Below are positions 1 to 64,000 of a stretch of 64,000 nucleotides of DNA, piece by piece. The notes beneath the pieces were generated by a model. That model searched no databases. It had not been told where the DNA came from and saw only the letters and a program-made list of their open reading frames with translations. How positions within the stretch are numbered: the stretch's first letter is position 1; every line of letters starts with the position of its first letter. The DNA is taken from positions 124,001 through 188,000 of the forward strand of contig NZ_JACJFN010000005.1 of NCBI RefSeq assembly GCF_014164785.1. Direction: 5' to 3'. The position numbers were made by a program, and so were the translations under genes. This DNA is from Aquipseudomonas guryensis (GTDB lineage: Bacteria; Pseudomonadota; Gammaproteobacteria; Pseudomonadales; Pseudomonadaceae).

Positions 1-546
1 GTTGGACGCCAGCGGGTTGCCGCCGAGGATCAGCATGAACTGGGTGTGATCGATGTCCGGGATCGGCAGCAGGAAACCGTGACCGTACATCAGGTAGCTG
101 GTCAGGTGGTGCGGCAACTGATCCACCGAGGTGGCGGAATAGCGGTTGCGCGTCTTCAACTGGCCGAGGAAGTAGTTGCTGTGGGTCATCAGCCCATAGT
201 TGTGCACGCTGGGGTTGCCCTGGTAGATGGCCACGGCGTTCTTGCCGTGTTGCTCCTGGATGGCCGCCAGGCGCTCGGCGACCAGGGCAAAGGCCTCGTC
301 CCAGCCAATCGGCTGCCATTCGCTGCCATGGCGGCGCATGGGCTGACGCAGGCGGTCGGGGTCGTGCTGGATGTCTTGCAGAGCCACGGCCTTGGGGCAG
401 ATATGGCCACGACTGAAGCTGTCCTGGGCGTCGCCCTTGATCGACAGGATCTGCTGGCTGCCGTCGGCCAGGCGTTCGGTTTCGATGGTCAGACCGCAGA
501 TAGCCTCGCACAGGTGGCAGGCACGGTGGTGGAGGGTCTTGCTCAT
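1..546 (-). CDS. Molybdopterin oxidoreductase, N-terminal part (cut by left edge)
   Basis: The ATG reads leftward from 546 and the frame stays open to base 1, giving the first 182 residues. An N-terminal CxxCxxxC (HRACHLCEAICG) followed about 40 residues later by HICPKA is the [4Fe-4S] binding pattern of the Mo-bisPGD enzyme family (formate dehydrogenase, nitrate reductase and relatives). The visible part ends in MLILGGNPLASN, a typical cofactor-domain segment. No twin-arginine signal is seen, so a cytoplasmic enzyme is likely. The substrate cannot be told from this fragment. The family call is secure; the specific function is open because most of the protein lies outside the window. Confidence 0.85.
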   Translation of the reverse strand, partial: MSKTLHHRACHLCEAICGLTIETERLADGSQQILSIKGDAQDSFSRGHICPKAVALQDIQHDPDRLRQPMRRHGSEWQPIGWDEAFALVAERLAAIQEQHGKNAVAIYQGNPSVHNYGLMTHSNYFLGQLKTRNRYSATSVDQLPHHLTSYLMYGHGFLLPIPDIDHTQFMLILGGNPLASN

Positions 547-642
547 GGCTGGCCTCATCTTCTTGTTCGAGACGACCGGTCAGGTCGTGGAAACAAGACT
601 ATGGAGGCAGAAGGAATGCTTGGCCAGTGGCCTGCGTTTCAT

Positions 643-671
643 GAATCGGTGGGCATCATGCCCACCGATTC
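643..671. repeat. Perfect 14-bp inverted repeat
   Basis: GAATCGGTGGGCAT and its exact reverse complement flank a single C. It lies between the oxidoreductase start and the end of the lipoprotein gene. No T-tract follows on either strand, so it is not a standard intrinsic terminator; it may be an operator or an mRNA hairpin. Confidence 0.6.
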
Positions 672-730
672 AACAGCGCATCAATCGATCAGGCCGGGCT
701 CGACTGCAGGCAGCCGAGTAGCCCGGCAGA

Positions 731-1162
731 TCAACGAATGGCGCTGATGGTGCCTTTGTTGCCGGTCACTTTGACGTTGACGGCCTTGTACACCATGTAA
801 TCCTGCACGCTCACTTCGTAGCGCGGCGCGACGATCAGGTCGGCACCGGAGGATTTGACGGCCTTGAAGGCAGCCGCGGATTTGGCAGCAGCCACCGGGT
901 CCAGACCCAGGGCGAAACCACCTTCGCCGCCACCATAGGTCACGCCGTCGGCGAACTGGGTATCGCCACCCAGCTTGAACAGACCGAAGAGGATGTTCAC
1001 CGAGGACTCGCCCGTGATGGACTCGCCGACTTTCACGTCCGCTTTCAGGTTAGTTTGTACTTCACCATTCAGCGGTGCGCTCGGCTGGCTGTAGTTCTGG
1101 CTGGCACAGCCAGTCAGCAGAGCGAGGGCGGAAAAAGCGGCGGCATAGGCTACGTGTTTCAT
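731..1162 (-). CDS. Small lipoprotein, TRL-like
   Basis: A 143-aa protein with a lipoprotein signal peptide: hydrophobic residues 5-16, then lipobox LLTGC with Cys19 as the lipidation site. The ATG at 1162 has a good AAGGAG six bases upstream. The rest is a small glycine/alanine-rich domain (GGGEGGFALG, then ADLIVAPRYEVS) that resembles the TRL-like/DUF6567 class of bacterial lipoproteins; this is a weak recognition. It should sit in the outer or inner membrane facing the periplasm. It is transcribed alone, divergent from argF. Function unknown. Confidence 0.8.
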   Translation of the reverse strand: MKHVAYAAAFSALALLTGCASQNYSQPSAPLNGEVQTNLKADVKVGESITGESSVNILFGLFKLGGDTQFADGVTYGGGEGGFALGLDPVAAAKSAAAFKAVKSSGADLIVAPRYEVSVQDYMVYKAVNVKVTGNKGTISAIR

Positions 1163-1485
1163 GCAAGACTCCTTTGCATTGATCTATCCATGTGCCCTGT
1201 TGCAGGGCTTGAAGTGCCTAGTCAGGCGGCGCGCATGGTAGGAGCCGGGAACCTAGGCCAGCAAGCCTGCATGTCACTTTTGTGACATCGCCCGCAGTGG
1301 CAATAATCTGCTGACTCGGCCAGTTGCAATACATGGCAGGGCCGCTCATTTGCCCCGGCTCGTCATTTCCTTATAAGATCGCGCCTCCCCATTTGTCGTC
1401 CCCACGCGGCTCCAGCCGCTGTACGGCGTGCTTTTCCCCGGAAAAACCGCCGCCACGACAATCGTAAAAACTAAGGTAGTGAATG
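1163..1485. other. Intergenic region between lipoprotein gene and argF
   Basis: About 320 bases holding the divergent promoters. On the plus strand a candidate sigma-70 promoter for argF is seen (separate entry). TGTCGT motifs occur near 1394 and, on the minus strand, near 1457. They resemble Pseudomonas ArgR half-sites (TGTCGC) but do not match well enough to call an operator. No further gene or RNA is apparent. Confidence 0.5.
1350..1377 (+). promoter_or_regulatory. Candidate argF promoter
   Basis: TTGCCC (1350-1355) and TATAAG (1372-1377) are separated by 16 bases, a fair sigma-70 match, about 110 bases before argF. In Pseudomonas argF is repressed by ArgR; the leader here would be long enough to hold such a site, but I could not define one. 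Confidence 0.45.
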
Positions 1486-2397
1486 ATGAGCACCAGGCAC
1501 TTTCTCTCGTTGATGGATTGCACCCCTCAGGAACTGAGTGGACTGATCCGTCGCGCCATCGAGCTGAAGGACCTGCGCCAGCGTGGCGTGCTACATGAGC
1601 CGCTAAAGAATCGTGTGCTGGGGATGATCTTCGAGAAGGCCTCGACCCGCACCCGCCTGTCGTTCGAAGCCGGCATGATCCAGCTCGGTGGCCAGGCCAT
1701 CTTCCTCTCCCCGCGAGATACCCAGCTGGGCCGCGGCGAGCCGATCGGCGACACGGCCATCGTCATGTCGCGCATGCTCGATGCGGTGATGATTCGCACC
1801 TTCGCCCACAGCAGCCTGACCGAATTTGCCGCCCATTCGCGGGTACCGCTGATCAACGGCCTGTCCGACGACCTGCATCCCTGCCAGTTGCTGGCCGACA
1901 TGCAGACCTTCGTCGAGCAGCGCGGCAGCATCGCCGGCAAGACCGTGGCCTGGATCGGCGACGGCAACAACATGTGCAACACCTATATCGAAGCGGCACA
2001 GCAGTTCGATTTCCAGCTGCGCGTGGCCTGTCCCGAAGGGTACGAGCCGAAGGCCGAATTCATCAAAGCCGCCGGCGAGCGCGTGCAGATAGTCCGCGAT
2101 CCGCGCGCCGCCGTGGCAGGCGCCCATCTGGTGAGTACCGACGTGTGGACCTCCATGGGCCAGGAAGAGGAAAGTGCCAAGCGCCTCAAGCTGTTCGCCC
2201 CCTACCAGGTCAACCGCGCCCTGCTGGATGCCGCCGACCCTGCGGTGATCTTCCTGCATTGCCTGCCAGCCCACCGTGGCGAAGAAATCAGCCTGGACCT
2301 GCTCGACGACCCGCGCGCCTTTGCCTGGGACCAGGCTGAAAACCGCCTGCATGCGCAGAAAGCCCTGCTCGAATTCCTCGTCGCACCCCAGGCATGA
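1486..2397 (+). CDS. argF: Ornithine carbamoyltransferase (anabolic)
   Basis: Converts ornithine and carbamoyl phosphate to citrulline in arginine synthesis; cytoplasmic. The 303-aa protein carries the carbamoyl-phosphate loop STRTR, then HPCQ, and the ornithine-binding [11 protein letters not shown] near the C terminus. Length and sequence fit the anabolic Pseudomonas enzyme rather than the catabolic ArcB. Two ATGs are adjacent (1483 and 1486); the second gives MSTRHF, matching the family start and better spaced from AAGGT. The stop overlaps the start of the next gene (ATGA at 2394), so both are probably one transcript. Confidence 0.95.
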
Positions 2398-3500
2398 GCC
2401 AGTCCCTGCTGCTCAGCCTGCGTGGCCTGGCCTGCGGCTATCAGGAACACCCCGTGGTGCAGCAGCTCAACCTGCACCTGAATGCCGGCGACATCGGCTG
2501 CCTGCTTGGCCCCTCAGGCTGCGGCAAGACCACCACCCTGCGCGCCATCGCCGGCTTCGAACCGCTGCTGGAGGGCGAGATCGAGCTGGCCGGTGAAGTG
2601 ATCTCCCGCGCTGGCTACACCCTGGCCCCGGAGAAACGCCGGATCGGCATGGTGTTCCAGGACTACGCGCTGTTCCCCCATCTGTCGGTGGCAGAGAACA
2701 TCGCCTTCGGCATCCGCAAGCATCCACGCCGCGAACAGATCACTGCCGAGTTGCTGGAACTGGTCAAGCTCACGCACCTGAGCAAGCGCTATCCCCATGA
2801 GCTGTCCGGCGGCCAGCAGCAGCGCGTCTCGCTGGCTCGCGCCCTGGCACCGGAACCGCAACTGCTGTTGCTCGACGAGCCCTTCTCCAACCTCGACGGC
2901 GAGCTGCGCCGCCGGCTCAGCCACGAGGTGCGTGACATCCTCAAGGCGCGCGGCACCAGCGCCATCCTGGTCACCCATGACCAGGAAGAAGCCTTCGCCG
3001 TCAGCGACCATGTTGGCGTGTTCAAGGATGGCCGGCTGGAGCAGTGGGACACGCCCTACAACCTCTACCACGAGCCACTGACGCCCTTCGTCGCCAGCTT
3101 CGTCGGCCAGGGCTACTTCATCCGTGGCCTGCTGCAGAGCCCGGACACGGTGCAGACCGAGCTGGGCATCATCCACGGCAATCGTGCCTACACCTGGGCA
3201 CCCGGCAGCTCGGTGGACGTGCTGCTGCGCCCGGACGACATCGTCTACGCCCCGGACAGCGAGCAGAAGGCGCAGATCGTCGGCAAGACCTTCCTCGGCG
3301 CCGCCACCCTGTACCGCTTGCAACTGCCGACCGGCACCCAGCTGGAAGCCATCTTCCCCAGCCACGCCGATCATTTGCCGGGCCAGCAAGTCGGCATTCG
3401 CGTCGCCGCCGACCACCTGGTGGTGTTCCCGGTGCAGGGCAGCGTGGCCGCCCAGGTCAACCTGGCCGAGTCCGGCGTACGCCGCGTTACCAGTAACTGA
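2394..3500 (+). CDS. ABC transporter ATP-binding protein, iron(III)/spermidine type
   Basis: A 368-aa ATPase of the importer class. Walker [10 protein letters not shown] lies at residues 39-47, Q-loop in [11 protein letters not shown], signature LSGGQQQR at 137-144, Walker B LLLLDEP at 157-163, and a C-terminal regulatory TOBE-like domain from about residue 280 ([12 protein letters not shown], then [15 protein letters not shown]). It resembles FbpC/PotA subunits. No permease or binding-protein gene is adjacent, so its transporter partners must be encoded elsewhere. It overlaps argF by four bases. I recall a similar argF-ABC ATPase pair in P. aeruginosa. The substrate is not known. Confidence 0.88.
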
Positions 3501-3566
3501 AGGAAAGCTCAGCGGCACAGGGCCGATTGCACTCGCGCACCGCCTGCCGCGAGGCCTCGTCGCCTG

Positions 3567-3627
3567 TGTAGGAGCCAGCTTGCTGGCGATGCTTGCCGCC
3601 TGGATCGCCAGCAAGCTGGCTCCTACA
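3567..3627. repeat. REP pair (GTAGGAGC class)
   Basis: TGTAGGAGCCAGCTTGCTGG at 3567 is repeated as its reverse complement ending at 3627, with about 13 bases between the arms. This is the common Pseudomonas REP sequence in inverted pair form. It lies just past the ABC ATPase gene, between convergent genes. Confidence 0.9.
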
Positions 3628-3670
3628 AGTACACCGGTGCTTTCCTAGGCTGTGCAGCTAAACCACTCAT

Positions 3671-4450
3671 TTACAGAAACAGCGTGCCGCCCGCCACCAG
3701 CACGGCCTGGCCGGCGATTTTCACCCGCTCACCGTCCAGGCGACAGTGCAGCTCACCCCCGCGCGCCGAGCACTGGAAAGCGCTGAGTTCGCTCTTGCCC
3801 AACCGCTCCGCCCAGTAGGGAATCAGCAGGCAGTGGGTGGAGCCGGTCACCGGATCTTCGTCGATGCCGATAGCCGGCGCGAAGTAGCGCGAGACGAAGT
3901 CATGCTGGAGCCCCGCCGCGGTGACGATCACCCCCAGCCCCGGCAGCCTGGCCAGGGCTTGCATGTCCGGCTGGCAGGCGCGCACCGCCTGCTCCGACTC
4001 CAGCACCGCGAGCAACTCATTGCCCTGCCGCGCTGCCATTACCGGCACGCCCAGGGCCTGCTCCAGCGCGACACTGACCGCCACCTCAGCGGCAGGCAGC
4101 GCCGGAAAGTCCAGCACCAGCCGGCCTGCCTCGCGCGCCACGCTGAGGGCCCCGGACTTGCAGATGAAGTCCAGGCGCTCGCCCGGCTCCCCATACAACT
4201 CGAACAGCACATGGGCGGTCGCCAGGGTGGCATGGCCACAGAGCGGTACTTCGGTGGTCGGGGTGAACCAGCGAATATGCCAGACGGCCCCTTCGCGCAC
4301 CACGAAAGCAGTCTCGGCCAGGTTGTGCTCGGCGGCGATCTGCTGCATCAGGCTGTCAGCCAGCCAGGCGTCCAGGCGATAGACCATGGCCGGATTACCG
4401 CTGAAGGGGCGACTGGTGAAGGCGTCGATCTGGTGGAATTGCAGGTGCAT
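3671..4450 (-). CDS. PhzF-family isomerase-like protein
   Basis: A 259-aa protein with a clear PhzF fold signature: N-terminal QIDAFTSRPFSGNPA, then AEHNLAETAFV containing the catalytic Glu, RWFTPTTEVPLCGHAT, and near the C terminus DEDPVTGSTHC. The family holds isomerases and epimerases, including phenazine PhzF, but there are no phenazine genes nearby, so this is one of the many uncharacterised housekeeping members. The ATG at 4450 gives MHLQFHQIDAFT; an upstream in-frame ATG at 4558 would add 36 residues with no family match. It converges on the argF-ABC unit across a REP pair. Confidence 0.88.
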   Translation of the reverse strand: MHLQFHQIDAFTSRPFSGNPAMVYRLDAWLADSLMQQIAAEHNLAETAFVVREGAVWHIRWFTPTTEVPLCGHATLATAHVLFELYGEPGERLDFICKSGALSVAREAGRLVLDFPALPAAEVAVSVALEQALGVPVMAARQGNELLAVLESEQAVRACQPDMQALARLPGLGVIVTAAGLQHDFVSRYFAPAIGIDEDPVTGSTHCLLIPYWAERLGKSELSAFQCSARGGELHCRLDGERVKIAGQAVLVAGGTLFL

Positions 4451-4797
4451 GGTGCGGTTCCGTGGCGGTCGTTGAATGCTCGGCAGCATGCCGTTTCCGC
4501 CAGTCTGGCGCCCGGTACAGTAGCCCACTTTTCCTGCACTACAGCTGCACTGTATCAATGCACTACGAGCAAGCGCAGTGCATGTATAAATCGCAAAAAG
4601 TTCTTAAAAATTCATTAAATCTTAATAAATCATGAGCTTATAAATCCTGGCACGCCGCCTGCTATGACCCACCCCGGTCAGCACAACGGCGTGTCTGCCA
4701 CTCAACCGACAACGACGTCATGGCATCCCCTCCCTTTCTGGAGCAGTGGACGCTGTGGCGTTTTTTTTTGTGTTTTTTGGCTTACAGGAAGACCGCT
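4451..4797. other. Intergenic region upstream of the porin
   Basis: About 345 bases. A markedly AT-rich stretch (about 4575-4655) contains TATAAA-like sequences at 4577 and 4639 and probably holds the divergent promoters. Just before the porin RBS there are two T-runs (around 4762 and 4774). No hairpin strong enough to call an attenuator is seen, and no gene. Confidence 0.4.
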
Positions 4798-6027
4798 ATG
4801 CGCATGATGAAACTGTCCCTGCTGTCGCTGGCCATTGCCGGCACCACCTTCAGTCACGCCGCCTTTGCCGAAGAGGCCTTCAGCAACCTGTTCAGCGAAG
4901 GCAAGCCGATCCTCGACGCGCGCTATCGCTATGAGCACGTCGACCAGGACAACGCCCTCAAGCACGCCAATGCCCAGACCCTGCGCACCCGCGTCGGCTT
5001 CCAGAGCGGCAAGTGGTACGGCCTGTCGGCGCTGATCGAGGCCGACAACGTCAGCCGCATCGGCGATGCCGCCTACAACGAGACCCGCAACGGCCAGAGC
5101 GAATACTCGGTGGTCGCCGACCCGGACGGCAGCGAAGTCAACCAGGCCCTGCTGCGCTACGACCACCAGTACGGCGCTGCCGTACTCGGCCGCCAGCGCA
5201 TCAACCTGGACAACCAGCGCTATGTCGGCGGCGTGGCCTGGCGCCAGAGCGAGCAGACCTACGACGGCGCCCTGGCCCAGCTCAAGCCCCTCGACGGGCT
5301 GACCCTGACCTACGCCTACATCGACAACATCAACACCATCTTCGGCCCCGGCAACGGCCAGTACGACACCGCCGGCAACCCGGCCAACATCGAAGGCCAC
5401 AGCCACCTGATCAACGCCCAGTACGTGGCCATGCCGGAACTGACCGTCACCGCCTACAGCTACCTGCTCGGCCTCGACAACCTGCTGGGCAATACCCAGT
5501 CCAGCCAGACCACCGGCCTGCGCCTGAACGGCGCCATTGCCGGCGTCAGCTACGCTGTGGAATACGCCCAGCAGAAGGATTACGCCGACAACCCGCTGGA
5601 CCTGGACAGCGACTACTACCTGGCCGAACTGGGTTACACCATCAAAGGCGTGGCCCTGAAAGCCGGCTACGAAGTGCTGGGCGGCGACGAAGGTCCGGAC
5701 AACCGCGCCTTCCAGACTCCGCTGGCGACCAAGCACGCGTTCCAGGGTTGGGCTGACCAGTTCCTCGTCACCCCGGCCGATGGCGTCAAGGATGCCTATG
5801 TCGGCGCCACCGTGCCGCTGCTGGGCGGCAGCCTGCAGGCCTGGTACCACGACTTCCGCGCCGAGGAAGGCAGCAGCCAGTATGGCGAGGAGATCAACCT
5901 GTCCTACGCCCACCCGATTCCGGGCGTTAAGGGCCTGGTCGGCCTGGTCAAATACGCCAGCTACGATGCCGACGATTTCGCCGTCGACACCGACAAGGCC
6001 TGGCTGCAACTGCAATACACCTACTGA
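4798..6027 (+). CDS. Outer-membrane porin, alginate-export-like beta-barrel
   Basis: A 409-aa protein with signal peptide MRMMKLSLLSLAIAG...AFA, then alternating amphipathic strands ending in an aromatic residue (LQLQYTY), typical of an outer-membrane barrel. The start ILDARYRYEHVDQDN and repeated YxxLGxDN and GYEVLGGDEG segments resemble the alginate-export/Porin-like family of Pseudomonas. The ATG at 4798 follows AGGAAG by five bases and gives the clean signal peptide. A GC hairpin without T-run (6034-6050) follows. The next gene begins 75 bases downstream and may be co-transcribed. Substrate unknown. Confidence 0.82.
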   Translation: MRMMKLSLLSLAIAGTTFSHAAFAEEAFSNLFSEGKPILDARYRYEHVDQDNALKHANAQTLRTRVGFQSGKWYGLSALIEADNVSRIGDAAYNETRNGQSEYSVVADPDGSEVNQALLRYDHQYGAAVLGRQRINLDNQRYVGGVAWRQSEQTYDGALAQLKPLDGLTLTYAYIDNINTIFGPGNGQYDTAGNPANIEGHSHLINAQYVAMPELTVTAYSYLLGLDNLLGNTQSSQTTGLRLNGAIAGVSYAVEYAQQKDYADNPLDLDSDYYLAELGYTIKGVALKAGYEVLGGDEGPDNRAFQTPLATKHAFQGWADQFLVTPADGVKDAYVGATVPLLGGSLQAWYHDFRAEEGSSQYGEEINLSYAHPIPGVKGLVGLVKYASYDADDFAVDTDKAWLQLQYTY

Positions 6028-6101
6028 TAGTCCGGCCCCGCAACGGGGCCCTGCCCGACTGGCGCGTGGCGGCCTGCCGCTACGCGCCTCTGGAGGTTCA
6101 T

Positions 6102-6884
6102 ATGTTCAGTCGTCTGCTTACCCCCTTTTTATTACTGCTCGCCCTGCTCTGCCCGCCCGCCTCGGCGGCGATCAGCGACGCCGAAGCGATGAACCTGTCC
6201 GGCATGCAGCGCATGCTCAGCCAGCGTATCGCCAAGACCTACCTGATGATCGGCGCCGAAGTGCGCAGCGAAGTGGCGATCCAGCAGCTCGACCAGAGCG
6301 TGGCGCGCTTCGAGAGCAACTTCCTCGCCCTCAGCGAATACGCACCCAACGCCGATATCCGCGCCGCCCTGGAGCAGGCCGGCAGCACCTGGCAGGTCTA
6401 TCGCGAACTGGCCTTATCACGCCCCAGCCGCGAACAGGCCGTGCAACTGCTGCAACTCAGCGACCAGCTCCTGGCGGAGAGTGAGCGGGTGGTGCAGCTG
6501 ATCGAGCAACACACCGGCAGCCAGAACGCCCGCCTGGTCAACCGCAGTGGCCGCCAGCGCATGCTCAGCCAGCGCATCGCCAAGCTCTACCTGGCCGTCA
6601 GCTGGCGCCTGCCAGTCGCAGGGCTGGAAGCGGAACTGCAGAAAGCCACCGAAGAGTTCGAAACCGCACAACAGGAACTGCTCGCCGCCCAGCAGAACAC
6701 CGCGCAGATCAGCCAGGCCCTGCAAAAAGTCGAGGCGCAGTGGCGTTTCGCCCGCGCCGGATTCCGCCTGTCGGCCGACTCGCACTATGTGCCGACGGTG
6801 ATCACCACCACCACGGAAACCCTGCTCTGGCAGATGAATGAGCTGACCAGCGCCTATGAGCAGGTCATGCAGCAGGATTCCTGA
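6102..6884 (+). CDS. Periplasmic protein with two PilJ-type sensor domains
   Basis: A 260-aa protein with a signal peptide (LLTPFLLLLALLCPPASAA) and no later membrane segment. It contains two copies of the NLSGMQRMLSQRIAKTYL motif (about residues 29-46 and 151-168: NRSGRQRMLSQRIAKLYL), the hallmark of the PilJ/NarX N-terminal domain. In NarX this domain binds nitrate; in PilJ it is a chemoreceptor periplasmic part. Here no kinase, HAMP or methyl-accepting domain follows, so it is a stand-alone periplasmic helical-bundle protein. The ATG at 6102 has GGAGG upstream. Its TGA lies inside the terminus of a palindromic repeat. Confidence 0.85.
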   Translation: MFSRLLTPFLLLLALLCPPASAAISDAEAMNLSGMQRMLSQRIAKTYLMIGAEVRSEVAIQQLDQSVARFESNFLALSEYAPNADIRAALEQAGSTWQVYRELALSRPSREQAVQLLQLSDQLLAESERVVQLIEQHTGSQNARLVNRSGRQRMLSQRIAKLYLAVSWRLPVAGLEAELQKATEEFETAQQELLAAQQNTAQISQALQKVEAQWRFARAGFRLSADSHYVPTVITTTTETLLWQMNELTSAYEQVMQQDS

Positions 6885-7029
6885 GAACCTGCCTACGATC
6901 TGCTGCGCGTCGGCTAAACGGCGTTGAAAACGACCTCGGAATGCTCATTTACCATTCGTAAACTCCGCTTCCTCGGCCGTTTCCGCCACCGTTTATCTCT
7001 AGCTCGCGAAATCGTAAACAGATTCTGAG
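6881..7029. mobile_element. MITE-like palindromic element, copy 1
   Basis: About 149 bases with imperfect terminal inverted repeats: CTGAGAACCTG at the left, and CAGATTCTGAG at the right. It matches a second copy at 10775 over its whole length, including GGAATGCTCATTTAC and CGTAAACTCCGCTTCCTCGG. It carries no open frame. The left end supplies the TGA of the preceding PilJ-like gene. Confidence 0.8.
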
Positions 7030-7051
7030 ACCGATCTGTAGGGGCGCCGCA

Positions 7052-7831
7052 CTACGGCCGGCCCACCCCATAGGCATCCAGCAACGCCTGCAAACGACCA
7101 TCGGCCCGATAGCGTTGCAGGCCCTGCTCGAACAGCTCGACATAGCGCGCACTGCTCGGTAGCGCCGGGGAGAAGGCCAGGTAGATAGGCACATCCGGTT
7201 CGCGACAGCCAGCCTCGCGCAGTTCACCCGCCTTGCCTTGCTGGGCTAGCATGGCCTGCACCACCCAGCTGTTTTCCAGCAGCACATCCAGACGCCCCAA
7301 GCGCAACTTACCGAGGTTCAGCTCCAGCGCCTTGTCGCCGGCAGCCACCTGAATGCGCGCGCTGTCGTGGCGGTGCTGGTCGATGTAGGCATTCAGCTCA
7401 TCACCGTAGCTGTAGTCGTTGATCACGCCGACACGCTGCTGGGACAGCGACGGCACACCGTTGAAGCGCCAGGTGGAGTCGGCACGGGTGAAGAAGCAGT
7501 TGCGCGACTGCGCCACCGGCGTGGAGGTGAAGAGAAAGTCCGGGGCATCCTCGATGCCTGCACCGATCGCCGCATTCAGCTCGCCACGGCGTACCTCGTG
7601 CAGGGTGCGCGCCCAGTTCAGCGCCTGGTATTCCACCGTGATGCCGGACTCGGCGAAGATCTCCCGCGCCAGCTCGACGAAGATGCCGGGCCGTTCAGCG
7701 CCCGGCTGGCAGTTGATCGGGCACCAGAGATCGGCGGCGATCACCAACGTCTCCGCCCGCGCCGTGCCGGCACAGCCGGCGAGCAGCAACAGCAACCCAC
7801 GAACGACAACCAGACAACTACGCGGCAACAT
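7052..7831 (-). CDS. Periplasmic solute-binding protein (SBP_bac_3 type), lipoprotein-like
   Basis: A 259-aa protein with a signal peptide and LLAGC near residue 18, so either a lipoprotein or a secreted protein cleaved later at ARA. The body follows the family-3 amino-acid-binding pattern (PGIFVELAREIFAESGITVEYQ, LNAAIGAG, FTRADSTWRF, VGVINDYSYG). No permease or ATPase is adjacent. Pseudomonas has many such orphan proteins, some with sensory roles. The ATG at 7831 was chosen because the signal peptide begins there; the longer open frame upstream overlaps glpK and is spurious. It is convergent with the PilJ-like gene. Confidence 0.82.
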   Translation of the reverse strand: MLPRSCLVVVRGLLLLLAGCAGTARAETLVIAADLWCPINCQPGAERPGIFVELAREIFAESGITVEYQALNWARTLHEVRRGELNAAIGAGIEDAPDFLFTSTPVAQSRNCFFTRADSTWRFNGVPSLSQQRVGVINDYSYGDELNAYIDQHRHDSARIQVAAGDKALELNLGKLRLGRLDVLLENSWVVQAMLAQQGKAGELREAGCREPDVPIYLAFSPALPSSARYVELFEQGLQRYRADGRLQALLDAYGVGRP

Positions 7832-7878
7832 GCGGGCATCCCATGAGCGGGGAACAACTGCTCGCAGTTTTACCACCC

Positions 7879-9366
7879 TCACCCTTCGCTGCGCACCCTT
7901 TTCACCGCATCCAGCCAGCCGTGGTACAGCCTGCCGCGATGCTCGTCGGCCATGCGTGGCTCGAAGCGGCGCTGACGATGCCAGTGGCTGGCGACCTCGT
8001 CGAGGTCGCGGTATAGCCCGGCCTGCAAACCGGCCAGGTAGGCCACGCCAAGGGCCGTGGTTTCGGTGACTTCCGGGCGTTCCACCGGCACACCGAGGAT
8101 ATCGGCGAGGAACTGCATGACCCAGTTGTTGACCACCATGCCGCCATCCACGCGCAGCGCGCTCGGTTCGGCGGCGCCGTCCTGGCGCATGGCTTCGAGC
8201 AGGTCGCGGGTCTGGTAGCACACCGACTGCAGGCCGGCGGTGACGATCTCCTTGATCCCGGTGTCGCGGGTCAGGCCGAAGATCGCCCCGCGCGCCTTCG
8301 GGTCCCAGTACGGCGCGCCGAGGCCGGTGAAGGCCGGCACCAGGTACACACCACAGGCATCGCCGGTCTGCTCGGCCATCGCCTCGCTGTCGCGGGCATC
8401 GCTGATCAGCTTGATGCCGTCGCGCAGCCACTGCACGGCCGCGCCGGCAACGAAGATACTGCCCTCCACGGCGTAGGTGACCTTGCCACCCAGGCGATAG
8501 CCGACTGTGGTCAGCAGGCGATTCTTCGACACCACCGGCGTGCTGCCGGTGTTCTGGATCATGAAGCAGCCGGTGCCGTAGGTGCTCTTGACCATGCCGG
8601 GCTGGAAGCAGGCCTGGCCGATCAGCGCGGCCTGCTGGTCGCCGGCCATGCCCAGCACCGGGATCGGTGCGCCGAGCAGTTCGGCCTCGCAGGTGCCGAA
8701 ATCGGCGGCGCAATCGAGCACCTCCGGCAGCAGGCTGCGCGGGATGTCGAAGAGCTGCAGCAGCTCCTCGTCCCACTGCTGGCTGTGGATATTGAACAGC
8801 AGGGTGCGCGAGGCGTTGCTGGCATCGGTCTTGTGCGACTTGCCGCCGGACAGGCGCCACAGCAGGAAGCAGTCCACCGTGCCGAAGCGCAGCTCGCCAC
8901 GCTCGGCGCGCTCACGGGCGCCCGGCACGTTATCGAGAATCCAGCGCAGCTTGGTCGCGGAGAAATAGGGGTCGATCAACAGACCGGTCTTGGCCGCCAC
9001 CTGCGCCTCATGGCCGGCAGCCTTGAGCCCCGCGCAGTAGTCGGCGGTACGCCGGTCCTGCCAGACGATGGCCGGGTGGATCGGCACGCCGCTGAGCGCA
9101 TCCCAGACGATGGTGGTCTCGCGCTGGTTGGTGATGCCGATGGCGCGGATTTCCTCGGCTTTCAGGCCCTTCTGCGCCAGCGCCTCGCGGCACACCTTGA
9201 GGGTGGTCAGCCAGATTTCTTCGGCATCGTGCTCAACCCAGCCGTCCTTGGGGAAATACTGCTTGAACTCCTGCTGGGCACGCGCCAGCGGCAGGCCCTG
9301 GGCACTGAAAACGATGGCGCGGGAGCTGGTAGTGCCCTGGTCGATGGCCAGCAGGTAGTGGGACAT
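7879..9366 (-). CDS. glpK: Glycerol kinase
   Basis: Phosphorylates glycerol to sn-glycerol-3-phosphate with ATP; cytoplasmic, first step of glycerol use. The 495-aa FGGY-family protein begins [17 protein letters not shown] (phosphate-binding loop) and contains [40 protein letters not shown] and [18 protein letters not shown]. Length fits the family (about 500). No glpF facilitator gene lies next to it; downstream is the unrelated binding-protein gene. The regulator glpR and the dehydrogenase glpD are encoded divergently to the right, separated by ybaK. Confidence 0.97.
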
Positions 9367-9398
9367 GGGTGGTTTCCTTGTTGTTATGCGTTGTTTGT

Positions 9399-9442
9399 CT
9401 CCTCTCTCCCACTTGTGGGAGAGGGGCCGGGGGAGAGGGAGG
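9399..9442. repeat. Palindromic intergenic repeat, CTCTCCC class
   Basis: CTCTCTCCCACTTGTGGGAG followed by GGGGCCGGGGGAGAGGG, the short hairpin repeat common in Pseudomonas intergenic DNA. It fills the gap between glpK and ybaK. Related copies lie at 12671, 13954 and 20248. Confidence 0.75.
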
Positions 9443-9443
9443 T

Positions 9444-9914
9444 TTACTCCCTGCCGATGGCGGCAAACTGCCCCTGGGTATGCAGGGCCAGCAGCTCGGC
9501 GCCCAGTTCCACCTCCAGGCCACGGCGACCGGCGCTGACATAGATGGTGGAGTGCTGCCTGGCCGATTCGTCGATAAAGGTACGCAGGCGCTTCTTCTGC
9601 CCCAGCGGGCTGATGCCGCCGAGCAGGTAACCTGTAGCCCGCTGCGCCGCCTGCGGGTCGGCCATGTCGGCCTTCTTCACCCCGGCGGCGTGGGCCAGGG
9701 CCTTGAGGTCAAGGCTGCCGGCCACCGGCACCACCGCCACCAGCAGTTCGCCCTTCTCGCTGGCGGCCAGCAGGGTCTTGAACACCCGGGCCGGATCGAG
9801 ACCGAGCTTTTCCGCCGCCTCCAGGCCATATGACGGCGCCTTGGGGTCGTGGCTGTAGCTGTGTACTTGGTGCTCGGCCTTGGCCTTTTTCAGCAGATCG
9901 ATGGCTGGAGTCAT
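9444..9914 (-). CDS. ybaK: Cys-tRNA(Pro) deacylase YbaK/EbsC
   Basis: A 156-aa editing protein that hydrolyses Cys mischarged on tRNA(Pro), acting in trans with ProRS. Recognised by [19 protein letters not shown] (with the conserved Lys), the segment [17 protein letters not shown], and [14 protein letters not shown]. Length matches the family. It is inserted between glpK and glpR, an arrangement I do not recall from P. aeruginosa. Its ATG at 9914 overlaps a sequence resembling a GlpR operator, so its expression may be tied to glycerol metabolism by position. The ProRS gene lies about 49 kb away in this window. Confidence 0.93.
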
Positions 9915-9930
9915 GTTCGAATGTGAAAAT
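9913..9930. promoter_or_regulatory. Candidate GlpR operator between ybaK and glpR
   Basis: ATGTTCG-AATG-TGAAAAT matches the two half-sites of the enterobacterial GlpR operator (ATKTTCG, N4, CGAAMAT) with one mismatch in the right arm. It overlaps the ybaK start and is about 90 bases before glpR, consistent with autoregulation. Assigned by similarity only. Confidence 0.45.
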
Positions 9931-10019
9931 AGAATGACAGTTTGCGCGTACCATAGCCGAAAAAACTGTCGACTGGCAGCTCCCCGTTATACTGCGCCGT
10001 CGCCCAGAAAGGATCGCCC

Positions 10020-10778
10020 ATGAGCCTCCCTCCCCGCCAGCAAAGCATATTGGATCGCGCCCGCGAGCGTGGCTACGTGAGTATCGACGAACTGGCCCAG
10101 GCCTTCGCCGTCACGCCGCAGACCATTCGCCGCGATATCAACCAGTTGGCCGAACAGGGCCTGCTGCGGCGCACCCACGGCGGCGCGGCGAGCGAGGCCT
10201 CGAGCATCCAGAATACCGCGTACGCCATGCGCGCCGGGCAGATGCGCGACGAGAAACAGCGCATCGCCGAAGCCATCGCCGCACAGATTCCTGACCATGC
10301 CTCGCTATTCATCAACATCGGCACCACCACCGAAGCCATCGCCCGCGCCCTGCTCGGCCACAAGCACCTCAAGGTGATCACCAACAACCTGCACGTCGCC
10401 GCCCAGCTCAGCAGCAAGGCCGACTTCGAAGTGCTGGTGGCTGGCGGCACGGTGCGCGCCGACGGCGGCGTGGTCGGCCAGGCCGCGGTAGATTTCATCC
10501 AGCAGTTCAAGGTCGACTTCGCCCTGGTCGGCATCAGCGGCATCGACGAGGACGGCAGCCTGCTCGACTTCGACTACCAGGAAGTGCGCGTGTCCCAGGC
10601 GATCATCGACAATGCCCGCCAGGTACTGCTGGCCGCCGACTCCAGCAAGTTCGGGCGCAACGCCGTGGTGCGCCTGGGTTCGCTGAACCTGGTAGACCAG
10701 GTGTTCACCGACGCCCCGCCCCCCGCCAGCATCGCCCGTCTGCTGAGCGAGCAGAAGATCCAGCTGCATATCGTCTGA
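10020..10778 (+). CDS. glpR: Glycerol-3-phosphate regulon repressor
   Basis: A 252-aa DeoR-family repressor. The N-terminal helix-turn-helix ([23 protein letters not shown], about residues 22-44) is followed by RTHGGA and a C-terminal sugar-phosphate sensor domain with [13 protein letters not shown] and [12 protein letters not shown]. It would repress glp genes in the absence of glycerol-3-phosphate. The ATG at 10020 has AAAGGA upstream and the length equals E. coli GlpR. The TGA stop overlaps the end of the second MITE-like element. glpD follows after about 350 bases. Confidence 0.94.
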
Positions 10779-10922
10779 GAACCTGTTTACGATCTCCTGG
10801 CCGTCAGCCATACGGCGTTAAAAACAGCCTCGGAATGCTCATTTACAGCTCGTAAACTCCGCTTCCTCGGCTGTTTTTGCCTTGTCTGGCTCTAGTCCAA
10901 AAGACCGTAAACAGGTTCTGAG
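10775..10922. mobile_element. MITE-like palindromic element, copy 2
   Basis: About 148 bases, the better preserved copy. The termini CTGAGAACCTGTTTACG and CGTAAACAGGTTCTGAG are near-perfect inverted repeats. The interior shares long blocks with copy 1 (6881-7029). It has no coding capacity. As in copy 1, the left terminus provides the TGA stop of the preceding gene, here glpR. Confidence 0.85.
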
Positions 10923-10928
10923 CAAACC

Positions 10929-10985
10929 GTAGCCCGGATGCAATCCGGGAAAGCCTGGCGCCCCCCCGGATTGCATCCGGGCTAC
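10929..10985. repeat. Inverted repeat, GTAGCCCGGATGCAATCCGGG class
   Basis: A perfect 21-bp inverted pair: 10929-10949 (GTAGCCCGGATGCAATCCGG plus one G) and its reverse complement at 10965-10985, with a 15-base spacer. This is a widespread REP-type sequence in gammaproteobacteria. It stands directly next to the MITE-like element in the glpR-glpD gap. Confidence 0.88.
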
Positions 10986-11068
10986 GCACCGCCAAGCCAC
11001 CTGCACACCTATCTATCGGACATTTGGCGCCACGCCAGGCTGGCGTCAACAGCATTCTTCGACTAGCA

Positions 11069-11088
11069 TATTTTCGGAAACGAACATT
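11069..11088. promoter_or_regulatory. GlpR operator upstream of glpD
   Basis: TATTTTCG-GAAA-CGAACATT is a 20-base near-palindrome that fits the GlpR operator consensus in both half-sites. It ends 36 bases before the glpD start, well placed to block transcription. An overlapping GAACA...TGTTC inverted repeat extends to 11097. Confidence 0.7.
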
Positions 11089-11124
11089 CAATTGTTCACT
11101 TTAAAACTTTCCGGTGCTTTCGCC

Positions 11125-12660
11125 ATGCCCAACAGCCAGACTCATCCCCTCGCCGAAATCTACGACCTGGCCGTGGTCGGCGGCGGCATCAATGGCACCG
11201 GCATCGCCGCCGACGCAGCCGGACGCGGCCTCTCGGTATTCCTTTGCGAACGCGACGACCTGGCCAGCCACACCTCTTCGGCCAGCAGCAAACTGATCCA
11301 CGGCGGTCTGCGCTACCTCGAACATTACGAATTCCGCTTGGTGCGCGAGGCCCTGGCCGAGCGCGAAGTGCTGCTGGCCAAGGCGCCGCACATCGTCAAG
11401 CCGATGCGCTTCATCCTCCCGCACCGCCCGCACCTGCGCCCGGCCTGGATGATCCGTGCCGGCCTGTTCCTCTACGACCACCTGGGCAAGCGCGAAAAAC
11501 TGCCGGGCTCCAACGGCGTGCGCTTCGGCGCCGGCAGCCCACTCCAGACAGAGATGGCGCGCGGCTTCGAATACTCCGATTGCTGGGTCGATGACGCCCG
11601 CCTGGTGGTGCTCAACGCCATGGCCGCGCGCGAACACCACGCGCACATCCACACCCGCACCCGCTGCGTCAGCGCGCGGCGCAGCAAGGGCCTGTGGCAC
11701 CTGCACCTGGAGCGCAACGACGGCAGCCTGTTCTCCATCCGCGCCCGCGTGCTGGTGAATGCCGCCGGGCCCTGGGTAGCACGCTTCATCAAGGACGATC
11801 TCAAGCAGCCTTCGCCCTACGGCATCCGCCTGATCCAGGGCAGTCACATCGTCGTGCCACGCATGCACGATGGCGAGCAGGCCTACATCCTGCAGAACGA
11901 GGATCAGCGCATCGTCTTCGTGATCCCCTGGCTGGAGCGTTTCAGCCTGATCGGCACCACCGACCGCGAGTACCAAGGCGACCCGGCCAGGGTGAAGATC
12001 AGCGAGGAAGAAACCGATTACCTACTCAAGGTGGTCAACGCCCACTTCAAGCAGCAGCTCTCGCGCAATGACATCCTGCACAGCTTCTCCGGCGTGCGCC
12101 CGCTGTGCGACGACGAATCCGACGAGCCTTCGGCAGTGACCCGCGACTACACCCTGTCGCTGTCCGGCGCACCGGGTGAGGCACCGCTGCTGTCGGTGTT
12201 CGGCGGCAAGCTGACCACCTACCGTAAGCTGGCCGAAGCCGCCATGAGCCAGCTGGCGCCGTACTTCCCACGCCTGTGCCCGGCCTGGACGGCCAAGGCG
12301 CCATTGCCCGGCGGCGAGAACATGGACAGCCGCGAGGCCCTGGTGGAACAGCTGCAAGCCCGCTTCGGCTGGCTCGACCGCGAACTCGCCCAGCGCTGGG
12401 CCAGCACCTACGGCAGCCGCAGCTGGCGCATCGTCGATGGCCTCAAGCAGCAGAGTGAACTGGGCGAGCATTTCGGTGCCGGTCTCTATGCCCGCGAAGT
12501 CGACTACCTGCGCCGTGAGGAGTGGGCGATGGAAGCCGAGGACATCCTCTGGCGCCGTACCAAGCTCGGGTTGTTCATGACCCCGGGCCAGCAGGCCAAG
12601 CTGAAAGGCTATCTGAGCGGCACGCAAACTCCGCAGCCGCTCGGTGCCAAGGCGGTCTGA
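11125..12660 (+). CDS. glpD: Aerobic glycerol-3-phosphate dehydrogenase
   Basis: FAD-dependent membrane-associated enzyme that oxidises glycerol-3-phosphate to dihydroxyacetone phosphate and feeds electrons to quinone. The 511-aa protein begins with the dinucleotide-binding motif LAVVGGGINGTGIAADAAG, then SSASSKLIHGGLRYLEHYEF, and has GTTDREYQGDP and VFGGKLTTYRKLAE further on. The ATG at 11125 (MPNSQTHPLAEIYDLAVVG) matches the family N terminus; an upstream in-frame TTG at 11092 would start inside the operator region. Length is normal (E. coli 501, Pseudomonas about 512). Confidence 0.96.
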   Translation: MPNSQTHPLAEIYDLAVVGGGINGTGIAADAAGRGLSVFLCERDDLASHTSSASSKLIHGGLRYLEHYEFRLVREALAEREVLLAKAPHIVKPMRFILPHRPHLRPAWMIRAGLFLYDHLGKREKLPGSNGVRFGAGSPLQTEMARGFEYSDCWVDDARLVVLNAMAAREHHAHIHTRTRCVSARRSKGLWHLHLERNDGSLFSIRARVLVNAAGPWVARFIKDDLKQPSPYGIRLIQGSHIVVPRMHDGEQAYILQNEDQRIVFVIPWLERFSLIGTTDREYQGDPARVKISEEETDYLLKVVNAHFKQQLSRNDILHSFSGVRPLCDDESDEPSAVTRDYTLSLSGAPGEAPLLSVFGGKLTTYRKLAEAAMSQLAPYFPRLCPAWTAKAPLPGGENMDSREALVEQLQARFGWLDRELAQRWASTYGSRSWRIVDGLKQQSELGEHFGAGLYAREVDYLRREEWAMEAEDILWRRTKLGLFMTPGQQAKLKGYLSGTQTPQPLGAKAV

Positions 12661-12670
12661 GAGCGGAGTT

Positions 12671-12758
12671 CCCCTCTCCCCAACCCCCGGCTTTGGCTTC
12701 CTGCGTTGCTCTACCTCCTGCATCCATGCAGTCGTCTCCCGTAAACGGGAGAGGGAGC
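12671..12758. repeat. Palindromic intergenic repeat, CCCTCTCCC class (long form)
   Basis: CCCCTCTCCCCAACCCC at the left and GTAAACGGGAGAGGGAGC at the right form the arms, with about 50 bases between them. It lies between the convergent glpD and hydrolase genes, and may also help stop transcription. Confidence 0.65.
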
Positions 12759-12821
12759 AAAGCGCAGCGTGCCGCCGCAGCGGTGGATAAGCAGAGCGCG
12801 CCTCACGCAACCAGCCAGCCG

Positions 12822-13844
12822 TTACAGACGCGGCGCCGCTTTCCCTGCACCGCTCAGCTGCGCCAACTGCTGCCCATCCAGACGATGAGCCCGCAAGTGC
12901 GGCAGCACCGCTGCCAATAGCGGCTCCTTGAAGGCGCTCTGGAAGCGATGAGCCAAACCGGGGATCAACTTCAGCTGGCTATCCTTTATATGTGCCGCCA
13001 CATGCACGCCATGCATCACCGGCAGCAGCGGATCGGCCGTGCCATGCACCACCAGGGTCGGCACACGCAGGCGTTTGAGCAGCTCGACCCGGCTCGGTTC
13101 GGCAAGGATCGCCAGGATCTGCCGCTGCACACCCTGCGGATTGAACGCGCGATCATAGGAGCGCGCCGCCTCACGGCGCAGGCCCGCCAGATTACTGTCG
13201 AGCTGCGGACTGCCAAGGGCGGCGAGCAAGGTCGCCTGCTGGGTGATGGCCGCTTCCCGGTCCGCCGCCTCGCGCTGAGCCAACAACTCCAGCAGGGCCG
13301 CCTGCGGCGCCGGCAGGCCCGGCGCACCGGAACTGGTCATCAGCAGGGTCAGGCTCTCCACCCGCTGCGGCGCCAGGTCGGCCATATGCTGGGCGATCAT
13401 CCCACCCATGCTTGCACCCAGGATATGGAAGCGCTGGATACCCAGGGCATCCATCAAGCCCAGGCTGTCGCCGGCCATATCACGCAGGCTGTAAGGCGCG
13501 CTGACGCCCAGACCAAGACGATAACTCAGCACGCCATAGGCCAGATTGGCGCTCGGCGGCTGGCCCTGCCAGGTGGACAGGCCGACATCGCGATTGTCGA
13601 AGCGGATTACCCGGAAGCCCTGGCCACACAGGCGCGCCACCACCTCGTCCGGCCAGTGGATCAGCTGCCCACCCAGCCCCATCAAAAGCAGCAGGGCCGG
13701 ATCGCTGTCGCGGCCGATGCTCTGATAGGCCAGGCGCACCTCGCCAACGCTGGCCATAGCCACCGGCACCTGAACATCGCAACGGGACGCCGCCACAGAC
13801 GGCACGCCGCACAACAGCGCGACAAGGAAAAGCAACGCACGCAT
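12822..13844 (-). CDS. Secreted alpha/beta hydrolase
   Basis: A 340-aa alpha/beta-hydrolase fold protein with a signal peptide (MRALLFLVALLCGVPSVAAS). The nucleophile elbow is GASMGG (HILGASMGGMIAQH), preceded by RFDNRDVGLST. The acid is probably Asp in VVHGTADPLLP and the catalytic His lies in PGLAHRF. These are the three catalytic elements of the family. The RFDNRDVGLST segment is typical of the subgroup often annotated as 3-oxoadipate enol-lactonase-like or lipase-like. The signal peptide points to a periplasmic esterase or lipase-type enzyme. The ATG at 13844 was chosen for the signal peptide. Substrate unknown. Confidence 0.85.
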   Translation of the reverse strand: MRALLFLVALLCGVPSVAASRCDVQVPVAMASVGEVRLAYQSIGRDSDPALLLLMGLGGQLIHWPDEVVARLCGQGFRVIRFDNRDVGLSTWQGQPPSANLAYGVLSYRLGLGVSAPYSLRDMAGDSLGLMDALGIQRFHILGASMGGMIAQHMADLAPQRVESLTLLMTSSGAPGLPAPQAALLELLAQREAADREAAITQQATLLAALGSPQLDSNLAGLRREAARSYDRAFNPQGVQRQILAILAEPSRVELLKRLRVPTLVVHGTADPLLPVMHGVHVAAHIKDSQLKLIPGLAHRFQSAFKEPLLAAVLPHLRAHRLDGQQLAQLSGAGKAAPRL

Positions 13845-13953
13845 AGCCAACACCAACACGCAGAACCCCAGTGAAGCGCGAGTGTGCGGACGTTTGTTGC
13901 AGCGCGCTGCCACAGAAGCGTGACAGTTTGATGAAGGGCGCCGAACGGTAGCT

Positions 13954-13985
13954 TCCTCCCCTCTCCTACTTGTGAGAGTGGGGGG
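13954..13985. repeat. Short palindromic repeat, CTCTCC class
   Basis: CCCCTCTCCTACTTGTGAGAGTGGGGG, a degenerate member of the same hairpin class as at 9399. It lies between the hydrolase start and the end of the sensor kinase gene. Confidence 0.5.
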
Positions 13986-14035
13986 CACAAGCGCTGTGTG
14001 CCGGCGTTACCTAGGGCAAAAATCGTGAACCATCT

Positions 14036-15655
14036 TCATGCCCGCTCCGCGCCTTCCTGCTGCCTTGGCCAGACCAGACTGAACTGCGCGCCACCCAAGC
14101 CGGCGCTGCGGCCGACATGGGCGCGACCGGTGTGCCAGTAGATGATCCGCCGCACAATGGACAGGCCCAGGCCATGCCCGCCGGAGGCACGGGTGCGGCT
14201 GTCGTCCAGGCGCAGGAACGGCGTAAAGATGCGCTCCCAGGCCTCTTCCGGCACACCCGGACCATCGTCCTCGACATCGATCCGGCAACGCCGATGACCG
14301 ATGCGGTAGGTCAGCCGCACCCGCGACTCGGCGTGGCGCATGGCATTGCTAACCAGATTCTGCAGCGCCCGGTGCAGATAGCGCGGCTCTGCCTCAACGC
14401 GGGCCCCGTTGCCATCCGGCGCATCCTGCGACTGGCCCAGCTCGACCCGTACGCTGGCGCGCAATGGCGCCAGCTCGTCGATCACCTGCTCGAGCAGCGC
14501 ATGCAGGTCGACCTGCTGGTAATGCAGCTCCGGCGACCCCTGCTCCAGACGCGCATAGACCAGCATCTCGTCGACCAGCTTGTCGAGCTCCTGGATGTCG
14601 CCGTCCATGCCGTCCATGTACTTGCGTCGAGCCTGGTCGGTCTGCGCGTCGCCGATCATTTCCAGGCCGAAGCGCAGGCGCGCCACCGGCGTGCGCAACT
14701 CGTGGGACACCGCACGCACCATCTCGCGCTGGATGCCCAGCAGGCGCTGCAACTGCTCGGCCATGGTGTTGAAGGTCGCTGCCAGGCGCCCCACCGAGTC
14801 GGCGCTGCGGGTCGGTACGCGGGCATCCAGGTGGCCACTGGCAATCCGTGCCGCGGCGCTTTCCAGGCCGAGCAGGCGGCGCTCCAGGCGACGCACCAAT
14901 AAATAGAGAATCAAGCCGGTCAAGCTCAGGCCGAGCACCCCGACCAGCACCAGCAGCTCGGTTGGGTAGGGATTCATCTGGTACAGCGGGCCGACTTCCA
15001 GCACCCAGGGTGTACCGACCATGCCGGCGATCACGCGGATCGAATCGCCGCCCTTGCCCAGCGCCAGCACCGTGTCGCCCTCGTCCACCCGGCGCTGCTG
15101 GTCATCGTCGAGGTCGACCTTTTCCAGGGTGACCAGGCGCAGGTCGAAACCGAAGTTTTTCTCCGCCTTCAACGCAGCCAGGCGCTTGGGCTGCTCGACG
15201 ATCGGATAGCGCACCAATTCGTCCATCAGCAGGTAGACGGTGGCCCGCGCCAGCTGCTCGCTGATCTGCTCCACCTCGGCGGTCAGCACCAGTTGCTCCT
15301 TCTCGCTGACCAGGCTGTAGACCCGCGCCGCATGCGGCCCGGTCTGTTCCACCAAAACCTGGCCACGCAGCAGCAAACCACGCGCGCGGCCATCCAGCGG
15401 TTCGGCCTTGAGCGACTCCAGGGCCAACGGCACGCCAAGCAGGCGACTCCAGGTCACCAGCGCACGGCGCCGGTCGACCGACTCCATGCGCTCGAGGTTG
15501 TCGGCCATCAGGCGGAAGGTGCCGCGCGCCAGCTGCTCGCGGTACTGATCGCTGCGCACCTCGTTGGTCAGCTGCAGCACGCCCACGCCGAGCAGTGCCA
15601 CCAGCACCAGGGCGGCGATGATGCCGCCATAGATGCGCAGGAAGATCGAGTTCAT
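14036..15655 (-). CDS. bfmS: Sensor histidine kinase, RstB/BfmS type
   Basis: A 539-aa inner-membrane kinase. TM1 is about residues 8-30, a periplasmic sensor domain spans about 31-230, TM2 about 232-254, HAMP about 255-308. The H-box VSHELRTPVARL carries the phospho-accepting His318. The N-box (LQNLVSNAMRHA), G1 (DVEDDGPGVPEE) and G2 (GGHGLGLSIVRRI) complete an intact catalytic domain. The partner regulator ends 10 bases upstream of this start, so the pair is one operon. Sequence of the partner points to the RstAB/BfmRS family, which in P. aeruginosa affects biofilm maturation. The symbol rests on similarity and is provisional. Confidence 0.85.
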   Translation of the reverse strand: MNSIFLRIYGGIIAALVLVALLGVGVLQLTNEVRSDQYREQLARGTFRLMADNLERMESVDRRRALVTWSRLLGVPLALESLKAEPLDGRARGLLLRGQVLVEQTGPHAARVYSLVSEKEQLVLTAEVEQISEQLARATVYLLMDELVRYPIVEQPKRLAALKAEKNFGFDLRLVTLEKVDLDDDQQRRVDEGDTVLALGKGGDSIRVIAGMVGTPWVLEVGPLYQMNPYPTELLVLVGVLGLSLTGLILYLLVRRLERRLLGLESAAARIASGHLDARVPTRSADSVGRLAATFNTMAEQLQRLLGIQREMVRAVSHELRTPVARLRFGLEMIGDAQTDQARRKYMDGMDGDIQELDKLVDEMLVYARLEQGSPELHYQQVDLHALLEQVIDELAPLRASVRVELGQSQDAPDGNGARVEAEPRYLHRALQNLVSNAMRHAESRVRLTYRIGHRRCRIDVEDDGPGVPEEAWERIFTPFLRLDDSRTRASGGHGLGLSIVRRIIYWHTGRAHVGRSAGLGGAQFSLVWPRQQEGAERA

Positions 15656-15665
15656 GCGCCGCGCC

Positions 15666-16388
15666 TCACAGCACTGCCTCAGCGGCCTCGGCGACGAACA
15701 GATAGCCCTTGCTACGCACGGTCTTGATCAGCCGCGGGTGCATGGGGTCATCACCGATCTTCGGACGGATACGCGAGATGCGTACATCGATGGAACGATC
15801 CTGACCGTCATACTCGATGCCGCGCAGGGCGGTGAAGATTTCCTCGCGCGAGAGGATGCGCCCGGCGTTGGCCGCCAGCAGCCAGAGCAGGTCGAACTCG
15901 GCGCTGGTCAGCTCGATGCTCTGCTCGCGCAGCCAGGCCTCGCGCATGGCGCTGTCGATCACCAACTGGCCGAACTGCAAACGCCGCTGGCTCTCCGCCT
16001 CGACCTCGGCATGTCCTTCGCGGCGGCGCAACAGCGCACGGATACGCGCCAGCAACACACGCGGGCGCACCGGCTTGCACACATAGTCGTCGGCCCCCAT
16101 TTCCAGACCGAGCACTTCATCCATGTCATCGGTGCGTGCGGTGAGCATCAGGATCGGCCCATCGTACTGGCCACGCACCTTTCGGCAGATGGACAAGCCA
16201 TCCTCGCCGGGCAGCATCAGGTCGAGTACCACCAGGTCAGGCTGCTCCTTGAGGATGCGCCCCGCCGCCTTGGCCCCATCGGATTCGATCGCCACCTTCA
16301 GGCCGTTGCTCTCCAGGTATTCCCGGGTCAACTCGGCCAGGCGCTGGTCGTCCTCGACGATCAGGATTTGCCAGGCTTCTTGCTCCAC
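15666..16388 (-). CDS. bfmR: Response regulator, OmpR family, RstA/BfmR type
   Basis: A 240-aa regulator. The receiver domain (residues about 8-120) has the acidic pair Asp12/Asp13, phospho-acceptor Asp56 (VVLDLMLPGEDGLSIC), the Thr in LMLTARTDD and the Lys in VCKPVRP. The C-terminal winged helix carries LTSAEFDLLWLLAANAGRILSREEI and the DNA-contacting YDGQDRSIDVRISRIRPKIG. LEMGADDYVCKPVRPRVLLARIRALLRR is very like Acinetobacter and Pseudomonas BfmR. First gene of the operon with the kinase. Target genes cannot be read from the sequence. Confidence 0.9.
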   Translation of the reverse strand: MEQEAWQILIVEDDQRLAELTREYLESNGLKVAIESDGAKAAGRILKEQPDLVVLDLMLPGEDGLSICRKVRGQYDGPILMLTARTDDMDEVLGLEMGADDYVCKPVRPRVLLARIRALLRRREGHAEVEAESQRRLQFGQLVIDSAMREAWLREQSIELTSAEFDLLWLLAANAGRILSREEIFTALRGIEYDGQDRSIDVRISRIRPKIGDDPMHPRLIKTVRSKGYLFVAEAAEAVL

Positions 16389-16547
16389 ACGCCCTCCAAT
16401 AACTGCTTACGACTGCCAATCAGGCCGGCATTGTAGCAACGCCGCCCCGGCAAAGGCGCAATCGCCAGCACCTATGCCCAGCAGTGTAAGGGCACCGATA
16501 GAAGCGCCGACGCGCTTGCACAGAGCGCGCCAGAAGCCACGAGAAAA

Positions 16548-16563
16548 ACCCTACATATTGTGT
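16548..16563. promoter_or_regulatory. NrdR box-like sequence 1
   Basis: ACCCTACATATTGTGT agrees with the NrdR consensus ACACWATATNTWGTGT at 14 of 16 positions. It is about 620 bases from nrdA but only 160 from bfmR, so it may belong to a distal nrd promoter. No clear second box is found one or three helical turns away. Confidence 0.5.
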
Positions 16564-16694
16564 TTGTGTGATTGACTAAAAAGTCACGTTGAGGAACGGC
16601 AAAAAAGCTCAGTCAGGCTCGACGGACGGTATGCAGGGGGCGGCCCCAGCAAGCGCGGGGCCTGGCGAAACTTACCCCAAAGTAACCCACAGAT

Positions 16695-16703
16695 TTATCC
16701 ACA
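16695..16703 (+). promoter_or_regulatory. DnaA box
   Basis: TTATCCACA is a perfect DnaA box, about 20 bases upstream of the candidate nrdA promoter. In E. coli DnaA controls nrdAB, so position and sequence are suggestive of replication-coupled control here. Confidence 0.6.
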
Positions 16704-16723
16704 GGCCGCCAAGTTTTATCGGC

Positions 16724-16752
16724 TTGCCTTCGTTCGAGTACCGCACTATCTT
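16724..16752 (+). promoter_or_regulatory. Candidate nrdA promoter
   Basis: TTGCCT (16724-16729) and TATCTT (16747-16752) with a 17-base spacer. It sits between the DnaA box and the pair of NrdR-like boxes, giving a leader of about 420 bases before nrdA. Confidence 0.4.
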
Positions 16753-16771
16753 GTATCCCCAGCGCGACAAA

Positions 16772-16819
16772 CACCTACATGTTGGGTTTTCGCACCAAAA
16801 AAGACACAAGCACATTTGC
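16772..16819. promoter_or_regulatory. Pair of NrdR-like boxes downstream of the nrdA promoter
   Basis: CACCTACATGTTGGGT (16772-16787) and ACACAAGCACATTTGC (16804-16819) match the NrdR consensus at about 11 and 10 of 16 positions. Their starts are 32 bases apart, about three helical turns, the arrangement usual for NrdR operators. Individually weak; the spacing is the main support. Confidence 0.4.
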
Positions 16820-17181
16820 CCCAAAACAGTCCACACCCGGAACTGAAAAAGTGCAGATGACCGCGAAGTTAAACGCTTTAGCTCCATCGATTCAGAGCAG
16901 GACCCTGTACCGCCAGCAGAGCGAGGGCGTCCTGATCGGCGCACGCAGCCCCAGGCGGCGTGACACAACATCTAGTGGTGCCAGCCTGAACGCTGGCACA
17001 AGACTTGAAGAGCCAGGAAGGCGCTTGGTCGTACCTTCCCAGCCCAGTTATGCAAGTCCCGCGCGTCCGGCCTCACTGCCGTCCGCGCGGCGTTGTTGAA
17101 ATGGAATGAACGGCGGTACGGCGTAGCAATCCACTGCTAATAAGCGCCTAACTAACAATTAAGAAAAACACGGAGACCTCC

Positions 17182-20067
<2,886 letters not shown>

Positions 20068-20105
20068 GCAGGAGCGCACGAATCTGAGCGGCACCCGCGT
20101 CGTTT

Positions 20106-20164
20106 CCTGGCAGGTCGGCCCCCATCACGTACAGCCGTACGCTCAGGGGCTCCAACCTGCCAGG
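20106..20164. repeat. 59-base imperfect hairpin
   Basis: Outer arms CCTGGCAGGT (20106-20115) and ACCTGCCAGG (20155-20164) are exact inverted repeats. Inner arms GGCCCCCAT.. / ..CAGGGGCTCC and CGTAC/GTACG around AGC continue the stem. No T-tract follows. It could be a repeat of an unfamiliar class or an RNA structure between nrdA and nrdB. Confidence 0.6.
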
Positions 20165-20247
20165 CGCCTAGCGCTCACTCGCTCAGCTTCGCGCTTACTG
20201 CGTGTTGTCGGTAGGTAAAAGCCACCCGCAACACGGACTGCTTCCAG

Positions 20248-20285
20248 TCCCCTCTCCCCTCGGGGAGAGGGCCAGGGAGAGGGGG
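20248..20285. repeat. Palindromic intergenic repeat, CTCTCCC class
   Basis: CCCCTCTCCCCTCGGGGAGAGG followed by GCCAGGGAGAGGGGG. Same class as at 9399 and 12671. Confidence 0.7.
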
Positions 20286-20473
20286 CCCGGCAACCCCGAG
20301 CCGCCCTCCCCCACAAATTACCGCCCCGCGCCAGCCCACCGGCGCGGAGCAACGCCCAGACGGGCGGTACAGCTTTACCCTTGCGCGTATACCGCAACAG
20401 AACATAATCAGAATTACTGGATATTCATACAGGCCGAGAAGAATGCGGCCGAGTGACCACGCAGGAGAACATG

Positions 20474-21715
20474 ATGCTCAGCTGGGACGAATTTGATAAG
20501 GAAGACGGCGCAGAAGTCGCCGCCAAGCCCGCCGCCGTAGTTGGCGCCGCCATCGACAAGCTCGACGACGAAGCCGCCGGCTCCGTGCAGGAAGCCCGCG
20601 CCGTATCGGCCGACGACTCCGACGCCGTCGCCCGCGCCAAGAAAGCCCTCAACGACCTGGACATCCAGGAAGGCCTCGACGAGCTGGAAGGCGCCGATGC
20701 CCGCGTCCACGTCGGCGACAAGCAGATGATCAACGCCCGCGCCGACCTCAACCAGCTCGTACCCTTCAAGTACGACTGGGCCTGGCAGAAGTATCTGGAT
20801 GGTTGCGCCAACCACTGGATGCCGCAGGAAGTGAACATGAATGCCGACATTGCCCTGTGGAAGAGCAAGGACGGCCTCAGCGAAGACGAGCGCCGCATCG
20901 TCATGCGCAACCTCGGCTTCTTCTCCACCGCCGACAGCCTGGTGGCCAACAACCTGGTGCTGGCCGTGTACCGCCTGATCACCAACCCCGAGTGCCGCCA
21001 GTACATCCTGCGCCAGGCCTTCGAAGAGGCGATCCACACCCACGCCTACCAGTACTGCATCGAATCGCTGGGCATGGATGAAGGCGAGATCTTCAACATG
21101 TACCACGAGATCCCAAGCGTGGCGAAGAAGGCCTCCTGGGGCCTGAAATACACCCGCTCGATCTCCGATCCGAAGTTCGAAACCGGCACCCCGGAAACCG
21201 ACCGCCAGTTCCTGCGTAACCTGATCGCCTACTACTGCGTTCTGGAAGGCATCTTCTTCTATTGCGGCTTCACCCAGATCCTCTCCATGGGCCGCCGCAA
21301 CAAGATGACCGGCACCGCCGAGCAGTTCCAGTACATCCTGCGCGACGAATCCATGCACCTGAACTTCGGCATCGACGTGATCAACCAGATCAAGATCGAG
21401 AACCCGCACCTGTGGGACGCCGCGATGAAGGACGAAGCAACCCAGATGATCCTGCAGGGCACTCAGCTGGAAATCGAATACGCGCGTGACACCATGCCGC
21501 GCGGCGTACTGGGCATGAACGCGGCCATGATGGAGGACTACCTCAAATTCATCGCCAACCGTCGTCTGACCCAGATCGGCCTGAAGGAAGAGTACCCGGG
21601 CACCAGCAACCCGTTCCCGTGGATGTCGGAGATCATGGACCTGAAGAAAGAGAAGAACTTCTTCGAGACGCGGGTTATTGAGTATCAGACTGGTGGGGCG
21701 TTGAGCTGGGACTAA
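20474..21715 (+). CDS. nrdB: Class Ia ribonucleotide reductase, beta subunit
   Basis: Small subunit that holds the diiron centre and tyrosyl radical for NrdA. The 413-aa protein has an alanine/acid-rich N-terminal extension (about residues 10-75), as in P. aeruginosa NrdB, and then the ferritin-like core with metal-ligand motifs [11 protein letters not shown] and DESMHLNFG. The C terminus [10 protein letters not shown] provides the NrdA-docking tail. ATG 20474 (MLSWDEF) lies six bases after AGGAG; the adjacent ATG at 20471 or the GTG at 20453 would be less well spaced. A strong terminator follows. Confidence 0.96.
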
Positions 21716-21791
21716 ACAGCTCTGGTCACGACCAGTGACAAATATTTAAGCGCTTTACCTGAAATGGAAATTTGGGGCAGCGGCAAAACGA

Positions 21792-21818
21792 GAAGCCCCG
21801 CCTAGTGCGGGGCTTTTT
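21792..21818 (+). terminator. Rho-independent terminator of nrdB
   Basis: AAGCCCCGC-CTAGT-GCGGGGCTTTTTT: a GC-rich stem followed by six T. It marks the right end of the high-GC nrd region and isolates the following low-GC genes. Confidence 0.92.
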
Positions 21819-21880
21819 TCTGGGCATTAACTATGTGTATTCTTAAGACAATTCGTTCGCTTATAAGAAAACGGCCCACA

Positions 21881-22672
21881 ATGAATGATCAAATTCTGGA
21901 AGAAGCCATTCCAACGCAAGCCCAAACTTCGCTAGCACTGCTACTCTGCGGCCCACTTCCTAACGACCAGAGCGAACTTGACGAAGTACTCAAACATTTA
22001 TCCACCACAATAGACAATGTGACAGGAGAAATAGAGAGGCTCAAGGGCTTCAACGAGTCACAGATAGCCCTTTATGGTCCATTCCTAGGTAGGAGCATAC
22101 TTGAACTAGGTTGCACCGCCTTAATAGCCCGACTGGATCCGTTTAGAGTTCTTGTCATACGAGAAAAACAAAGACAGCCAGATTACGAACTTGGAAAAAT
22201 CAACAAATCATCGATTCGATGGCAAGGCGATGTTCTTGCAGACAAGGTCGGGAATCTCTGGGAAGACAAGTCACTGCAAAATCCAACAAGAGCGCTACTA
22301 GGTGATTACTATTCAAGTTTAATTTGGCCATCAAGCTTCCAAAAGCTTATCGATGCGACTGACAACATCACAGGTGACGATTGGATTGCAGAAATTCGTC
22401 TAAAAGACTCCGAAAGATTTTGCAACGAAATCCGAAGTCAAATATCAACCCTTTATTCCGAATTATCTAAAGGCATACACCACGAACTTGTTATACCTGT
22501 AAGTGCCGCGTTCGATATAGAAACAACAAAAGACATGATACGCAGAAGTATTGTATCAATATCAAATCTTGCACTCGTAAGCACATGCGTACCACACACA
22601 GCTAACAGCTTAGAAATAGGCCTAGCCACAGATGCATATAGACAAATCCAGAAAATGGAAATTTTTCAATGA
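21881..22672 (+). CDS. Unknown protein, first gene of a low-GC two-gene module
   Basis: A 263-aa protein I do not recognise. No signal peptide or clear membrane segment. It looks mostly helical, with LKHLSTTIDNVTGEIERLKGFN near the N terminus, then RSILELGCTALIARLDPFRVLVIREK, and TLYSELSKGIHHELVIP towards the C terminus. Base composition is near the mid-40s % GC in the lines I counted, against low-to-mid 60s % in nrdA, and codons such as ATA and AGA are frequent, so recent transfer is likely. The start at 21881 (MNDQILEE) was preferred; an in-frame ATG at 21833 would lie only 15 bases past the nrdB terminator. No Shine-Dalgarno is visible; TATAAG at 21862 could be a -10 for a nearly leaderless message. 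The stop overlaps the ATPase start (ATGA). Confidence 0.75.
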   Translation: MNDQILEEAIPTQAQTSLALLLCGPLPNDQSELDEVLKHLSTTIDNVTGEIERLKGFNESQIALYGPFLGRSILELGCTALIARLDPFRVLVIREKQRQPDYELGKINKSSIRWQGDVLADKVGNLWEDKSLQNPTRALLGDYYSSLIWPSSFQKLIDATDNITGDDWIAEIRLKDSERFCNEIRSQISTLYSELSKGIHHELVIPVSAAFDIETTKDMIRRSIVSISNLALVSTCVPHTANSLEIGLATDAYRQIQKMEIFQ

Positions 22673-24162
22673 ATAACCAACTTGAAAATTCCTCCTTAAT
22701 ACTCGCAGCTGAGGACTGCCCACCCGATCAATTCTCGAGACTTCACTACTTTTCAAAGCAAGAACAAAAAATAATCTCGAAATTAATAGCACATGGCCCA
22801 GTTTTACTTAAAGGCGCTCGAGGAAGTGGAAAAAGCGCTTTAATGATTGAGGCGTCCAGGAATATGTACCCTGACGCAGACTCAAGCCAAACATTCGGCA
22901 TATATTTAAGTTTGCGCCATCTAGCCCTGATCAGGAGTGAAGGAGAGAAATATGAGAAATTCCTTTGCCAGCTCTTATTAGAAGCAGCAAACTCCACAAT
23001 AAAAAAAGCCGGGCTAGACTTCGAACTAAACGCCCAGCCAAATACGACATCAATCCAGAAAGAGCTATCGAATTTATCGAGCGGAATAGGGAAGAGGATC
23101 GTAATACTCTTTGACGACGCCGCTCACATCGGGCGCGAAACCCCACTCCATGAATTTTTCGACATTTTTAGAACAATTTCAAACAGCGTAATATCTTGCA
23201 AAGCGGCCATATACCCGGGAGTAACAAGATTCGGCAATCGATTCGATGTGTACAATGATGCAACCGTAATCGACGTATCAAAGAGCGATGACTCCGAGGA
23301 ATACAACAAGAGCTATGCAGAAATATTCATCAAGCGCTTTCCAAATGAAAACCCCAATTCGTTATTCACGGAAGACCTCGACCTCATAAATACAGCCGGC
23401 TTTCTCGGAAGAGCAGTATTAGGAAATATGAGGGGTTATATTTTTGCCTGTAACAAGCTAGCAGACGCCAAAGGCGAAGGTAAAATAGGACTTGGCACAC
23501 TAACAAAAACACTTATTGATCTCTCAGCCAACTATTACTGGCCACTCATCGAGGAGGTCATTCCAAAACTCGGAATCTACGCACCAATGGCAGAATCTGC
23601 GATAGATATTGCCAACGTAATATTTAGTGAGTCCGCCAGCAATAACAACAAAAGAAGCGCGACTATACTCAGAGAAATAGCTCAGAGACTTGCAAAGCCC
23701 CTAGAAATCCTAGAATACACAGGGTTCATTTCTATTCGAGACATCTCGAGAGCCATGAAGTCTAGAGGACGGGGGACACGATATATTCTAAACCTCTGCA
23801 CCCTGCTTGAAAAAACGCACGGCGCAAGAATAACAGGCGATTTATTCTCCGCCTGGCAAAATGACAAAGAAGAGCCAGTCGAATTTCACAAAGGTAGCGA
23901 ATTATACAAATTAGAGCTACCAGAGTTATCCGAAAGCGGAGAAATGTTAATCCTTTCAGAGAGCATAGAAAAACTTCGGAAAAGTAACATTTACCCTTAC
24001 GGCCTGACAGACCATAAAATTGATATTCTACTTAAAGCAGGATACAAAACAGTTTCAGACCTAGCTGACGCAAATGATGTCGACTTACTGAAGCTTGATG
24101 ACATTGGCGAACAAACCTTGAAAAGAATAAAAAGCACTGTCGCCCAAGCAATTTGGATGTAA
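22669..24162 (+). CDS. P-loop ATPase (ORC/CDC6- or STAND-like) with C-terminal HhH
   Basis: A 497-aa protein. Walker A is GARGSGKS (residues 49-56), Walker B IVILFDD (144-150), followed by AIYPGVTRFGNRFD, a sensor-like segment seen in ORC-CDC6-like bacterial ATPases. A helical middle and winged-helix-like region follow (about 250-430). The last 50 residues (LTDHKIDILLKAGYKTVSDLA ... LDDIGEQTLKRIKS) are a helix-hairpin-helix of the kind that binds DNA or mediates contacts. The start overlaps the previous gene by four bases, so the two are translationally coupled. Low GC like its partner. The architecture suggests an NTP-dependent nucleic-acid sensor or loader; a defence role is inference from composition and gene pairing. 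Immediately downstream is a cluster of hairpins. Confidence 0.8.
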   Translation: MNNQLENSSLILAAEDCPPDQFSRLHYFSKQEQKIISKLIAHGPVLLKGARGSGKSALMIEASRNMYPDADSSQTFGIYLSLRHLALIRSEGEKYEKFLCQLLLEAANSTIKKAGLDFELNAQPNTTSIQKELSNLSSGIGKRIVILFDDAAHIGRETPLHEFFDIFRTISNSVISCKAAIYPGVTRFGNRFDVYNDATVIDVSKSDDSEEYNKSYAEIFIKRFPNENPNSLFTEDLDLINTAGFLGRAVLGNMRGYIFACNKLADAKGEGKIGLGTLTKTLIDLSANYYWPLIEEVIPKLGIYAPMAESAIDIANVIFSESASNNNKRSATILREIAQRLAKPLEILEYTGFISIRDISRAMKSRGRGTRYILNLCTLLEKTHGARITGDLFSAWQNDKEEPVEFHKGSELYKLELPELSESGEMLILSESIEKLRKSNIYPYGLTDHKIDILLKAGYKTVSDLADANDVDLLKLDDIGEQTLKRIKSTVAQAIWM

Positions 24163-24163
24163 A

Positions 24164-24337
24164 TCTGAACGTCCCCACGCCCCAGCCTGGGAACGTTCAG
24201 ATAATTGATCGTTCCCACGCTCCGCGTGGGAATGCAGCCCTCGACGCTCCAGCGTCCACCTGCCAGCAACCACGCGGCGGAAGCCACAGCGCGACGCAGA
24301 GCGTCGCAGGCTTGCTCCCACGCAGGAGCGTGGGAGC
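24164..24337. repeat. Cluster of five hairpins, TTCCCACGC class
   Basis: Starting one base after the ATPase stop: TCTGAACGT...ACGTTCAGA (24164-24201), TTCCCACGCTCCGCGTGGGAA (24212-24232), GACGCTCCAGCGTC (24243-24256), GCGACGCAGAGCGTCGC (24291-24307) and GCTCCCACGCAGGAGCGTGGGAGC (24314-24337). The second unit matches the common GATCGTTCCCACGC...GTGGGAATGCAGCC repeat of Pseudomonas. The block marks the right edge of the low-GC module and may stop its transcription. Confidence 0.8.
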
Positions 24338-24416
24338 TATCGGGGATCAAAAAGCAGCACAGCTCCACTGTTGGCATGGCTACAAACGCAGTTACAGGCA
24401 AATAGCCATTATCTAA

Positions 24417-24432
24417 TGTGATGCAAATCACA
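24417..24432. promoter_or_regulatory. Perfect CRP/Vfr-type palindrome
   Basis: TGTGA-TGCAAA-TCACA is an exact CRP-consensus palindrome; the inner part also resembles an ANR/FNR box (TGAT-N4-ATCA). It lies 78 bases before the start of the 53-aa gene at 24510, a normal activator position. Which of Vfr or ANR binds cannot be told. Confidence 0.6.
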
Positions 24433-24509
24433 CTAAACCACTGACCAAGGTGTCGACGCCGTCACATTCCTTGCTAGGCTTGCGGTGCAACTCACCAAGG
24501 AGCTTTCCG

Positions 24510-24671
24510 ATGAAGGAACAACGGAAATTTGTCGCGTTACGTGCCCACATTGACGATCTACTCAAGAACGGAGCCGAGGTAGTCGGACGCTATCCGTTCA
24601 CCATTCGCGTCAATGGACGCCTGCTGCGGGCTCAGCATGGCATGCTGATCGGCTACTCAGCCGCGGCATAG
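24510..24671 (+). CDS. Small conserved-looking protein (53 aa)
   Basis: MKEQRKFVALRAHIDDLLKNG... 53 residues, charged N-terminal helix followed by GRYPFTIRVNGRLLRAQHGMLIG, which looks like a small beta hairpin. The ATG at 24510 is preceded by AAGGAG with seven bases spacing, a strong site. A CRP-type palindrome lies upstream and a strong terminator downstream, so this is a complete single-gene unit. GC content is back to the genome norm. Function unknown. Confidence 0.75.
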   Translation: MKEQRKFVALRAHIDDLLKNGAEVVGRYPFTIRVNGRLLRAQHGMLIGYSAAA

Positions 24672-24714
24672 CCCAAAGCACAGCACGCGAGCAGCTGCAC
24701 CGCTCGAATTCGAA

Positions 24715-24750
24715 AGCCCCTGACCGCATAGCGGTCAGGGGCTTTTTTTC
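24715..24750 (+). terminator. Rho-independent terminator
   Basis: AGCCCCTGACCGC-ATA-GCGGTCAGGGGCT followed by seven T, ending the 53-aa gene transcript. Confidence 0.92.
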
Positions 24751-24760
24751 ATTTCAGCCG

Positions 24761-24813
24761 GTAGCCCGGATATCCCCGGTGGAAAAAACTTCGCAGCCTT
24801 CCACCCCACCTGG
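24761..24813. repeat. REP-like sequence, GTAGCCCGGAT...GGTGGAAAA class
   Basis: GTAGCCCGGATATCCCCGGT then GGAAAAAACTTCGCAGCCTTCCACC, a degenerate copy of the repeat found better preserved at 26619. Confidence 0.6.
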
Positions 24814-24879
24814 CTGCCCGCCAGGGAATGCCCGCTGGCTCGGTAATGCCGGGCAGTCGACCAGCTTTCGCCTACGCAT

Positions 24880-24914
24880 AAAAAACCCGGCTCCTTGCAA
24901 GAAGAGCCGGGTTT
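24880..24914 (-). terminator. Terminator of the CsbD-like gene
   Basis: Read on the minus strand: AAACCCGGCTC, loop, GAGCCGGGTTTTTT. It ends 18 bases before the stop of the CsbD-like gene. Confidence 0.88.
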
Positions 24915-24932
24915 GGCGTTACCGGGACGCTA

Positions 24933-25124
24933 TCAGAGCTTGTCGACGGTTTTTTTGATCGCCTCCTTGGCGTCACCCTTGAGTTGTTGGGCTTTGCCCT
25001 TTATTTGCTGAGCATCGCCTTTACCTTCAAGACGTGGATTATCGGTGACCTTACCGACAGCCTCTTTGACTTTACCGATGGCTTCGTTGGTGTGGCCTTT
25101 GACTTTGTCTTTCGTGCTGCTCAT
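24933..25124 (-). CDS. CsbD-like stress protein
   Basis: A 63-aa hydrophilic protein, MSSTKDKVKGHTNEAIGKVKEA..., with the repeated GKVKEAVGKVT and KGKAQQLKGDAKEAIK pattern of the CsbD family. These proteins are abundant, natively flexible and induced in general stress; no enzymatic role is known. The ATG at 25124 has GAGGTG upstream; the longer open frame from 25142 is not needed. It stands alone between its terminator and a REP-like sequence. Confidence 0.92.
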   Translation of the reverse strand: MSSTKDKVKGHTNEAIGKVKEAVGKVTDNPRLEGKGDAQQIKGKAQQLKGDAKEAIKKTVDKL

Positions 25125-25230
25125 GTGGCACCTCATTTTCAATGGATTGCGGGGGGTGGAGTCTGCTCAGTCTCAATGGTTTCGTTTTTCTGACGAATGA
25201 ATGGTTGGGGAGGCAAAGCCAAACACGCAG

Positions 25231-25262
25231 GTAGCCCGGATATCCGCGGCGGCCAACGCGAA
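25231..25262. repeat. Partial REP-like sequence
   Basis: GTAGCCCGGATATCCGCGGC plus about ten bases: the left half of the repeat class seen at 24761 and 26619. Confidence 0.5.
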
Positions 25263-25364
25263 GCCTGTCCAGCAGCACTGCTGGCACGCGACGCTCAAAG
25301 ATGAGCCGTCACCCGAGACCAACACAAAGCGCCCCGACCTGCCGCTGTGCCCTCCAGGGCCACG

Positions 25365-25865
25365 CTAGGCCTTCTTGTACTCATTGCCGTCGGGCTTGGG
25401 GTCCAGCAACAGCGGCACGACATGCAGGATCAGCAGCGCCATCAGGGTGCCGAGCACCGCAGTCGCTTCATGCCCCAGCCCCACCGCCACGCCGATGGCC
25501 GCAGTGGCCCATAGCCCGGCGGCAGTGGTCAGGCCTTGCACATTGGAGATGTCCTGGCCTTTGAGGATGGTGCCTGCGCAAAGAAAACCGATACCGGCGG
25601 CCACGCCCTGAATCACTCGACTCAGGGCATCGTGACCCGCGCCTTCCAGCTCCAAGAGCATGACGAAGACACTTGCTCCCAGGCACACCAGCATGTGCGT
25701 ACGCACGCCTGCGGCCTTGCCCTTTACCTCGCGCTCATAGCCAAGCACCCCGCCCAGCAGTACGGCCAGCAGCAGCCGCAGGGTGGCACGGGTCAGGTGT
25801 TCCACTTGGCCGAGGTCGGAAAACTCGTCCAGCAGAGTGGTCAGCACGCGCTCGGCGAAGTCCAT
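25365..25865 (-). CDS. MgtC/SapB family membrane protein
   Basis: A 166-aa inner-membrane protein with about four hydrophobic segments. The diagnostic MgtC stretch is ATLRLLLAVLLGGVLGYERE followed by KGKAAGVRTHMLVCLGASVFVML, then GVAAGIGFLCAGTILK and GLTTAAGLWATAAIGVAVG. Short form without the C-terminal ACT-like domain of Salmonella MgtC. MgtC in intracellular pathogens inhibits F-ATPase and aids growth in low magnesium; the short SapB-type members are less understood. The ATG at 25865 (MDFAERV) was chosen over an upstream start at 25907 because it has an AGGAG and fits family length. Confidence 0.9.
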   Translation of the reverse strand: MDFAERVLTTLLDEFSDLGQVEHLTRATLRLLLAVLLGGVLGYEREVKGKAAGVRTHMLVCLGASVFVMLLELEGAGHDALSRVIQGVAAGIGFLCAGTILKGQDISNVQGLTTAAGLWATAAIGVAVGLGHEATAVLGTLMALLILHVVPLLLDPKPDGNEYKKA

Positions 25866-25952
25866 TTGCCTCTCCTGACTGGTGTCCCTTAATCCCTGGC
25901 CTAGCAACAGCGGCGCGGCTTTCAGGCGGGAACGCGCGAGCGATCAGCCGTG

Positions 25953-26249
25953 CTAGACGTAGGATTGCCCTTTGAAGCCTCTGGGCAGACGCTGCAGCCC
26001 CGGCATGTCGGTAAGCTTTTGCAGCCAGGCTGTGCGCCATTTGCAGGCTTCGTGGAGGGCCTTGGCAACGTGCCGCGCCGCTCGGCGCGCCGCGTTGCGT
26101 TCGACTCGGCGAGCCTCCTGGAAGACGTCACTGCCGCGGCAGTTGCGACACTTCACCTGCGCCACTGCCGTGGTGCTGGCCAGTGTGTCGCCGTGACGGC
26201 CGCAGGCCAGATGCCCGTCGGTCATGTAGTGAGTAACTTGAGTAGCCAT
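25953..26249 (-). CDS. Small unknown protein with putative zinc-binding knuckle
   Basis: A 98-aa basic protein. Residues about 10-45 read HLACGRHGDTLASTTAV... KCRNCRGSDVF: a C-x2-H plus C-x2-C arrangement that could hold one zinc ion. The C-terminal half is rich in Arg and Ala (RRVERNAARRAARHVAKAL), suggestive of a helix that binds nucleic acid. The ATG at 26249 follows AGGAG by eight bases. I do not recognise the family. Confidence 0.65.
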   Translation of the reverse strand: MATQVTHYMTDGHLACGRHGDTLASTTAVAQVKCRNCRGSDVFQEARRVERNAARRAARHVAKALHEACKWRTAWLQKLTDMPGLQRLPRGFKGQSYV

Positions 26250-26357
26250 CGATGAATCTCCTGCGCAGTGGGTGCGGTACAGGACAGGCGCTTGGGCCAT
26301 GGGGATAGTCGCCGCGGCCCACACAAGGCCAGCCGGCAGTTCAAGATGCTGTCGGCA

Positions 26358-26504
26358 TCACCCTCGGCGCCCTTGAAGGAACTGGACCAGAAACACCACG
26401 ATCGCCACGACCAGGAGGATGTGGATAAGACCACCCAAGGTGTAAGACGAAACCAGTCCCAGCGCCCACAGAACCAACAAGATAATCGCGATCGTCATGA
26501 GCAT
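26358..26504 (-). CDS. 48-aa membrane protein, Lmo0937-like
   Basis: Reads MLMTIAIILLVLWALGLVSS then YTLGGLIHILLVVAIVVFLVQF and a short basic tail (LQGRRG). Two hydrophobic segments with the LWxLGLVSSYTxGGxIHxLLVxAIVxxL pattern are the mark of the Lmo0937 family of tiny stress-associated membrane proteins. ATG at 26504 is preceded by TTGGAG with good spacing. Confidence 0.85.
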   Translation of the reverse strand: MLMTIAIILLVLWALGLVSSYTLGGLIHILLVVAIVVFLVQFLQGRRG

Positions 26505-26618
26505 GTCGGTATCTCCAATCAGTGTGCGGCTCGTATCTGCCTACAGCACAGATTGTGCGCAGCAACCGCCCCCGGTCTGTTCGCTAGCGAACACTCGCTG
26601 CCTGCTGCCGCGCAGCAA

Positions 26619-26667
26619 GTAGCCCGAACGATGGAAAAGCTTCGCGGTTTTCCACCCTATGCGGCTA
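26619..26667. repeat. REP-like inverted repeat, GTAGCCCG class
   Basis: GTAGCCCGAACGATGGAAAAGC...GCGGTTTTCCACCCTATGCGGCTAC; the arms TGGAAAAGC/GCGGTTTTCCA and GTAGCC/GGCTAC pair. Located between the Lmo0937-like gene and the GNAT gene. Confidence 0.7.
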
Positions 26668-26792
26668 CGCGAGACTGATTGAGTTCGAGCGCTGGGATGC
26701 ATGACGCGGAACGTCACTGGCAGCATTCGCAAACGATCAGCCGCGTGGGCGTTACAATGCCGCGATTACCGATACCCGGAGCCAGATTGCCG

Positions 26793-27482
26793 ATGTTCAC
26801 CCTTGTACAGCTGGATATCCCGCCGCCCGAATCCCTGAAAAGCCAGGTGTTGCAGATGGTGGTGGACTACTTCAGCGACATCAGCCCGGTCTCGCTGACA
26901 CCGAGCAATCCGCTCTACCAGCTGTACCAGTACGTGATCGGCTACGAGGTGCACCTGTATCTGCAGGGCATGGACGCAGCCCTTCAGACCAGCGCGCGGT
27001 TGATCCTGGCCCTGGATGATCAAGACCCGTCCCAGGTGCTCGGCTTCGCCCTGTACCTGCCGGCCAAGGATGCCCCCGAAGCCTGCACCCTGGCTTATAT
27101 GGCCGTCCAGGCCAGCCACCGCCGCCACGGTATGGCCCGCGCCATGTTGCAGCAGATGATCACCCGCCACCCGCATACCGAACTGGCCTGCGTGGCAAGC
27201 AAGGTGCCGATCTTCGAGGCCATGGGTTTTCAGGTATTGGCGGCGCGCGGGCCACAGGTGCTGATGAATACACGGAATTACAGCTCGGACGGCATGATCG
27301 CCGTGCAGGACCTGGCGCCGATCTTCCAGTCCAAGGAAGTAAGGCAGATCCACGCCTACCTGGTGCAGCAGCACGGCAAGAAAGCCATGAGCGACGCGGA
27401 GAAAAAGCGCGACCGCCTGCTCGACCAGATGGCCCGCCAAGCGCAGGCGCTGGTGGACGAGCGCCGCGTTTGGCTGCACTAA
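26793..27482 (+). CDS. GNAT-family acetyltransferase
   Basis: A 229-aa protein. The acetyl-CoA binding region is LAYMAVQASHRRHGMARAMLQQMITRHP (about residues 101-128), with RRHGMA as the Q/RxxGxA loop. After the GNAT domain comes a charged C-terminal extension, KKAMSDAEKKRDRLLDQMARQAQALVDERR, likely a helix. The ATG at 26793 (MFTLVQLDIPPPESL) was chosen; an upstream ATG at 26757 would add 12 residues. The substrate is unknown. It converges on the next gene with six bases between stops. Confidence 0.8.
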   Translation: MFTLVQLDIPPPESLKSQVLQMVVDYFSDISPVSLTPSNPLYQLYQYVIGYEVHLYLQGMDAALQTSARLILALDDQDPSQVLGFALYLPAKDAPEACTLAYMAVQASHRRHGMARAMLQQMITRHPHTELACVASKVPIFEAMGFQVLAARGPQVLMNTRNYSSDGMIAVQDLAPIFQSKEVRQIHAYLVQQHGKKAMSDAEKKRDRLLDQMARQAQALVDERRVWLH

Positions 27483-27488
27483 AGAGAG

Positions 27489-28271
27489 CTAGCCCATCGG
27501 GCTGAAGCCATTGCTGGCACTGCAATAGCGATCTTCCATGCGCTTGCTCTTGGGCTCCCGATCCGCGTCCCAGCGCTTACCCCAGTCGCGGCACTGCTCC
27601 TTGAAGAACTGCTTGGCACCCTTGCGGCACTCGCGGTAGTCGATGGAGCCACGCCGGTGATTGGCACAGACACTGGTGTAGTCGATGCGGTTATCCAGCA
27701 CCTGCCATGCGGCTTGATAGGTATCCCCACCACTCCACTTGGCGATCCGCTGCACGTCGTTTTCCACCTGAGCACTTGAGCCACGGCGAGGATTGCTAGC
27801 CTCTGTCTTTTCTTCGCGATAGCGCGCCAGGTATTGCGCATTGACCATGCCCTGGGCCTGCTCCGGCGGTGCTGAACGAGGCAGTTTGCCGTAGCGACAA
27901 CGCACCACGTTCTCGTCGATGACCTTGTCGGCGCCTATGCAATCAGCCAAGGAGCTAGGCTCACTGGACTGCAGCGCGGTGCTGCTGGGCTGGATCGGTT
28001 CCAGATGCTGGGGAATGGGGTAAGCATCGGGGGCTACCGCTGGCGGCGAAACTGTCTCGACCAACGAAGACGGCGGTGCGAGCCAGTCACGCAGAGGGCC
28101 ACGGGCGTACAGCAGGTACAGCGCCCCGCTCAGCACAGTGAGTACGGCGAGCCCGTTGAAAAGAGCGATTAGGTTGCTGCCACGCCGCCGTGCCAGGCCC
28201 TGCATGCGCTCGCGGATATAGTCCGGAGCATCGTCCCAGTCGTTGCCTTGCCAGTCGTCCCGTTTGGCCAT
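27489..28271 (-). CDS. Unknown single-span membrane protein with Cys-rich C-terminal domain
   Basis: A 260-aa protein. Acidic/tryptophan N terminus (MAKRDDWQGNDWDDAPDYI), basic stretch RRRGSN, then a single membrane segment (about residues 36-57: LIALFNGLAVLTVLSGALYLLY), so the C terminus is probably periplasmic. A proline-rich linker is followed by a domain with six or more Cys residues (LADCIGADK, RCRYGK, SVCANHRRGSIDYRECRKGAK, EQCRDW, RYCSASN) that could form disulfides. ATG 28271 was chosen over a TTG two codons earlier. I know no function; this looks like an uncharacterised Pseudomonas family. Confidence 0.75.
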   Translation of the reverse strand: MAKRDDWQGNDWDDAPDYIRERMQGLARRRGSNLIALFNGLAVLTVLSGALYLLYARGPLRDWLAPPSSLVETVSPPAVAPDAYPIPQHLEPIQPSSTALQSSEPSSLADCIGADKVIDENVVRCRYGKLPRSAPPEQAQGMVNAQYLARYREEKTEASNPRRGSSAQVENDVQRIAKWSGGDTYQAAWQVLDNRIDYTSVCANHRRGSIDYRECRKGAKQFFKEQCRDWGKRWDADREPKSKRMEDRYCSASNGFSPMG

Positions 28272-28380
28272 CACCAATCCCTTGCCGGTTCCTGAGGGTG
28301 AATTCGCTCACACAGCGCAGACGATACCCATGGCGCCCCGGTCGGCCAATAGACCCGCAGGAAAGATCGTCCGCCGGCCC

Positions 28381-29232
28381 TCAAGGCGCGCCAAACAGTG
28401 CCGTCCAGTAGATCCCCGCATCACTCTTCGGATCGACCGCATAGGCCGCGCCCAACTCGCTGAACTGTGCGGCCATCAGGTTGGCGCAGTGGCCGGGACT
28501 GGCCAGCCAGCCGTCGACCACCTTGCGTGCGCCGTCCAGCCCGGCAGCGATGTTCTCGCCGATCTGCTGGCCGCTGTAACCAGCCAGTTCGGCGCGGTCG
28601 CCAGGGGTGCGGCCGTCACGGTCTCGATGGTCGAAGAAGTTGCCGTTGGCCATCGCCCGGCTATGGCTCTCGGCCGTACTCGCCAGCGTGGCGTTCCAGG
28701 CCAGCGGCGCGGCAGCGGCGAAGGGTTGTCCGCCACACTGGCGCGCCTGGGCGCGGGCGGCGTTGATCTGTTCCAGCAGCTTCTGCCCTTCCGCCTGCCA
28801 GTCGCCCAGGCGCCCGCCCAGCAGCGGTCGCGCCAGGACGATGCGCCAGTCGCGGTCCAGGCGGCTCACGCCGATATCGACAAACTGCGGATCGAGTACC
28901 ACCTGGCAGAAGCTCTCGCGCAGGGCCTGCATCGCCGCTTGCGCATCGCGCGGGCCGGACAGGCTGATCGCCTGGACATTGACCATCGGGTAGCTGGCGC
29001 GAGCCAGTGCGCCCTGCAGGTCGGCGCTACCGGTGGCCGGCAGCACCAGACGCGGATCGGCGGCCAGCGGCGGCAGCTCGGCCGAAGCCTGGCCAGCGCA
29101 GCGCTGCACCTGGCTGCGGTAGGCGTTGATCGACTCGATCAATTGCGCCTCTTCGGCCGCTCCCGCCGTGGCGGCTATCAGCAGGCCCAGCGACAGGGCG
29201 ACGAGACGCGGAATGAATGACGTGACGCGCAT
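28381..29232 (-). CDS. Secreted CAP-domain protein (SCP/PR1-like), with internal duplication
   Basis: A 283-aa protein with a signal peptide (LVALSLGLLIAATAGAA). The C-terminal half (about residues 150-283) is a CAP domain: LEQINAARAQARQCGGQPFAAAAPLAWNATLASTAESHSRAM, FFDHRDRDGRTPGDRA, GENIAAG and GWLASPGHCANLMAAQFSELGAAYA. The N-terminal half begins with a matching LIESINAYRSQVQRCAGQ and LAADPRLVLPAT, so it appears to be a degenerate second copy. Bacterial CAP proteins are periplasmic or extracellular with ill-defined roles. Start ATG 29232 has GAGGGAG upstream. Confidence 0.85.
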   Translation of the reverse strand: MRVTSFIPRLVALSLGLLIAATAGAAEEAQLIESINAYRSQVQRCAGQASAELPPLAADPRLVLPATGSADLQGALARASYPMVNVQAISLSGPRDAQAAMQALRESFCQVVLDPQFVDIGVSRLDRDWRIVLARPLLGGRLGDWQAEGQKLLEQINAARAQARQCGGQPFAAAAPLAWNATLASTAESHSRAMANGNFFDHRDRDGRTPGDRAELAGYSGQQIGENIAAGLDGARKVVDGWLASPGHCANLMAAQFSELGAAYAVDPKSDAGIYWTALFGAP

Positions 29233-29466
29233 GAACAACTCCCTCGACATGACTGTGCACATGATGCGCGATTACGCGCGTTTGCGAACCCCATGCGGGA
29301 GCAGATCGTGCGCGGGCGTATCGGAGCGACAAGAATCTGCGGGGGCACTGTGCGTGCACCACGAAGCCCGTGCGTACGGCGGGCCCTAGGCAAGCGACGC
29401 GCAGAGCGGAACCTGTATGGCCCGATTGCTCATGGGTCACAGCTGAGAAAGACCGTAAACCAGTGC

Positions 29467-29922
29467 TCAGGCGTAAACGCTGAGGCCGCCTTTGGCCTGC
29501 AGCCAGTCGCGGTAGGTCTTCAGCGAGCTGGTCTGCTCGGTGCCGTTGTAGCCGACGAAGGTGTCGCTTTCGCCGAAGCCTCGATCGACCAGCTTCTGCA
29601 CCTGAGCCAACAGCTTGTCGGCGTCTTCGCGCTCCAGCTCGGCGACATCGGGCAGCTCGATCTTTTCCCGCGCGCCGCTGGCCTCGCTGTTGAGCGCGGC
29701 ACGCTCACTGGCCACCAGGCCACTGGCGTTGCTCTGCATGGCCCGCAGCAGACCGCCGCGGCTGTGTGCCACCAGGTCGGCGGCGTAGCGCCGCAGTTCG
29801 GTAACCGGATCGCTGCTGCTTGTTGCCGGTTGTTCCTGCGGCGTGCCGGTGCTGGCGGCATTGCTCTTGCCGATGTTGCTGACATAGTTCGCCACTGGCG
29901 AATGACTGGAGATGGTGTTCAT
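29467..29922 (-). CDS. Unknown 151-aa cytoplasmic protein
   Basis: Starts MNTISSHSPVANYVSNIGKSN with a low-complexity Ser/Thr/Gln linker (about residues 20-37), then a helical, charged domain: TELRRYAADLVAHSRGG, ELEREDADKLLAQVQKLVDRGFGESDTF and a C-terminal YRDWLQAKGG. No signal or membrane segment. The first 40 residues look disordered, like those of secreted or flagellar-type effectors, but that is not evidence. The ATG at 29922 was preferred to a start at 30084, which adds atypical sequence. Confidence 0.7.
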   Translation of the reverse strand: MNTISSHSPVANYVSNIGKSNAASTGTPQEQPATSSSDPVTELRRYAADLVAHSRGGLLRAMQSNASGLVASERAALNSEASGAREKIELPDVAELEREDADKLLAQVQKLVDRGFGESDTFVGYNGTEQTSSLKTYRDWLQAKGGLSVYA

Positions 29923-30189
29923 GGCCGCGCCCTGCGTCTGTTCACAGGACGTGTTTAGCAGGATCCGAGCCAGATCACGCAAGCCCCGCCACGTCTGGCC
30001 TGGCACACTATCGATTGGGGTTGCGCAGGCCATCGCTTGCCAGCGTAGGCAAACCTTTGCCGACGACGAGCCAGGGTGCGGCAAAACCTTGGGCAGTTAT
30101 CTCGTCAAGCGACTAAGGTATCGACGTCACGGACAGGCATGGCATGCCCCATGCGTATCCGGTAATCCAACCCGCCAAGGAAGCTTGCC

Positions 30190-30588
30190 ATGCACCTGAT
30201 TACCGCCCAGCTGAAACTCATCATGCTGATCACCGGCGCCCTCACCTGCACCATGGCATACGCCCTTGTCGCGCCGCAGGCCGCGCTGCTGTCGATGTTT
30301 GGTGAAGCGCTGCCGGACAGCCCGCTGATGCACATCGTGGTGCGCAGTTGGGGCATGCTGATCACCCTGCTCGGCGCGGCGCTGATCTACGGCGCCTTCA
30401 ACCCGGCCGTGCGCCCACTGGTGCTGACCCTCGCCGGTCTGAGCAAGCTGGTGTTTGTCGGTCTGTTGATCCTGCTGGGCGGCCAATACCTGCCGAAAAC
30501 CCTCACGCCGATCCTGATCGATGGCCTGGCCGTGATCCTCTACGCCATCTGCCTACCGCGCGCTCGCCGCGAAGCCGCCGCGATTTAG
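30190..30588 (+). CDS. Small integral membrane protein (four TM)
   Basis: A 132-aa protein with about four hydrophobic segments: LIMLITGALTCTMAYALVA, SWGMLITLLGAALIYGAF, LVLTLAGLSKLVFVGLLILLGG and LIDGLAVILYAICL. It ends in a basic tail (PRARREAAAI), suggesting the C terminus is cytoplasmic. AAGGAAG lies just upstream of the ATG. Similar short proteins in Pseudomonas carry DUF labels; function unknown. Confidence 0.8.
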   Translation: MHLITAQLKLIMLITGALTCTMAYALVAPQAALLSMFGEALPDSPLMHIVVRSWGMLITLLGAALIYGAFNPAVRPLVLTLAGLSKLVFVGLLILLGGQYLPKTLTPILIDGLAVILYAICLPRARREAAAI

Positions 30589-30617
30589 GCCTGCTCCGCT
30601 ATGGTGGCAGCCATCGC

Positions 30618-31418
30618 TCAGTCGTGCAGATAGCTCTGCACGATACGCTCGTGGCTGCCATCCTCGACCAGTTGCCGTAACACACGCGCATAGCTCTGCA
30701 CGAACTCCGCCGAATTGCTCTTTTTGCTGAAAGCCACTTCCGCAGCATCGGCGGAAACCACCACGGCCGTCGGCCTGATGCTGTCGTCGAGGCCCAGCTG
30801 CTGGGTCTCGTAGAGACCCGTACTTTCATCGGCAATCACGCCGTCGATGCGCCTCTTCTTGACCATCTGCCACAGGTTGGCGCGACTGGTGCTGAACGAC
30901 ACGCGCGAGGCGAAGTCGGCCTCGGCCATCAGCTGCTGATAGACCGGCCCGTAGGAAACATCGATCTGCGCGCCCAGGCGAAACGTGGTGTTCTGCAGGT
31001 CGAGCAGGTCGCTGACGGGCCAGCGCGCCAGTGCGTCCTGGTGCATGAAGAGGATATTGCGCGAGGGTTTCAGTACCGCGCCGGAGAAGTGTGCATACAC
31101 CTCGCGCTCGGGCTTGCGGAAGGCGCCGGGGAGGATATCCAACCGCCCCAGCTCAAGCTCTTTGAGCGCTCGTGCCCAGGGCAACTTGACCAGCTTCACC
31201 GTGCAACCCAGCCGCGCCAGCGCCGCCCGGTTGAGATCGATATCGATACCGCCAACCTCGCCATTCGCTTGCAGCATGCTGAAAGGCGGATCGTCGTCCC
31301 AGCGCAGGCTCTTCTGGCAGGCCTGCACCGCGCCTGGAAGGCTGATGAACAAAAGCAGCACCGTGCATGTATAGAAACGGCGTAGTGGGCTCGAAGCGTC
31401 GACGACAACTCTATTCAA
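30618..31418 (-). CDS. Periplasmic solute-binding protein (SBP_bac_3 type)
   Basis: A 266-aa protein with a signal peptide (FYTCTVLLLFISLPGAVQAC). The body shows the family-3 pattern: PPFSMLQANGEVGGIDIDLNRAALARLGC, LPWARALKELELGRLDILPGA and FRLGAQIDVSYG. The start is a TTG at 31418, since no ATG or better codon precedes the signal peptide. No transporter genes are nearby. It is the second orphan of this class in the window (compare 7052-7831); such proteins can serve as receptors' partners or uptake subunits. Confidence 0.8.
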   Translation of the reverse strand: MNRVVVDASSPLRRFYTCTVLLLFISLPGAVQACQKSLRWDDDPPFSMLQANGEVGGIDIDLNRAALARLGCTVKLVKLPWARALKELELGRLDILPGAFRKPEREVYAHFSGAVLKPSRNILFMHQDALARWPVSDLLDLQNTTFRLGAQIDVSYGPVYQQLMAEADFASRVSFSTSRANLWQMVKKRRIDGVIADESTGLYETQQLGLDDSIRPTAVVVSADAAEVAFSKKSNSAEFVQSYARVLRQLVEDGSHERIVQSYLHD

Positions 31419-31587
31419 GATCAGCGCTCACAGGGACTCATCCGATGGATTTGAGTCTAGAGAAGCGCGCGGGCGGCGGCCACGACTTCCTGCTGCTGCC
31501 AAAAACCGGCACCACCTTACAACTAGAGCGGTATGAGGCGTCGCTGGTTTGCCCTAAAAATGCCCAAAACCCTTTCCCCAAAAACGA

Positions 31588-31623
31588 AAAAGCCCCTGAT
31601 TCATTAATGAATTCAGGGGCTTA
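31588..31623 (-). terminator. Terminator of tRNA-Ser
   Basis: On the minus strand AAGCCCCTGAATTCAT-TA-ATGAATCAGGGGCTTTTTCG: long stem and five T, about 15 bases past the tRNA 3' end. Confidence 0.85.
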
Positions 31624-31637
31624 GTCAGTATCGAGTA

Positions 31638-31727
31638 TGGCGGGAAGATAGGGATTCGAACCCTAGGTGCACTTGCGTACACAACGGATTTCGAATCCGT
31701 CCCGTTCGGCCACTCCGGCATCTTCCC
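31638..31727 (-). tRNA. tRNA-Ser (anticodon CGA)
   Basis: 90 nt with encoded CCA. The acceptor stem GGGAAGA/TCTTCCC pairs perfectly, the discriminator is G, the anticodon arm is ACGGATT-CGA-AATCCGT, there is a long variable arm (GTGTACGCAAGTGCACC) as in class II tRNAs, and the T arm is TAGGG-TTCGAAT-CCCTA. Decodes UCG. It sits downstream of purC on the same strand, the same neighbourhood as in P. aeruginosa. Confidence 0.97.
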
Positions 31728-31843
31728 ACGGCGGCGCGCATGATATCAGCTCAAGGCGTTTTGGCGAACCCCGTTCGGCGTTTTTTTCGCATGGATTCAG
31801 GTGCTTGCGAAATCGCCGAGGAAGGGAGACTGTTTTCGAGCAT

Positions 31844-31871
31844 AAAAAAGAGGAGCCGAGGCTCCTCTTTG
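31844..31871 (-). terminator. Terminator of purC
   Basis: Minus strand: AAGAGGAGCC-TCG-GCTCCTCTTTTTT, starting about 20 bases after the purC stop. Confidence 0.9.
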
Positions 31872-31893
31872 CTAGCGCGGGCCGAAGCGCCGA

Positions 31894-32763
31894 TCAGTTG
31901 GTCAGACGGGTCAGCGCTTCGCGGTATTTGTCCGCAGTCTTCTGCGCCACGTCGGCCGGTACGGCGGGAGCTGGCGGCTCCTTGTTCCAGCCGGTAGATT
32001 CCAGCCAGTCGCGCACGAACTGCTTGTCGAAGCTCGGCGGATTGCTGCCTTCGGCGTAGCTGTCGGCCGGCCAGAAGCGGCTGGAGTCGGGGGTCAGCGC
32101 CTCGTCCATCAGGGTCAGGGTGCCGTTTTCGTCCAGGCCGAACTCGAACTTGGTGTCGGCGATGATGATGCCGCGGGTGGCCGCGTATTCGACCGCTGCG
32201 CTGTACAGGGCGATGGCGGTGTCGCGCACCTTGGCCGCCAGTTCGGCGCCGATGATCGCTTCGCACTGCTCGAAGCTGATGTTCTCGTCATGGTCGCCGA
32301 CGGCGGCCTTGGTCGAGGGGGTGAAGATCGGTTGCGGCAGCTTGGCCGCTTCTTTCAAACCGGCTGGCAGCCGGATGCCACAGACGGTGCCGCTCTTCTG
32401 GTATTCCTTCCAGCCGGAGCCGACGATGTAGCCACGCACGATGGCTTCCACTGCGACCGGCTGCAGACGCTTGGCCACTACCGCACGACCTTCCACCAGC
32501 GGCAACTCGGCAGCCGGCACCACGTCTTCAACCCGGTCGCCGGTGAAGTGGTTGGGCACCACGTCCTTGAGCTTGTCGAACCAGAAGTTGGAGATGGCGG
32601 TGAGGATCTTGCCCTTGTCCGGGATCGGCTCGTTGAGGATTACGTCGAAGGCCGACAGGCGATCGGTGGCGACCATCAGCATGCGCTTGGCGTCGATTTC
32701 GTAGAGGTCGCGGACTTTACCCGAATAGATTTTCTTCAGGCTCAGGGTGCTGGGAGTGGTCAT
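31894..32763 (-). CDS. purC: SAICAR synthetase, long form
   Basis: Joins aspartate to CAIR in purine synthesis; cytoplasmic. Motifs [62 protein letters not shown] and [12 protein letters not shown] define the family. At 289 aa it is the long form typical of betaproteobacteria, actinobacteria and yeast, not the 236-237-aa form (starting MEKREELYRGKAKSVY) usual in Pseudomonas and E. coli. It nevertheless occupies the canonical purC position next to bamC and tRNA-Ser. This suggests replacement in place, or that the usual copy lies elsewhere. A terminator follows. Confidence 0.93.
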
Positions 32764-32793
32764 GTCGGAATTTCCGCCTTGATCAAACGAAAC

Positions 32794-32854
32794 AGGCGAA
32801 ACCCACCGGGTTTCGCCTATCGAGTTACTGCTCGGCCGGCACCCGAGGTGCCGG
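32794..32854. terminator. Two hairpins between bamC and purC
   Basis: AGGCGAAACCC-ACC-GGGTTTCGCCT (32794-32818) and CCGGCACC-CGA-GGTGCCGG (32836-32854). Neither has a good T-tract, so they may act as mRNA stabilisers or weak terminators after bamC. Confidence 0.6.
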
Positions 32855-32865
32855 CACCTTGCAAC

Positions 32866-33978
32866 TTAGCCGAGGTTTTCCTGGATCAGCTGCAACACAC
32901 GGCGCGCCACGTCTTCCGGCGCTACGGTGTTGAGGTCCTTCTCCACGGAAACCTGCACGTCGCCATCGGCCGAGCGGGTCAGGCGAACCTGATAGCGCTC
33001 GGCACGGGCGTCGATTTCTTCCTGGCTTGGCTCGCTGCCGAACAGGCCACTGATGAAGCCTTTCTCTTCTTCCGGCTTCTTCGCACCTTCGGCCAGGTTG
33101 ACGTAGTACACGCCCAGGCTGCGGTTGATGTCGTCGATGCGCACGTTGCCCAGTTCCAGGGAACGGCCGACGCTGGACCAGGCACGATCGAAGTCGGTGC
33201 TGAGGTTGAGTACCGGGTTGCCGTTGCCGTCCTGGGTCAGGCTGACGCGGCTAGGTGCATCGTAGTCGCGGGCGGCCAGCAGGGACACAGAGCCGTGCTC
33301 GGCGGTGCTGCTCAGGTCAGCCAGCATGCCGTCGAGCAGCGAGGCTTCCAGCGGAGCATTGCCAGTACGTGCCGGGAAGGCTACGTCGGCAGAGCTGCCC
33401 TCGTCGCGCTCGGCGCTGACGATGAACACTTCGCTGGTGTTACGCACCACGCCCGGCTCGATACGCACACGCACGCGCACTTCATTGTCACTATCAGTCA
33501 TCAGGTCGCCCAAGCGACGCGCCATGGACGGTGCCAGCTCTGCAGCCGGCTGCCAGGCGCTGCTGAACTCGCCGGTCTGCGGGCGCTCTTCGGCAATACG
33601 GAAACCGTTGTTCTCGAAATACTGGCGCGCTACCGGCCAGACTTCCGCCGGGCTGCGCTGAGCCACCAGCCAGCGCGAGTCACCGCTCTTCTGCAGGCTG
33701 AACTCGCTGGTCTCGCCGACCGGCATGGCCTGCGGACGCGGCACTTCGAATTTTTCCGGAGTATCGGTGCTGGTGGCCACGTTCATCGGCACCGGCAGCA
33801 GAGGGTCTATGCGTTTGGCATCGACGTTCGCCGGCATCTGCATCGGCGCGGTCTGGCGCGAGTCCAGGTAATCGGTGCTGCGGTCACGGAAATAGCCTTC
33901 GTCACCCCACAGCCACCCGCAACCGCTGGTGCTGGAGATAATCACGGCAAGGGCGGAAAGTCCGGCCAATCGCTTCAT
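32866..33978 (-). CDS. bamC: Outer membrane assembly lipoprotein BamC
   Basis: A 370-aa lipoprotein of the BAM complex that inserts outer-membrane beta-barrels. Lipoprotein signal MKRLAGLSALAVIISSTSGC with Cys20 as the acylation site. The N-terminal unstructured region contains YFRDRSTDYLDSRQ, the conserved BamD-binding part. Two helix-grip domains follow (about 100-210 and 240-365). The ATG at 33978 has GAGGAAG upstream. It starts 18 bases after dapA, and the dapA-bamC pair is the standard arrangement in gammaproteobacteria, including E. coli. Confidence 0.93.
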   Translation of the reverse strand: MKRLAGLSALAVIISSTSGCGWLWGDEGYFRDRSTDYLDSRQTAPMQMPANVDAKRIDPLLPVPMNVATSTDTPEKFEVPRPQAMPVGETSEFSLQKSGDSRWLVAQRSPAEVWPVARQYFENNGFRIAEERPQTGEFSSAWQPAAELAPSMARRLGDLMTDSDNEVRVRVRIEPGVVRNTSEVFIVSAERDEGSSADVAFPARTGNAPLEASLLDGMLADLSSTAEHGSVSLLAARDYDAPSRVSLTQDGNGNPVLNLSTDFDRAWSSVGRSLELGNVRIDDINRSLGVYYVNLAEGAKKPEEEKGFISGLFGSEPSQEEIDARAERYQVRLTRSADGDVQVSVEKDLNTVAPEDVARRVLQLIQENLG

Positions 33979-33995
33979 GCGTAATGCTTCCTCGG

Positions 33996-34874
33996 TTAAA
34001 CCAGTACGCCGGACTGGCGCAGGGCCTGACGCAGCGGTTCGTGACAACGCGGGCTGAGCCAGGTCAGGGGCAGGCGGATGCCGTCCGGCATCATGCCCAT
34101 TTCATGCAGGGCCCACTTCACCGGAATCGGGTTGGATTCAATGAACAGAGTTTTGTGCAGCGGCATCAGGCGCTCGTTGATGGCGCGGGCAGTGGCGGCA
34201 TCGCCAGCCATGGCGGCGGCGCACAGTTCGGCCATGGCGCGCGGAGCGACGTTGGCGGTGACCGAGATGTTGCCCTTGCCGCCCATCAGCATCAATTCGA
34301 CGGCAGTGGCGTCGTCACCGGAATAGACCAGGAAGTCCTTGCTCACTCGATCCAGTATTTCCTGGCCGCGCTGCAGGTCGCCAGTGGCTTCCTTGATACC
34401 GATGATGTTACTGATCTTGGACAGGCGCTCGACGGTCTCCGGCAGCATGTCGCAGACGGTACGACCCGGCACGTTGTAGAGAATCTGCGGAATCGCCACC
34501 GCTTCGGCGATATGGCGGAAGTGCTGGTACAGGCCTTCCTGGGTCGGCTTGTTGTAGTAGGGGGTGACCAGCAGGCAGGCATCGGCGCCGACGCTCTTGG
34601 CGTTCTGGGTCAGCTCGACCGCTTCGCGGGTGCTGTTGGCGCCGGTACCGGCGATCACCGGGATGCGCCCGTTAACCTGATCGACCACGCGGCGGATGAC
34701 CTCGACATGCTCGTGGACATCCAGGGTAGCGGACTCACCCGTGGTGCCGACGGCAACGATGGCGTTGGTGCCCTCTTGCAGGTGGAAGTCCACCAGCTTG
34801 CTCAGGCTGTCCCAATCCAGACCACCCTGTGCGTCCATGGGCGTGACCAGTGCCACCATACTGCCCGAAATCAT
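33996..34874 (-). CDS. dapA: 4-hydroxy-tetrahydrodipicolinate synthase
   Basis: First committed step to lysine and diaminopimelate: condenses pyruvate with aspartate semialdehyde. The 292-aa TIM-barrel protein has [20 protein letters not shown] (with the catalytic Tyr), and GIKEATGD with the Schiff-base Lys. Length equals the P. aeruginosa enzyme. ATG 34874 ([13 protein letters not shown]) fits the family; a longer frame to 35051 has no family match. Followed by bamC; divergent from gcvR. Confidence 0.96.
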
Positions 34875-35088
34875 GCAACCGCTCCTGCCGGAAAAAGAGA
34901 GCCGTAATGGTACTGACGCCACCAGGGTTGTACAAGCAAAGGACTGCACCTGCCGACCGTTAAACAGAATGTGCTGCCAGCCACGCCGTACGCCGCACCG
35001 GCATTCCCCTGAGCGGTGCTTTTCGCTACCCTTCCTTCCTTTGTTCGCCACGTCATGTGCCGATCACTCTTCGTTTTAGGAATGCTGC

Positions 35089-35646
35089 ATGTCCACCCCC
35101 CAGGTTCGCGAACAATTCCTCGTTATCAGCGCCCTCGGCGCCAACCCCATGGAGCTGACCAGCGTGCTGTGCCGGACCAGCCAGGAGAACCGCTGCGCCA
35201 TCGTCAGCACCCGCCTGACCCGCCACGGCGAGTACAGCGCGCTGATCCTGCAGGTCAGCGGCAGCTGGGATGCTCTGGCACGCCTGGAAGCGGCTCTGCC
35301 GGTACTGGCCAAGAAGCACAGCTTCAGCGTCAACATGACCCGCAGCGGCGCCCTGGAGAATCGCCCCCAGGCCTTGCCTTATGTGGCCTACGTCAGCTGC
35401 GTGTACCGCCCGGACATCCTCAACGAGCTGTGTCAGTTTTTCAGCGACCACCGCGTCGAGCTGGAAAACATCACCTGCGACACCTACCAGGCCCCGCAGA
35501 CCGGCGGGACCCTGCTGAATGCCACGCTGACCGTGACCCTGCCAGCCGGTACGCAAATCAGCTGGCTGCGCGACCAGTTCCTCGACTTCGCCGACTCGCT
35601 CAACCTCGATGCGCTGATCGAACCCTGGCGCCCGCAGAACCCGTAA
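35089..35646 (+). CDS. gcvR: ACT-domain regulator, GcvR family
   Basis: A 185-aa protein with two ACT domains: the first about residues 7-85 (FLVISALGANPMELTSVLCR), the second about 95-175 (YVSCVYRPDILNELCQFFSDHRVELENI). In E. coli GcvR binds GcvA and represses the glycine cleavage operon; in Pseudomonas this locus between dapA and bcp always holds this gene. The partner is not obvious in Pseudomonas. bcp follows after 20 bases with a strong RBS, so the two are likely co-transcribed. Confidence 0.9.
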   Translation: MSTPQVREQFLVISALGANPMELTSVLCRTSQENRCAIVSTRLTRHGEYSALILQVSGSWDALARLEAALPVLAKKHSFSVNMTRSGALENRPQALPYVAYVSCVYRPDILNELCQFFSDHRVELENITCDTYQAPQTGGTLLNATLTVTLPAGTQISWLRDQFLDFADSLNLDALIEPWRPQNP

Positions 35647-35666
35647 AGAGACAGAAGGAGCAGCAC

Positions 35667-36140
35667 ATGGCCGTTACCCTCGACCAGCCGGTCGCCGACT
35701 TCAGCGCCGAAGCCACCAGCGGTGTGCAGGTCTCCCTGAGCGCCCTCAAGGGCCAGCAAGTGGTGATCTACTTCTACCCGAAGGACAGCACCCCGGGCTG
35801 CACCACCGAAGGCCAGGGCTTTCGCGACCACTACCCGGCCTTCCAGGCAGCCAACACCCTAGTGTTCGGCGTATCGCGCGACGGCATGAAGTCCCACGAG
35901 AACTTCAAGTGCAAGCAGGAGTTCCCCTTCGAACTGATCTCGGACAAGGACGAGGCGCTCTGCCAGCTGTTCGACGTGATCAAGCTGAAAAAGCTCTACG
36001 GCAAGGAATACCTAGGCGTCGACCGCAGCACCTTCCTCATCGACCAGAACGGTGTGCTGCGCCAGGAGTGGCGTGGGGTAAAGGTGCCGGGGCATGTGGA
36101 GGCCGTGCTGGCCGCCGCGCAGGCACTGAGCAAGCGTTAA
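35667..36140 (+). CDS. bcp: Peroxiredoxin, Bcp/PrxQ family
   Basis: Reduces peroxides with thiols; cytoplasmic. The 157-aa protein has YPKDSTPGCTTEG with the peroxidatic Cys45. The usual resolving Cys five residues later is replaced by Gln50; other Cys residues (FKCKQEF, ALCQLF) remain, so it may work as a 1-Cys or atypical 2-Cys enzyme. VDRSTFLIDQNGVLRQEWR is typical of the family. AGAAGGAG precedes the ATG. A bidirectional hairpin terminator follows. Confidence 0.94.
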   Translation: MAVTLDQPVADFSAEATSGVQVSLSALKGQQVVIYFYPKDSTPGCTTEGQGFRDHYPAFQAANTLVFGVSRDGMKSHENFKCKQEFPFELISDKDEALCQLFDVIKLKKLYGKEYLGVDRSTFLIDQNGVLRQEWRGVKVPGHVEAVLAAAQALSKR

Positions 36141-36154
36141 ACCACCGAACATGA

Positions 36155-36182
36155 AAAAGGGCCGCATCGTGGCCCTTTTTAT
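36155..36182. terminator. Bidirectional terminator between bcp and the TusA-like gene
   Basis: AAAAAGGGCCGC-ATC-GTGGCCCTTTTT, with A- and T-runs on both sides, serving both converging transcripts. Confidence 0.88.
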
Positions 36183-36192
36183 TGCACCCCCC

Positions 36193-36432
36193 CTAAACCT
36201 TGCGCAACCAGTAACGGAATACACCGCCCTCTTCTTCCTCGCGCAGCAGTTCATGCCCAGCCAGGCGCGCAAAGGCACGAAAATCGCGCTGCGAGCCGGC
36301 ATCGGTGGCGATCACCTTGAGTACCGCACCACTGGGCAAGCGGTTCAACTCCAGCTTGGCCTTGAGCAGCGGCAACGGACAGTTCAAGCCGCTGGCATCC
36401 AGCTCGGCATCACAGACAACAGGATCGGTCAT
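36193..36432 (-). CDS. TusA/SirA-family sulfur carrier (PA1006-like)
   Basis: A 79-aa protein with the family motif LDASGLNCPLPLLKAKLEL, where Cys18 in CPxP is the persulfide-carrying residue. The position next to bcp and bepA matches P. aeruginosa PA1006, which is linked to molybdenum cofactor maturation and nitrate respiration. That role is transferred by position and similarity. The ATG at 36432 was chosen; the longer frame to 36528 has an atypical N terminus. It diverges from bepA. Confidence 0.9.
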   Translation of the reverse strand: MTDPVVCDAELDASGLNCPLPLLKAKLELNRLPSGAVLKVIATDAGSQRDFRAFARLAGHELLREEEEGGVFRYWLRKV

Positions 36433-36539
36433 CAAGGGCTCTCCACAGGGGCGGCAAGCATACCCAAGGCCGCACAACCCTGGCCAGCCGACCACCCTGG
36501 CAGCTACAGTAAGGCCTTTGTTTGCCATGAGCCCTGTGC

Positions 36540-37973
36540 ATGAAGCTTCTGCGCCCTTACCTGCTCGCCCTCGCCTGCCTGCTCGCCTATCCGGTCACTG
36601 CCGATGACCTGCCTTCGCTGGGCGATGCCAGTTCATCGATCGTTTCGCCGGAACAGGAACACCAGCTCGGCCGCGCCTGGCTGAGCATTCTGCGCGGCCA
36701 GGTCGACCAGCTGTCCGACCCGCAGCTCAAGGACTATGTGGAAAGCAGCGTCTATCGCCTGGCGGAAACCAGCCAGGTGCAGGATCGGCGCCTGGAGTTC
36801 GTCCTGCTCAACAGTCCGCAGCTCAACGCCTTTGCCGCGCCAGGCGGAATCATCGGGGTCAACGGAGGCCTGCTCCTCTATGCGCAGACGGAAGGCGAAT
36901 ATGCCTCGGTGATGGCCCACGAACTGGCGCACTTGTCGCAACGCCACTTCGCCCGCGGCATCGAAGCCCAGCAACGCATGCAGGTACCGGTGATGGCCGC
37001 CATGCTCGCCGGTATCGTCGCCGCAGCAGCCGGCGCCGGCGATGCCGGCATCGCTACCATCATGGGCGCCCAGGCCGCTGCTATTCAGGAACAGCGGCGC
37101 TTCTCCCGACAGAACGAACAGGAAGCCGACCGCATCGGCCTGCTCAACTTGGAAAAGGCTGGCTACGACCCGCGCGCCATGCCGAGCATGTTCGAGCGCC
37201 TGCTGCGCCAGTACCGCTACGACCGCAAGCCGCCGGAATTCCTCCTCACCCACCCGGTATCCGAGTCGCGCATCGCCGACACCCGCAACCGCGCCGAACA
37301 ATTTCAGCCAGGCGGCCTCAACGACAGCCTGCGCTACCAGTTGATGCGCGCCCGCGTGCAACTGATCTTCGAGGAGACGCCGGGGATCGCTGCCAAGCGC
37401 TTTCGCGCCATGCTCGAGGAAAACCCCAGGCTGGACGCTGCGCGTTATGGCCTGGCAATCGCCAAGATCAAGGGTGGCCAGCTCAACGAAGCACGCACGG
37501 CCTTGCAGGAGCTGCTGGCCAAGGCACCGGAAGACATCGCCTACAACCTGGCCATGGTCGATCTGGATATCACCAGCAACCGCCTGAGCGACGCCCGCCA
37601 GCGGGTAGAACGGCTGCGCAACTTGTATCCGAACAACTATCCGCTGGATCAGGCGCGTATCGACCTGATGTTCAAGCAGAGCCAGGGCAAGGAGGCCGAG
37701 GTAGCACTCAACGAACTGCTCAAGAACCGCCCGCATGACCCGGATGTCTGGTATCAGGTGGCCGAGGCCCGCGGCCTGGCCGGCAATATCATCGGCCTGC
37801 ACCAGGCCCGCGCCGAGTTCTTCGCTCTGGTTGGCGACTACGACCAGGCCCTGTCGCAACTGGACCTGGCCAAGCGCCGCGCCAGCAGCAACTTCCCTCT
37901 GGCTTCGCGCATCGACGCACGCCAGCAGGAACTGATGGAGGAGAAGCGCGCGATCGACAAGATGCTGCGCTGA
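36540..37973 (+). CDS. bepA: Beta-barrel assembly-enhancing protease BepA (M48, TPR)
   Basis: A 477-aa periplasmic protein with a signal peptide (LLRPYLLALACLLAYPVTA). The metalloprotease motif HELAH has zinc-binding His127 and His131 and catalytic Glu128, followed by EQEADRIGLLNLEKAGYDPRAM with the third ligand. A hydrophobic glycine-alanine stretch (VMAAMLAGIVAAAAGAG) separates them. The C-terminal half (about 290-470) is made of TPR-like repeats. BepA/YfgC degrades or helps fold stalled outer-membrane proteins such as LptD. Divergent from the TusA-like gene; ends in a clear terminator. Confidence 0.93.
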   Translation: MKLLRPYLLALACLLAYPVTADDLPSLGDASSSIVSPEQEHQLGRAWLSILRGQVDQLSDPQLKDYVESSVYRLAETSQVQDRRLEFVLLNSPQLNAFAAPGGIIGVNGGLLLYAQTEGEYASVMAHELAHLSQRHFARGIEAQQRMQVPVMAAMLAGIVAAAAGAGDAGIATIMGAQAAAIQEQRRFSRQNEQEADRIGLLNLEKAGYDPRAMPSMFERLLRQYRYDRKPPEFLLTHPVSESRIADTRNRAEQFQPGGLNDSLRYQLMRARVQLIFEETPGIAAKRFRAMLEENPRLDAARYGLAIAKIKGGQLNEARTALQELLAKAPEDIAYNLAMVDLDITSNRLSDARQRVERLRNLYPNNYPLDQARIDLMFKQSQGKEAEVALNELLKNRPHDPDVWYQVAEARGLAGNIIGLHQARAEFFALVGDYDQALSQLDLAKRRASSNFPLASRIDARQQELMEEKRAIDKMLR

Positions 37974-37984
37974 TCCAGCACACA

Positions 37985-38015
37985 GAAAAAAGCCCGGCAC
38001 TGCCGGGCTTTTTTC
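37985..38015. terminator. Bidirectional terminator between bepA and nadA
   Basis: AAAAAAGCCCGGCA-CTG-CCGGGCTTTTTTC; flanked by A- and T-runs, so it serves both converging genes. Confidence 0.93.
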
Positions 38016-38029
38016 TATCTGCACTCACC

Positions 38030-39088
38030 TCAAGCGTTGCCGCTCAACTTCAGCCGGGCTGCCTGAGTGAAATCCAGCATGCGCTTGAGCGGTTTGATCG
38101 CTCGCGGGATCAGCGCCGGCTCGACCAGGATCTCGTTGCTGCCCTCGCGCAGGCACTGCAGGGTGCGCTGCAGGGTGTTCATGGCCATCCACGGGCAATG
38201 CGCGCAACTGCGGCAGGCAGCGCCATTGCCGGCGGTTGGCGCCTCGATGAAGACCTTGTCCGGGCACAGCTGCTGCATCTTGTAGAAGATGCCGCGGTCG
38301 GTGGCGACGATGAAGGTCTGGTTCGGCAAGGTCTGCGCGGCCTTGATCAGCTGGCTGGTGGAACCCACCGCATCGGCCAGCTCGATCACCGCTTCCGGCG
38401 ACTCCGGGTGGACCAGCACGGCGGCGTCCGGGTACAGCACTTTCATGTCGTGCAGCTGCTTGGCCTTGAATTCTTCATGGACGATGCAGGCGCCATCCCA
38501 TAGCAGCATGTCGGCACCGGTCTGACGCTGGATATAGCGGCCCAGGTGCTGGTCCGGGGCCCAGAGGATGGTTTCGCCGTTGTCCATCAGGCTCTCGACG
38601 ATTTCCAGCGCGCAGCTGGAAGTCACCACCCAGTCAGCCCGCGCCTTCACCGCCGCCGAGGTGTTGGCATACACTACCACGGTACGCTCCGGGTGCTGGT
38701 CGCAGAACGCCGAGAACTCGTCGACCGGGCACCCCAGATCGAGCGAGCAGGTGGCTTCCAGGGTCGGCATCAGCACGCGCTTTTCCGGGTTGAGGATCTT
38801 CGCCGTCTCGCCCATGAACTTGACCCCGGCCACCACCACGGTCTGCGCCGCGTGCTGGTTGCCGAAACGGGCCATTTCCAGGGAGTCGGAGACGCAGCCG
38901 CCGGTTTCCTCGGCCAGCGCCTGGATCACCGGATCGCAGTAGTAGTGCGCCACCAGCACGGCATTCTGCTTCTTCAGCTCGGCAGCGATTTCACTGCGGT
39001 AGAAGGCCTCCTGCTCGGGCGTAAGCGGCACGGGCTGCTTGGCATCGAGATGGGCTTGAACCAGGAGGCGTTCGGAAATATGCGTCAT
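38030..39088 (-). CDS. nadA: Quinolinate synthase A
   Basis: Condenses iminoaspartate with dihydroxyacetone phosphate to quinolinate in NAD synthesis. The 352-aa protein carries a [4Fe-4S] cluster held by three Cys residues; candidates are in [21 protein letters not shown] and near the C terminus [37 protein letters not shown] at the N terminus is characteristic. Length is as in Pseudomonas and E. coli. Monocistronic, with tRNA-Lys upstream on the same strand. Confidence 0.96.
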
Positions 39089-39210
39089 GTTGATCAGACC
39101 TGCAGGCGCGGGTTGGCAAGTGGAGAGTATACCATCGGGCCCTACCGCCTCAGGGCGGCGGAGCTAACGCAGCAATGCCAGATGCAGCATCGCCCGACTT
39201 TTTTCGAGGC

Positions 39211-39244
39211 ATAAAAAAAGCCAGTCTTGCGACTGGCTTTTGCG
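39211..39244. terminator. Terminator downstream of tRNA-Lys
   Basis: AAAAAAAGCCAGTC-TTGC-GACTGGCTTTT; on the minus strand the stem ends in seven T, directly after the tRNA 3' end. Confidence 0.88.
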
Positions 39245-39247
39245 ATT

Positions 39248-39323
39248 TGGTGGGTCGTGTAGGATTCGAACCTACGACCAATTGGTTAAAAGCCAACTGC
39301 TCTACCAACTGAGCTAACGACCC
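39248..39323 (-). tRNA. tRNA-Lys (anticodon TTT)
   Basis: 76 nt, CCA encoded. The acceptor stem GGGTCGT/ACGACCC pairs, the D arm is AGCTCAGTTGGTAGAGC, the anticodon loop CTTTTAA, and the T arm GTAGG-TTCGAAT-CCTAC. In P. aeruginosa the tRNA-Lys next to queC is an insertion site for PAPI-type islands; here no island is present between it and nadA. Confidence 0.98.
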
Positions 39324-39380
39324 GACGCGGTGCGCATAATACTGATTTAATTCAGGAAATCAACACCCCGCGAAAAAACT

Positions 39381-40055
39381 TCAGCAATAACGGGTCGGAT
39401 CCGCCACTCCCGCGGCGATAAAACCGGCCGCCCGCAGCCGACAGCTGTCGCACTTGCCGCACGCCCGGCCATCCTCGTCAGCCTGGTAGCAGGACACGGT
39501 CAGAGAATAGTCGACACCATGCTGCATGCCGATCTGCACGATCTGCGCCTTGCTCAGGTTCTGCAGCGGCGCCTGAATACGGAAGCCCTCGCCTTCCACA
39601 CCCTCACGAGTCGCCAGATTGGCCACCCGCTCGAACGCGGCAATGAAGTCAGGACGGCAATCCGGATAACCGGAATAGTCCACCGCATTGACCCCGATAA
39701 AGATGTCGTGGGCGCCCAGCACCTCCGCCCAACCCAGGGCCAGGGCCAGGAATACCGTGTTGCGTGCAGGCACATAGGTCACCGGAATGCCTTCGGTCGG
39801 ACTCTCCGGCACGGCAATCGAACTGTCGGTCAGAGCCGAGCCACCGATACCGTTGAGATTGAGGCCGACCACCTTGTGTTCGGCCACACCCAGCTGCGCC
39901 GCCACCCGCTCAGCCGCCTGCAACTCGACGCGATGGCGCTGGCCGTAATCGAAACTCATGCTGTAGCAGGCGAAGCCCGCCGCCTTGGCCTGGGCCAGGA
40001 TGGTGGCGGAATCGAGGCCGCCGGAAAGCAGCACCACGGCTTTCTTGTCTGTCAT
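39381..40055 (-). CDS. queC: 7-cyano-7-deazaguanine synthase
   Basis: Converts carboxydeazaguanine to preQ0 with ATP and ammonia, in queuosine synthesis. The 224-aa protein starts with the PP-loop [15 protein letters not shown] and ends with the zinc site [36 protein letters not shown] is also typical. Downstream of queE by 15 bases in the same operon, so both steps are coupled. Followed by tRNA-Lys. Confidence 0.97.
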
Positions 40056-40070
40056 CTCAGTACTCTCGAA

Positions 40071-40718
40071 TCAGTGGCCGGGCTCATCGTTCCACAGCAG
40101 CTTGTGCAGCTGCATCTGGAAACGCACGGGCAGGTTGTCGGCGATGATCCACTCGGCCAGGGCACGAGCACTGACCTGCTGGTGGCTGGGCGAGAACAGC
40201 ACTTCGCCGGCGCGCTGGTCGAGGCGGTACTCGATCAGCTTGGAAACGGCCCAGTCGTAGTCCTCGCGCGAGCAGATGACGAACTTGACCTGGTCGTTGC
40301 CGGTCAGCAGATCCAGGTTGCTGTACAGATTGCGCGAGACTTCCGCCGAGCCCGGGGTTTTCAGGTCAACCACGCGACTGACGCGGGGATCGGTGGCCGC
40401 AATATCGAGGGCACCGCTGGTCTCCAGCGACACCTCGTAGCCGGCATCGCACAGGCGCTTGAGCAGCGCGATGCAATTGGGCTGGGCCAGCGGCTCGCCA
40501 CCGGTCACGCAGATGTAGCGCGGCTTGTAACTGGCGATCTGCGCGCAGATAGCGTCCAGGCTCATGAGCTCGCCGCCACTGAAGGCGTAGGCAGTGTCGC
40601 AGTACTGGCAGCGCAGTGGGCAGCCAGTCAGGCGAACGAACACAGTGGGCAAGCCACTGCTGCGCGTTTCGCCCTGCAGCGAGTAGAAAATCTCGGTAAT
40701 GCGCAGGGTTTCTTGCAT
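40071..40718 (-). CDS. queE: 7-carboxy-7-deazaguanine synthase (radical SAM)
   Basis: Radical-SAM ring contraction of carboxytetrahydropterin in queuosine synthesis. The 215-aa protein has the cluster motif CPLRCQYCDTAYAF (CxxxCxxC) and the SAM-binding YICVTGGEPLAQPNC. The start MQETLRITEIFYSLQGE at 40718 fits the family; a longer frame to 40751 does not. First gene of the queE-queC pair; the upstream gap to cpoB holds a terminator. I looked for a preQ1 riboswitch before it and saw none. Confidence 0.96.
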   Translation of the reverse strand: MQETLRITEIFYSLQGETRSSGLPTVFVRLTGCPLRCQYCDTAYAFSGGELMSLDAICAQIASYKPRYICVTGGEPLAQPNCIALLKRLCDAGYEVSLETSGALDIAATDPRVSRVVDLKTPGSAEVSRNLYSNLDLLTGNDQVKFVICSREDYDWAVSKLIEYRLDQRAGEVLFSPSHQQVSARALAEWIIADNLPVRFQMQLHKLLWNDEPGH

Positions 40719-40864
40719 ATCGGCACCGGGCGTGACGGCGAAACAGGCCATCCGCCTCCGTTGCGGGAAAGGGGTCGCGATTCTAAACGAAAATATTCAG
40801 GGAGACATTTTTAACGTCGCCCAGGCGACGGAGCGAAGGGCAGCCGCCACGGAGAGCAAGCCAT

Positions 40865-40891
40865 AAAAAACCCGCGACTAGCGCGGGTTTC
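40865..40891. terminator. Terminator after cpoB
   Basis: AAAAACCCGCG-ACTAG-CGCGGGTTTCTG; on the minus strand it ends CGCGGGTTTTTT and closes the tol-pal operon. Confidence 0.88.
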
Positions 40892-40910
40892 TGAGCAATA
40901 CACCGTTCGA

Positions 40911-41738
40911 TCAGGGCAGGCGTTGCAAGTCACGCTGAGCCAACTGAGCGGCTGAGGATCCGGGGAACTGGGCAATCAGCTGGCGCAGAATGCCCTTGGC
41001 CTTGTCGGTATTGCCCAGGCGCTGCTCGACATCCGCCAGCTTGAACAGCGAATCCGGCACCTTGGCATGGGTCGGATAGGTCACGCTGACCTGGGCAAAG
41101 GCCTTGCCGGCGCCTTGCAAATCGCCCTTGGCCAGGTTGACCTCACCGAGCCAGTATTGCGCGTTGCCGGCGTACTGGCTGTTCGGGTATTTGCGCAGGA
41201 AGGCGCCGAAGGCCTGGCTGGCCTTGTCGAAATCCTTGGCTTTGATCAGGTCGAAGGCAGCGTCGTAATACAGCTTTTCCTTCGCCGGGTCGGCCGGCTC
41301 ATTGCTCGCAGGCTGTGCTGGAGCTTCTTGGGCCGGAGCCGTTGGAGCACCGCCGGCGTTGATCGCGCCGTCGGCAGGGGAATTTTGGGTAGGAGCTACG
41401 GCGCCAGCGGCACCACCGGCCAGACGGCCGTCCAGATCCTGGTAACGCGCCAAGCTTTCTTGCTTGAGGCGCTGAATCTCGTTCTGCTGTTCTTCAACCA
41501 TACCGCGCAGCGAAGCAATTTCTTGCTGCATCTGCTGCAACTGCATGAACAGCTCACCCTGCGCCGAGGCCGGGGCCGTAGCCCCGCCCCCGGCGTAGGC
41601 GCCATTCGTGCCGTAACCCACCGGCGGATAACTGCTAGTACCGTAACCGGCACTACTATCCACCACGGGAACCTCGGCCACTGCCGCAAGCGGCAGGGCG
41701 AGAACCAGAGAGGCTACGACACGAAGGCACTTTTGCAT
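40911..41738 (-). CDS. cpoB: Cell division coordinator CpoB (YbgF)
   Basis: A 275-aa periplasmic protein with a signal peptide (LRVVASLVLALPLAAVAE). An N-terminal coiled coil (FMQLQQMQQEIASLRGMVEE, about residues 65-100) drives trimerisation. An Ala/Pro-rich linker and a C-terminal TPR domain (about 155-270: YDAAFDLIKAKDFDKASQAF, YWLGEVNLAKGDLQGAGKAF) follow. CpoB couples Tol function to PBP1B-dependent septal peptidoglycan synthesis in E. coli. Last gene of the tol-pal operon, six bases after pal. Confidence 0.93.
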   Translation of the reverse strand: MQKCLRVVASLVLALPLAAVAEVPVVDSSAGYGTSSYPPVGYGTNGAYAGGGATAPASAQGELFMQLQQMQQEIASLRGMVEEQQNEIQRLKQESLARYQDLDGRLAGGAAGAVAPTQNSPADGAINAGGAPTAPAQEAPAQPASNEPADPAKEKLYYDAAFDLIKAKDFDKASQAFGAFLRKYPNSQYAGNAQYWLGEVNLAKGDLQGAGKAFAQVSVTYPTHAKVPDSLFKLADVEQRLGNTDKAKGILRQLIAQFPGSSAAQLAQRDLQRLP

Positions 41739-41744
41739 GGCGAA

Positions 41745-42233
41745 TTACTTACGCAGTTCGACGCGACGGTTCTGAGCCCAGGACTGCTCTTCGGTGCCAG
41801 TGGCAACCGGACGCTCTTCGCCGTAGGAAACCAGTTCCAGCTGAGCCGGGGAAACGCCCTGCAGAACCAGGTAGCGCTGTACGGCTTGAGCACGACGCTC
41901 GCCCAGAGCCATGTTGTACTCGCGGGTGCCGCGCTCGTCAGTGTGGCCTTCCAGAACGACGCGAGCGCCGTTGCCTTTCAGGTCCTTGGCGTGTACGTCC
42001 AGGGAACGCATGGCTTCCGGCTTCAGGTCGGAGCTGTCGTATTCGAAGTAGAAGGTGGTGATGGCGCGCAGAGCGGCTTCTTCGGTCGCGTTAGCGTCCA
42101 GACCATTGGCGTTGGCGTCGTAGCCAGCGTTCGGGTCGGTGGCACCTTCGCCAGCGTTGTCGCCGCCTTTGGACGAGCAACCAACAGTAACGGCCAGAGC
42201 CAGGCCCAGTGCAGCAAATTTCAGGATTTCCAT
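41745..42233 (-). CDS. pal: Peptidoglycan-associated lipoprotein Pal (OprL)
   Basis: A 162-aa outer-membrane lipoprotein. Lipobox VTVGC with Cys19. A Gly/Asp/Asn/Ala linker (residues 20-55) is followed by the OmpA-like peptidoglycan-binding domain: [38 protein letters not shown] and SYGEERP. It anchors the outer membrane to peptidoglycan and binds TolB. Between tolB and cpoB; in Pseudomonas it is often named oprL. Confidence 0.97.
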
Positions 42234-42287
42234 GGTGTAACTCCTAATGGTTTCTAGGTGTGTTTAAAGCAAAGTGTTGTTACCGCA

Positions 42288-43595
42288 TCAGTTCAGGTAG
42301 GGGGACCAGGACGGTTCCCTGACATCACCTTGAGCGGTGGGAATCGGGAGTCTGACGCGCCCGTTGGTAGACACGAGCATCAGCACTCCACGGCCCTGCT
42401 GGCGGGTGGCGTAGATTAGCATGGTGCCATTGGGCGCAACAGTAGGCGAATCGTCCAGACTGGTCTCGGAGAGGATGCGCGGAGCGGAGCCTGAACGCGT
42501 CAGATCTTGCGCCGCCACCTTGAAGTTGGTGAAGCCATCCTGGCGATGGATCATCACCAGCATCTTTTCGTCAGCCGAAAGTTTCGGGTTGGCGTTGTAG
42601 TTACCGATGAAGGTCACGCGCTGCGCCTCGCCACCGGCGATGTTTTGCTTGTAGATCTGCGGCTTGCCGGCACGATCCGAGGTGAAGTACAGGGTCTGGC
42701 CATCCTTGCCCCAGAAGGGCTCGGTATCGATGGCGTAGTGATTGGTCACACGCTGCAACTGACGGCTGCCGAGGTTCATCACGTAGATTTCCGGGTTGCC
42801 GTCCTTGGACAGCACGAACGCCAGGCGATTGCCATCCGGCGACCAGGCCGGCGCACCGTTCAGACCCTGGAAGTTGGTGATCTGCTCGCGGCGGCCGGTG
42901 TCGATGTGCTGCACGAAGATGCGCGGACGGCGCTGCTCGAACGACACATAGGCAATACGGCGGCCATCCGGCGCATAGCGCGGCGACAGAATTGGCTCGC
43001 GGGACTGCAGCAGGGTCACGCCACGGGCACCGTCATAGTCAGAACGCTGCAGGGTGTAACGGGTGTTGTTGACCGAGAAACGCTCGGCGGTGACGTAGAG
43101 CATCTTGGTGGAGAAGGCGCCCTTGATACCGGTCAGTTTCTCGAACGACTGGTCGGCAACATGGTGCGCCATGTCGCGCAGCTGGTCCGGCGTACCGGCC
43201 ACATTGCCGGCCGCGACCTGCTGCTGACTGGCCACGTTAAACAGGGCGAACTGCACCTGCAGGCGCCCGCCCGTCGGCGCGATGCTGCCAACCAGCACGT
43301 ACTGGGCGCCCAGGGCCTGCCAGTCGCGGTAGATGATCTCGCTGGCCTGGGTCGGCAGGCTGATCATGTTCTGCCGTGGAATCGGCTCGTACATACCGGT
43401 GTTACGCAGGTCATTACCGATGATATCGGCCATGTCCTCGGGCAGCACGGTACCGCCCTGCCAACCGAAAGGTACTACGGCAATCGGAATGGCCCGGTTG
43501 GCCCCGCCGGTTACGGAGATGTTCTTTTCATCGGCGACAGCCAGGCCGGCTGCGCAGCAGAGAACAACAAGCAACCCTCGAAGAATATTGATCAC
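42288..43595 (-). CDS. tolB: Tol-Pal system protein TolB
   Basis: A 435-aa periplasmic protein with a signal peptide ([19 protein letters not shown]). The N-terminal domain (to about residue 165) is followed by a beta-propeller of WD40-like PD40 repeats with motifs such as [19 protein letters not shown] and [17 protein letters not shown]. It links Pal to TolA. The start is GTG at 43595, overlapping the tolA stop by four bases (GTGA), so translation is coupled. Confidence 0.96.
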
Positions 43596-44536
43596 AGGTC
43601 CAGATCCTCTGGTGTAAATGTCATTTTGAACGAGCGATAAGGCGCGAAGTCCGCAGGGCTGATGCTCTGCATTTCAGTAACCTGGCCCACGTTGCGCACC
43701 GCCGTTACGGCAGAGCTATCGAAGGCAGCATCGCCACTGGAGCGCACCACCGAGGCATTGACGATGGAACCACCCGGCAACATATTCACCTGCACAGTAA
43801 CACTCATGCCATTACGTGCCGAAGGTGGGCGAATCCAGTTCCGCGTCACCAGTTCACGAATCAGGTCATCGTAATTGCCGGTTACCTGATCCCCTACCTC
43901 ATCAGCGAGCGCCTGCTGCCGCTCGGTAGTATCAGAAAGCAGGTCAGCCAGTGCCGCCGCTTTCTGATCGGCAGCTGATTTACGCGCAGCTTCCTGAGCC
44001 TTTTTCTTGGCTGTTTCGGCAGCCGCCTTCTTCTTGGCGTCTTCTGCAGCTTTCTTCTTCGCCGCTTCGGCGGCCTTCTTCTTGGCCTCCTCGGCGGCTT
44101 TCTTCTTCTCTTCCTCAGATTTCTTCTTGGCGATATCGGCGAGCTTCTTCTGCTCGGCTTTCTTGGCCTCTTCCGCTTTCTTCGCCTCAGCCTTTTTCTC
44201 AGCCACTTCCGCTTGTTTGGCTGCCTCGGCTTTCTTTTGTTCCGCGGCCTCCTGCTTCTTCTGTTCTTCCTTCTTCGCCTCGAGCTGTTCCTGCTCGTAC
44301 TGACGCGCAGCCGTTTTCTTGGCTTCGCCGGCAATCTTCTGATTGGTCTGGGTAGTCGCCTGGCTCTGCGACTTAGGCGAATAAAGGGTCACCTGGACGA
44401 TCGGCTTGGGCGGCGGCAGATCAGGGGCGAACTGAAAGCTGACGAACAGCATGGCAAACATCAGGGCGTGCAGAGCCACGGCCCAGATGGTCGGCCAGAA
44501 GTAGCTTTCTGACGAGGAGCGTGCGCTCTGCTGCAT
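43592..44536 (-). CDS. tolA: Tol-Pal system protein TolA
   Basis: A 314-aa inner-membrane protein spanning the periplasm. One N-terminal TM segment (about residues 14-36), a long Lys/Ala/Glu-rich helical domain (about 65-205, with repeated KKAxxxAKKK), and a C-terminal domain III (about 215-314: [41 protein letters not shown]) that contacts TolB/Pal. The repetitive A/K codons make the DNA here purine-biased. Start overlaps the tolR stop by one base. Confidence 0.95.
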
Positions 44537-44994
44537 CAGGGCGCCTCGGTGATCAACCCGACGTTACCCACGCCGGCTTCTTGCAGACCACCCATGACGG
44601 CCATCACCGAGCCATAGTCGACCGCCTTGTCACCCCGCACGAAGACCTGCACTTTCTTACCCTGACTGGCGTTCTGCTGCATGATCGCGGTGACCGTCTG
44701 CACCAGTTGCGGCAACGCGGTAGCGGTCTCGCTCTGCTTGCTCTGATCCTGGTCGACTTCCTCGCCCATGTTCCAGTAGTAGGTCTTGTCCGCTTTGATC
44801 GAGATGGTCAGCACGCGAGAGTTGTTATCCTGCGGCAAAGCCTCACTGGAAACCTTGGGCAGGTCGACCTTGACGCCCTGGTTGAGCATCGGCGCGGTCA
44901 CCATGAAGATCACCAGCAACACCAGCATCACGTCGATATAGGGCACGACGTTCATCTCGGCGACTGGCTTGCGTCTATTGCGAATTCTGGCCAT
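44536..44994 (-). CDS. tolR: Tol-Pal system protein TolR
   Basis: A 152-aa ExbD-family protein with a single N-terminal TM segment (residues about 16-37: VPYIDVMLVLLVIFMVTAPM) containing the proton-pathway Asp21, followed by a periplasmic domain. With TolQ it makes the proton-driven motor energising TolA. Starts 8 bases after tolQ. Confidence 0.96.
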   Translation of the reverse strand: MARIRNRRKPVAEMNVVPYIDVMLVLLVIFMVTAPMLNQGVKVDLPKVSSEALPQDNNSRVLTISIKADKTYYWNMGEEVDQDQSKQSETATALPQLVQTVTAIMQQNASQGKKVQVFVRGDKAVDYGSVMAVMGGLQEAGVGNVGLITEAP

Positions 44995-45002
44995 GGGCAG
45001 CC

Positions 45003-45701
45003 TCAGTCCTCGCTGGTATGCACTTTGCGGTGCAGGATCGCCTGGAACTCGTCAGCGAAGGTGTAATAGCGGCTGATCAGACGCTCGCCTTGTGCGGAGA
45101 AACGGTTGTAGGCGATAACCGCCGGGATGGCGGCGAACAGGCCGATGGCGGTAGCGATCAGCGCTTCAGCAATACCTGGGGCCACGGTAGCCAAGGTGGC
45201 CTGCTGTACCTGGGCCAGGCCGCGGAAGGAGTTCATGATGCCCCACACGGTACCGAACAGGCCGATGTAAGGGCTGGTCGAGCCGACGGTGGCGAGGAAT
45301 GGCAGGCTCTGCTCGAGCTTCTCTTCCTCGCGCGAAATGGCTACGCGCATCGCACGTGCCACGCCGTCCATCACTGCATCCGGATCGACGCCGGACTGCT
45401 GGCGCAGGCGGGAGAACTCCTTGAAGCCGGCACGGAAGATCTGCTCCACGCCGCAGTCCGGGTCCGGATTACTGCCGGCTTGGCGATACAGCTTGGACAG
45501 GTCGATACCCGACCAGAAGCGCTCTTCGAACATTTCCAGCGACTTCTTGGCGGCACGCAGCATGGTGCTGCGCTGGAAGATCATGATCCACGACATGACC
45601 GAGGCGGCCACCAGAATGAGCATGACCAACTGCACCACGAAACTGGCGTTGCTGATCAGGCTCCACATGGACATATGGTCTACGGCGGCGTTAGCTTCCA
45701 C
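45003..45701 (-). CDS. tolQ: Tol-Pal system protein TolQ
   Basis: A 232-aa ExbB/MotA-family protein with three TM segments: about 20-42 (NASFVVQLVMLILVAASVMSW), 140-160 and 172-195 (GIAEALIATAIGLFAAIPAVI). LPFLATVGSTSPYIGLFGTVWGIM is the family signature. ATG 45701 is two bases after the ybgC stop. Confidence 0.97.
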   Translation of the reverse strand: MEANAAVDHMSMWSLISNASFVVQLVMLILVAASVMSWIMIFQRSTMLRAAKKSLEMFEERFWSGIDLSKLYRQAGSNPDPDCGVEQIFRAGFKEFSRLRQQSGVDPDAVMDGVARAMRVAISREEEKLEQSLPFLATVGSTSPYIGLFGTVWGIMNSFRGLAQVQQATLATVAPGIAEALIATAIGLFAAIPAVIAYNRFSAQGERLISRYYTFADEFQAILHRKVHTSED

Positions 45702-45703
45702 GC

Positions 45704-46150
45704 TTACTCTCCTGCAGGGGATAGACCCGCGACACTGGCGAAGGCTGCACGCAGCGCTTCGGGAATGGCCCGGGGTTTCAAACTGTCGGCGCGCACACAG
45801 GCCACCACGAACTGCCCTTCACAGAGCAGTGCCTTGTCCGTGACCCGCCTTACCTGTTGACGAAAGCGCAGGCTGGCACGGTTTAACTCGATTACATCGG
45901 CCGTCACAAAAAGTTCGTCGTCCAGCTTGGCGGGCGCGTGATAACGCGCCTCGGCAGAATGCACAACGAACAGCAGGTCTTCCGCCACCAGCGCAGACTG
46001 GGCAAAACCCAGTTCACGCAGGCGCTCGGTGCGAGCCCGCTCCATGAATTTGAGGTAGTTGACGTAATAAACGATGCCGCCGGCATCGGTATCTTCGTAA
46101 TACACCCGACAACGGTGAGCAAAAGGCTGGGCCTCGATTTGCGCGCGCAT
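45704..46150 (-). CDS. ybgC: Tol-Pal-associated acyl-CoA thioesterase YbgC
   Basis: A 148-aa hotdog-fold thioesterase. The YbgC signature [30 protein letters not shown] includes the catalytic Asp. Acts on short acyl-CoA or acyl-ACP in the cytoplasm and is thought to link lipid metabolism to the Tol system. First gene of the tol operon, separated from ruvB by about 50 bases. Confidence 0.95.
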
Positions 46151-46203
46151 ACTCTAGTGCTTACTCCCGGCCTTGCCAATCGGCCAAGCCCCCTGTTTTT
46201 AAA

Positions 46204-47256
46204 CTATTCATTGCTGCCCGCGAAGAGGTCGGCAACCGGCGCTTCGACCATGCGCCCCGGCACATTGAGACCGAAGTGCAGGTAGGCGTGCCGCGTCACC
46301 ACCCGTCCGCGCGGCGTGCGCATGATATACCCCTGCTGGATCAGATAGGGCTCCAGCACGTCTTCGATGGTTCCGCGTTCCTCGCCGATGGCCGCAGCCA
46401 GGTTGTCGAGGCCGACCGGCCCGCCGTCGAACTTGTCGATCATGGCCAGCAGTAGACGCCGATCCTGGTGATCGAAGCCACGTTCATCGACATCCAGCAT
46501 GTTCAGTGCCTGATCGGCAACGCTACGACTGATCTGTCCACCCGCCCGCACCTCGGCGAAATCGCGCACACGACGCAGCAGACGATTGGCAATACGCGGC
46601 GTACCCCGGGCGCGGCGGGCAATCTCGAACGCACCCTCGGCATCCAGGGCCAGGCCGAGAATGGTGGCGGAGCGGCTGACAATGGTCGCCAGGTCGGAAC
46701 TGGAATAGAACTCCAGGCGCTGGACGATGCCGAAACGGTCGCGCAGCGGATTGGTCAGCATACCGGCACGGGTGGTGGCACCGACCAGGGTGAACGGCGG
46801 CAGATCCAGCTTGATCGAACGGGCGGCCGGGCCTTCACCGATCATGATGTCGAGCTGGAAGTCTTCCATCGCCGGGTACAGCACTTCCTCGATGATCGGC
46901 GACAGACGATGAATCTCGTCGATGAACAGTACGTCACCGGCCTCCAGATTGGTCAGCAACGCGGCCAGATCGCCTGGACGCTCCAGCACCGGGCCGGACG
47001 TGCTCTTGATCGACACGCCCATTTCCTGGGCGATGATATTAGCCAAAGTGGTCTTGCCCAAGCCGGGCGGACCAAAGATCAGAGTGTGATCCAGCGCTTC
47101 CGAGCGGCCCTTGGCGGCCTGGATAAACAGCTCCATCTGCTCGCGAACAATGGGTTGGCCGATGTAGTCGGCCAGCGACAGCGGACGGATGGCACGATCC
47201 AGCTGCTCGTCACGCTCGCGGCCAGTGGCGGTTATCAGGCGGTCGGCTTCAATCAC
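46204..47256 (-). CDS. ruvB: Holliday junction helicase motor RuvB
   Basis: A 350-aa AAA+ ATPase that drives branch migration with RuvA. Walker [10 protein letters not shown], Walker B FIDEIHRL, sensor 1 in [10 protein letters not shown], and sensor 2 in [21 protein letters not shown]-terminal winged helix [11 protein letters not shown]. Three bases after ruvA. SOS control is usual in relatives, but I did not find a LexA box here. Confidence 0.97.
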
Positions 47257-47259
47257 GGG

Positions 47260-47865
47260 TTAAACCATTCCCTTCAATGAGCGGCGAATCAGATCCTCAC
47301 TGGAGAGGCCGTCTTCCTGTACTGCAGCCACGGCCTTGCTGGCCTCCTGCGGCTTGAAGCCGAGGGAAATCAGCGCGCTCACGGCGTCACTCTCCGCGCT
47401 TGAGACTGCCACGCCGGCACGGGGTTCCACCACCAGGGTGGCGATGGACGGCACGGTTTCCCAGGCCTTGAAACGATCTTTCAGCTCAACCAGCAGCCGC
47501 TCGGCGGTTTTCTTGCCGACGCCGGGGACTTTCACCAGGGTCGAGGTATCGCCGGCCTGCACGCAGCGCACCAATTCGTCCACTTCCAGACCGGACATCA
47601 GCGCCAGGGCCAGTTTGGGGCCGACACCATTCAAGCGAATCAGCTCGCGAAACAGCTCGCGCTCGCGCTTCTCGGCGAAACCGTAGAGCAGATGGGCATC
47701 CTCGCGCACCACCAGATGGGTGTGCAGGGTCACCGGCTCGCCCAGCGACGGCAGGCGATACAGCGTGGTCATCGGTACTTCCAGCTCGTAGCCGACGCCA
47801 TTCACATCGACCAGCAGGTGCGGCGGCTGTTTTTCCGCCAAGGTGCCTTTCAGGCGTCCGATCAC
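47260..47865 (-). CDS. ruvA: Holliday junction-binding protein RuvA
   Basis: A 201-aa junction-binding subunit. OB-fold domain at the N terminus ([27 protein letters not shown]), two HhH motifs in the middle ([18 protein letters not shown] and [22 protein letters not shown]), and a C-terminal RuvB-contact domain ([20 protein letters not shown]). Between ruvC and ruvB. Confidence 0.97.
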
Positions 47866-47886
47866 GACTTGTCTTCCTTCTATCTA

Positions 47887-48411
47887 TTACAGGCGCAGAC
47901 GGCCGCCGCGCCGCTTGGCGCCGACCAGGCCATGGGGAATCAGACTTTGCCGATGGTGGGCATGACACAGAGCGATAGCCAGAGCATCGGAGGCATCGAT
48001 CTGCGGCTTCTGCACCAGCTTGAGCAGGTGCATGACCATCATCTGCACCTGCTGCTTGTCCGCCCCGCCGGTGCCGGCAATCGCCTGCTTGACCTGGGTA
48101 GCGGTGTACTCGCTGATCTCCAGGCCCGCCTCGACCCCGGCGACTATCGCCGCGCCGCGGGCCTGACCGAGCTTGAGCGCCGAGTCGGCATTCTTCGCCA
48201 TGAACACCTGCTCGATGCCCATGGTCACCGGCCCATGCAGGCGAATCACCTCGCTGACGCCGCGAAAGACGATCTGCAGGCGCTCGGGCAGCGAGCCGTC
48301 GCCGGTACGAATGCAGCCCGAAGCGACATACTCGCAGCCACGACCGGTATCGCGAACCACGCCATAGCCAGTGATACGAGAACCGGGGTCGATACCCAAA
48401 ATCAGCGTCAT
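47887..48411 (-). CDS. ruvC: Holliday junction resolvase RuvC
   Basis: A 174-aa endonuclease with acidic catalytic residues: Asp in [17 protein letters not shown], Glu in [23 protein letters not shown], and the pair in [14 protein letters not shown]. Start at 48411 fits the family; an upstream start at 48450 adds 13 residues with no match. Followed by ruvA 21 bases later. Confidence 0.97.
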
Positions 48412-48516
48412 GCCCTGCCGTTCGCTCCGGGTGCCGGCAAACGCCGCCACACTGTCTATTTATCCAGCCCAGGAGTATACGGGCCGACTACCAGTGGCGT
48501 CACCCGGCCGCACAGA

Positions 48517-48557
48517 TAAAAAAGCCGGAAGCGCTTGGGGCGACTTCCGGCTTCTTA
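48517..48557 (-). terminator. Terminator of yebC
   Basis: Minus strand: GAAGCCGGAAGTCGCC-CCAAGC-GCTTCCGGCTTTTTTATC. Separates yebC from the ruv genes, so ruvC has its own promoter downstream. Confidence 0.85.
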
Positions 48558-48569
48558 CCCAAAGAGAGA

Positions 48570-49319
48570 TCAGTCCAGCTGCTCCATGATCTCGTCGGGG
48601 ATTTCCGCGTTGTGGTAGACCTCCTGCACGTCATCGAGGTCTTCCAGCATGTCGATCAGCTTCATGACCTTCTTTGCGGTTTCCAGGTCAGTAACCGGCG
48701 CACTGATCGAAGGGATCATGGCGACTTCCGCCTCCTCGCCCTTGAAACCGGCCGCCGTCAGCGCCTCGTTGACCGACAGGAACTCGGCAAAACTGGTCGA
48801 CACCAGCGCCGAACCGTCCTCGCCCATCTCCACGTCATCGGCACCGGCTTCCAGCGCCGCCTCCATCAGGGCATCTTCGCTGACGCCCGGAGCAAAGCTG
48901 ATCTGCCCCTTGCGGTCGAACATGTAGGCCACCGAGCCATCGGTGCCGAGGTTGCCGCCACACTTGGTGAAGGCATGGCGCACTTCGGCGGCGGTGCGGT
49001 TGCGGTTGTCGGTCATGACCTCGACGATGATGGCCACGCCGCTCGGCGCATAGCCTTCGTAGCTGAACTCGACGACATTGTCGGCTTCGTTGTTGCCGGC
49101 ACCGCGGGCAATTGCCCGGTCGATCACGTCACGCGACATATTGGCGGTCAACGCCTTGTCCACGGCCAGACGCAGACGCGGGTTATCCGCCGGCAACGGG
49201 CCGCCATGCTTGGCCGCAACGGTCAGCTCACGAATCAGCTTGGTGAAGATCTTGCCGCGCTTGGCGTCCTGACGCCCTTTGCGGTGCTTGATGTTGGCCC
49301 ACTTGGAATGACCAGCCAT
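48570..49319 (-). CDS. yebC: YebC/TACO1-family protein
   Basis: A 249-aa protein, [27 protein letters not shown]..., with the family features [13 protein letters not shown] and [23 protein letters not shown]. Members act as transcriptional regulators (PmpR in P. aeruginosa) and as ribosome-associated factors relieving stalling at proline stretches. Which role holds here is open. Downstream of aspS, separated by a terminator-like hairpin. Confidence 0.95.
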
Positions 49320-49363
49320 AACTCACTCCGGTTGTTGCAATTCACTTTTAGACGACCCAAATG

Positions 49364-49392
49364 CAAGGAGCCTGGCAAATCCAGGCTCCTTG
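49364..49392 (-). terminator. Hairpin after aspS
   Basis: CAAGGAGCCTGG-CAAAT-CCAGGCTCCTTG, a perfect 12-bp stem. No proper T-tract follows, so termination may be partial and yebC may be read through. Confidence 0.75.
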
Positions 49393-49402
49393 TCACTCTG
49401 GC

Positions 49403-51178
49403 TTATTCAGCCTTGGCTTGCTCGCGCAGACGAATATGCAGCTCGCGCAGCGCCTTGTTATCCACCACACCCGGCGCCTGGGTCATGACGCACGCCGCGC
49501 TCTGGGTTTTCGGGAAGGCGATCACTTCGCGGATCGAGCTGGCGCCGGTCATCAGCATGACCAGGCGATCCAGGCCGAAGGCCAGACCACCATGGGGCGG
49601 CGCACCGAATTTCAGCGCATCGAGGAGGAAGCCGAACTTCTCCTGCTGCTCTTCTTCGCTGATGCCGAGCACGCGGAACACGGTCTGCTGCATGGCCTTG
49701 TCGTGGATACGGATCGAACCGCCACCCAGCTCGGTGCCGTTGAGCACCATGTCGTAGGCACGCGACAGCGCAGTCGCCGGGTTAGCTTCCAACTCTTCCG
49801 GGCTGCAGCTCGGCGCGGTGAACGGGTGGTGCATGGCGGTCAGGCTGCCATCGTCGTTTTCCTCGAACATCGGGAAGTCAACCACCCACAGCGGCGCCCA
49901 CTCGCAGGTCAGCAGATTCAGGTCATGACCCAGCTTGATGCGCAGGGCACCGAGAGCCTCGCTGACGATCTTGGCCTTGTCCGCGCCGAAGAACACGATA
50001 TCGCCGTCAACTGCACCGACGCGATCGAGGATCACGTTGATGTTGTCCAGCGGGATGTTCTTGACGATCGGCGACTGCAGGCCTTCGACGCCCTGAGCGC
50101 GCTCGTTGACCTTGATGTAGGCCAGGCCCTTGGCGCCGTAGATGCCGACGAACTTGGTGTAGTCGTCGATCTGCTTGCGCGGCATGCTCGCCCCGCCCGG
50201 CACACGCAGCGCAGTGACGCGGCACTTCGGGTCGTTGGCCGGGCCGGCGAAGACCTTGAAGTCGACGTCTTTCAGTTGGTCTTCGACATCTACCAGCTCC
50301 AGCGGGATGCGCAGGTCCGGCTTGTCCGAACCGAAGCGACGCATGGCCTCGGCCAGGGTCATGTGCGGCAGCTCGCCGAACTCGACGTCCAGCACTTCCT
50401 TGAACAGGTTGCGGATCATGGTCTCGGTGATGCCCATGATGTCTTTCTCATCGAGGAAGCTGGTCTCGATGTCGATCTGGGTGAATTCCGGCTGGCGGTC
50501 GGCGCGCAGGTCTTCGTCGCGGAAGCACTTGGCGATCTGGTAGTAGCGGTCGAAGCCGGCGACCATCAGCAGCTGTTTGAACAGCTGCGGCGACTGCGGC
50601 AGGGCGAAGAAGCTGCCGGCGTGGGTACGGCTCGGTACCAGGTAGTCGCGCGCGCCTTCCGGAGTGGCGCGAGTGAGGATCGGCGTCTCGACGTCGAGGA
50701 AGCCATTCTCGTCCAGATAACGACGGATGCTGCTGGTGATGCGCGAACGCAGCTTGAGCTTCTCGGCCATTTCCGGGCGACGCAGGTCGATGAAGCGATA
50801 GCGCAGGCGGGTTTCTTCGCCAACGTCGGTGTATTCGTTGAGCGGGAACGGCGGGGTTTCCGCTTCGTTGAGCACTTCCAGCTCGTAACCCAGCACCTCG
50901 ATGGCACCGGAGGCCATGTTGGCGTTGCGCGCGCCCTCAGGACGCAGGCGCACCTTGCCGGTGATCTTGACCACGTACTCGCTGCGCACGCGGTCGGCCT
51001 TGGCGAAGGTCTCGGCGCGATCCGGGTCAAACACCACCTGGGCCAGACCTTCACGGTCACGGATATCGAGGAAGATCACCCCACCGTGATCACGACGACG
51101 ATGGACCCAACCGCAAAGGGTGATTTCCTGACCGTCCAGGCTCTCGTTCAACTGGCCGCAATAGTGGCTGCGCATCAT
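49403..51178 (-). CDS. aspS: Aspartyl-tRNA synthetase
   Basis: Class II synthetase of 591 aa. N-terminal OB-fold anticodon domain (VTLCGW-type: [19 protein letters not shown]), motif 2 [18 protein letters not shown], the bacterial GAD insertion domain (about 290-420), and motif 3 [16 protein letters not shown]. In Pseudomonas this enzyme is nondiscriminating and also makes Asp-tRNA(Asn) for GatCAB. A TATAAT (-10-like) lies on the minus strand at 51389-51394 upstream. Confidence 0.97.
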
Positions 51179-51483
51179 GATGGTGGTTCGCTTCTCTAAT
51201 CAGTCTTGAATTCGTCGGGGCGGCCAACTGGCGGCGCCGGGGCCGTTTACACAGCACTCGTAAGCCGCGCGGGGCTTGCCACAAGGGCCAGGACGAGCAT
51301 TTTCTTCAATTCGGACGCGGAGCAGGTCAAGCAATCGACCAGCGGTGCAGCAGGCAGGCGCATGCCCGCATCCGGGGCAAGGGGCGGGATTATATATGGT
51401 TAATTGCCACCGCGCAGCCGCCCGCCCCGCCGCTTTCGCCACTGCTTTCTATACTGTCGGTTCAGCCCCTGCGGAGACCTGAC
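51179..51483. other. Divergent intergenic region, aspS / HD-GYP gene
   Basis: About 305 bases. The minus strand has a perfect TATAAT (51389-51394), a likely -10 for aspS although its -35 is weak; this would give a leader of about 200 bases. No gene or RNA is recognised. Confidence 0.4.
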
Positions 51484-52602
51484 ATGGCCACGCCACGCCC
51501 TGCCGACCTTTCCAGCGACCTGCTGGATGATTTTCGCCTCGACACGGCCGAGCAATTGCCCCGCTGCGAGCAACTGCTGATCGAACTGGAGCGCCATCCT
51601 CAGGACAACGCCAGGCTGCGCGAACTGTTTCGCGTGGTACACACGCTCAAGGGCAACCTGGGCTACGTCGAGCTGAACAGCTTGATGGCCCTGCCCCAGG
51701 CCATGGAAGACGTACTGGCCCGCCTGCGTGAGGGCGAACTGGAGTTCGACAGCCTGCTGGGCGACATCCTCCTGCTCAGCCTCGACCACCTGCGCAACCT
51801 GATCGACGAAGCCCTCGGCGGCACACCCGCCGCGCTCGACCCGCGCGCCTTCAACAGCCTGTGCCAGGCCCTGCAAGCACTGGCTGCCGCCCCGGCGGCA
51901 CGGCAAACGGAAATCCGCCGCACCCTGCTGCAACACCTGGACCCGGCTACCCGCTTGCAACCCGTAGCGCTGCCGAGCCAATCGCATACTCACAAGCTGC
52001 TCGCCGAGCACGGCATCCAAGCCGATGCGGACCTGCTGTTCTTCAGCGAGCTGATGGAGGCCGGCGAGCACCGCTCGCATTACTGGCATGGCCGTGGTCA
52101 GCGCCTGCTCAGCCTGGCCCTTAGCATGAATGCGACGGCGGGCGGACCAGTAGAGCCGGCACAACTAGCCGCAGCGGTATGCCTGCACGACCTGGGCATG
52201 GCCTTTCTGCCGCTCGACCTGCTACACAAGGAAGAACACCTGAGCCGCGAGGAGCGCAGGCAGATGCAGGCCCACCCGCGCCAGGCCTATGAACTGCTCA
52301 AGCGCATGCCAACCTGGGCTAGTGCGGCAGAAATAATCCTGCAGCATCAGGAACATGCCGACGGCAGTGGCTATCCAAAGGGGCTGCGTGAGAGCGAAAT
52401 CCATCCCGGCGCGCTGATCCTCAATATCGCCGACACCTTCGACGCACGCACCCATGAGCGCGCCCACCAGACCCTGAGCAAGCGTCCGCGCCTACGCGCC
52501 ATATTGGAGATCAACAACCTGGCCAACAGGCAGTTCAGTGCCCACTGGGTCGAGGTATTCAACCGCACACTGCAACAGCACCCGGAACTGGCGCGCCTCT
52601 GA
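51484..52602 (+). CDS. Hpt-HD-GYP fusion, putative c-di-GMP phosphodiesterase
   Basis: A 372-aa cytoplasmic protein. An N-terminal Hpt-like helical domain (about residues 10-110) has FRVVHTLKGNLGYV with a phosphorylatable His. The C-terminal HD-GYP domain (about 175-345) has HYWHGRGQRLLSLA, the HD pair in CLHDLGMAFLP, and LQHQEHADGSGYPKGL, which contains the GYP triplet. HD-GYP enzymes degrade c-di-GMP to GMP or pGpG. The Hpt would connect it to a phosphorelay; no kinase is adjacent. Starts after a GGAGACC-type RBS. The first His of the usual HH-GYP core appears replaced (LQHQEH), typical variation. Confidence 0.85.
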   Translation: MATPRPADLSSDLLDDFRLDTAEQLPRCEQLLIELERHPQDNARLRELFRVVHTLKGNLGYVELNSLMALPQAMEDVLARLREGELEFDSLLGDILLLSLDHLRNLIDEALGGTPAALDPRAFNSLCQALQALAAAPAARQTEIRRTLLQHLDPATRLQPVALPSQSHTHKLLAEHGIQADADLLFFSELMEAGEHRSHYWHGRGQRLLSLALSMNATAGGPVEPAQLAAAVCLHDLGMAFLPLDLLHKEEHLSREERRQMQAHPRQAYELLKRMPTWASAAEIILQHQEHADGSGYPKGLRESEIHPGALILNIADTFDARTHERAHQTLSKRPRLRAILEINNLANRQFSAHWVEVFNRTLQQHPELARL

Positions 52603-52741
52603 AACCCCATAAGTGCAGCGTTATAGACCCAGAACATCGCATCTATTGATATAAGCCAAGGTCGCACCTGGGGTGCCCCGTGATAGGCTCGAGCCATTAC
52701 GGGGAGCGTCTACCCCGGCCACCTGAGAGGAGAAGCAAGGA

Positions 52742-53212
52742 ATGGAAATCAACATTGGCATCGCCGAACAGGATCGTGCCGCCATCGCCGAAGGACTTTC
52801 CCGCCTGCTGGCGGACACCTACACCCTGTACCTGAAGACCCACAACTTCCACTGGAACGTGACCGGCCCAATGTTCAACACCCTGCACCTGATGTTCGAG
52901 GCGCAGTACACCGAACTGGCACTGGCCGTTGACCTGATCGCCGAGCGCATCCGCGCCCTAGGTTTTCCAGCACCTGGCACCTACGCCGCCTACGCTCGCC
53001 TGTCGTCGATCAGGGAAGAGGAAGGCGTGCCGGGTGCCCAAGAGATGATCACACTGCTGGTTCAGGGCCAGGAGGCCGTAGTGCGTACCGCGCGCGGCAT
53101 CTTCCCGCTGCTGGAAAAAGTCAGTGACGAGCCGACTGCGGACCTGCTCACCCAGCGCATGCAAGTGCATGAAAAGACTGCCTGGATGCTGCGTAGCCTG
53201 CTGGCCGCCTGA
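52742..53212 (+). CDS. Dps-like ferritin (DNA-protecting protein)
   Basis: A 156-aa four-helix protein of the Dps family. The ferroxidase signature is [25 protein letters not shown] (His, Asp/Glu ligands at the subunit interface) and [17 protein letters not shown]. Forms dodecamers that oxidise and store iron and protect DNA. Same position as in P. aeruginosa (PA0962) beside aspS. GAGAGGAG precedes the ATG by several bases. A terminator follows. Confidence 0.94.
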
Positions 53213-53231
53213 TATCCTCTAGCAACCAGAC

Positions 53232-53259
53232 CAAAGGCCCGGCTAGACCGGGCCTTTTG
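53232..53259 (+). terminator. Terminator of the dps-like gene
   Basis: AAAGGCCCGG-CTAGA-CCGGGCCTTTT, directly after the dps-like gene. Confidence 0.88.
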
Positions 53260-53324
53260 CCAGGCGCACCAGCGCTGTCTAATCTAACCTTTGCCTATTC
53301 GCCCACCCTGCCACAGTGACGTGC

Positions 53325-54392
53325 ATGAGCCAGCCGCCAAAAGCTCCTTCCATTCTCGAACTGTTCCCGGAAGAGACCCGCGAAGCTGCGGCGCTGCTCA
53401 AGCAGGCCGTGCCGCACATGATGCGTCACGATATCCCACCGAATCCGATGCACTACGCGCTCTGGTACGCCTACAGCAGAGGCCTGGAGCCGGATCTGAA
53501 TCGGCGCCTGGACAAGATCGTCAAGGACTTCGACAGCTTCCCACCGGAAAGCGCGCTCAAACTGTTCCGCGACTTCATCATCCGCGGTGAAATCGAAGAC
53601 GCCCGCGCCGGCCAGCAACAAGTAATGGACCTGGTCGATGACATCGAAGTCGATGTGTCGCACAGTGTGACCGGCAGCCAGCATTACCAGAACAGCCTGA
53701 CCCTGGGCCTGGCCGCACTACAGGAGCCGGTCACCGAAGACCTGCCCAACGTGCTCAGCGATCTGCAGCAAAGCACTCAGGAAATGCAGGAGCAGCAGGA
53801 AAAATTCCTCTACCGCCTGCGCGCCGCTCAATCCGAGATCCAGCATCTGCGCAGCCAGCTGGAACGAGCACATATTGCCGCGACTCTGGACAGCCTGACC
53901 AACGTCTTCAACCGCCACGCTTTCACCCGCCTGCTCGAACAGGCGCTGAGCACCGACCAGCATGGCCTGGCTCTGGTCATGCTCGACATCGACCACTTCA
54001 AGCAGTTTAACGACCAGTATGGCCACCCCCTGGGTGACCGGGTGCTGCAGCATGTCGGCCAACTACTGCGCGACCTACTACCACCTCGCGGGGTTGCCGC
54101 TCGCTACGGCGGCGAAGAGTTTTGCGTGATTCTGCGCGATTGTTTCGATCTGCACAGCGCCCATGCTTTTGCCGAACAACTGCGCCTGAAAATCCAGGCA
54201 TTGCGCATCAAGGTACGCAGCACCGACAAGATTCTCGACACGGTTACTGCCTCCTTCGGCCTGGCCTTGGCGAACAACAGCGACACCTTCGAAAGCCTGC
54301 TGACCAGAGCCGACGACGCCCTCTACCAGGCCAAACGCAATGGCCGCAATCAGATCCACCCCGCCACCCCGGAAACTGCGCTAAGCGCATGA
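53325..54392 (+). CDS. Diguanylate cyclase (GGDEF)
   Basis: A 355-aa cytoplasmic protein. The N-terminal half (about residues 1-185) is helical with a coiled coil (SDLQQSTQEMQEQQEKFLYRLR); the C-terminal half is a GGDEF domain: DSLTNVFNRHAF, LVMLDIDHFKQFNDQYGHPLGD and ARYGGEEFCVIL. The active-site sequence GGEEF is intact, so c-di-GMP synthesis is expected. No RxxD inhibitory site is obvious before the GGEEF. ATG 53325 (MSQPPK) was chosen over a GTG three codons earlier. It resembles the SiaD/Tpb-like cytosolic cyclases only in general layout. Confidence 0.88.
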   Translation: MSQPPKAPSILELFPEETREAAALLKQAVPHMMRHDIPPNPMHYALWYAYSRGLEPDLNRRLDKIVKDFDSFPPESALKLFRDFIIRGEIEDARAGQQQVMDLVDDIEVDVSHSVTGSQHYQNSLTLGLAALQEPVTEDLPNVLSDLQQSTQEMQEQQEKFLYRLRAAQSEIQHLRSQLERAHIAATLDSLTNVFNRHAFTRLLEQALSTDQHGLALVMLDIDHFKQFNDQYGHPLGDRVLQHVGQLLRDLLPPRGVAARYGGEEFCVILRDCFDLHSAHAFAEQLRLKIQALRIKVRSTDKILDTVTASFGLALANNSDTFESLLTRADDALYQAKRNGRNQIHPATPETALSA

Positions 54393-54562
54393 TTTGAGTA
54401 GCCATCCGCTTTGCGGTTAAATACGCCCGTGTTGCACGGCCCTGAGCGGCCGCAACATAGGCGGGATAACCCCCGCTTCACCCCTGCCTACTCAATATCC
54501 GGGCACCGCGCAACACATCGCTCGTCCTTTTTTGCCAGCGTTTAACAGTGAGTTCATTGAAC

Positions 54563-55168
54563 ATGTTGAAGATTGTCCACCTGTTTACGGGCGTCACCGC
54601 CCTGCTGCTTTCCTTCATCCCCAGCCTGCACCCTGAAGCCCTGCCCTATCTGCAACAAGCTGACGCGCTATACCTCGCCCTTCTCGGCATGAGCAATCTG
54701 CTAGTCGCCCCCCTGCTGACGCTCCGCCAGCCCGGCATTCGCAATCAATTGCAGACACTGGTTTCCGTCCTGCTGGTACTCGCCGTACTGCTTCAAGCCC
54801 TGGTTCTGCTTGCCCCGCTGCCACTGGTAGGTGGTCAACCGGCAATTCTGCTCAGCCTGACCGCCGCCGCCCTGGCCGTGGCGCTGCACCTTGGCATCCA
54901 CTGCAAGCTGCGCCAGAAGCGCTCGGCCGCCATCCCCCAGGACCTGGGTAATCGCGAAACCGGCACAGTGAAGTGGTTCAATACATCCAAAGGCTTCGGC
55001 TTCATTTCCCGCGACATGGGCGAAGATATTTTTGTGCACTTCCGTGCCATCCGTGGCGAAGGTCACCGCATCCTGGTCGAAGGCCAGCGCGTGGAGTTCT
55101 CGGTCATGCAGCGTGACAAAGGGCTGCAAGCAGAAGACGTTATTGCCGCACTACCCAGCCGCCGCTAA
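54563..55168 (+). CDS. Membrane-anchored cold-shock-domain protein
   Basis: A 201-aa protein with an N-terminal hydrophobic region of about four segments (residues 1-115) and a C-terminal cold-shock domain (about 135-200): [28 protein letters not shown], with RNP1 KGFGFI and RNP2 DIFVHF, then [17 protein letters not shown]. Single-stranded nucleic-acid binding at the membrane is inferred. P. aeruginosa has a similar gene at this place. ATG 54563 was preferred; an in-frame GTG at 54548 adds five residues. Terminator follows. Confidence 0.88.
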
Positions 55169-55180
55169 AGCGACAACCAT

Positions 55181-55209
55181 AAAAAAGCCCGCACTGCGCG
55201 GGCTTTTTT
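55181..55209. terminator. Bidirectional terminator, csp-like / slyX
   Basis: AAAAAAGCCCGC-ACT-GCGCGGGCTTTTTT, with A- and T-runs on both sides, between two converging genes. Confidence 0.9.
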
Positions 55210-55216
55210 GTGGGCA

Positions 55217-55423
55217 TCAGTAATGTGGTGGCGGCGCCTCGCCTTCATCCAGGCCAAACTGGCCCTGCATTTCTTCCTGGCGCCGGGCCAGAGCCGCCAG
55301 CTGCAACTGCAGGCGCTCGACAATTCTTTGCTGCTCAACCAGAACATCATTGAGCGCAGCAATAGTGTCATCCTGAAAAGCCTGGCGGCTTTCCAGCTCG
55401 ACAATGCGCTGTTCCAGATTCAT
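55217..55423 (-). CDS. slyX: SlyX-family protein
   Basis: A 68-aa coiled-coil protein, [21 protein letters not shown]..., with heptads through residue 50 and the C-terminal PPPHY that marks the SlyX family. Function is unknown despite its broad distribution in gammaproteobacteria. Four bases after the HIT gene, so co-transcribed. Confidence 0.93.
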
Positions 55424-55426
55424 GCA

Positions 55427-55852
55427 TCAATCCTCGGCAAAGCAGAAATCCCCAGTCAAAACCAGACGCAGACGCTCGCGCACAGCAGCAATCTGCTCAG
55501 GCTCGTAAGCCTTGGCGGGATGCTTACCCCAGACCGGCGCAGGCCAGGCAGCATCTTCTCGCCGCCGCACAATCACATGCATGTGCAACTGACTGACCAC
55601 GTTACCCAAAGTCGCGACATTCATCTTGTCAGCCACAAAGGCATCCTTGAGCGTTTCCGCCAAACGCGTGGTTTCCAGCCAGAGCGCCTGCTGATCGGCA
55701 TTATCGAGCTGAAACAGCTCGCTGACAGCCTCACGCCGAGGCACCAGGATGAACCAGGGGTAACTGGCATCATTCATCAGCAGAAGACGACAAAGGGGGA
55801 AATCTCCGATCAGCAATGTGTCCTGCTGCAAGCGTGAATCCAGGGTAAACAT
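55427..55852 (-). CDS. HIT-domain protein with QxHxH variant motif
   Basis: A 141-aa nucleotide-binding protein. The histidine-triad region reads NVATLGNVVSQLHMHVIVRR followed by DAAWPAPVWG, so the first His of HxHxH is Gln here. This QLHxHVI variant followed by WPxPVWG is typical of one proteobacterial HIT subgroup, not a mutation peculiar to this gene. Substrate unknown. ATG 55852 (MFTLDSRLQQDT) fits; upstream starts add nothing. Paired with slyX, as in P. aeruginosa. Confidence 0.9.
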   Translation of the reverse strand: MFTLDSRLQQDTLLIGDFPLCRLLLMNDASYPWFILVPRREAVSELFQLDNADQQALWLETTRLAETLKDAFVADKMNVATLGNVVSQLHMHVIVRRREDAAWPAPVWGKHPAKAYEPEQIAAVRERLRLVLTGDFCFAED

Positions 55853-56740
55853 CAGACTTTTCCTCAAGCTCGAAAGCCTATCAATAACAGGCACACAGAA
55901 TAACGGCAGAACCGGGTCAGTTCACTCAACTTCACCCATCCAGCCCGACACCCTCATCCAGCGGAGCGCCCCACACCAAGGCGTCCTCCCCACCAGATGC
56001 ACAAGAACAGACCATAAAGCCCTGCTGCAGCCTGCCGGCACAGACCAGGCCGCGTACGCTAAACCGAACCCGAAGGGCAGGTTTCATATGCCACGGGAGC
56101 CAGATTGACCATCCTGAAAGGCAACCCACGCACCGATTTCAAGCGTCATCCGGCCTGACGCCCCGACGCAATGCATCACCGCACCACTATCGTGCATAAC
56201 CGCAACGCAAACTCGACTCAGCGTTACCTTCGGGTAGTTTTTGCCTTACAGAATCAAGCTGCGGTAACGAAATCTCCGATCCGGCAGCCAACGAAGCCCT
56301 CTATGACAGGCGCCAACACACAGCAAGAAGCCCCGAAACAGAAGCCGGAAGCCGATTAAACAAGCCGTTCAGGCAAGTTTTTCCGGGGATCTCGCATTTT
56401 GTGCACGGATGTTGCTATACATCCCGCATTCGGCAAAAACTCGATGCCTATCGGACTGCCAGACCGCCTCGCAACGCCTTGAGGAAGAGGCCTAAGCGAT
56501 TGGATTTGCAGACCTTTCAGGAAGCGAAAAGCTGATGATCGAAGCGACTGAAAGCTACGAAATTGCGACATGGCGCATAGGTTTTTGCGACATCACCGTA
56601 AATAAAACGTAGGGAATAAGTAGCAACTGTCGCCAACTAATTCGTCGTGCTATAAGTTAGCGCCGACACAAAAAGAAAGAGCCGCCCATACAACAACTAA
56701 TTGGGCAGCACAACTCTTCTAAACCAAAGGAGCAATCACA
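55853..56740. other. Long non-coding gap upstream of oprD
   Basis: Almost 900 bases without a convincing gene. Composition falls from typical GC on the left to AT-rich near oprD. Small frames at 55932-56129 (minus) and 56171-56359 (plus) have no RBS or family features. The right third carries two direct repeats TTGCGACAT (56563, 56585) described separately. The gap may hold a long oprD leader or an unrecognised sRNA. Confidence 0.5.
56563..56593 (-). promoter_or_regulatory. Tandem TGTCGC half-sites, candidate ArgR operator
   Basis: ATGTCGCAA occurs twice on the minus strand, 22 bases apart; each TGTCGC is followed eight bases later by one of the two expected A residues. The Pseudomonas ArgR site is described as TGTCGCN8AA half-sites in direct repeat. 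A third TGTCGC lies at 56629 on the plus strand. oprD of P. aeruginosa is induced by arginine through ArgR. Confidence 0.4.
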
Positions 56741-58021
56741 ATGCAAGTGATGAAGTGGAGCGCACTGGCCCTGGCCGTAACCGCCGGTACCACCCAACTG
56801 GCTTTCGCCAGCGCACAATCCGAGTCGAAAGGCCTTATTGAAGATACCAGCTTCGACATCTTCAACCGCGCCCTGTACATGAACCGCGACTTCCGCAATG
56901 GTGCTTCCAACGGCGCCAGCACTTCCGCCAACCCGGCGGGCTACCGTGAAGAAACCGGCCTGGGCATTCGCCTGCTGCTGGAATCCGGCTTCACCCAAGG
57001 CACCGTTGGTGTTGGTGTTGACGCCCACTCGCTCTCCAGCATCAAGATCGATAGCGGTCGCGGCAAATACGGCAACGGCCTGTTCGACCAGACCGGCGAC
57101 GGCCGTGCTGATGACACCCAGACTGAAGTAGGCGGCGCCATCAAGTTCCGTGTTTCCGATACTGTTCTGAAACACGGCAACATGTTTGTCGGCAGCCCGG
57201 TACTTTCCACTGACGACAGCCGCATTCTGCCGGAAGTTGCTACCGGTACCTACTTGGTCAGCAATGAAATCGAAGGCCTGGAGCTGAGCGCAGGTCGCTT
57301 CACCGCTCTGAGCAGCCAAGCATCCAGTGATCGTGACACCGTTGAACTGACCGAAGGCGATATCTTCGGTGCCAGCTACGCCTTTACCGACAACTTCAGC
57401 GGTGCCCTCCACTACGGTGATTTCGAGGACTACCACAAGAAGACCTACCTGAACCTGAATTACACTGTACCGCTGGCCGAAGAGCAGTCGCTGAACTTCG
57501 ACTTCAACGGCTACCGTACCACCGATCAGGGCGATGCTCTGGCCGGCGAGATCGACAACAAAATCTGGAGCCTGGCAGCCGGTTATACCTTCGGCGCCCA
57601 CACCCTCACCCTGGCCCACCAGCGTTCCTCGGGTGACACCCGCTACTCCTACGGTTTCGTAGACGGCGGCGGCACCGTATGGCTGAACAACTCCGTTCAG
57701 TTCTCTGACTTCGACGGCGCAGATGAGAAGTCCTGGCAGGCTCGCTACGACCTGGACATGACCACCTATGGCGTACCGGGTCTGAGCTTTATGACCCGCT
57801 ACATCACTGGTGACGACATCGAAACCACCTCGGGCGAAGAAGGTAAAGAGCACGAGTGGAACTTCGAGACCAAGTACGTCATCCAGGAAGGCGCCGCCAA
57901 GGACCTGTCCTTCCGCGTTCGTCACGCCATCTGGCGTGCCAACGACGCGTACAACGCTGACTACAGCGCTGACCTGAACGACACCCGCCTGATCGTTGAG
58001 TACCCGCTGGACGTGCTGTAA
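56741..58021 (+). CDS. oprD: OprD-family outer-membrane porin
   Basis: A 426-aa porin for basic amino acids and, in P. aeruginosa, carbapenems. The signal peptide MQVMKWSALALAVTAGTTQLAFA closely resembles OprD. Family features include ESKGLIEDTSFDIFNRALYMNRDFRNG, GIRLLLESGFTQGTVGVGVDAHS, EIEGLELSAGRFT and the C-terminal strand ending LIVEYPLDVL. The position between the slyX-HIT pair and proS is that of oprD (PA0958). It is shorter than PAO1 OprD (443 aa) mainly in the loop regions, so substrate range may differ. Strong terminator downstream. Confidence 0.9.
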   Translation: MQVMKWSALALAVTAGTTQLAFASAQSESKGLIEDTSFDIFNRALYMNRDFRNGASNGASTSANPAGYREETGLGIRLLLESGFTQGTVGVGVDAHSLSSIKIDSGRGKYGNGLFDQTGDGRADDTQTEVGGAIKFRVSDTVLKHGNMFVGSPVLSTDDSRILPEVATGTYLVSNEIEGLELSAGRFTALSSQASSDRDTVELTEGDIFGASYAFTDNFSGALHYGDFEDYHKKTYLNLNYTVPLAEEQSLNFDFNGYRTTDQGDALAGEIDNKIWSLAAGYTFGAHTLTLAHQRSSGDTRYSYGFVDGGGTVWLNNSVQFSDFDGADEKSWQARYDLDMTTYGVPGLSFMTRYITGDDIETTSGEEGKEHEWNFETKYVIQEGAAKDLSFRVRHAIWRANDAYNADYSADLNDTRLIVEYPLDVL

Positions 58022-58046
58022 GTCCAAGTAGTACTTAAATCAGTGC

Positions 58047-58080
58047 AAAAAGAACCCGGCCTAGGCCGGGTTCTTTTTTA
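58047..58080. terminator. Bidirectional terminator after oprD
   Basis: AAAAAGAACCCGGCC-TA-GGCCGGGTTCTTTTTT, a long perfect stem with A- and T-runs on both sides, for oprD and the converging thioesterase gene. Confidence 0.93.
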
Positions 58081-58094
58081 TCCGCCAGTGCGAT

Positions 58095-58511
58095 TCACAT
58101 AGGCAAGGCATAGGTCCCTGTCACATGCGCCACCAACTCTTCCTCCGCGCCTAGCGAATACAACTGCACCTCACACACCGCCTGACGCTTCGACAGCCGC
58201 AAAATGCGCGCCTCGGCCAGCAGATCCACTGGCTTCGGCTTGGCCAGAAAGTTGATGTTCAAGTTGGACGTTACCGCCATCTCCACCCGCCCCAGGCGCC
58301 CCAACACCACCGCATACATGGCCGCATCGGCCAGCGACATGATGGTCGGCCCAGACAACGTGCCACCAGGGCGCACCAGCTTGCCGTGAAACGGCACCCT
58401 GGCCACCGCCCGCTCCGTATCCAGGTGATCAATCCGCAGATCGATATCCTCGGCCATCGGCACCCCGGCGCGAATCAGCGCCTGCACCTGCTCAGCGGTC
58501 AACTCTGCCAC
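58095..58511 (-). CDS. PaaI-like hotdog thioesterase
   Basis: A 138-aa protein of the PaaI/YbgC-like hotdog class: VPFHGKLVRPGGTLSGPTIMSLADAAMYA with the conserved GGTxSGPTxMxLADxA, then MAVTSNLNINFLAKPKP. Hydrolyses acyl-CoA, substrate unknown. The start is GTG at 58511 (VAELTAEQVQAL), with GGGAG eight bases upstream; the ATG at 58451 would truncate the first helix. A very long open frame continuing to 60191 on this strand is the mirror of proS. Same neighbour as in P. aeruginosa. Confidence 0.88.
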   Translation of the reverse strand: MAELTAEQVQALIRAGVPMAEDIDLRIDHLDTERAVARVPFHGKLVRPGGTLSGPTIMSLADAAMYAVVLGRLGRVEMAVTSNLNINFLAKPKPVDLLAEARILRLSKRQAVCEVQLYSLGAEEELVAHVTGTYALPM

Positions 58512-58604
58512 CTTCAACTCCCGGTCTGATCCTGTACGCCACAGGACTGTCCCCGTACAATGCCGAGTCATTCTTTGCCCTCGCAACCGACAGAACGGCC
58601 AAAC

Positions 58605-60320
58605 ATGCGTACCAGTCAGTACCTGCTCTCGACCCTCAAAGAAACCCCTTCCGACGCCGTGGTCATCAGCCACCAGCTGATGCTGCGCGCGGGCATGATC
58701 CGCAAGCTGGCATCCGGCCTCTACACCTGGCTGCCAATGGGGCTGCGCGTGCTGCGCAAGGCCGAGGCCATTGTGCGCGAAGAAATGAACGCCGCAGGTG
58801 CCCTGGAAGTGCTGATGCCGGCCATCCAGCCCGCCGAGCTGTGGCAGGAGTCGGGGCGTTGGGAGCAGTATGGTCCCGAGCTGCTGCGCATCAAGGATCG
58901 TCACGGCCGCGAGTTCTGCGTCGGCCCGACCCATGAAGAAGTAATCACCGATCTGGCGCGTAACGAGCTGAACAGCTACAAGCAGCTGCCGATCAACCTG
59001 TACCAGATCCAGACCAAGTTCCGCGACGAGATCCGCCCGCGCTTCGGCCTGATGCGTGGCCGTGAGTTCCTGATGAAGGACGCCTACTCCTTCCATATGA
59101 CCCAGGAGTCGCTGCAGGAAACCTATGACCGCATGCACCAGGCGTACTGCAACGTATTCAGCCGCCTGGGCCTGAACTTCCGCCCGGTACAGGCCGATAC
59201 CGGCTCGATCGGTGGCACTGGCTCCCACGAGTTCCATGTGCTGGCCGAGTCTGGCGAAGACGATATCGCTTTCAGTGACAGCTCCGACTACGCCGCCAAC
59301 ATTGAGAAAGCGGAAGCCATTCCGCGTGAAACCAGCCGCGTCGCCGCCAGCGAAGAACTGCGCCTGGTCGATACGCCGAACGCCAAGACCATCGAGGAAC
59401 TGGTCAGCCAGTTCAACCTGGCCATCGAAAAGACCGTCAAGACCCTGGTGGTGCATGCCGCCGAGGAAGGCAAGCTGATCGCCTTGATCGTCCGTGGCGA
59501 TCATGAACTCAACGAAATCAAAGCAGCAAACCACGAACTGGTCGCCAGCCCGCTGGTGTTCGCCTCGGAAGCCGAGCTGCGCACTGCCATTGGTGCCGGC
59601 GCGGGCTCCCTCGGCCCGCTGAACCTGCCGTTGCCGTGCATCATCGACCGCTCCGTGGCCCTGATGAGCGACTTCGCCGTCGGTGCCAACATCGACGACA
59701 AGCACTACTTCGGCGTCAACTGGGAACGCGACCTGCCGCTGCCGGCCATCGCCGACCTGCGCAACGTGGTGGCCGGCGACCCGAGCCCGGATGGCCAGGG
59801 CACCCTGGTGATCAAGCGCGGCATCGAAGTCGGACACATCTTCCAGCTCGGCACCAAGTACAGCGAAGCTCTGGGCTGCAAGGTACTGGGCGAAGGCGGC
59901 AAGCCGATCACCCTGACCATGGGTTGCTATGGCATCGGCGTCTCGCGCGTGGTGGCGGCCGCCATCGAGCAGAACTGGGACGAGCGCGGCATCCTCTGGA
60001 GCGACGCCCTGGCGCCGTTCCAGATTGCCCTGGTGCCAATGAAGTACGACAACGAAGCCGTGCGTGAAGCCACCGACAAGCTCTACGCCGAACTGACGGC
60101 AGCCGGCTATGAAGTGCTGCTGGATGATCGCGACAAGAAGACCAGCCCCGGGGTGAAGTTCGCCGACATGGAGCTGATCGGCATTCCGCATCGCATCGTG
60201 GTCAGCGACCGTGGCCTGGCCGAGGGCAACCTCGAGTACAAGAACCGTCGCGATACCGAGGCGCAGCCTGTATCCGCCGCCGATATCCTGTCGTTCATCA
60301 AGGCCCGTACCGGTCGTTAA
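58605..60320 (+). CDS. proS: Prolyl-tRNA synthetase (bacterial type)
   Basis: Class II synthetase of 571 aa with the bacterial INS editing domain (about residues 225-400) between motifs 2 and 3. Motif 1 region [20 protein letters not shown], motif 2 [21 protein letters not shown], and motif 3 [22 protein letters not shown] 58605 ([15 protein letters not shown]) is the family start; an upstream ATG at 58560 is out of place. The INS domain removes Ala; Cys-tRNA(Pro) is cleared by YbaK, also in this window. Confidence 0.97.
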
Positions 60321-60344
60321 TCCAGGCAGTCAACAAGAGCCATC

Positions 60345-61295
60345 ATGTTCAAGCGAAGCACCCTGCGCCTCGGCGCCTCCCTGGCTGGCGCCCTCCTTCT
60401 GGTGGGCTGCGCCAACCATCTGCCACAACGCAGTGAGCAGGAGGAACGCTTCGAGCGCAGACTGCTCGACCACAGCCTGCAGATCGATGTGGGCGAGCCG
60501 CGCGTACTCGAACTGCCACAACGGCGGGTGCGCGTGCAGGAGCAGAAGACCTTCGAAGTCACCGAGTTCGAAGTCACCCGCCGCTATGACCGCTACACCC
60601 CCTATCAGCTCTGGCGCGAGCTCTACGAAGTGCCACTGGGGGCAGTCGCGGTGGTCGCTGGCGTGGGCGCCAACGTGCTCAACGTGATCATGCTCGGCCG
60701 CCTGCCCGACAGCGCGACCAAGGACTGGATCAGCTACGGCTTTGCCGGCCTAAACCCGGCGATGAACGTCGAGTCCAACGGCCGTTCGCAACAGAACCTG
60801 GCCAGCCTTGACGAGCGCCAGCTGGACAAGCGCATGGACTATTCGAGCCTGCCCTGGATCGAGCGCCCGGTATTGGTCAAGGCCGGTGATACGACCCATG
60901 AACTGACTACTGACCGCAATGGCGTGCTGCGCCTCAACTTGCTCGACGATCCCTTTGCCGAAGAAGACGTGACCCGCATCGGCACCCTGCTGCTGAGTGT
61001 CGAAGACCCACTGGATAACACCCGTGCCGACGCCAGCCTGCTGGTCAGTCGCACCCTGCGTGGCAAGCTGCAGGAAGCCCACCATCTGATCTACGACGAT
61101 CTGGAAGACGACGAAGTGGCGCAGTGGGTGCACCGGGTCAAGCGCCTGTCCGACCTGGGCCTGGAAGAAGAAGCCAGTGAACTGGAGCAGAGCCTGATCG
61201 AACTGACCCGCAACGATCCGGAGCTGCAGCAGGAGTTTCTGAGCAAGCTGATGAAGGATGCCGGGCGGCTGGTTGCCGACCCCGGCAGCGACTAA
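60345..61295 (+). CDS. Lipoprotein of unknown function (PA0955-like)
   Basis: A 316-aa protein with lipobox LLVGC (Cys22 in MFKRSTLRLGASLAGALLLVGC). No known domain: a charged N-terminal region (RSEQEERFERRLLDHSLQIDVG), VAVVAGVGANVLNVIMLG as a hydrophobic patch, then TTHELTTDRNGVLRLNLLDDPF, which looks like a small beta domain, and an acidic helical C terminus. Located 25 bases after proS and probably co-transcribed. Conserved next to proS in P. aeruginosa. Confidence 0.85.
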   Translation: MFKRSTLRLGASLAGALLLVGCANHLPQRSEQEERFERRLLDHSLQIDVGEPRVLELPQRRVRVQEQKTFEVTEFEVTRRYDRYTPYQLWRELYEVPLGAVAVVAGVGANVLNVIMLGRLPDSATKDWISYGFAGLNPAMNVESNGRSQQNLASLDERQLDKRMDYSSLPWIERPVLVKAGDTTHELTTDRNGVLRLNLLDDPFAEEDVTRIGTLLLSVEDPLDNTRADASLLVSRTLRGKLQEAHHLIYDDLEDDEVAQWVHRVKRLSDLGLEEEASELEQSLIELTRNDPELQQEFLSKLMKDAGRLVADPGSD

Positions 61296-61327
61296 ACGAT
61301 CCGCACAACGAGCGCAGCAAACTGCGC

Positions 61328-61603
61328 TCAGCGGCGGGCGATGAAACCGGCAATCCCCTGCAGCGCATGCTCCTGCAGCTCGACACCACTGACCTGAGCC
61401 TGCTCCGGCCCCTGTTCGAGCCAGGCGGCCAGTTCGCGCACCGCGCCCTCTTCACCTTCGACCAGCACCTCGACCCGACCATCGTCCAGGTTGCGCACCC
61501 AGCCATCCAGATCGAGGCGCTCGGCCTCGGCGCAGGTGGACTGGCGAAAATACACACCCTGCACCTTGCCACTGACATAGCCATGCATGCAGATACGCGC
61601 CAT
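61328..61603 (-). CDS. acyP: Acylphosphatase
   Basis: A 91-aa enzyme hydrolysing acyl phosphates. The family signature [41 protein letters not shown] contains the catalytic Arg (YFRQ) and Asn (VRNL). It is five bases before the next stop on this strand and follows the TlpA-like gene, so the two form an operon. Confidence 0.95.
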
Positions 61604-61607
61604 CGTG

Positions 61608-62075
61608 CTACTCCTTGCCTTGCAGTTCAGTGAGTCGCGCCAGCAGCCCGGCGGCGCTCTGCTCACCAAGCAGACGCTCGCGCAAGCGCCCGTCACCATC
61701 GACGATATAGGTTACCGGCAGCACATCGTTGCGCGGCAGCTGATAGCGCGCTGCCGGGTCCTGCGCCAATACGGTGAAACGAATCCCCAGCCCCTCCGCA
61801 GCCTTGCTCAAGGCGTCGCCTTGCAAGGTATCGAAATTAACGCCAAGTACCCGCACCGCGCGCCCCTGCGTCTGCTCGGCAAGACGGTTCAATTCCGGGA
61901 TTTCGGTACGGCAAGGGCCGCACCACTCCGCCCAGTAATTAATCACTAACCACTGGCCATCCAGTTGTTCAGCCGTTACCTTTCGTCCATGCTGATCGAC
62001 GCCCAAGTCCTCGGCGCAGCCGGCCAACAGAAGACCGGTCAGAATTCCCACCACAAACTGGAGCCGCATTCCCAT
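61608..62075 (-). CDS. TlpA-like periplasmic thioredoxin, lipoprotein
   Basis: A 155-aa protein with lipobox LLAGC (about Cys19), a linker, and a TlpA/ResA-type thioredoxin domain: [22 protein letters not shown] with the redox-active CGPC, and [13 protein letters not shown] with the cis-Pro. Acts as a periplasmic thiol-disulfide reductant, perhaps for cytochrome c or copper enzymes. ATG 62075 (MGMRLQFVV) has GAGGA at good spacing; it overlaps no other gene but starts 30 bases from the divergent PilZ-like gene. Confidence 0.9.
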
Positions 62076-62105
62076 GCATTCGATCCTCGTGCACACAGGG
62101 TTGAT

Positions 62106-63515
62106 ATGACACTGGACGCCTTGCGCCTCGAAGTACCGGACATTCGTGAAGAAGTTGTCCTGCCGCTGGCCGACCTCGGCGAGCAATTGGCCGCAGCCCG
62201 CCAGCAGTCGGTGGAAAATGCCTTGCAGCAGGCGCTGAGCCTGCTGTTCCAGCTTAATCGCAGCGCCATGACCTTACTTGAAAGGCAACGCGCCCTGCAA
62301 AGCTTCAGCGAAGAATACCGCCACTATGCCGCCCGCTATGCCGACAGCAGTGCACCACCGGCATTGTTCGTGCGCCTGTGCAACGAGCTGGCCATCGGCT
62401 TCAAACGCCTGCTCCTGCAGATACTCCAGGGACGCCACCCTTCGCGCCCGCACCTGGCCTGGTGCCTGTACATGGCCGAGCACTTCATCGCCCAGACCCT
62501 GATGCGCCATTACCAGCTCTACCAGGAACCGCCAGAAGGGCTGTGGCGCGACAGCCACCTGCTGTACTGGATCGCGGAGCATCAGGACTGCCTCGACGAG
62601 CATGTCGCCGCCGCCTTCCAGCCAACACCCGCCGCCACGCTGCGCGGTCTCTATCAGCAGACCCTGCTGCTGGCCATGAGCAACCCCTTTCACCTGGCCG
62701 AAGGTGAATGCCCCATCCTGTTCGGTGCGCTGACGCCCCTCGCAGGCCTGGCCAGCCTGTTGCCCTGGGAAGAAGACGAAGACAACGAAGCCCACATCGT
62801 CGACCTGAGCCTGTCCCAGCCGTGCCTGACAGTCGATCAGCCGCAGGATAGTGACCCCAGCAACCTGCGCCGCCTTGAGTTGGGCGCACTGCTGGTGGCC
62901 CTGCACGAGCCCGCGCCCCTGCAGACGCCGACAGAACGGGAACTGCTCGAACGGGTAAAGCCGCACTGGCTCGGCCGCCAGCAGCGCCGCCATCCACGCG
63001 CCGACTTCAGCGCCGATTGCAGCCTGGTGATCGGCCTGCCCAACATCCATGCACAACTGCTGGAAAAACGCCCTCAGGCCTGCCCGGCGCAGATGCTCGA
63101 TGCCAGCCCGGGCGGCGCGCGCCTGCACTGCAATGCCGACCAGGGTGGACCACTGCCCGTCGGCCAACTGGTGCTGGTACTCGCCAGCAAGGGCACGCCC
63201 AGCCTGGCAGTGGTGCGCTGGCGCCACCTCAACAGCGAAGGCCTGCACCTGGGGCTGCGCTACCTGAAAGGGCTGCCGCGCCCGGTCTGGCTACGCCGCA
63301 CGCCCAGCGCGCAGACTCACCCCGGCGTCCTGCAAAGCACCCCGGCGCCCGGCAATGGCTGGCACCACGGCCTGTGGTTGCCCGGCGGGCAGTTCGTTGA
63401 AGGGGAAAATCTCTGGCTGCAGCTGGCCAATGTAAACAACCAGGCCGTGGTGCAATTGCCGGCAGCGAACCTGACTACTCCGTCAGTGGTACGCCACCCG
63501 CTGCGCCTGGCCTGA
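62106..63515 (+). CDS. PilZ-domain protein with large helical N-terminal region
   Basis: A 469-aa cytoplasmic protein. The N-terminal 310 residues are helical and unfamiliar (LLFQLNRSAMTLLERQRALQ, ARYADSSAPPALFVRLCNELAIG). At about residues 300-395 comes a PilZ-like domain: RRHPRADFSADCSLVIGL supplies RxxxR, and MLDASPGGARLHC supplies the DxSxxG motif, so c-di-GMP binding is plausible. A C-terminal extension of about 75 residues follows. ATG 62106 was chosen, since the frame to 61965 runs over the TlpA-like gene. Function unknown. Confidence 0.8.
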   Translation: MTLDALRLEVPDIREEVVLPLADLGEQLAAARQQSVENALQQALSLLFQLNRSAMTLLERQRALQSFSEEYRHYAARYADSSAPPALFVRLCNELAIGFKRLLLQILQGRHPSRPHLAWCLYMAEHFIAQTLMRHYQLYQEPPEGLWRDSHLLYWIAEHQDCLDEHVAAAFQPTPAATLRGLYQQTLLLAMSNPFHLAEGECPILFGALTPLAGLASLLPWEEDEDNEAHIVDLSLSQPCLTVDQPQDSDPSNLRRLELGALLVALHEPAPLQTPTERELLERVKPHWLGRQQRRHPRADFSADCSLVIGLPNIHAQLLEKRPQACPAQMLDASPGGARLHCNADQGGPLPVGQLVLVLASKGTPSLAVVRWRHLNSEGLHLGLRYLKGLPRPVWLRRTPSAQTHPGVLQSTPAPGNGWHHGLWLPGGQFVEGENLWLQLANVNNQAVVQLPAANLTTPSVVRHPLRLA

Positions 63516-63627
63516 AACTGCGAGCAAGGTCACAGCCATCGGCGCCAGAGCGCACAGTTTCACGGTTCTGCACGCCTCTATAATCGCTCCACTCCAACAC
63601 CTAAAAGAGCAAAGCGGAGCCCGCCCA

Positions 63628-64000
63628 ATGTCCCAAGCCCACGACAAGCTGATCGGCCCAGTACCTTCCAGCATCGTCAATAGTGCCCGTACCAGTGTCA
63701 CCCCGTACGAAGGCCGCGTGGCAGAGTTCAACGTGGCCGTCTGGCTGCAGCTGCCAGGGCTGGCCAACCTGCCGGTATCACTGATCGTCAGCTACCACGA
63801 TGGCAGCCAGCAGCGCGAGGTCGCGGTAGACCATGGCAAGGTCAATGCGCACAACAAGGTCATGCTGTCCGGTGTGGCCCGTCTGCCGGTGAAACAGAAG
63901 ATCGAGAATATGCAGGTACGCCTGCGCTCTGCCGTAACGGCCAAGACCCTGGTGGTCGAAGAATTGTTCGTGCAGGCCGTTGAGCTGCTCAACAGCGATA
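63628..64000 (+). CDS. Unknown protein, N-terminal part (cut by right edge)
   Basis: ATG 63628 has GGAG upstream and the frame is open to the window end, giving 124 residues: MSQAHDKLIGPVPSSIVNS..., a beta-rich segment (VAVWLQLPGLANLPVSLIVS) and KIENMQVRLRSAVTAKTLVVEE. No signal peptide or known motif is visible. It may be a small beta-sandwich protein; I do not recognise it. Confidence 0.75.
   Translation, partial: MSQAHDKLIGPVPSSIVNSARTSVTPYEGRVAEFNVAVWLQLPGLANLPVSLIVSYHDGSQQREVAVDHGKVNAHNKVMLSGVARLPVKQKIENMQVRLRSAVTAKTLVVEELFVQAVELLNSD

Follow-up and report, generated by a model that had tools for sequence, protein, structure and literature searches.

The gene pair and the site downstream of nrdB

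The window, meaning the whole 64,000-nucleotide stretch of Aquipseudomonas guryensis DNA analysed here, contains two genes on the + strand downstream of nrdB (20453..21715, + strand; the names nrdA and nrdB are readings of the translations). Gene 1 (21881..22672, + strand) encodes a predicted all-helical protein of 263 amino acids, and gene 2 (22669..24162, + strand) encodes an ORC/Cdc6-like P-loop ATPase of 497 amino acids. The module had previously been started at 21833, and the gene 1 frame is indeed open from that position (21833-22672, + strand, 279 amino acids), but the alignment with its relatives indicates that the internal ATG at 21881 is probably the start, which has been corrected. 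As the first-pass annotation had described, both genes overlap by 4 nt in an ATGA sequence (22669..22672, + strand) that includes the TGA stop of gene 1 and the ATG start of gene 2, an arrangement read as translational coupling. An overlap of 1-4 nt was found in all eight loci of group I, the group of pairs to which this one belongs. The low-GC composition proposed to be foreign was confirmed, with G+C contents of 42.1% (gene 1) and 42.7% (gene 2) in a window of 62%. Their GC3 values, 0.36 and 0.43 respectively, were the two lowest among 48 window ORFs (mean 0.72, sd 0.11), a set of non-overlapping ORFs of at least 150 amino acids taken from a mechanical list that includes antisense ORFs. Promoter matches in the region were at chance level (3 found, 4.0 expected).

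Homology to the relatives G013, G008 and G014 stops at 21818-21822, next to a terminator-like hairpin with a T run (21793..21819, + strand) that was read directly from the sequence. The hairpin followed by the T run, read as the nrdB terminator, is visible, but the scan lists the palindrome (about 21793-21819) on the - strand only, and terminator-like sites in the region were at chance (4 found, 3.3 expected). The right border (24163..24351, no strand assigned), where a hairpin cluster had been noted, is formed by a hairpin with 18-nt arms that are 89% complementary (24163-24202) and by repeat DNA (24205-24351) that is also located to the right of the corresponding site in the relative G013. 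No convincing att-like direct repeats were found at the module borders.

The nrdB gene is the conserved left neighbour of a variable site. The pair is not conserved there in close relatives, although the site is not empty in them, as it carries other modules that include BstA, a TIR effector and candidate defence genes. PADLOC matches were present at the nrdB site in seven of the eight scanned loci of relatives, counts that omit G004 and G006, in which the nrdB match was split across contigs, as well as four loci of other genera; the proteins scanned against the families at this site were our selection from eight of 15 loci. The spot 3' of nrdB is probably a defence hotspot.

The ATPase and its helical partner

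The Walker A motif GARGSGKS (22813..22836, + strand, residues 49-56) and the Walker B stretch IVILFDD (23098..23118, + strand, residues 144-150) of gene 2 are both intact, in agreement with the first-pass annotation, and residues G49, R51-S56 and F148-D150 are invariant in the eight group I rows of the gene 2 alignment. The C-terminal helix-hairpin-helix (HhH) that had also been recognized was located at residues 453-489 (24025..24135, + strand) as an HhH/RNAP alpha-CTD-like tail, with Pfam scores just below threshold for HHH_5 (E=1.1e-5, 26.2 bits, cut-off 27 bits) and RNA_pol_A_CTD (E=1.7e-4, 21.7 bits, cut-off 23.8 bits). Gene 2 reached 20.2 bits with the ORC-CDC6-like family PF24389 (cut-off 27 bits) and was below the STAND cut-offs, with 14.4 of 34 bits for nSTAND_NTPase5 and 12.9 of 26.7 bits for NACHT. 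The PF24389 cut-off was passed by related ATPases, those of loci L052 (59.2 bits) and L072 (46.0 bits), which belong to group II, and those of L051 (32.9 bits) and L055 (32.8 bits), and gene 2 is homologous to the group II ATPases across almost its full length (hhalign E=2.5e-33). The gene 2 protein of the viral locus L069 gave no PF24389 match at E<=0.01.

Structure models were used as supporting evidence only, because the mean pLDDT was low for both gene 1 (53.9) and gene 2 (47.8). Among the best 15 Foldseek matches of the gene 2 model, 13 were named ORC/Cdc6 and two were chains of MCM-loading complexes, with E values of 0.008-0.21 and none at E<=0.001. The VIA comparison of the same low-confidence model gave Z scores of 7-9 to ORC, Avs3, RdrA and a BrxC complex, and the tail matched the RAD51 N-lobe and the RNAP alpha-CTD (best rows Z 9-11). 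The earlier description of an ORC/STAND-like ATPase with an HhH tail is supported, yet gene 2 itself remains under the Pfam cut-offs; its assignment as an ORC/Cdc6-like P-loop ATPase with an HhH/alpha-CTD-like tail is likewise supported.

Gene 2 resembles the conflict-system ATPases of the PF24389/NF047389 (Sll1717) families in the Walker A and B motifs and the predicted ORC/Cdc6-like core, but reached only 16 of 75 bits with NF047389, and it differs from these families by the tail and by its dedicated upstream partner. A weak likeness in the P-loop region was found to NF053860, which its name suggests to be DS-41, a validated E. coli anti-phage system described with DefensePredictor in the available text of PMC13092281. 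The E values were 0.0084 for gene 2 and 1e-5 to 6e-5 for three relatives, and gene 2 scored 15.1 bits, below the equivalog cut-off of 370 bits.

Gene 1 had been described as an unrecognized partner, and searches against the models of Pfam, PADLOC, NCBIfam and PHROGs gave no match for it; in Pfam there was no match at E<=1, HEPN profiles included, and its relatives in L079 and L010 gave none at E<=10. The gene 1 model is all-helical. Foldseek found no match for this low-confidence model at E<=0.001, and in VIA the best Z score was 7.9, with fungal lipid-binding domains ranked first. AbiV appeared at ranks 6, 9 and 10 (Z 6.1-6.3, 116-124 aligned residues, rmsd 4.0-4.2), Z scores below the meaningful level for helical models. 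These VIA matches were not accepted as proof.

Partners of related ATPases and distribution of the pair

The related ATPases are partnered with Rx6H (HEPN-type) proteins or are encoded in operons that also contain an N6-methyltransferase and a partner with Rx4H. One of both motifs was present in all 13 scanned partners, or in 15 of 15 when those of L082 and L083 are added. Weak HEPN matches (HEPN_RiboL-PSP, E 0.001-0.002) were obtained in two of the four Rx4H partners scanned, those of L073 and L054. Gene 1 carries the signature YSxxSKGxHxE (22454..22486, + strand, residues 192-202), kept in seven of seven aligned group I proteins, in which K197 and H200 are invariant. The profile alignment places S193 at the arginine position and H200 at the histidine position of the Rx6H motif of the partners. 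The HEPN arginine is absent at the aligned position in all seven group I proteins, and Rx4-6H was found at that position in none of the seven, with one match elsewhere in the L013 protein.

Profile comparisons of gene 1 gave a weak signal with the combined group II and III partners (score 25.1, probability 4.4%), a score reached by none of 150 column shuffles; with fewer sequences the score was 22.5, equalled or exceeded by one of 60 shuffles. Nothing was detected in the single-sequence and group II-only comparisons (probability 0.2-0.4%) or with the methyltransferase-group partners (score 14.9, shuffles up to 20.4), and the Rx6H and Rx4H partners showed no mutual similarity (score 12.8, shuffle mean 13.3). 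A three-motif pattern joining the group I and II partners matched 13 distinct ORFs of 602, all of them partners, and none of the other 589, but it was drawn post hoc after the sequences had been seen and does not constitute an independent test; the control ORFs were listed mechanically, with spurious frames among them. This pattern is missing in the group III and methyltransferase-group partners. Taken from sequence comparison, the kinship of gene 1 to the Rx6H/Rx4H partners is suggestive but not proven.

Homologous overlapping pairs were found in five cyanobacterial loci, one of them with gene 1 interrupted, and in two viral contigs. Identities to the window pair were 67-70% (gene 2) and 55-61% (gene 1) in cyanobacteria, and 51% and 50% (gene 2) and 37% and 42% (gene 1) in the viral contigs. 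The neighbours of the pair differ in most of these seven loci: the cyanobacterial pairs sit among ordinary-looking chromosomal genes, one viral pair (L069) adjoins a P2-type portal gene at 103 nt, and the other adjoins an integrase-like ORF. The P2 gpA-gpQ region is described as a hotspot of anti-phage systems in the available text of PMC9122126. On the other flank of the L069 pair, which was partly scanned, gpA was not recognized. No tRNA was present in loci L079, L069, L052 and L077. Co-occurrence, which the first-pass annotation had proposed to check, was positive, since gene 1 is adjacent to gene 2 in eight of eight group I loci (gene 1 interrupted in one). The dN/dS ratios were 0.23-0.34 for gene 1 (three pairs) and 0.11-0.22 for gene 2 (five pairs), with two more pairs per gene saturated. 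The pair is mobile and is conserved under purifying selection.

A search of the other 397 genomes of the genus with gene 2 as query revealed no close relative and distant ones in six genomes, and the closest relatives found were cyanobacterial. In the wider gamma-proteobacterial samples, matches occurred in 3 of 369 genomes and in 11 of 369, and apart from the own genome they were weak and partial. In cyanobacteria, query A9 matched 30 of 386 genomes, four strongly (two group I and two group II), and the other 26 matches were weak and partial, most of them involving the HhH tail. Six exact peptide patterns were used to scan 84,980 species genomes, an approach that detects close relatives only. 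Gene 2 and two relatives had no match in 50,697 phage records, and gene 1 had none in plasmids or in the viral scan; these viral scans are non-exhaustive, because the two viral contigs found with gene 2 carry a gene 1 that the gene 1 scan missed.

The defence reading and its alternatives

Neither protein proved to be a catalogued defence protein in the profile check that had been suggested: with PADLOC-DB 2.0.0, gene 1 gave nothing at E<=1 and gene 2 only AbiO at E=0.022, and the L069 pair had no PADLOC match at E<=0.01. A literature search found no description of this module. The antiphage role that had been proposed is supported by association, namely by the co-occurrence of both genes, the variable nrdB site and the viral contigs that carry the pair. 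On balance, we favour a two-gene defence module of the abortive-infection type, with gene 2, a predicted ORC/Cdc6-like AAA+ ATPase, as sensor or switch and gene 1 as HEPN-like effector. The pair would have been acquired horizontally as a translationally coupled unit and sited in the probable hotspot after nrdB. The gene 2 tail would bind nucleic acid, probably DNA, and infection would change the state of gene 2 with ATP. Gene 1, presumably held and controlled by gene 2 in a complex, is predicted to act on RNA as an all-helical HEPN-like effector, and its action would stop the growth of the infected cell, which may confer phage resistance.

The module is most likely an uncatalogued variant on the known NTPase plus effector scheme. 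PARIS (AriA ATPase plus AriB) is likewise a two-gene cassette of this kind, and the available text of PMC9122126 describes it as an AAA_15/AAA_21-type ATPase with a DUF4435 TOPRIM-like effector, carried in phage and satellite hotspots, in which one component alone is not toxic and deletion of the other is harmless. It differs in its families, as neither AAA_15/AAA_21 nor DUF4435 was matched in gene 1 or gene 2 (Pfam, E<=1). Gene 1 shares with the HEPN defence proteins (AbiV, RiboL-PSP-HEPN) a predicted all-helical structure and a conserved late histidine, but differs from them in lacking the arginine and any HEPN profile match. A bolder version, which we regard as rather improbable, is a distinct type of defence in which the tailed ATPase would monitor DNA or transcription during infection and unleash an arginine-less HEPN derivative, its catalysis now based on the K/H pair that is invariant in SKGxHxE. 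Such a type would be sister to the operons of methyltransferase, ATPase and Rx4H protein, where an ATPase of the same kind may distinguish self from non-self by DNA methylation.

A defence module may also be built differently, with gene 1 as a non-RNase adaptor or substrate-binding subunit, of non-catalytic HEPN-like or another helical fold, and with gene 2 itself blocking phage DNA, for example by loading at origins or forks. The group I proteins lack the Rx4-6H arginine while keeping other residues, non-catalytic HEPN domains exist according to the available text of PMC3710099, and gene 2 resembles the ORC/Cdc6 DNA-loading ATPases. However, H200 and K197 are invariant in the seven aligned group I proteins, like in the HEPN family Parep1/8, for which the same source reports another basic residue as proposed substitute for the arginine, and the full motif is kept in the partners of related ATPases. 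This adaptor function is unlikely, but deserves consideration.

The remaining readings were ranked below the defence module. A simple toxin-antitoxin or addiction module that stabilizes mobile DNA, without a phage-specific trigger, would agree with two coupled genes that have spread on phage-like contigs and occupy variable sites, and HEPN proteins are known as toxins (PMC3710099, available text). It is distinctly unlikely, as the larger gene does not look like a small antitoxin but encodes an ATPase whose tail is of a nucleic-acid-binding type, many antiviral genes, known or candidate, occur at the host site, and the operon of the methyltransferase-linked group includes a possible self-marking enzyme. 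The ORC/Cdc6 resemblance and the viral contigs could also suggest a replication or partition remnant derived from a phage or plasmid, with gene 2 as initiator, gene 1 as accessory gene and no defence role; this is very unlikely, considering that the viral pairs adjoin a portal gene in one contig and an integrase-like ORF in the other, that the cyanobacterial pair lies among ordinary-looking chromosomal genes, and that the relatives are partnered with Rx4-6H proteins and a methyltransferase. An ordinary resident low-G+C operon with a housekeeping role would fit the purifying selection in cyanobacteria, but is scarcely credible given that the search of the 397 further genus genomes revealed no close relative of gene 2 (distant ones in six), that other modules occupy the site in close relatives, that sister species have so far lacked the pair there, and that the closest relatives found are cyanobacterial.

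If the defence reading is true, the pair would represent an uncatalogued, phage-carried two-gene immune module common to cyanobacteria and a pseudomonad-like bacterium, linking ORC/Cdc6-type ATPases, relatives of replication initiators, to HEPN-like effectors. It would also provide a natural case for asking if a HEPN-like protein is able to function in the absence of its arginine, and the 3' side of nrdB would be a productive spot for defence genes in the genus.

Organization and conservation of the gene pair

The module lies downstream from nrdA (17182-20067) and nrdB (20453-21715). A terminator-like hairpin separates nrdB from the gene 1 ORF (21833-22672), which overlaps the gene 2 ORF (22669-24162), and a hairpin/repeat cluster is found 3' of gene 2. 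Alignment with relatives places the start of gene 1 at 21881. The first-pass annotation of an overlapping two-gene module of low G+C content was confirmed, with 42.4% G+C in the module versus 61.7% in the window; gene 1 and gene 2 rank lowest in GC3 among the 48 window ORFs of 150 aa or longer that were called mechanically. The host genome assembly comprises 4.29 Mb in 7 contigs.

In all eight loci of this type (group I: the window, the cyanobacterial loci L009-L013 and the viral contigs L069 and L079), gene 2 follows gene 1 and overlaps it by 1-4 nt; the co-occurrence raised as a check was borne out. In L012, from a metagenome-assembled genome, one in-frame TGA breaks gene 1, through either an assembly error or a real inactivation. 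In this Chamaesiphon locus (L012:5213-5983), the gene 1 frame beyond the single TGA and gene 2 are conserved. Gene 1 and the group I ATPase were each found in two of the 386 cyanobacterial genomes sampled, and these two genomes are the same. Flanking genes are unlike between most group I loci and are common to the two Tychonema loci. Both genes are under constraint: among cyanobacterial loci, three gene 1 pairs gave dN/dS values of 0.23-0.34 and five gene 2 pairs values of 0.11-0.22; the window-L009 and L069-L079 comparisons were saturated.

The ATPase and its helical partner

Gene 2 was initially read as an ORC/STAND-like ATPase with a helix-hairpin-helix tail. Its Walker A and Walker B motifs are intact, and the closest proteins found are cyanobacterial (67-70% identity). 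The ATPases of a more distant group II (L052 from the same genus, viral contigs L077 and L078, and the Planktothrix plasmid L072) are homologous to gene 2 across almost the full length (hhalign E=2.5e-33), and those of L052 and L072 exceed the Pfam ORC-CDC6-like cut-off, but all the Pfam matches of gene 2 itself are sub-threshold: ORC-CDC6-like, ATPase_2 and AAA at the N-terminus and, at the C-terminus, RNA_pol_A_CTD and HHH_5 (E=1.1e-5, residues 453-489). Two further group II loci, L082 and L083, come from cyanobacterial genomes. Group I (100/100), group II (99/100) and a methyltransferase-associated group (97/99) were resolved from one another in a tree comprising 23 ATPases. The neighbours of L052 are phage-like, as read from translations. 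An annotated PAPS-reductase-family gene (L072:2459-3259) is located directly upstream of the Planktothrix pair, and an ORF resembling it in translation (L083:26-757) precedes the L083 partner gene.

The predicted model of gene 2 is of low confidence (pLDDT 47.8); 13 of its 15 top Foldseek matches bear the name ORC/Cdc6, and the remaining two come from chains of MCM-loading complexes, with E values of 0.008-0.21 and none at 0.001. The best VIA rows for the tail (Z 9-11) align about 60 residues with the RAD51 N-lobe and the RNAP alpha-CTD, at an rmsd of mostly 1.4-2.2. The N-terminal region aligns with ORC, a BrxC complex, Avs3 and RdrA at Z 7-9, a range in which values below 8 may mean little.

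Gene 1 was described as matching nothing, and this held in Pfam, PADLOC and NCBIfam (E<=1) and in PHROGs (E<=0.001). It is predicted to be all-helical, with low model confidence, and the seven aligned members share the elements YSxxSKGxHxE, IRWQGDV and GDYY. An Rx4H or Rx6H motif was present in 13/13 scanned partners of related ATPases (group II, 4/4; group III, 1/1; methyltransferase group, 7/7; L073, 1/1), and in 15/15 with L082 and L083. Group I partners have S where this R aligns and retain the H; the HEPN family Parep1/8 is reported to keep the H and lack the R (PMC3710099).

The partners in groups II and III proved homologous in hhalign (E=1e-6, probability 91%). Group I aligned weakly with both together (score 25.1, probability 4.4%), a score reached by none of 150 column shuffles; with fewer sequences the score was 22.5 and one of 60 shuffles was as high (22.7), and against group II alone it was 14.4. 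Direct comparisons of gene 1 with single partners of related ATPases revealed no similarity. A colinear three-motif pattern, drawn post hoc, fits every group I and II partner tested and neither group III nor methyltransferase-group partners. One superfamily of all partners remains a hypothesis, because group II+III and methyltransferase-group partners showed no similarity (score 12.8, shuffle mean 13.3). Considering the partner motif, the weak alignments and the Parep1/8 precedent, we call gene 1 HEPN-like as a hypothesis and do not class it as an HEPN member.

The nrdB site and phage-like contexts

Relatives keep nrdB and its terminator, and the DNA beyond varies. The site, whose emptiness in close relatives had been raised as a check, does not keep the pair in them and carries other cargo. 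The relative G013 has an insert of about 1.57 kb (43.9% G+C, two different small ORFs); homology ends at 21819, restarts in repeat DNA at 24205 and is found again from 24849, in a gene read as CsbD-like. Low-G+C DNA (0.33-0.48 in every 300-nt step of the first 900 nt) directly follows nrdB in 8 of 17 other same-genus loci (16 genomes). Longer stretches were taken from 15 genomes, and hand-chosen proteins were scanned with PADLOC (10 proteins, 8 loci) and with NCBIfam and Pfam (10 proteins, 7 loci). PADLOC matches at E<=0.001 were obtained in seven of the eight loci: BstA (L061, E=4e-118), PDC-S35 with a Pfam CAP12/Pycsar TIR domain (L047), PDC-M38A/B (L062), PDC-S59 (L045), PDC-M68B (L063), mREase_IV in the second ORF of L065, outside the low-G+C DNA, and a weak PDC-M28C (L046, E=1.3e-7), an Sll1717-family ATPase in NCBIfam; the L048 proteins scanned gave none. 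The spot after nrdB looks like a defence hotspot, and the matches are a lead and not a measured enrichment, because proteins were hand-chosen, 8 of 15 loci were scanned without a control locus and PDC families are candidate defence families.

Unrelated modules, mostly of low G+C, follow nrdB in different species (L044-L048, L061-L063, L065). A family of small proteins with BRO-N/antirepressor appearance in translation recurs near nrdB in several species (L063-L065, L068), and nrdB is matched twice in genome G017 (L030, L037), at similar scores and with different DNA downstream in each case.

The module is mobile. In L069, 103 nt separate the pair from a portal gene, and the next genes encode terminase, scaffold, capsid and small terminase; this is the order of P2-type head genes adjoining gpQ. 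The gpA-gpQ interval of P2-like phages is described as a hotspot of anti-phage systems (PMC9122126); gpA was not recognised on the L069 flank examined. In L079, the pair is flanked by ORFs read as integrase-like and, on the opposite side, VgrG-like. Gene 2 relatives were found in 7/398 genus genomes, its own included, and the other six carry distant relatives (23-39% identity in matched parts).

Proposed working and related operons

The proposed search of defence-system profiles was negative, neither protein rising above noise in PADLOC-DB 2.0.0. Gene 2 matches, far below cut-off (E=0.0084), an NCBIfam model that we take from its name to be the DS-41 ATPase, of which it appears to be a distant relative. 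DS-41 is reported as a validated DefensePredictor system (PMC13092281). Literature searches over open-licence papers turned up no recognised description of the pair or of an nrdB hotspot. The genes, their overlap, the motifs, the mobility and the constraint are observed here, and we infer the biochemistry and phage resistance: most likely, the gene 2 tail would be the ATPase's watch on nucleic acid, gene 2 would undergo an ATP-dependent change of state during infection, and the switched ATPase would activate gene 1, which would damage the cell or the phage.

Distant relatives form operons of an N6-methyltransferase, an ATPase and an Rx4H partner in the same genus and on plasmids (L053-L056, and L074-L076 from Rhizobium and Cupriavidus plasmids). 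Their ORC-like ATPases have CxxC pairs and a tail that is HhH-like by eye. The methyltransferase is of the N6-adenine type, and the partner motif is of the RHCCVH type. L055, the only locus of this group scanned with PADLOC, gave a type II methyltransferase match, and its ATPase only weak mad8 and PDC-S01 matches. A second ORC-CDC6-like ATPase lies near one operon (L053:1973-3979, minus strand) and covers almost the entire PF24389 model (321 bits). These operons suggest a common scheme in which a nucleic-acid-binding ORC-like ATPase would control a HEPN-type effector, and in one branch methylation may serve as self-marking.
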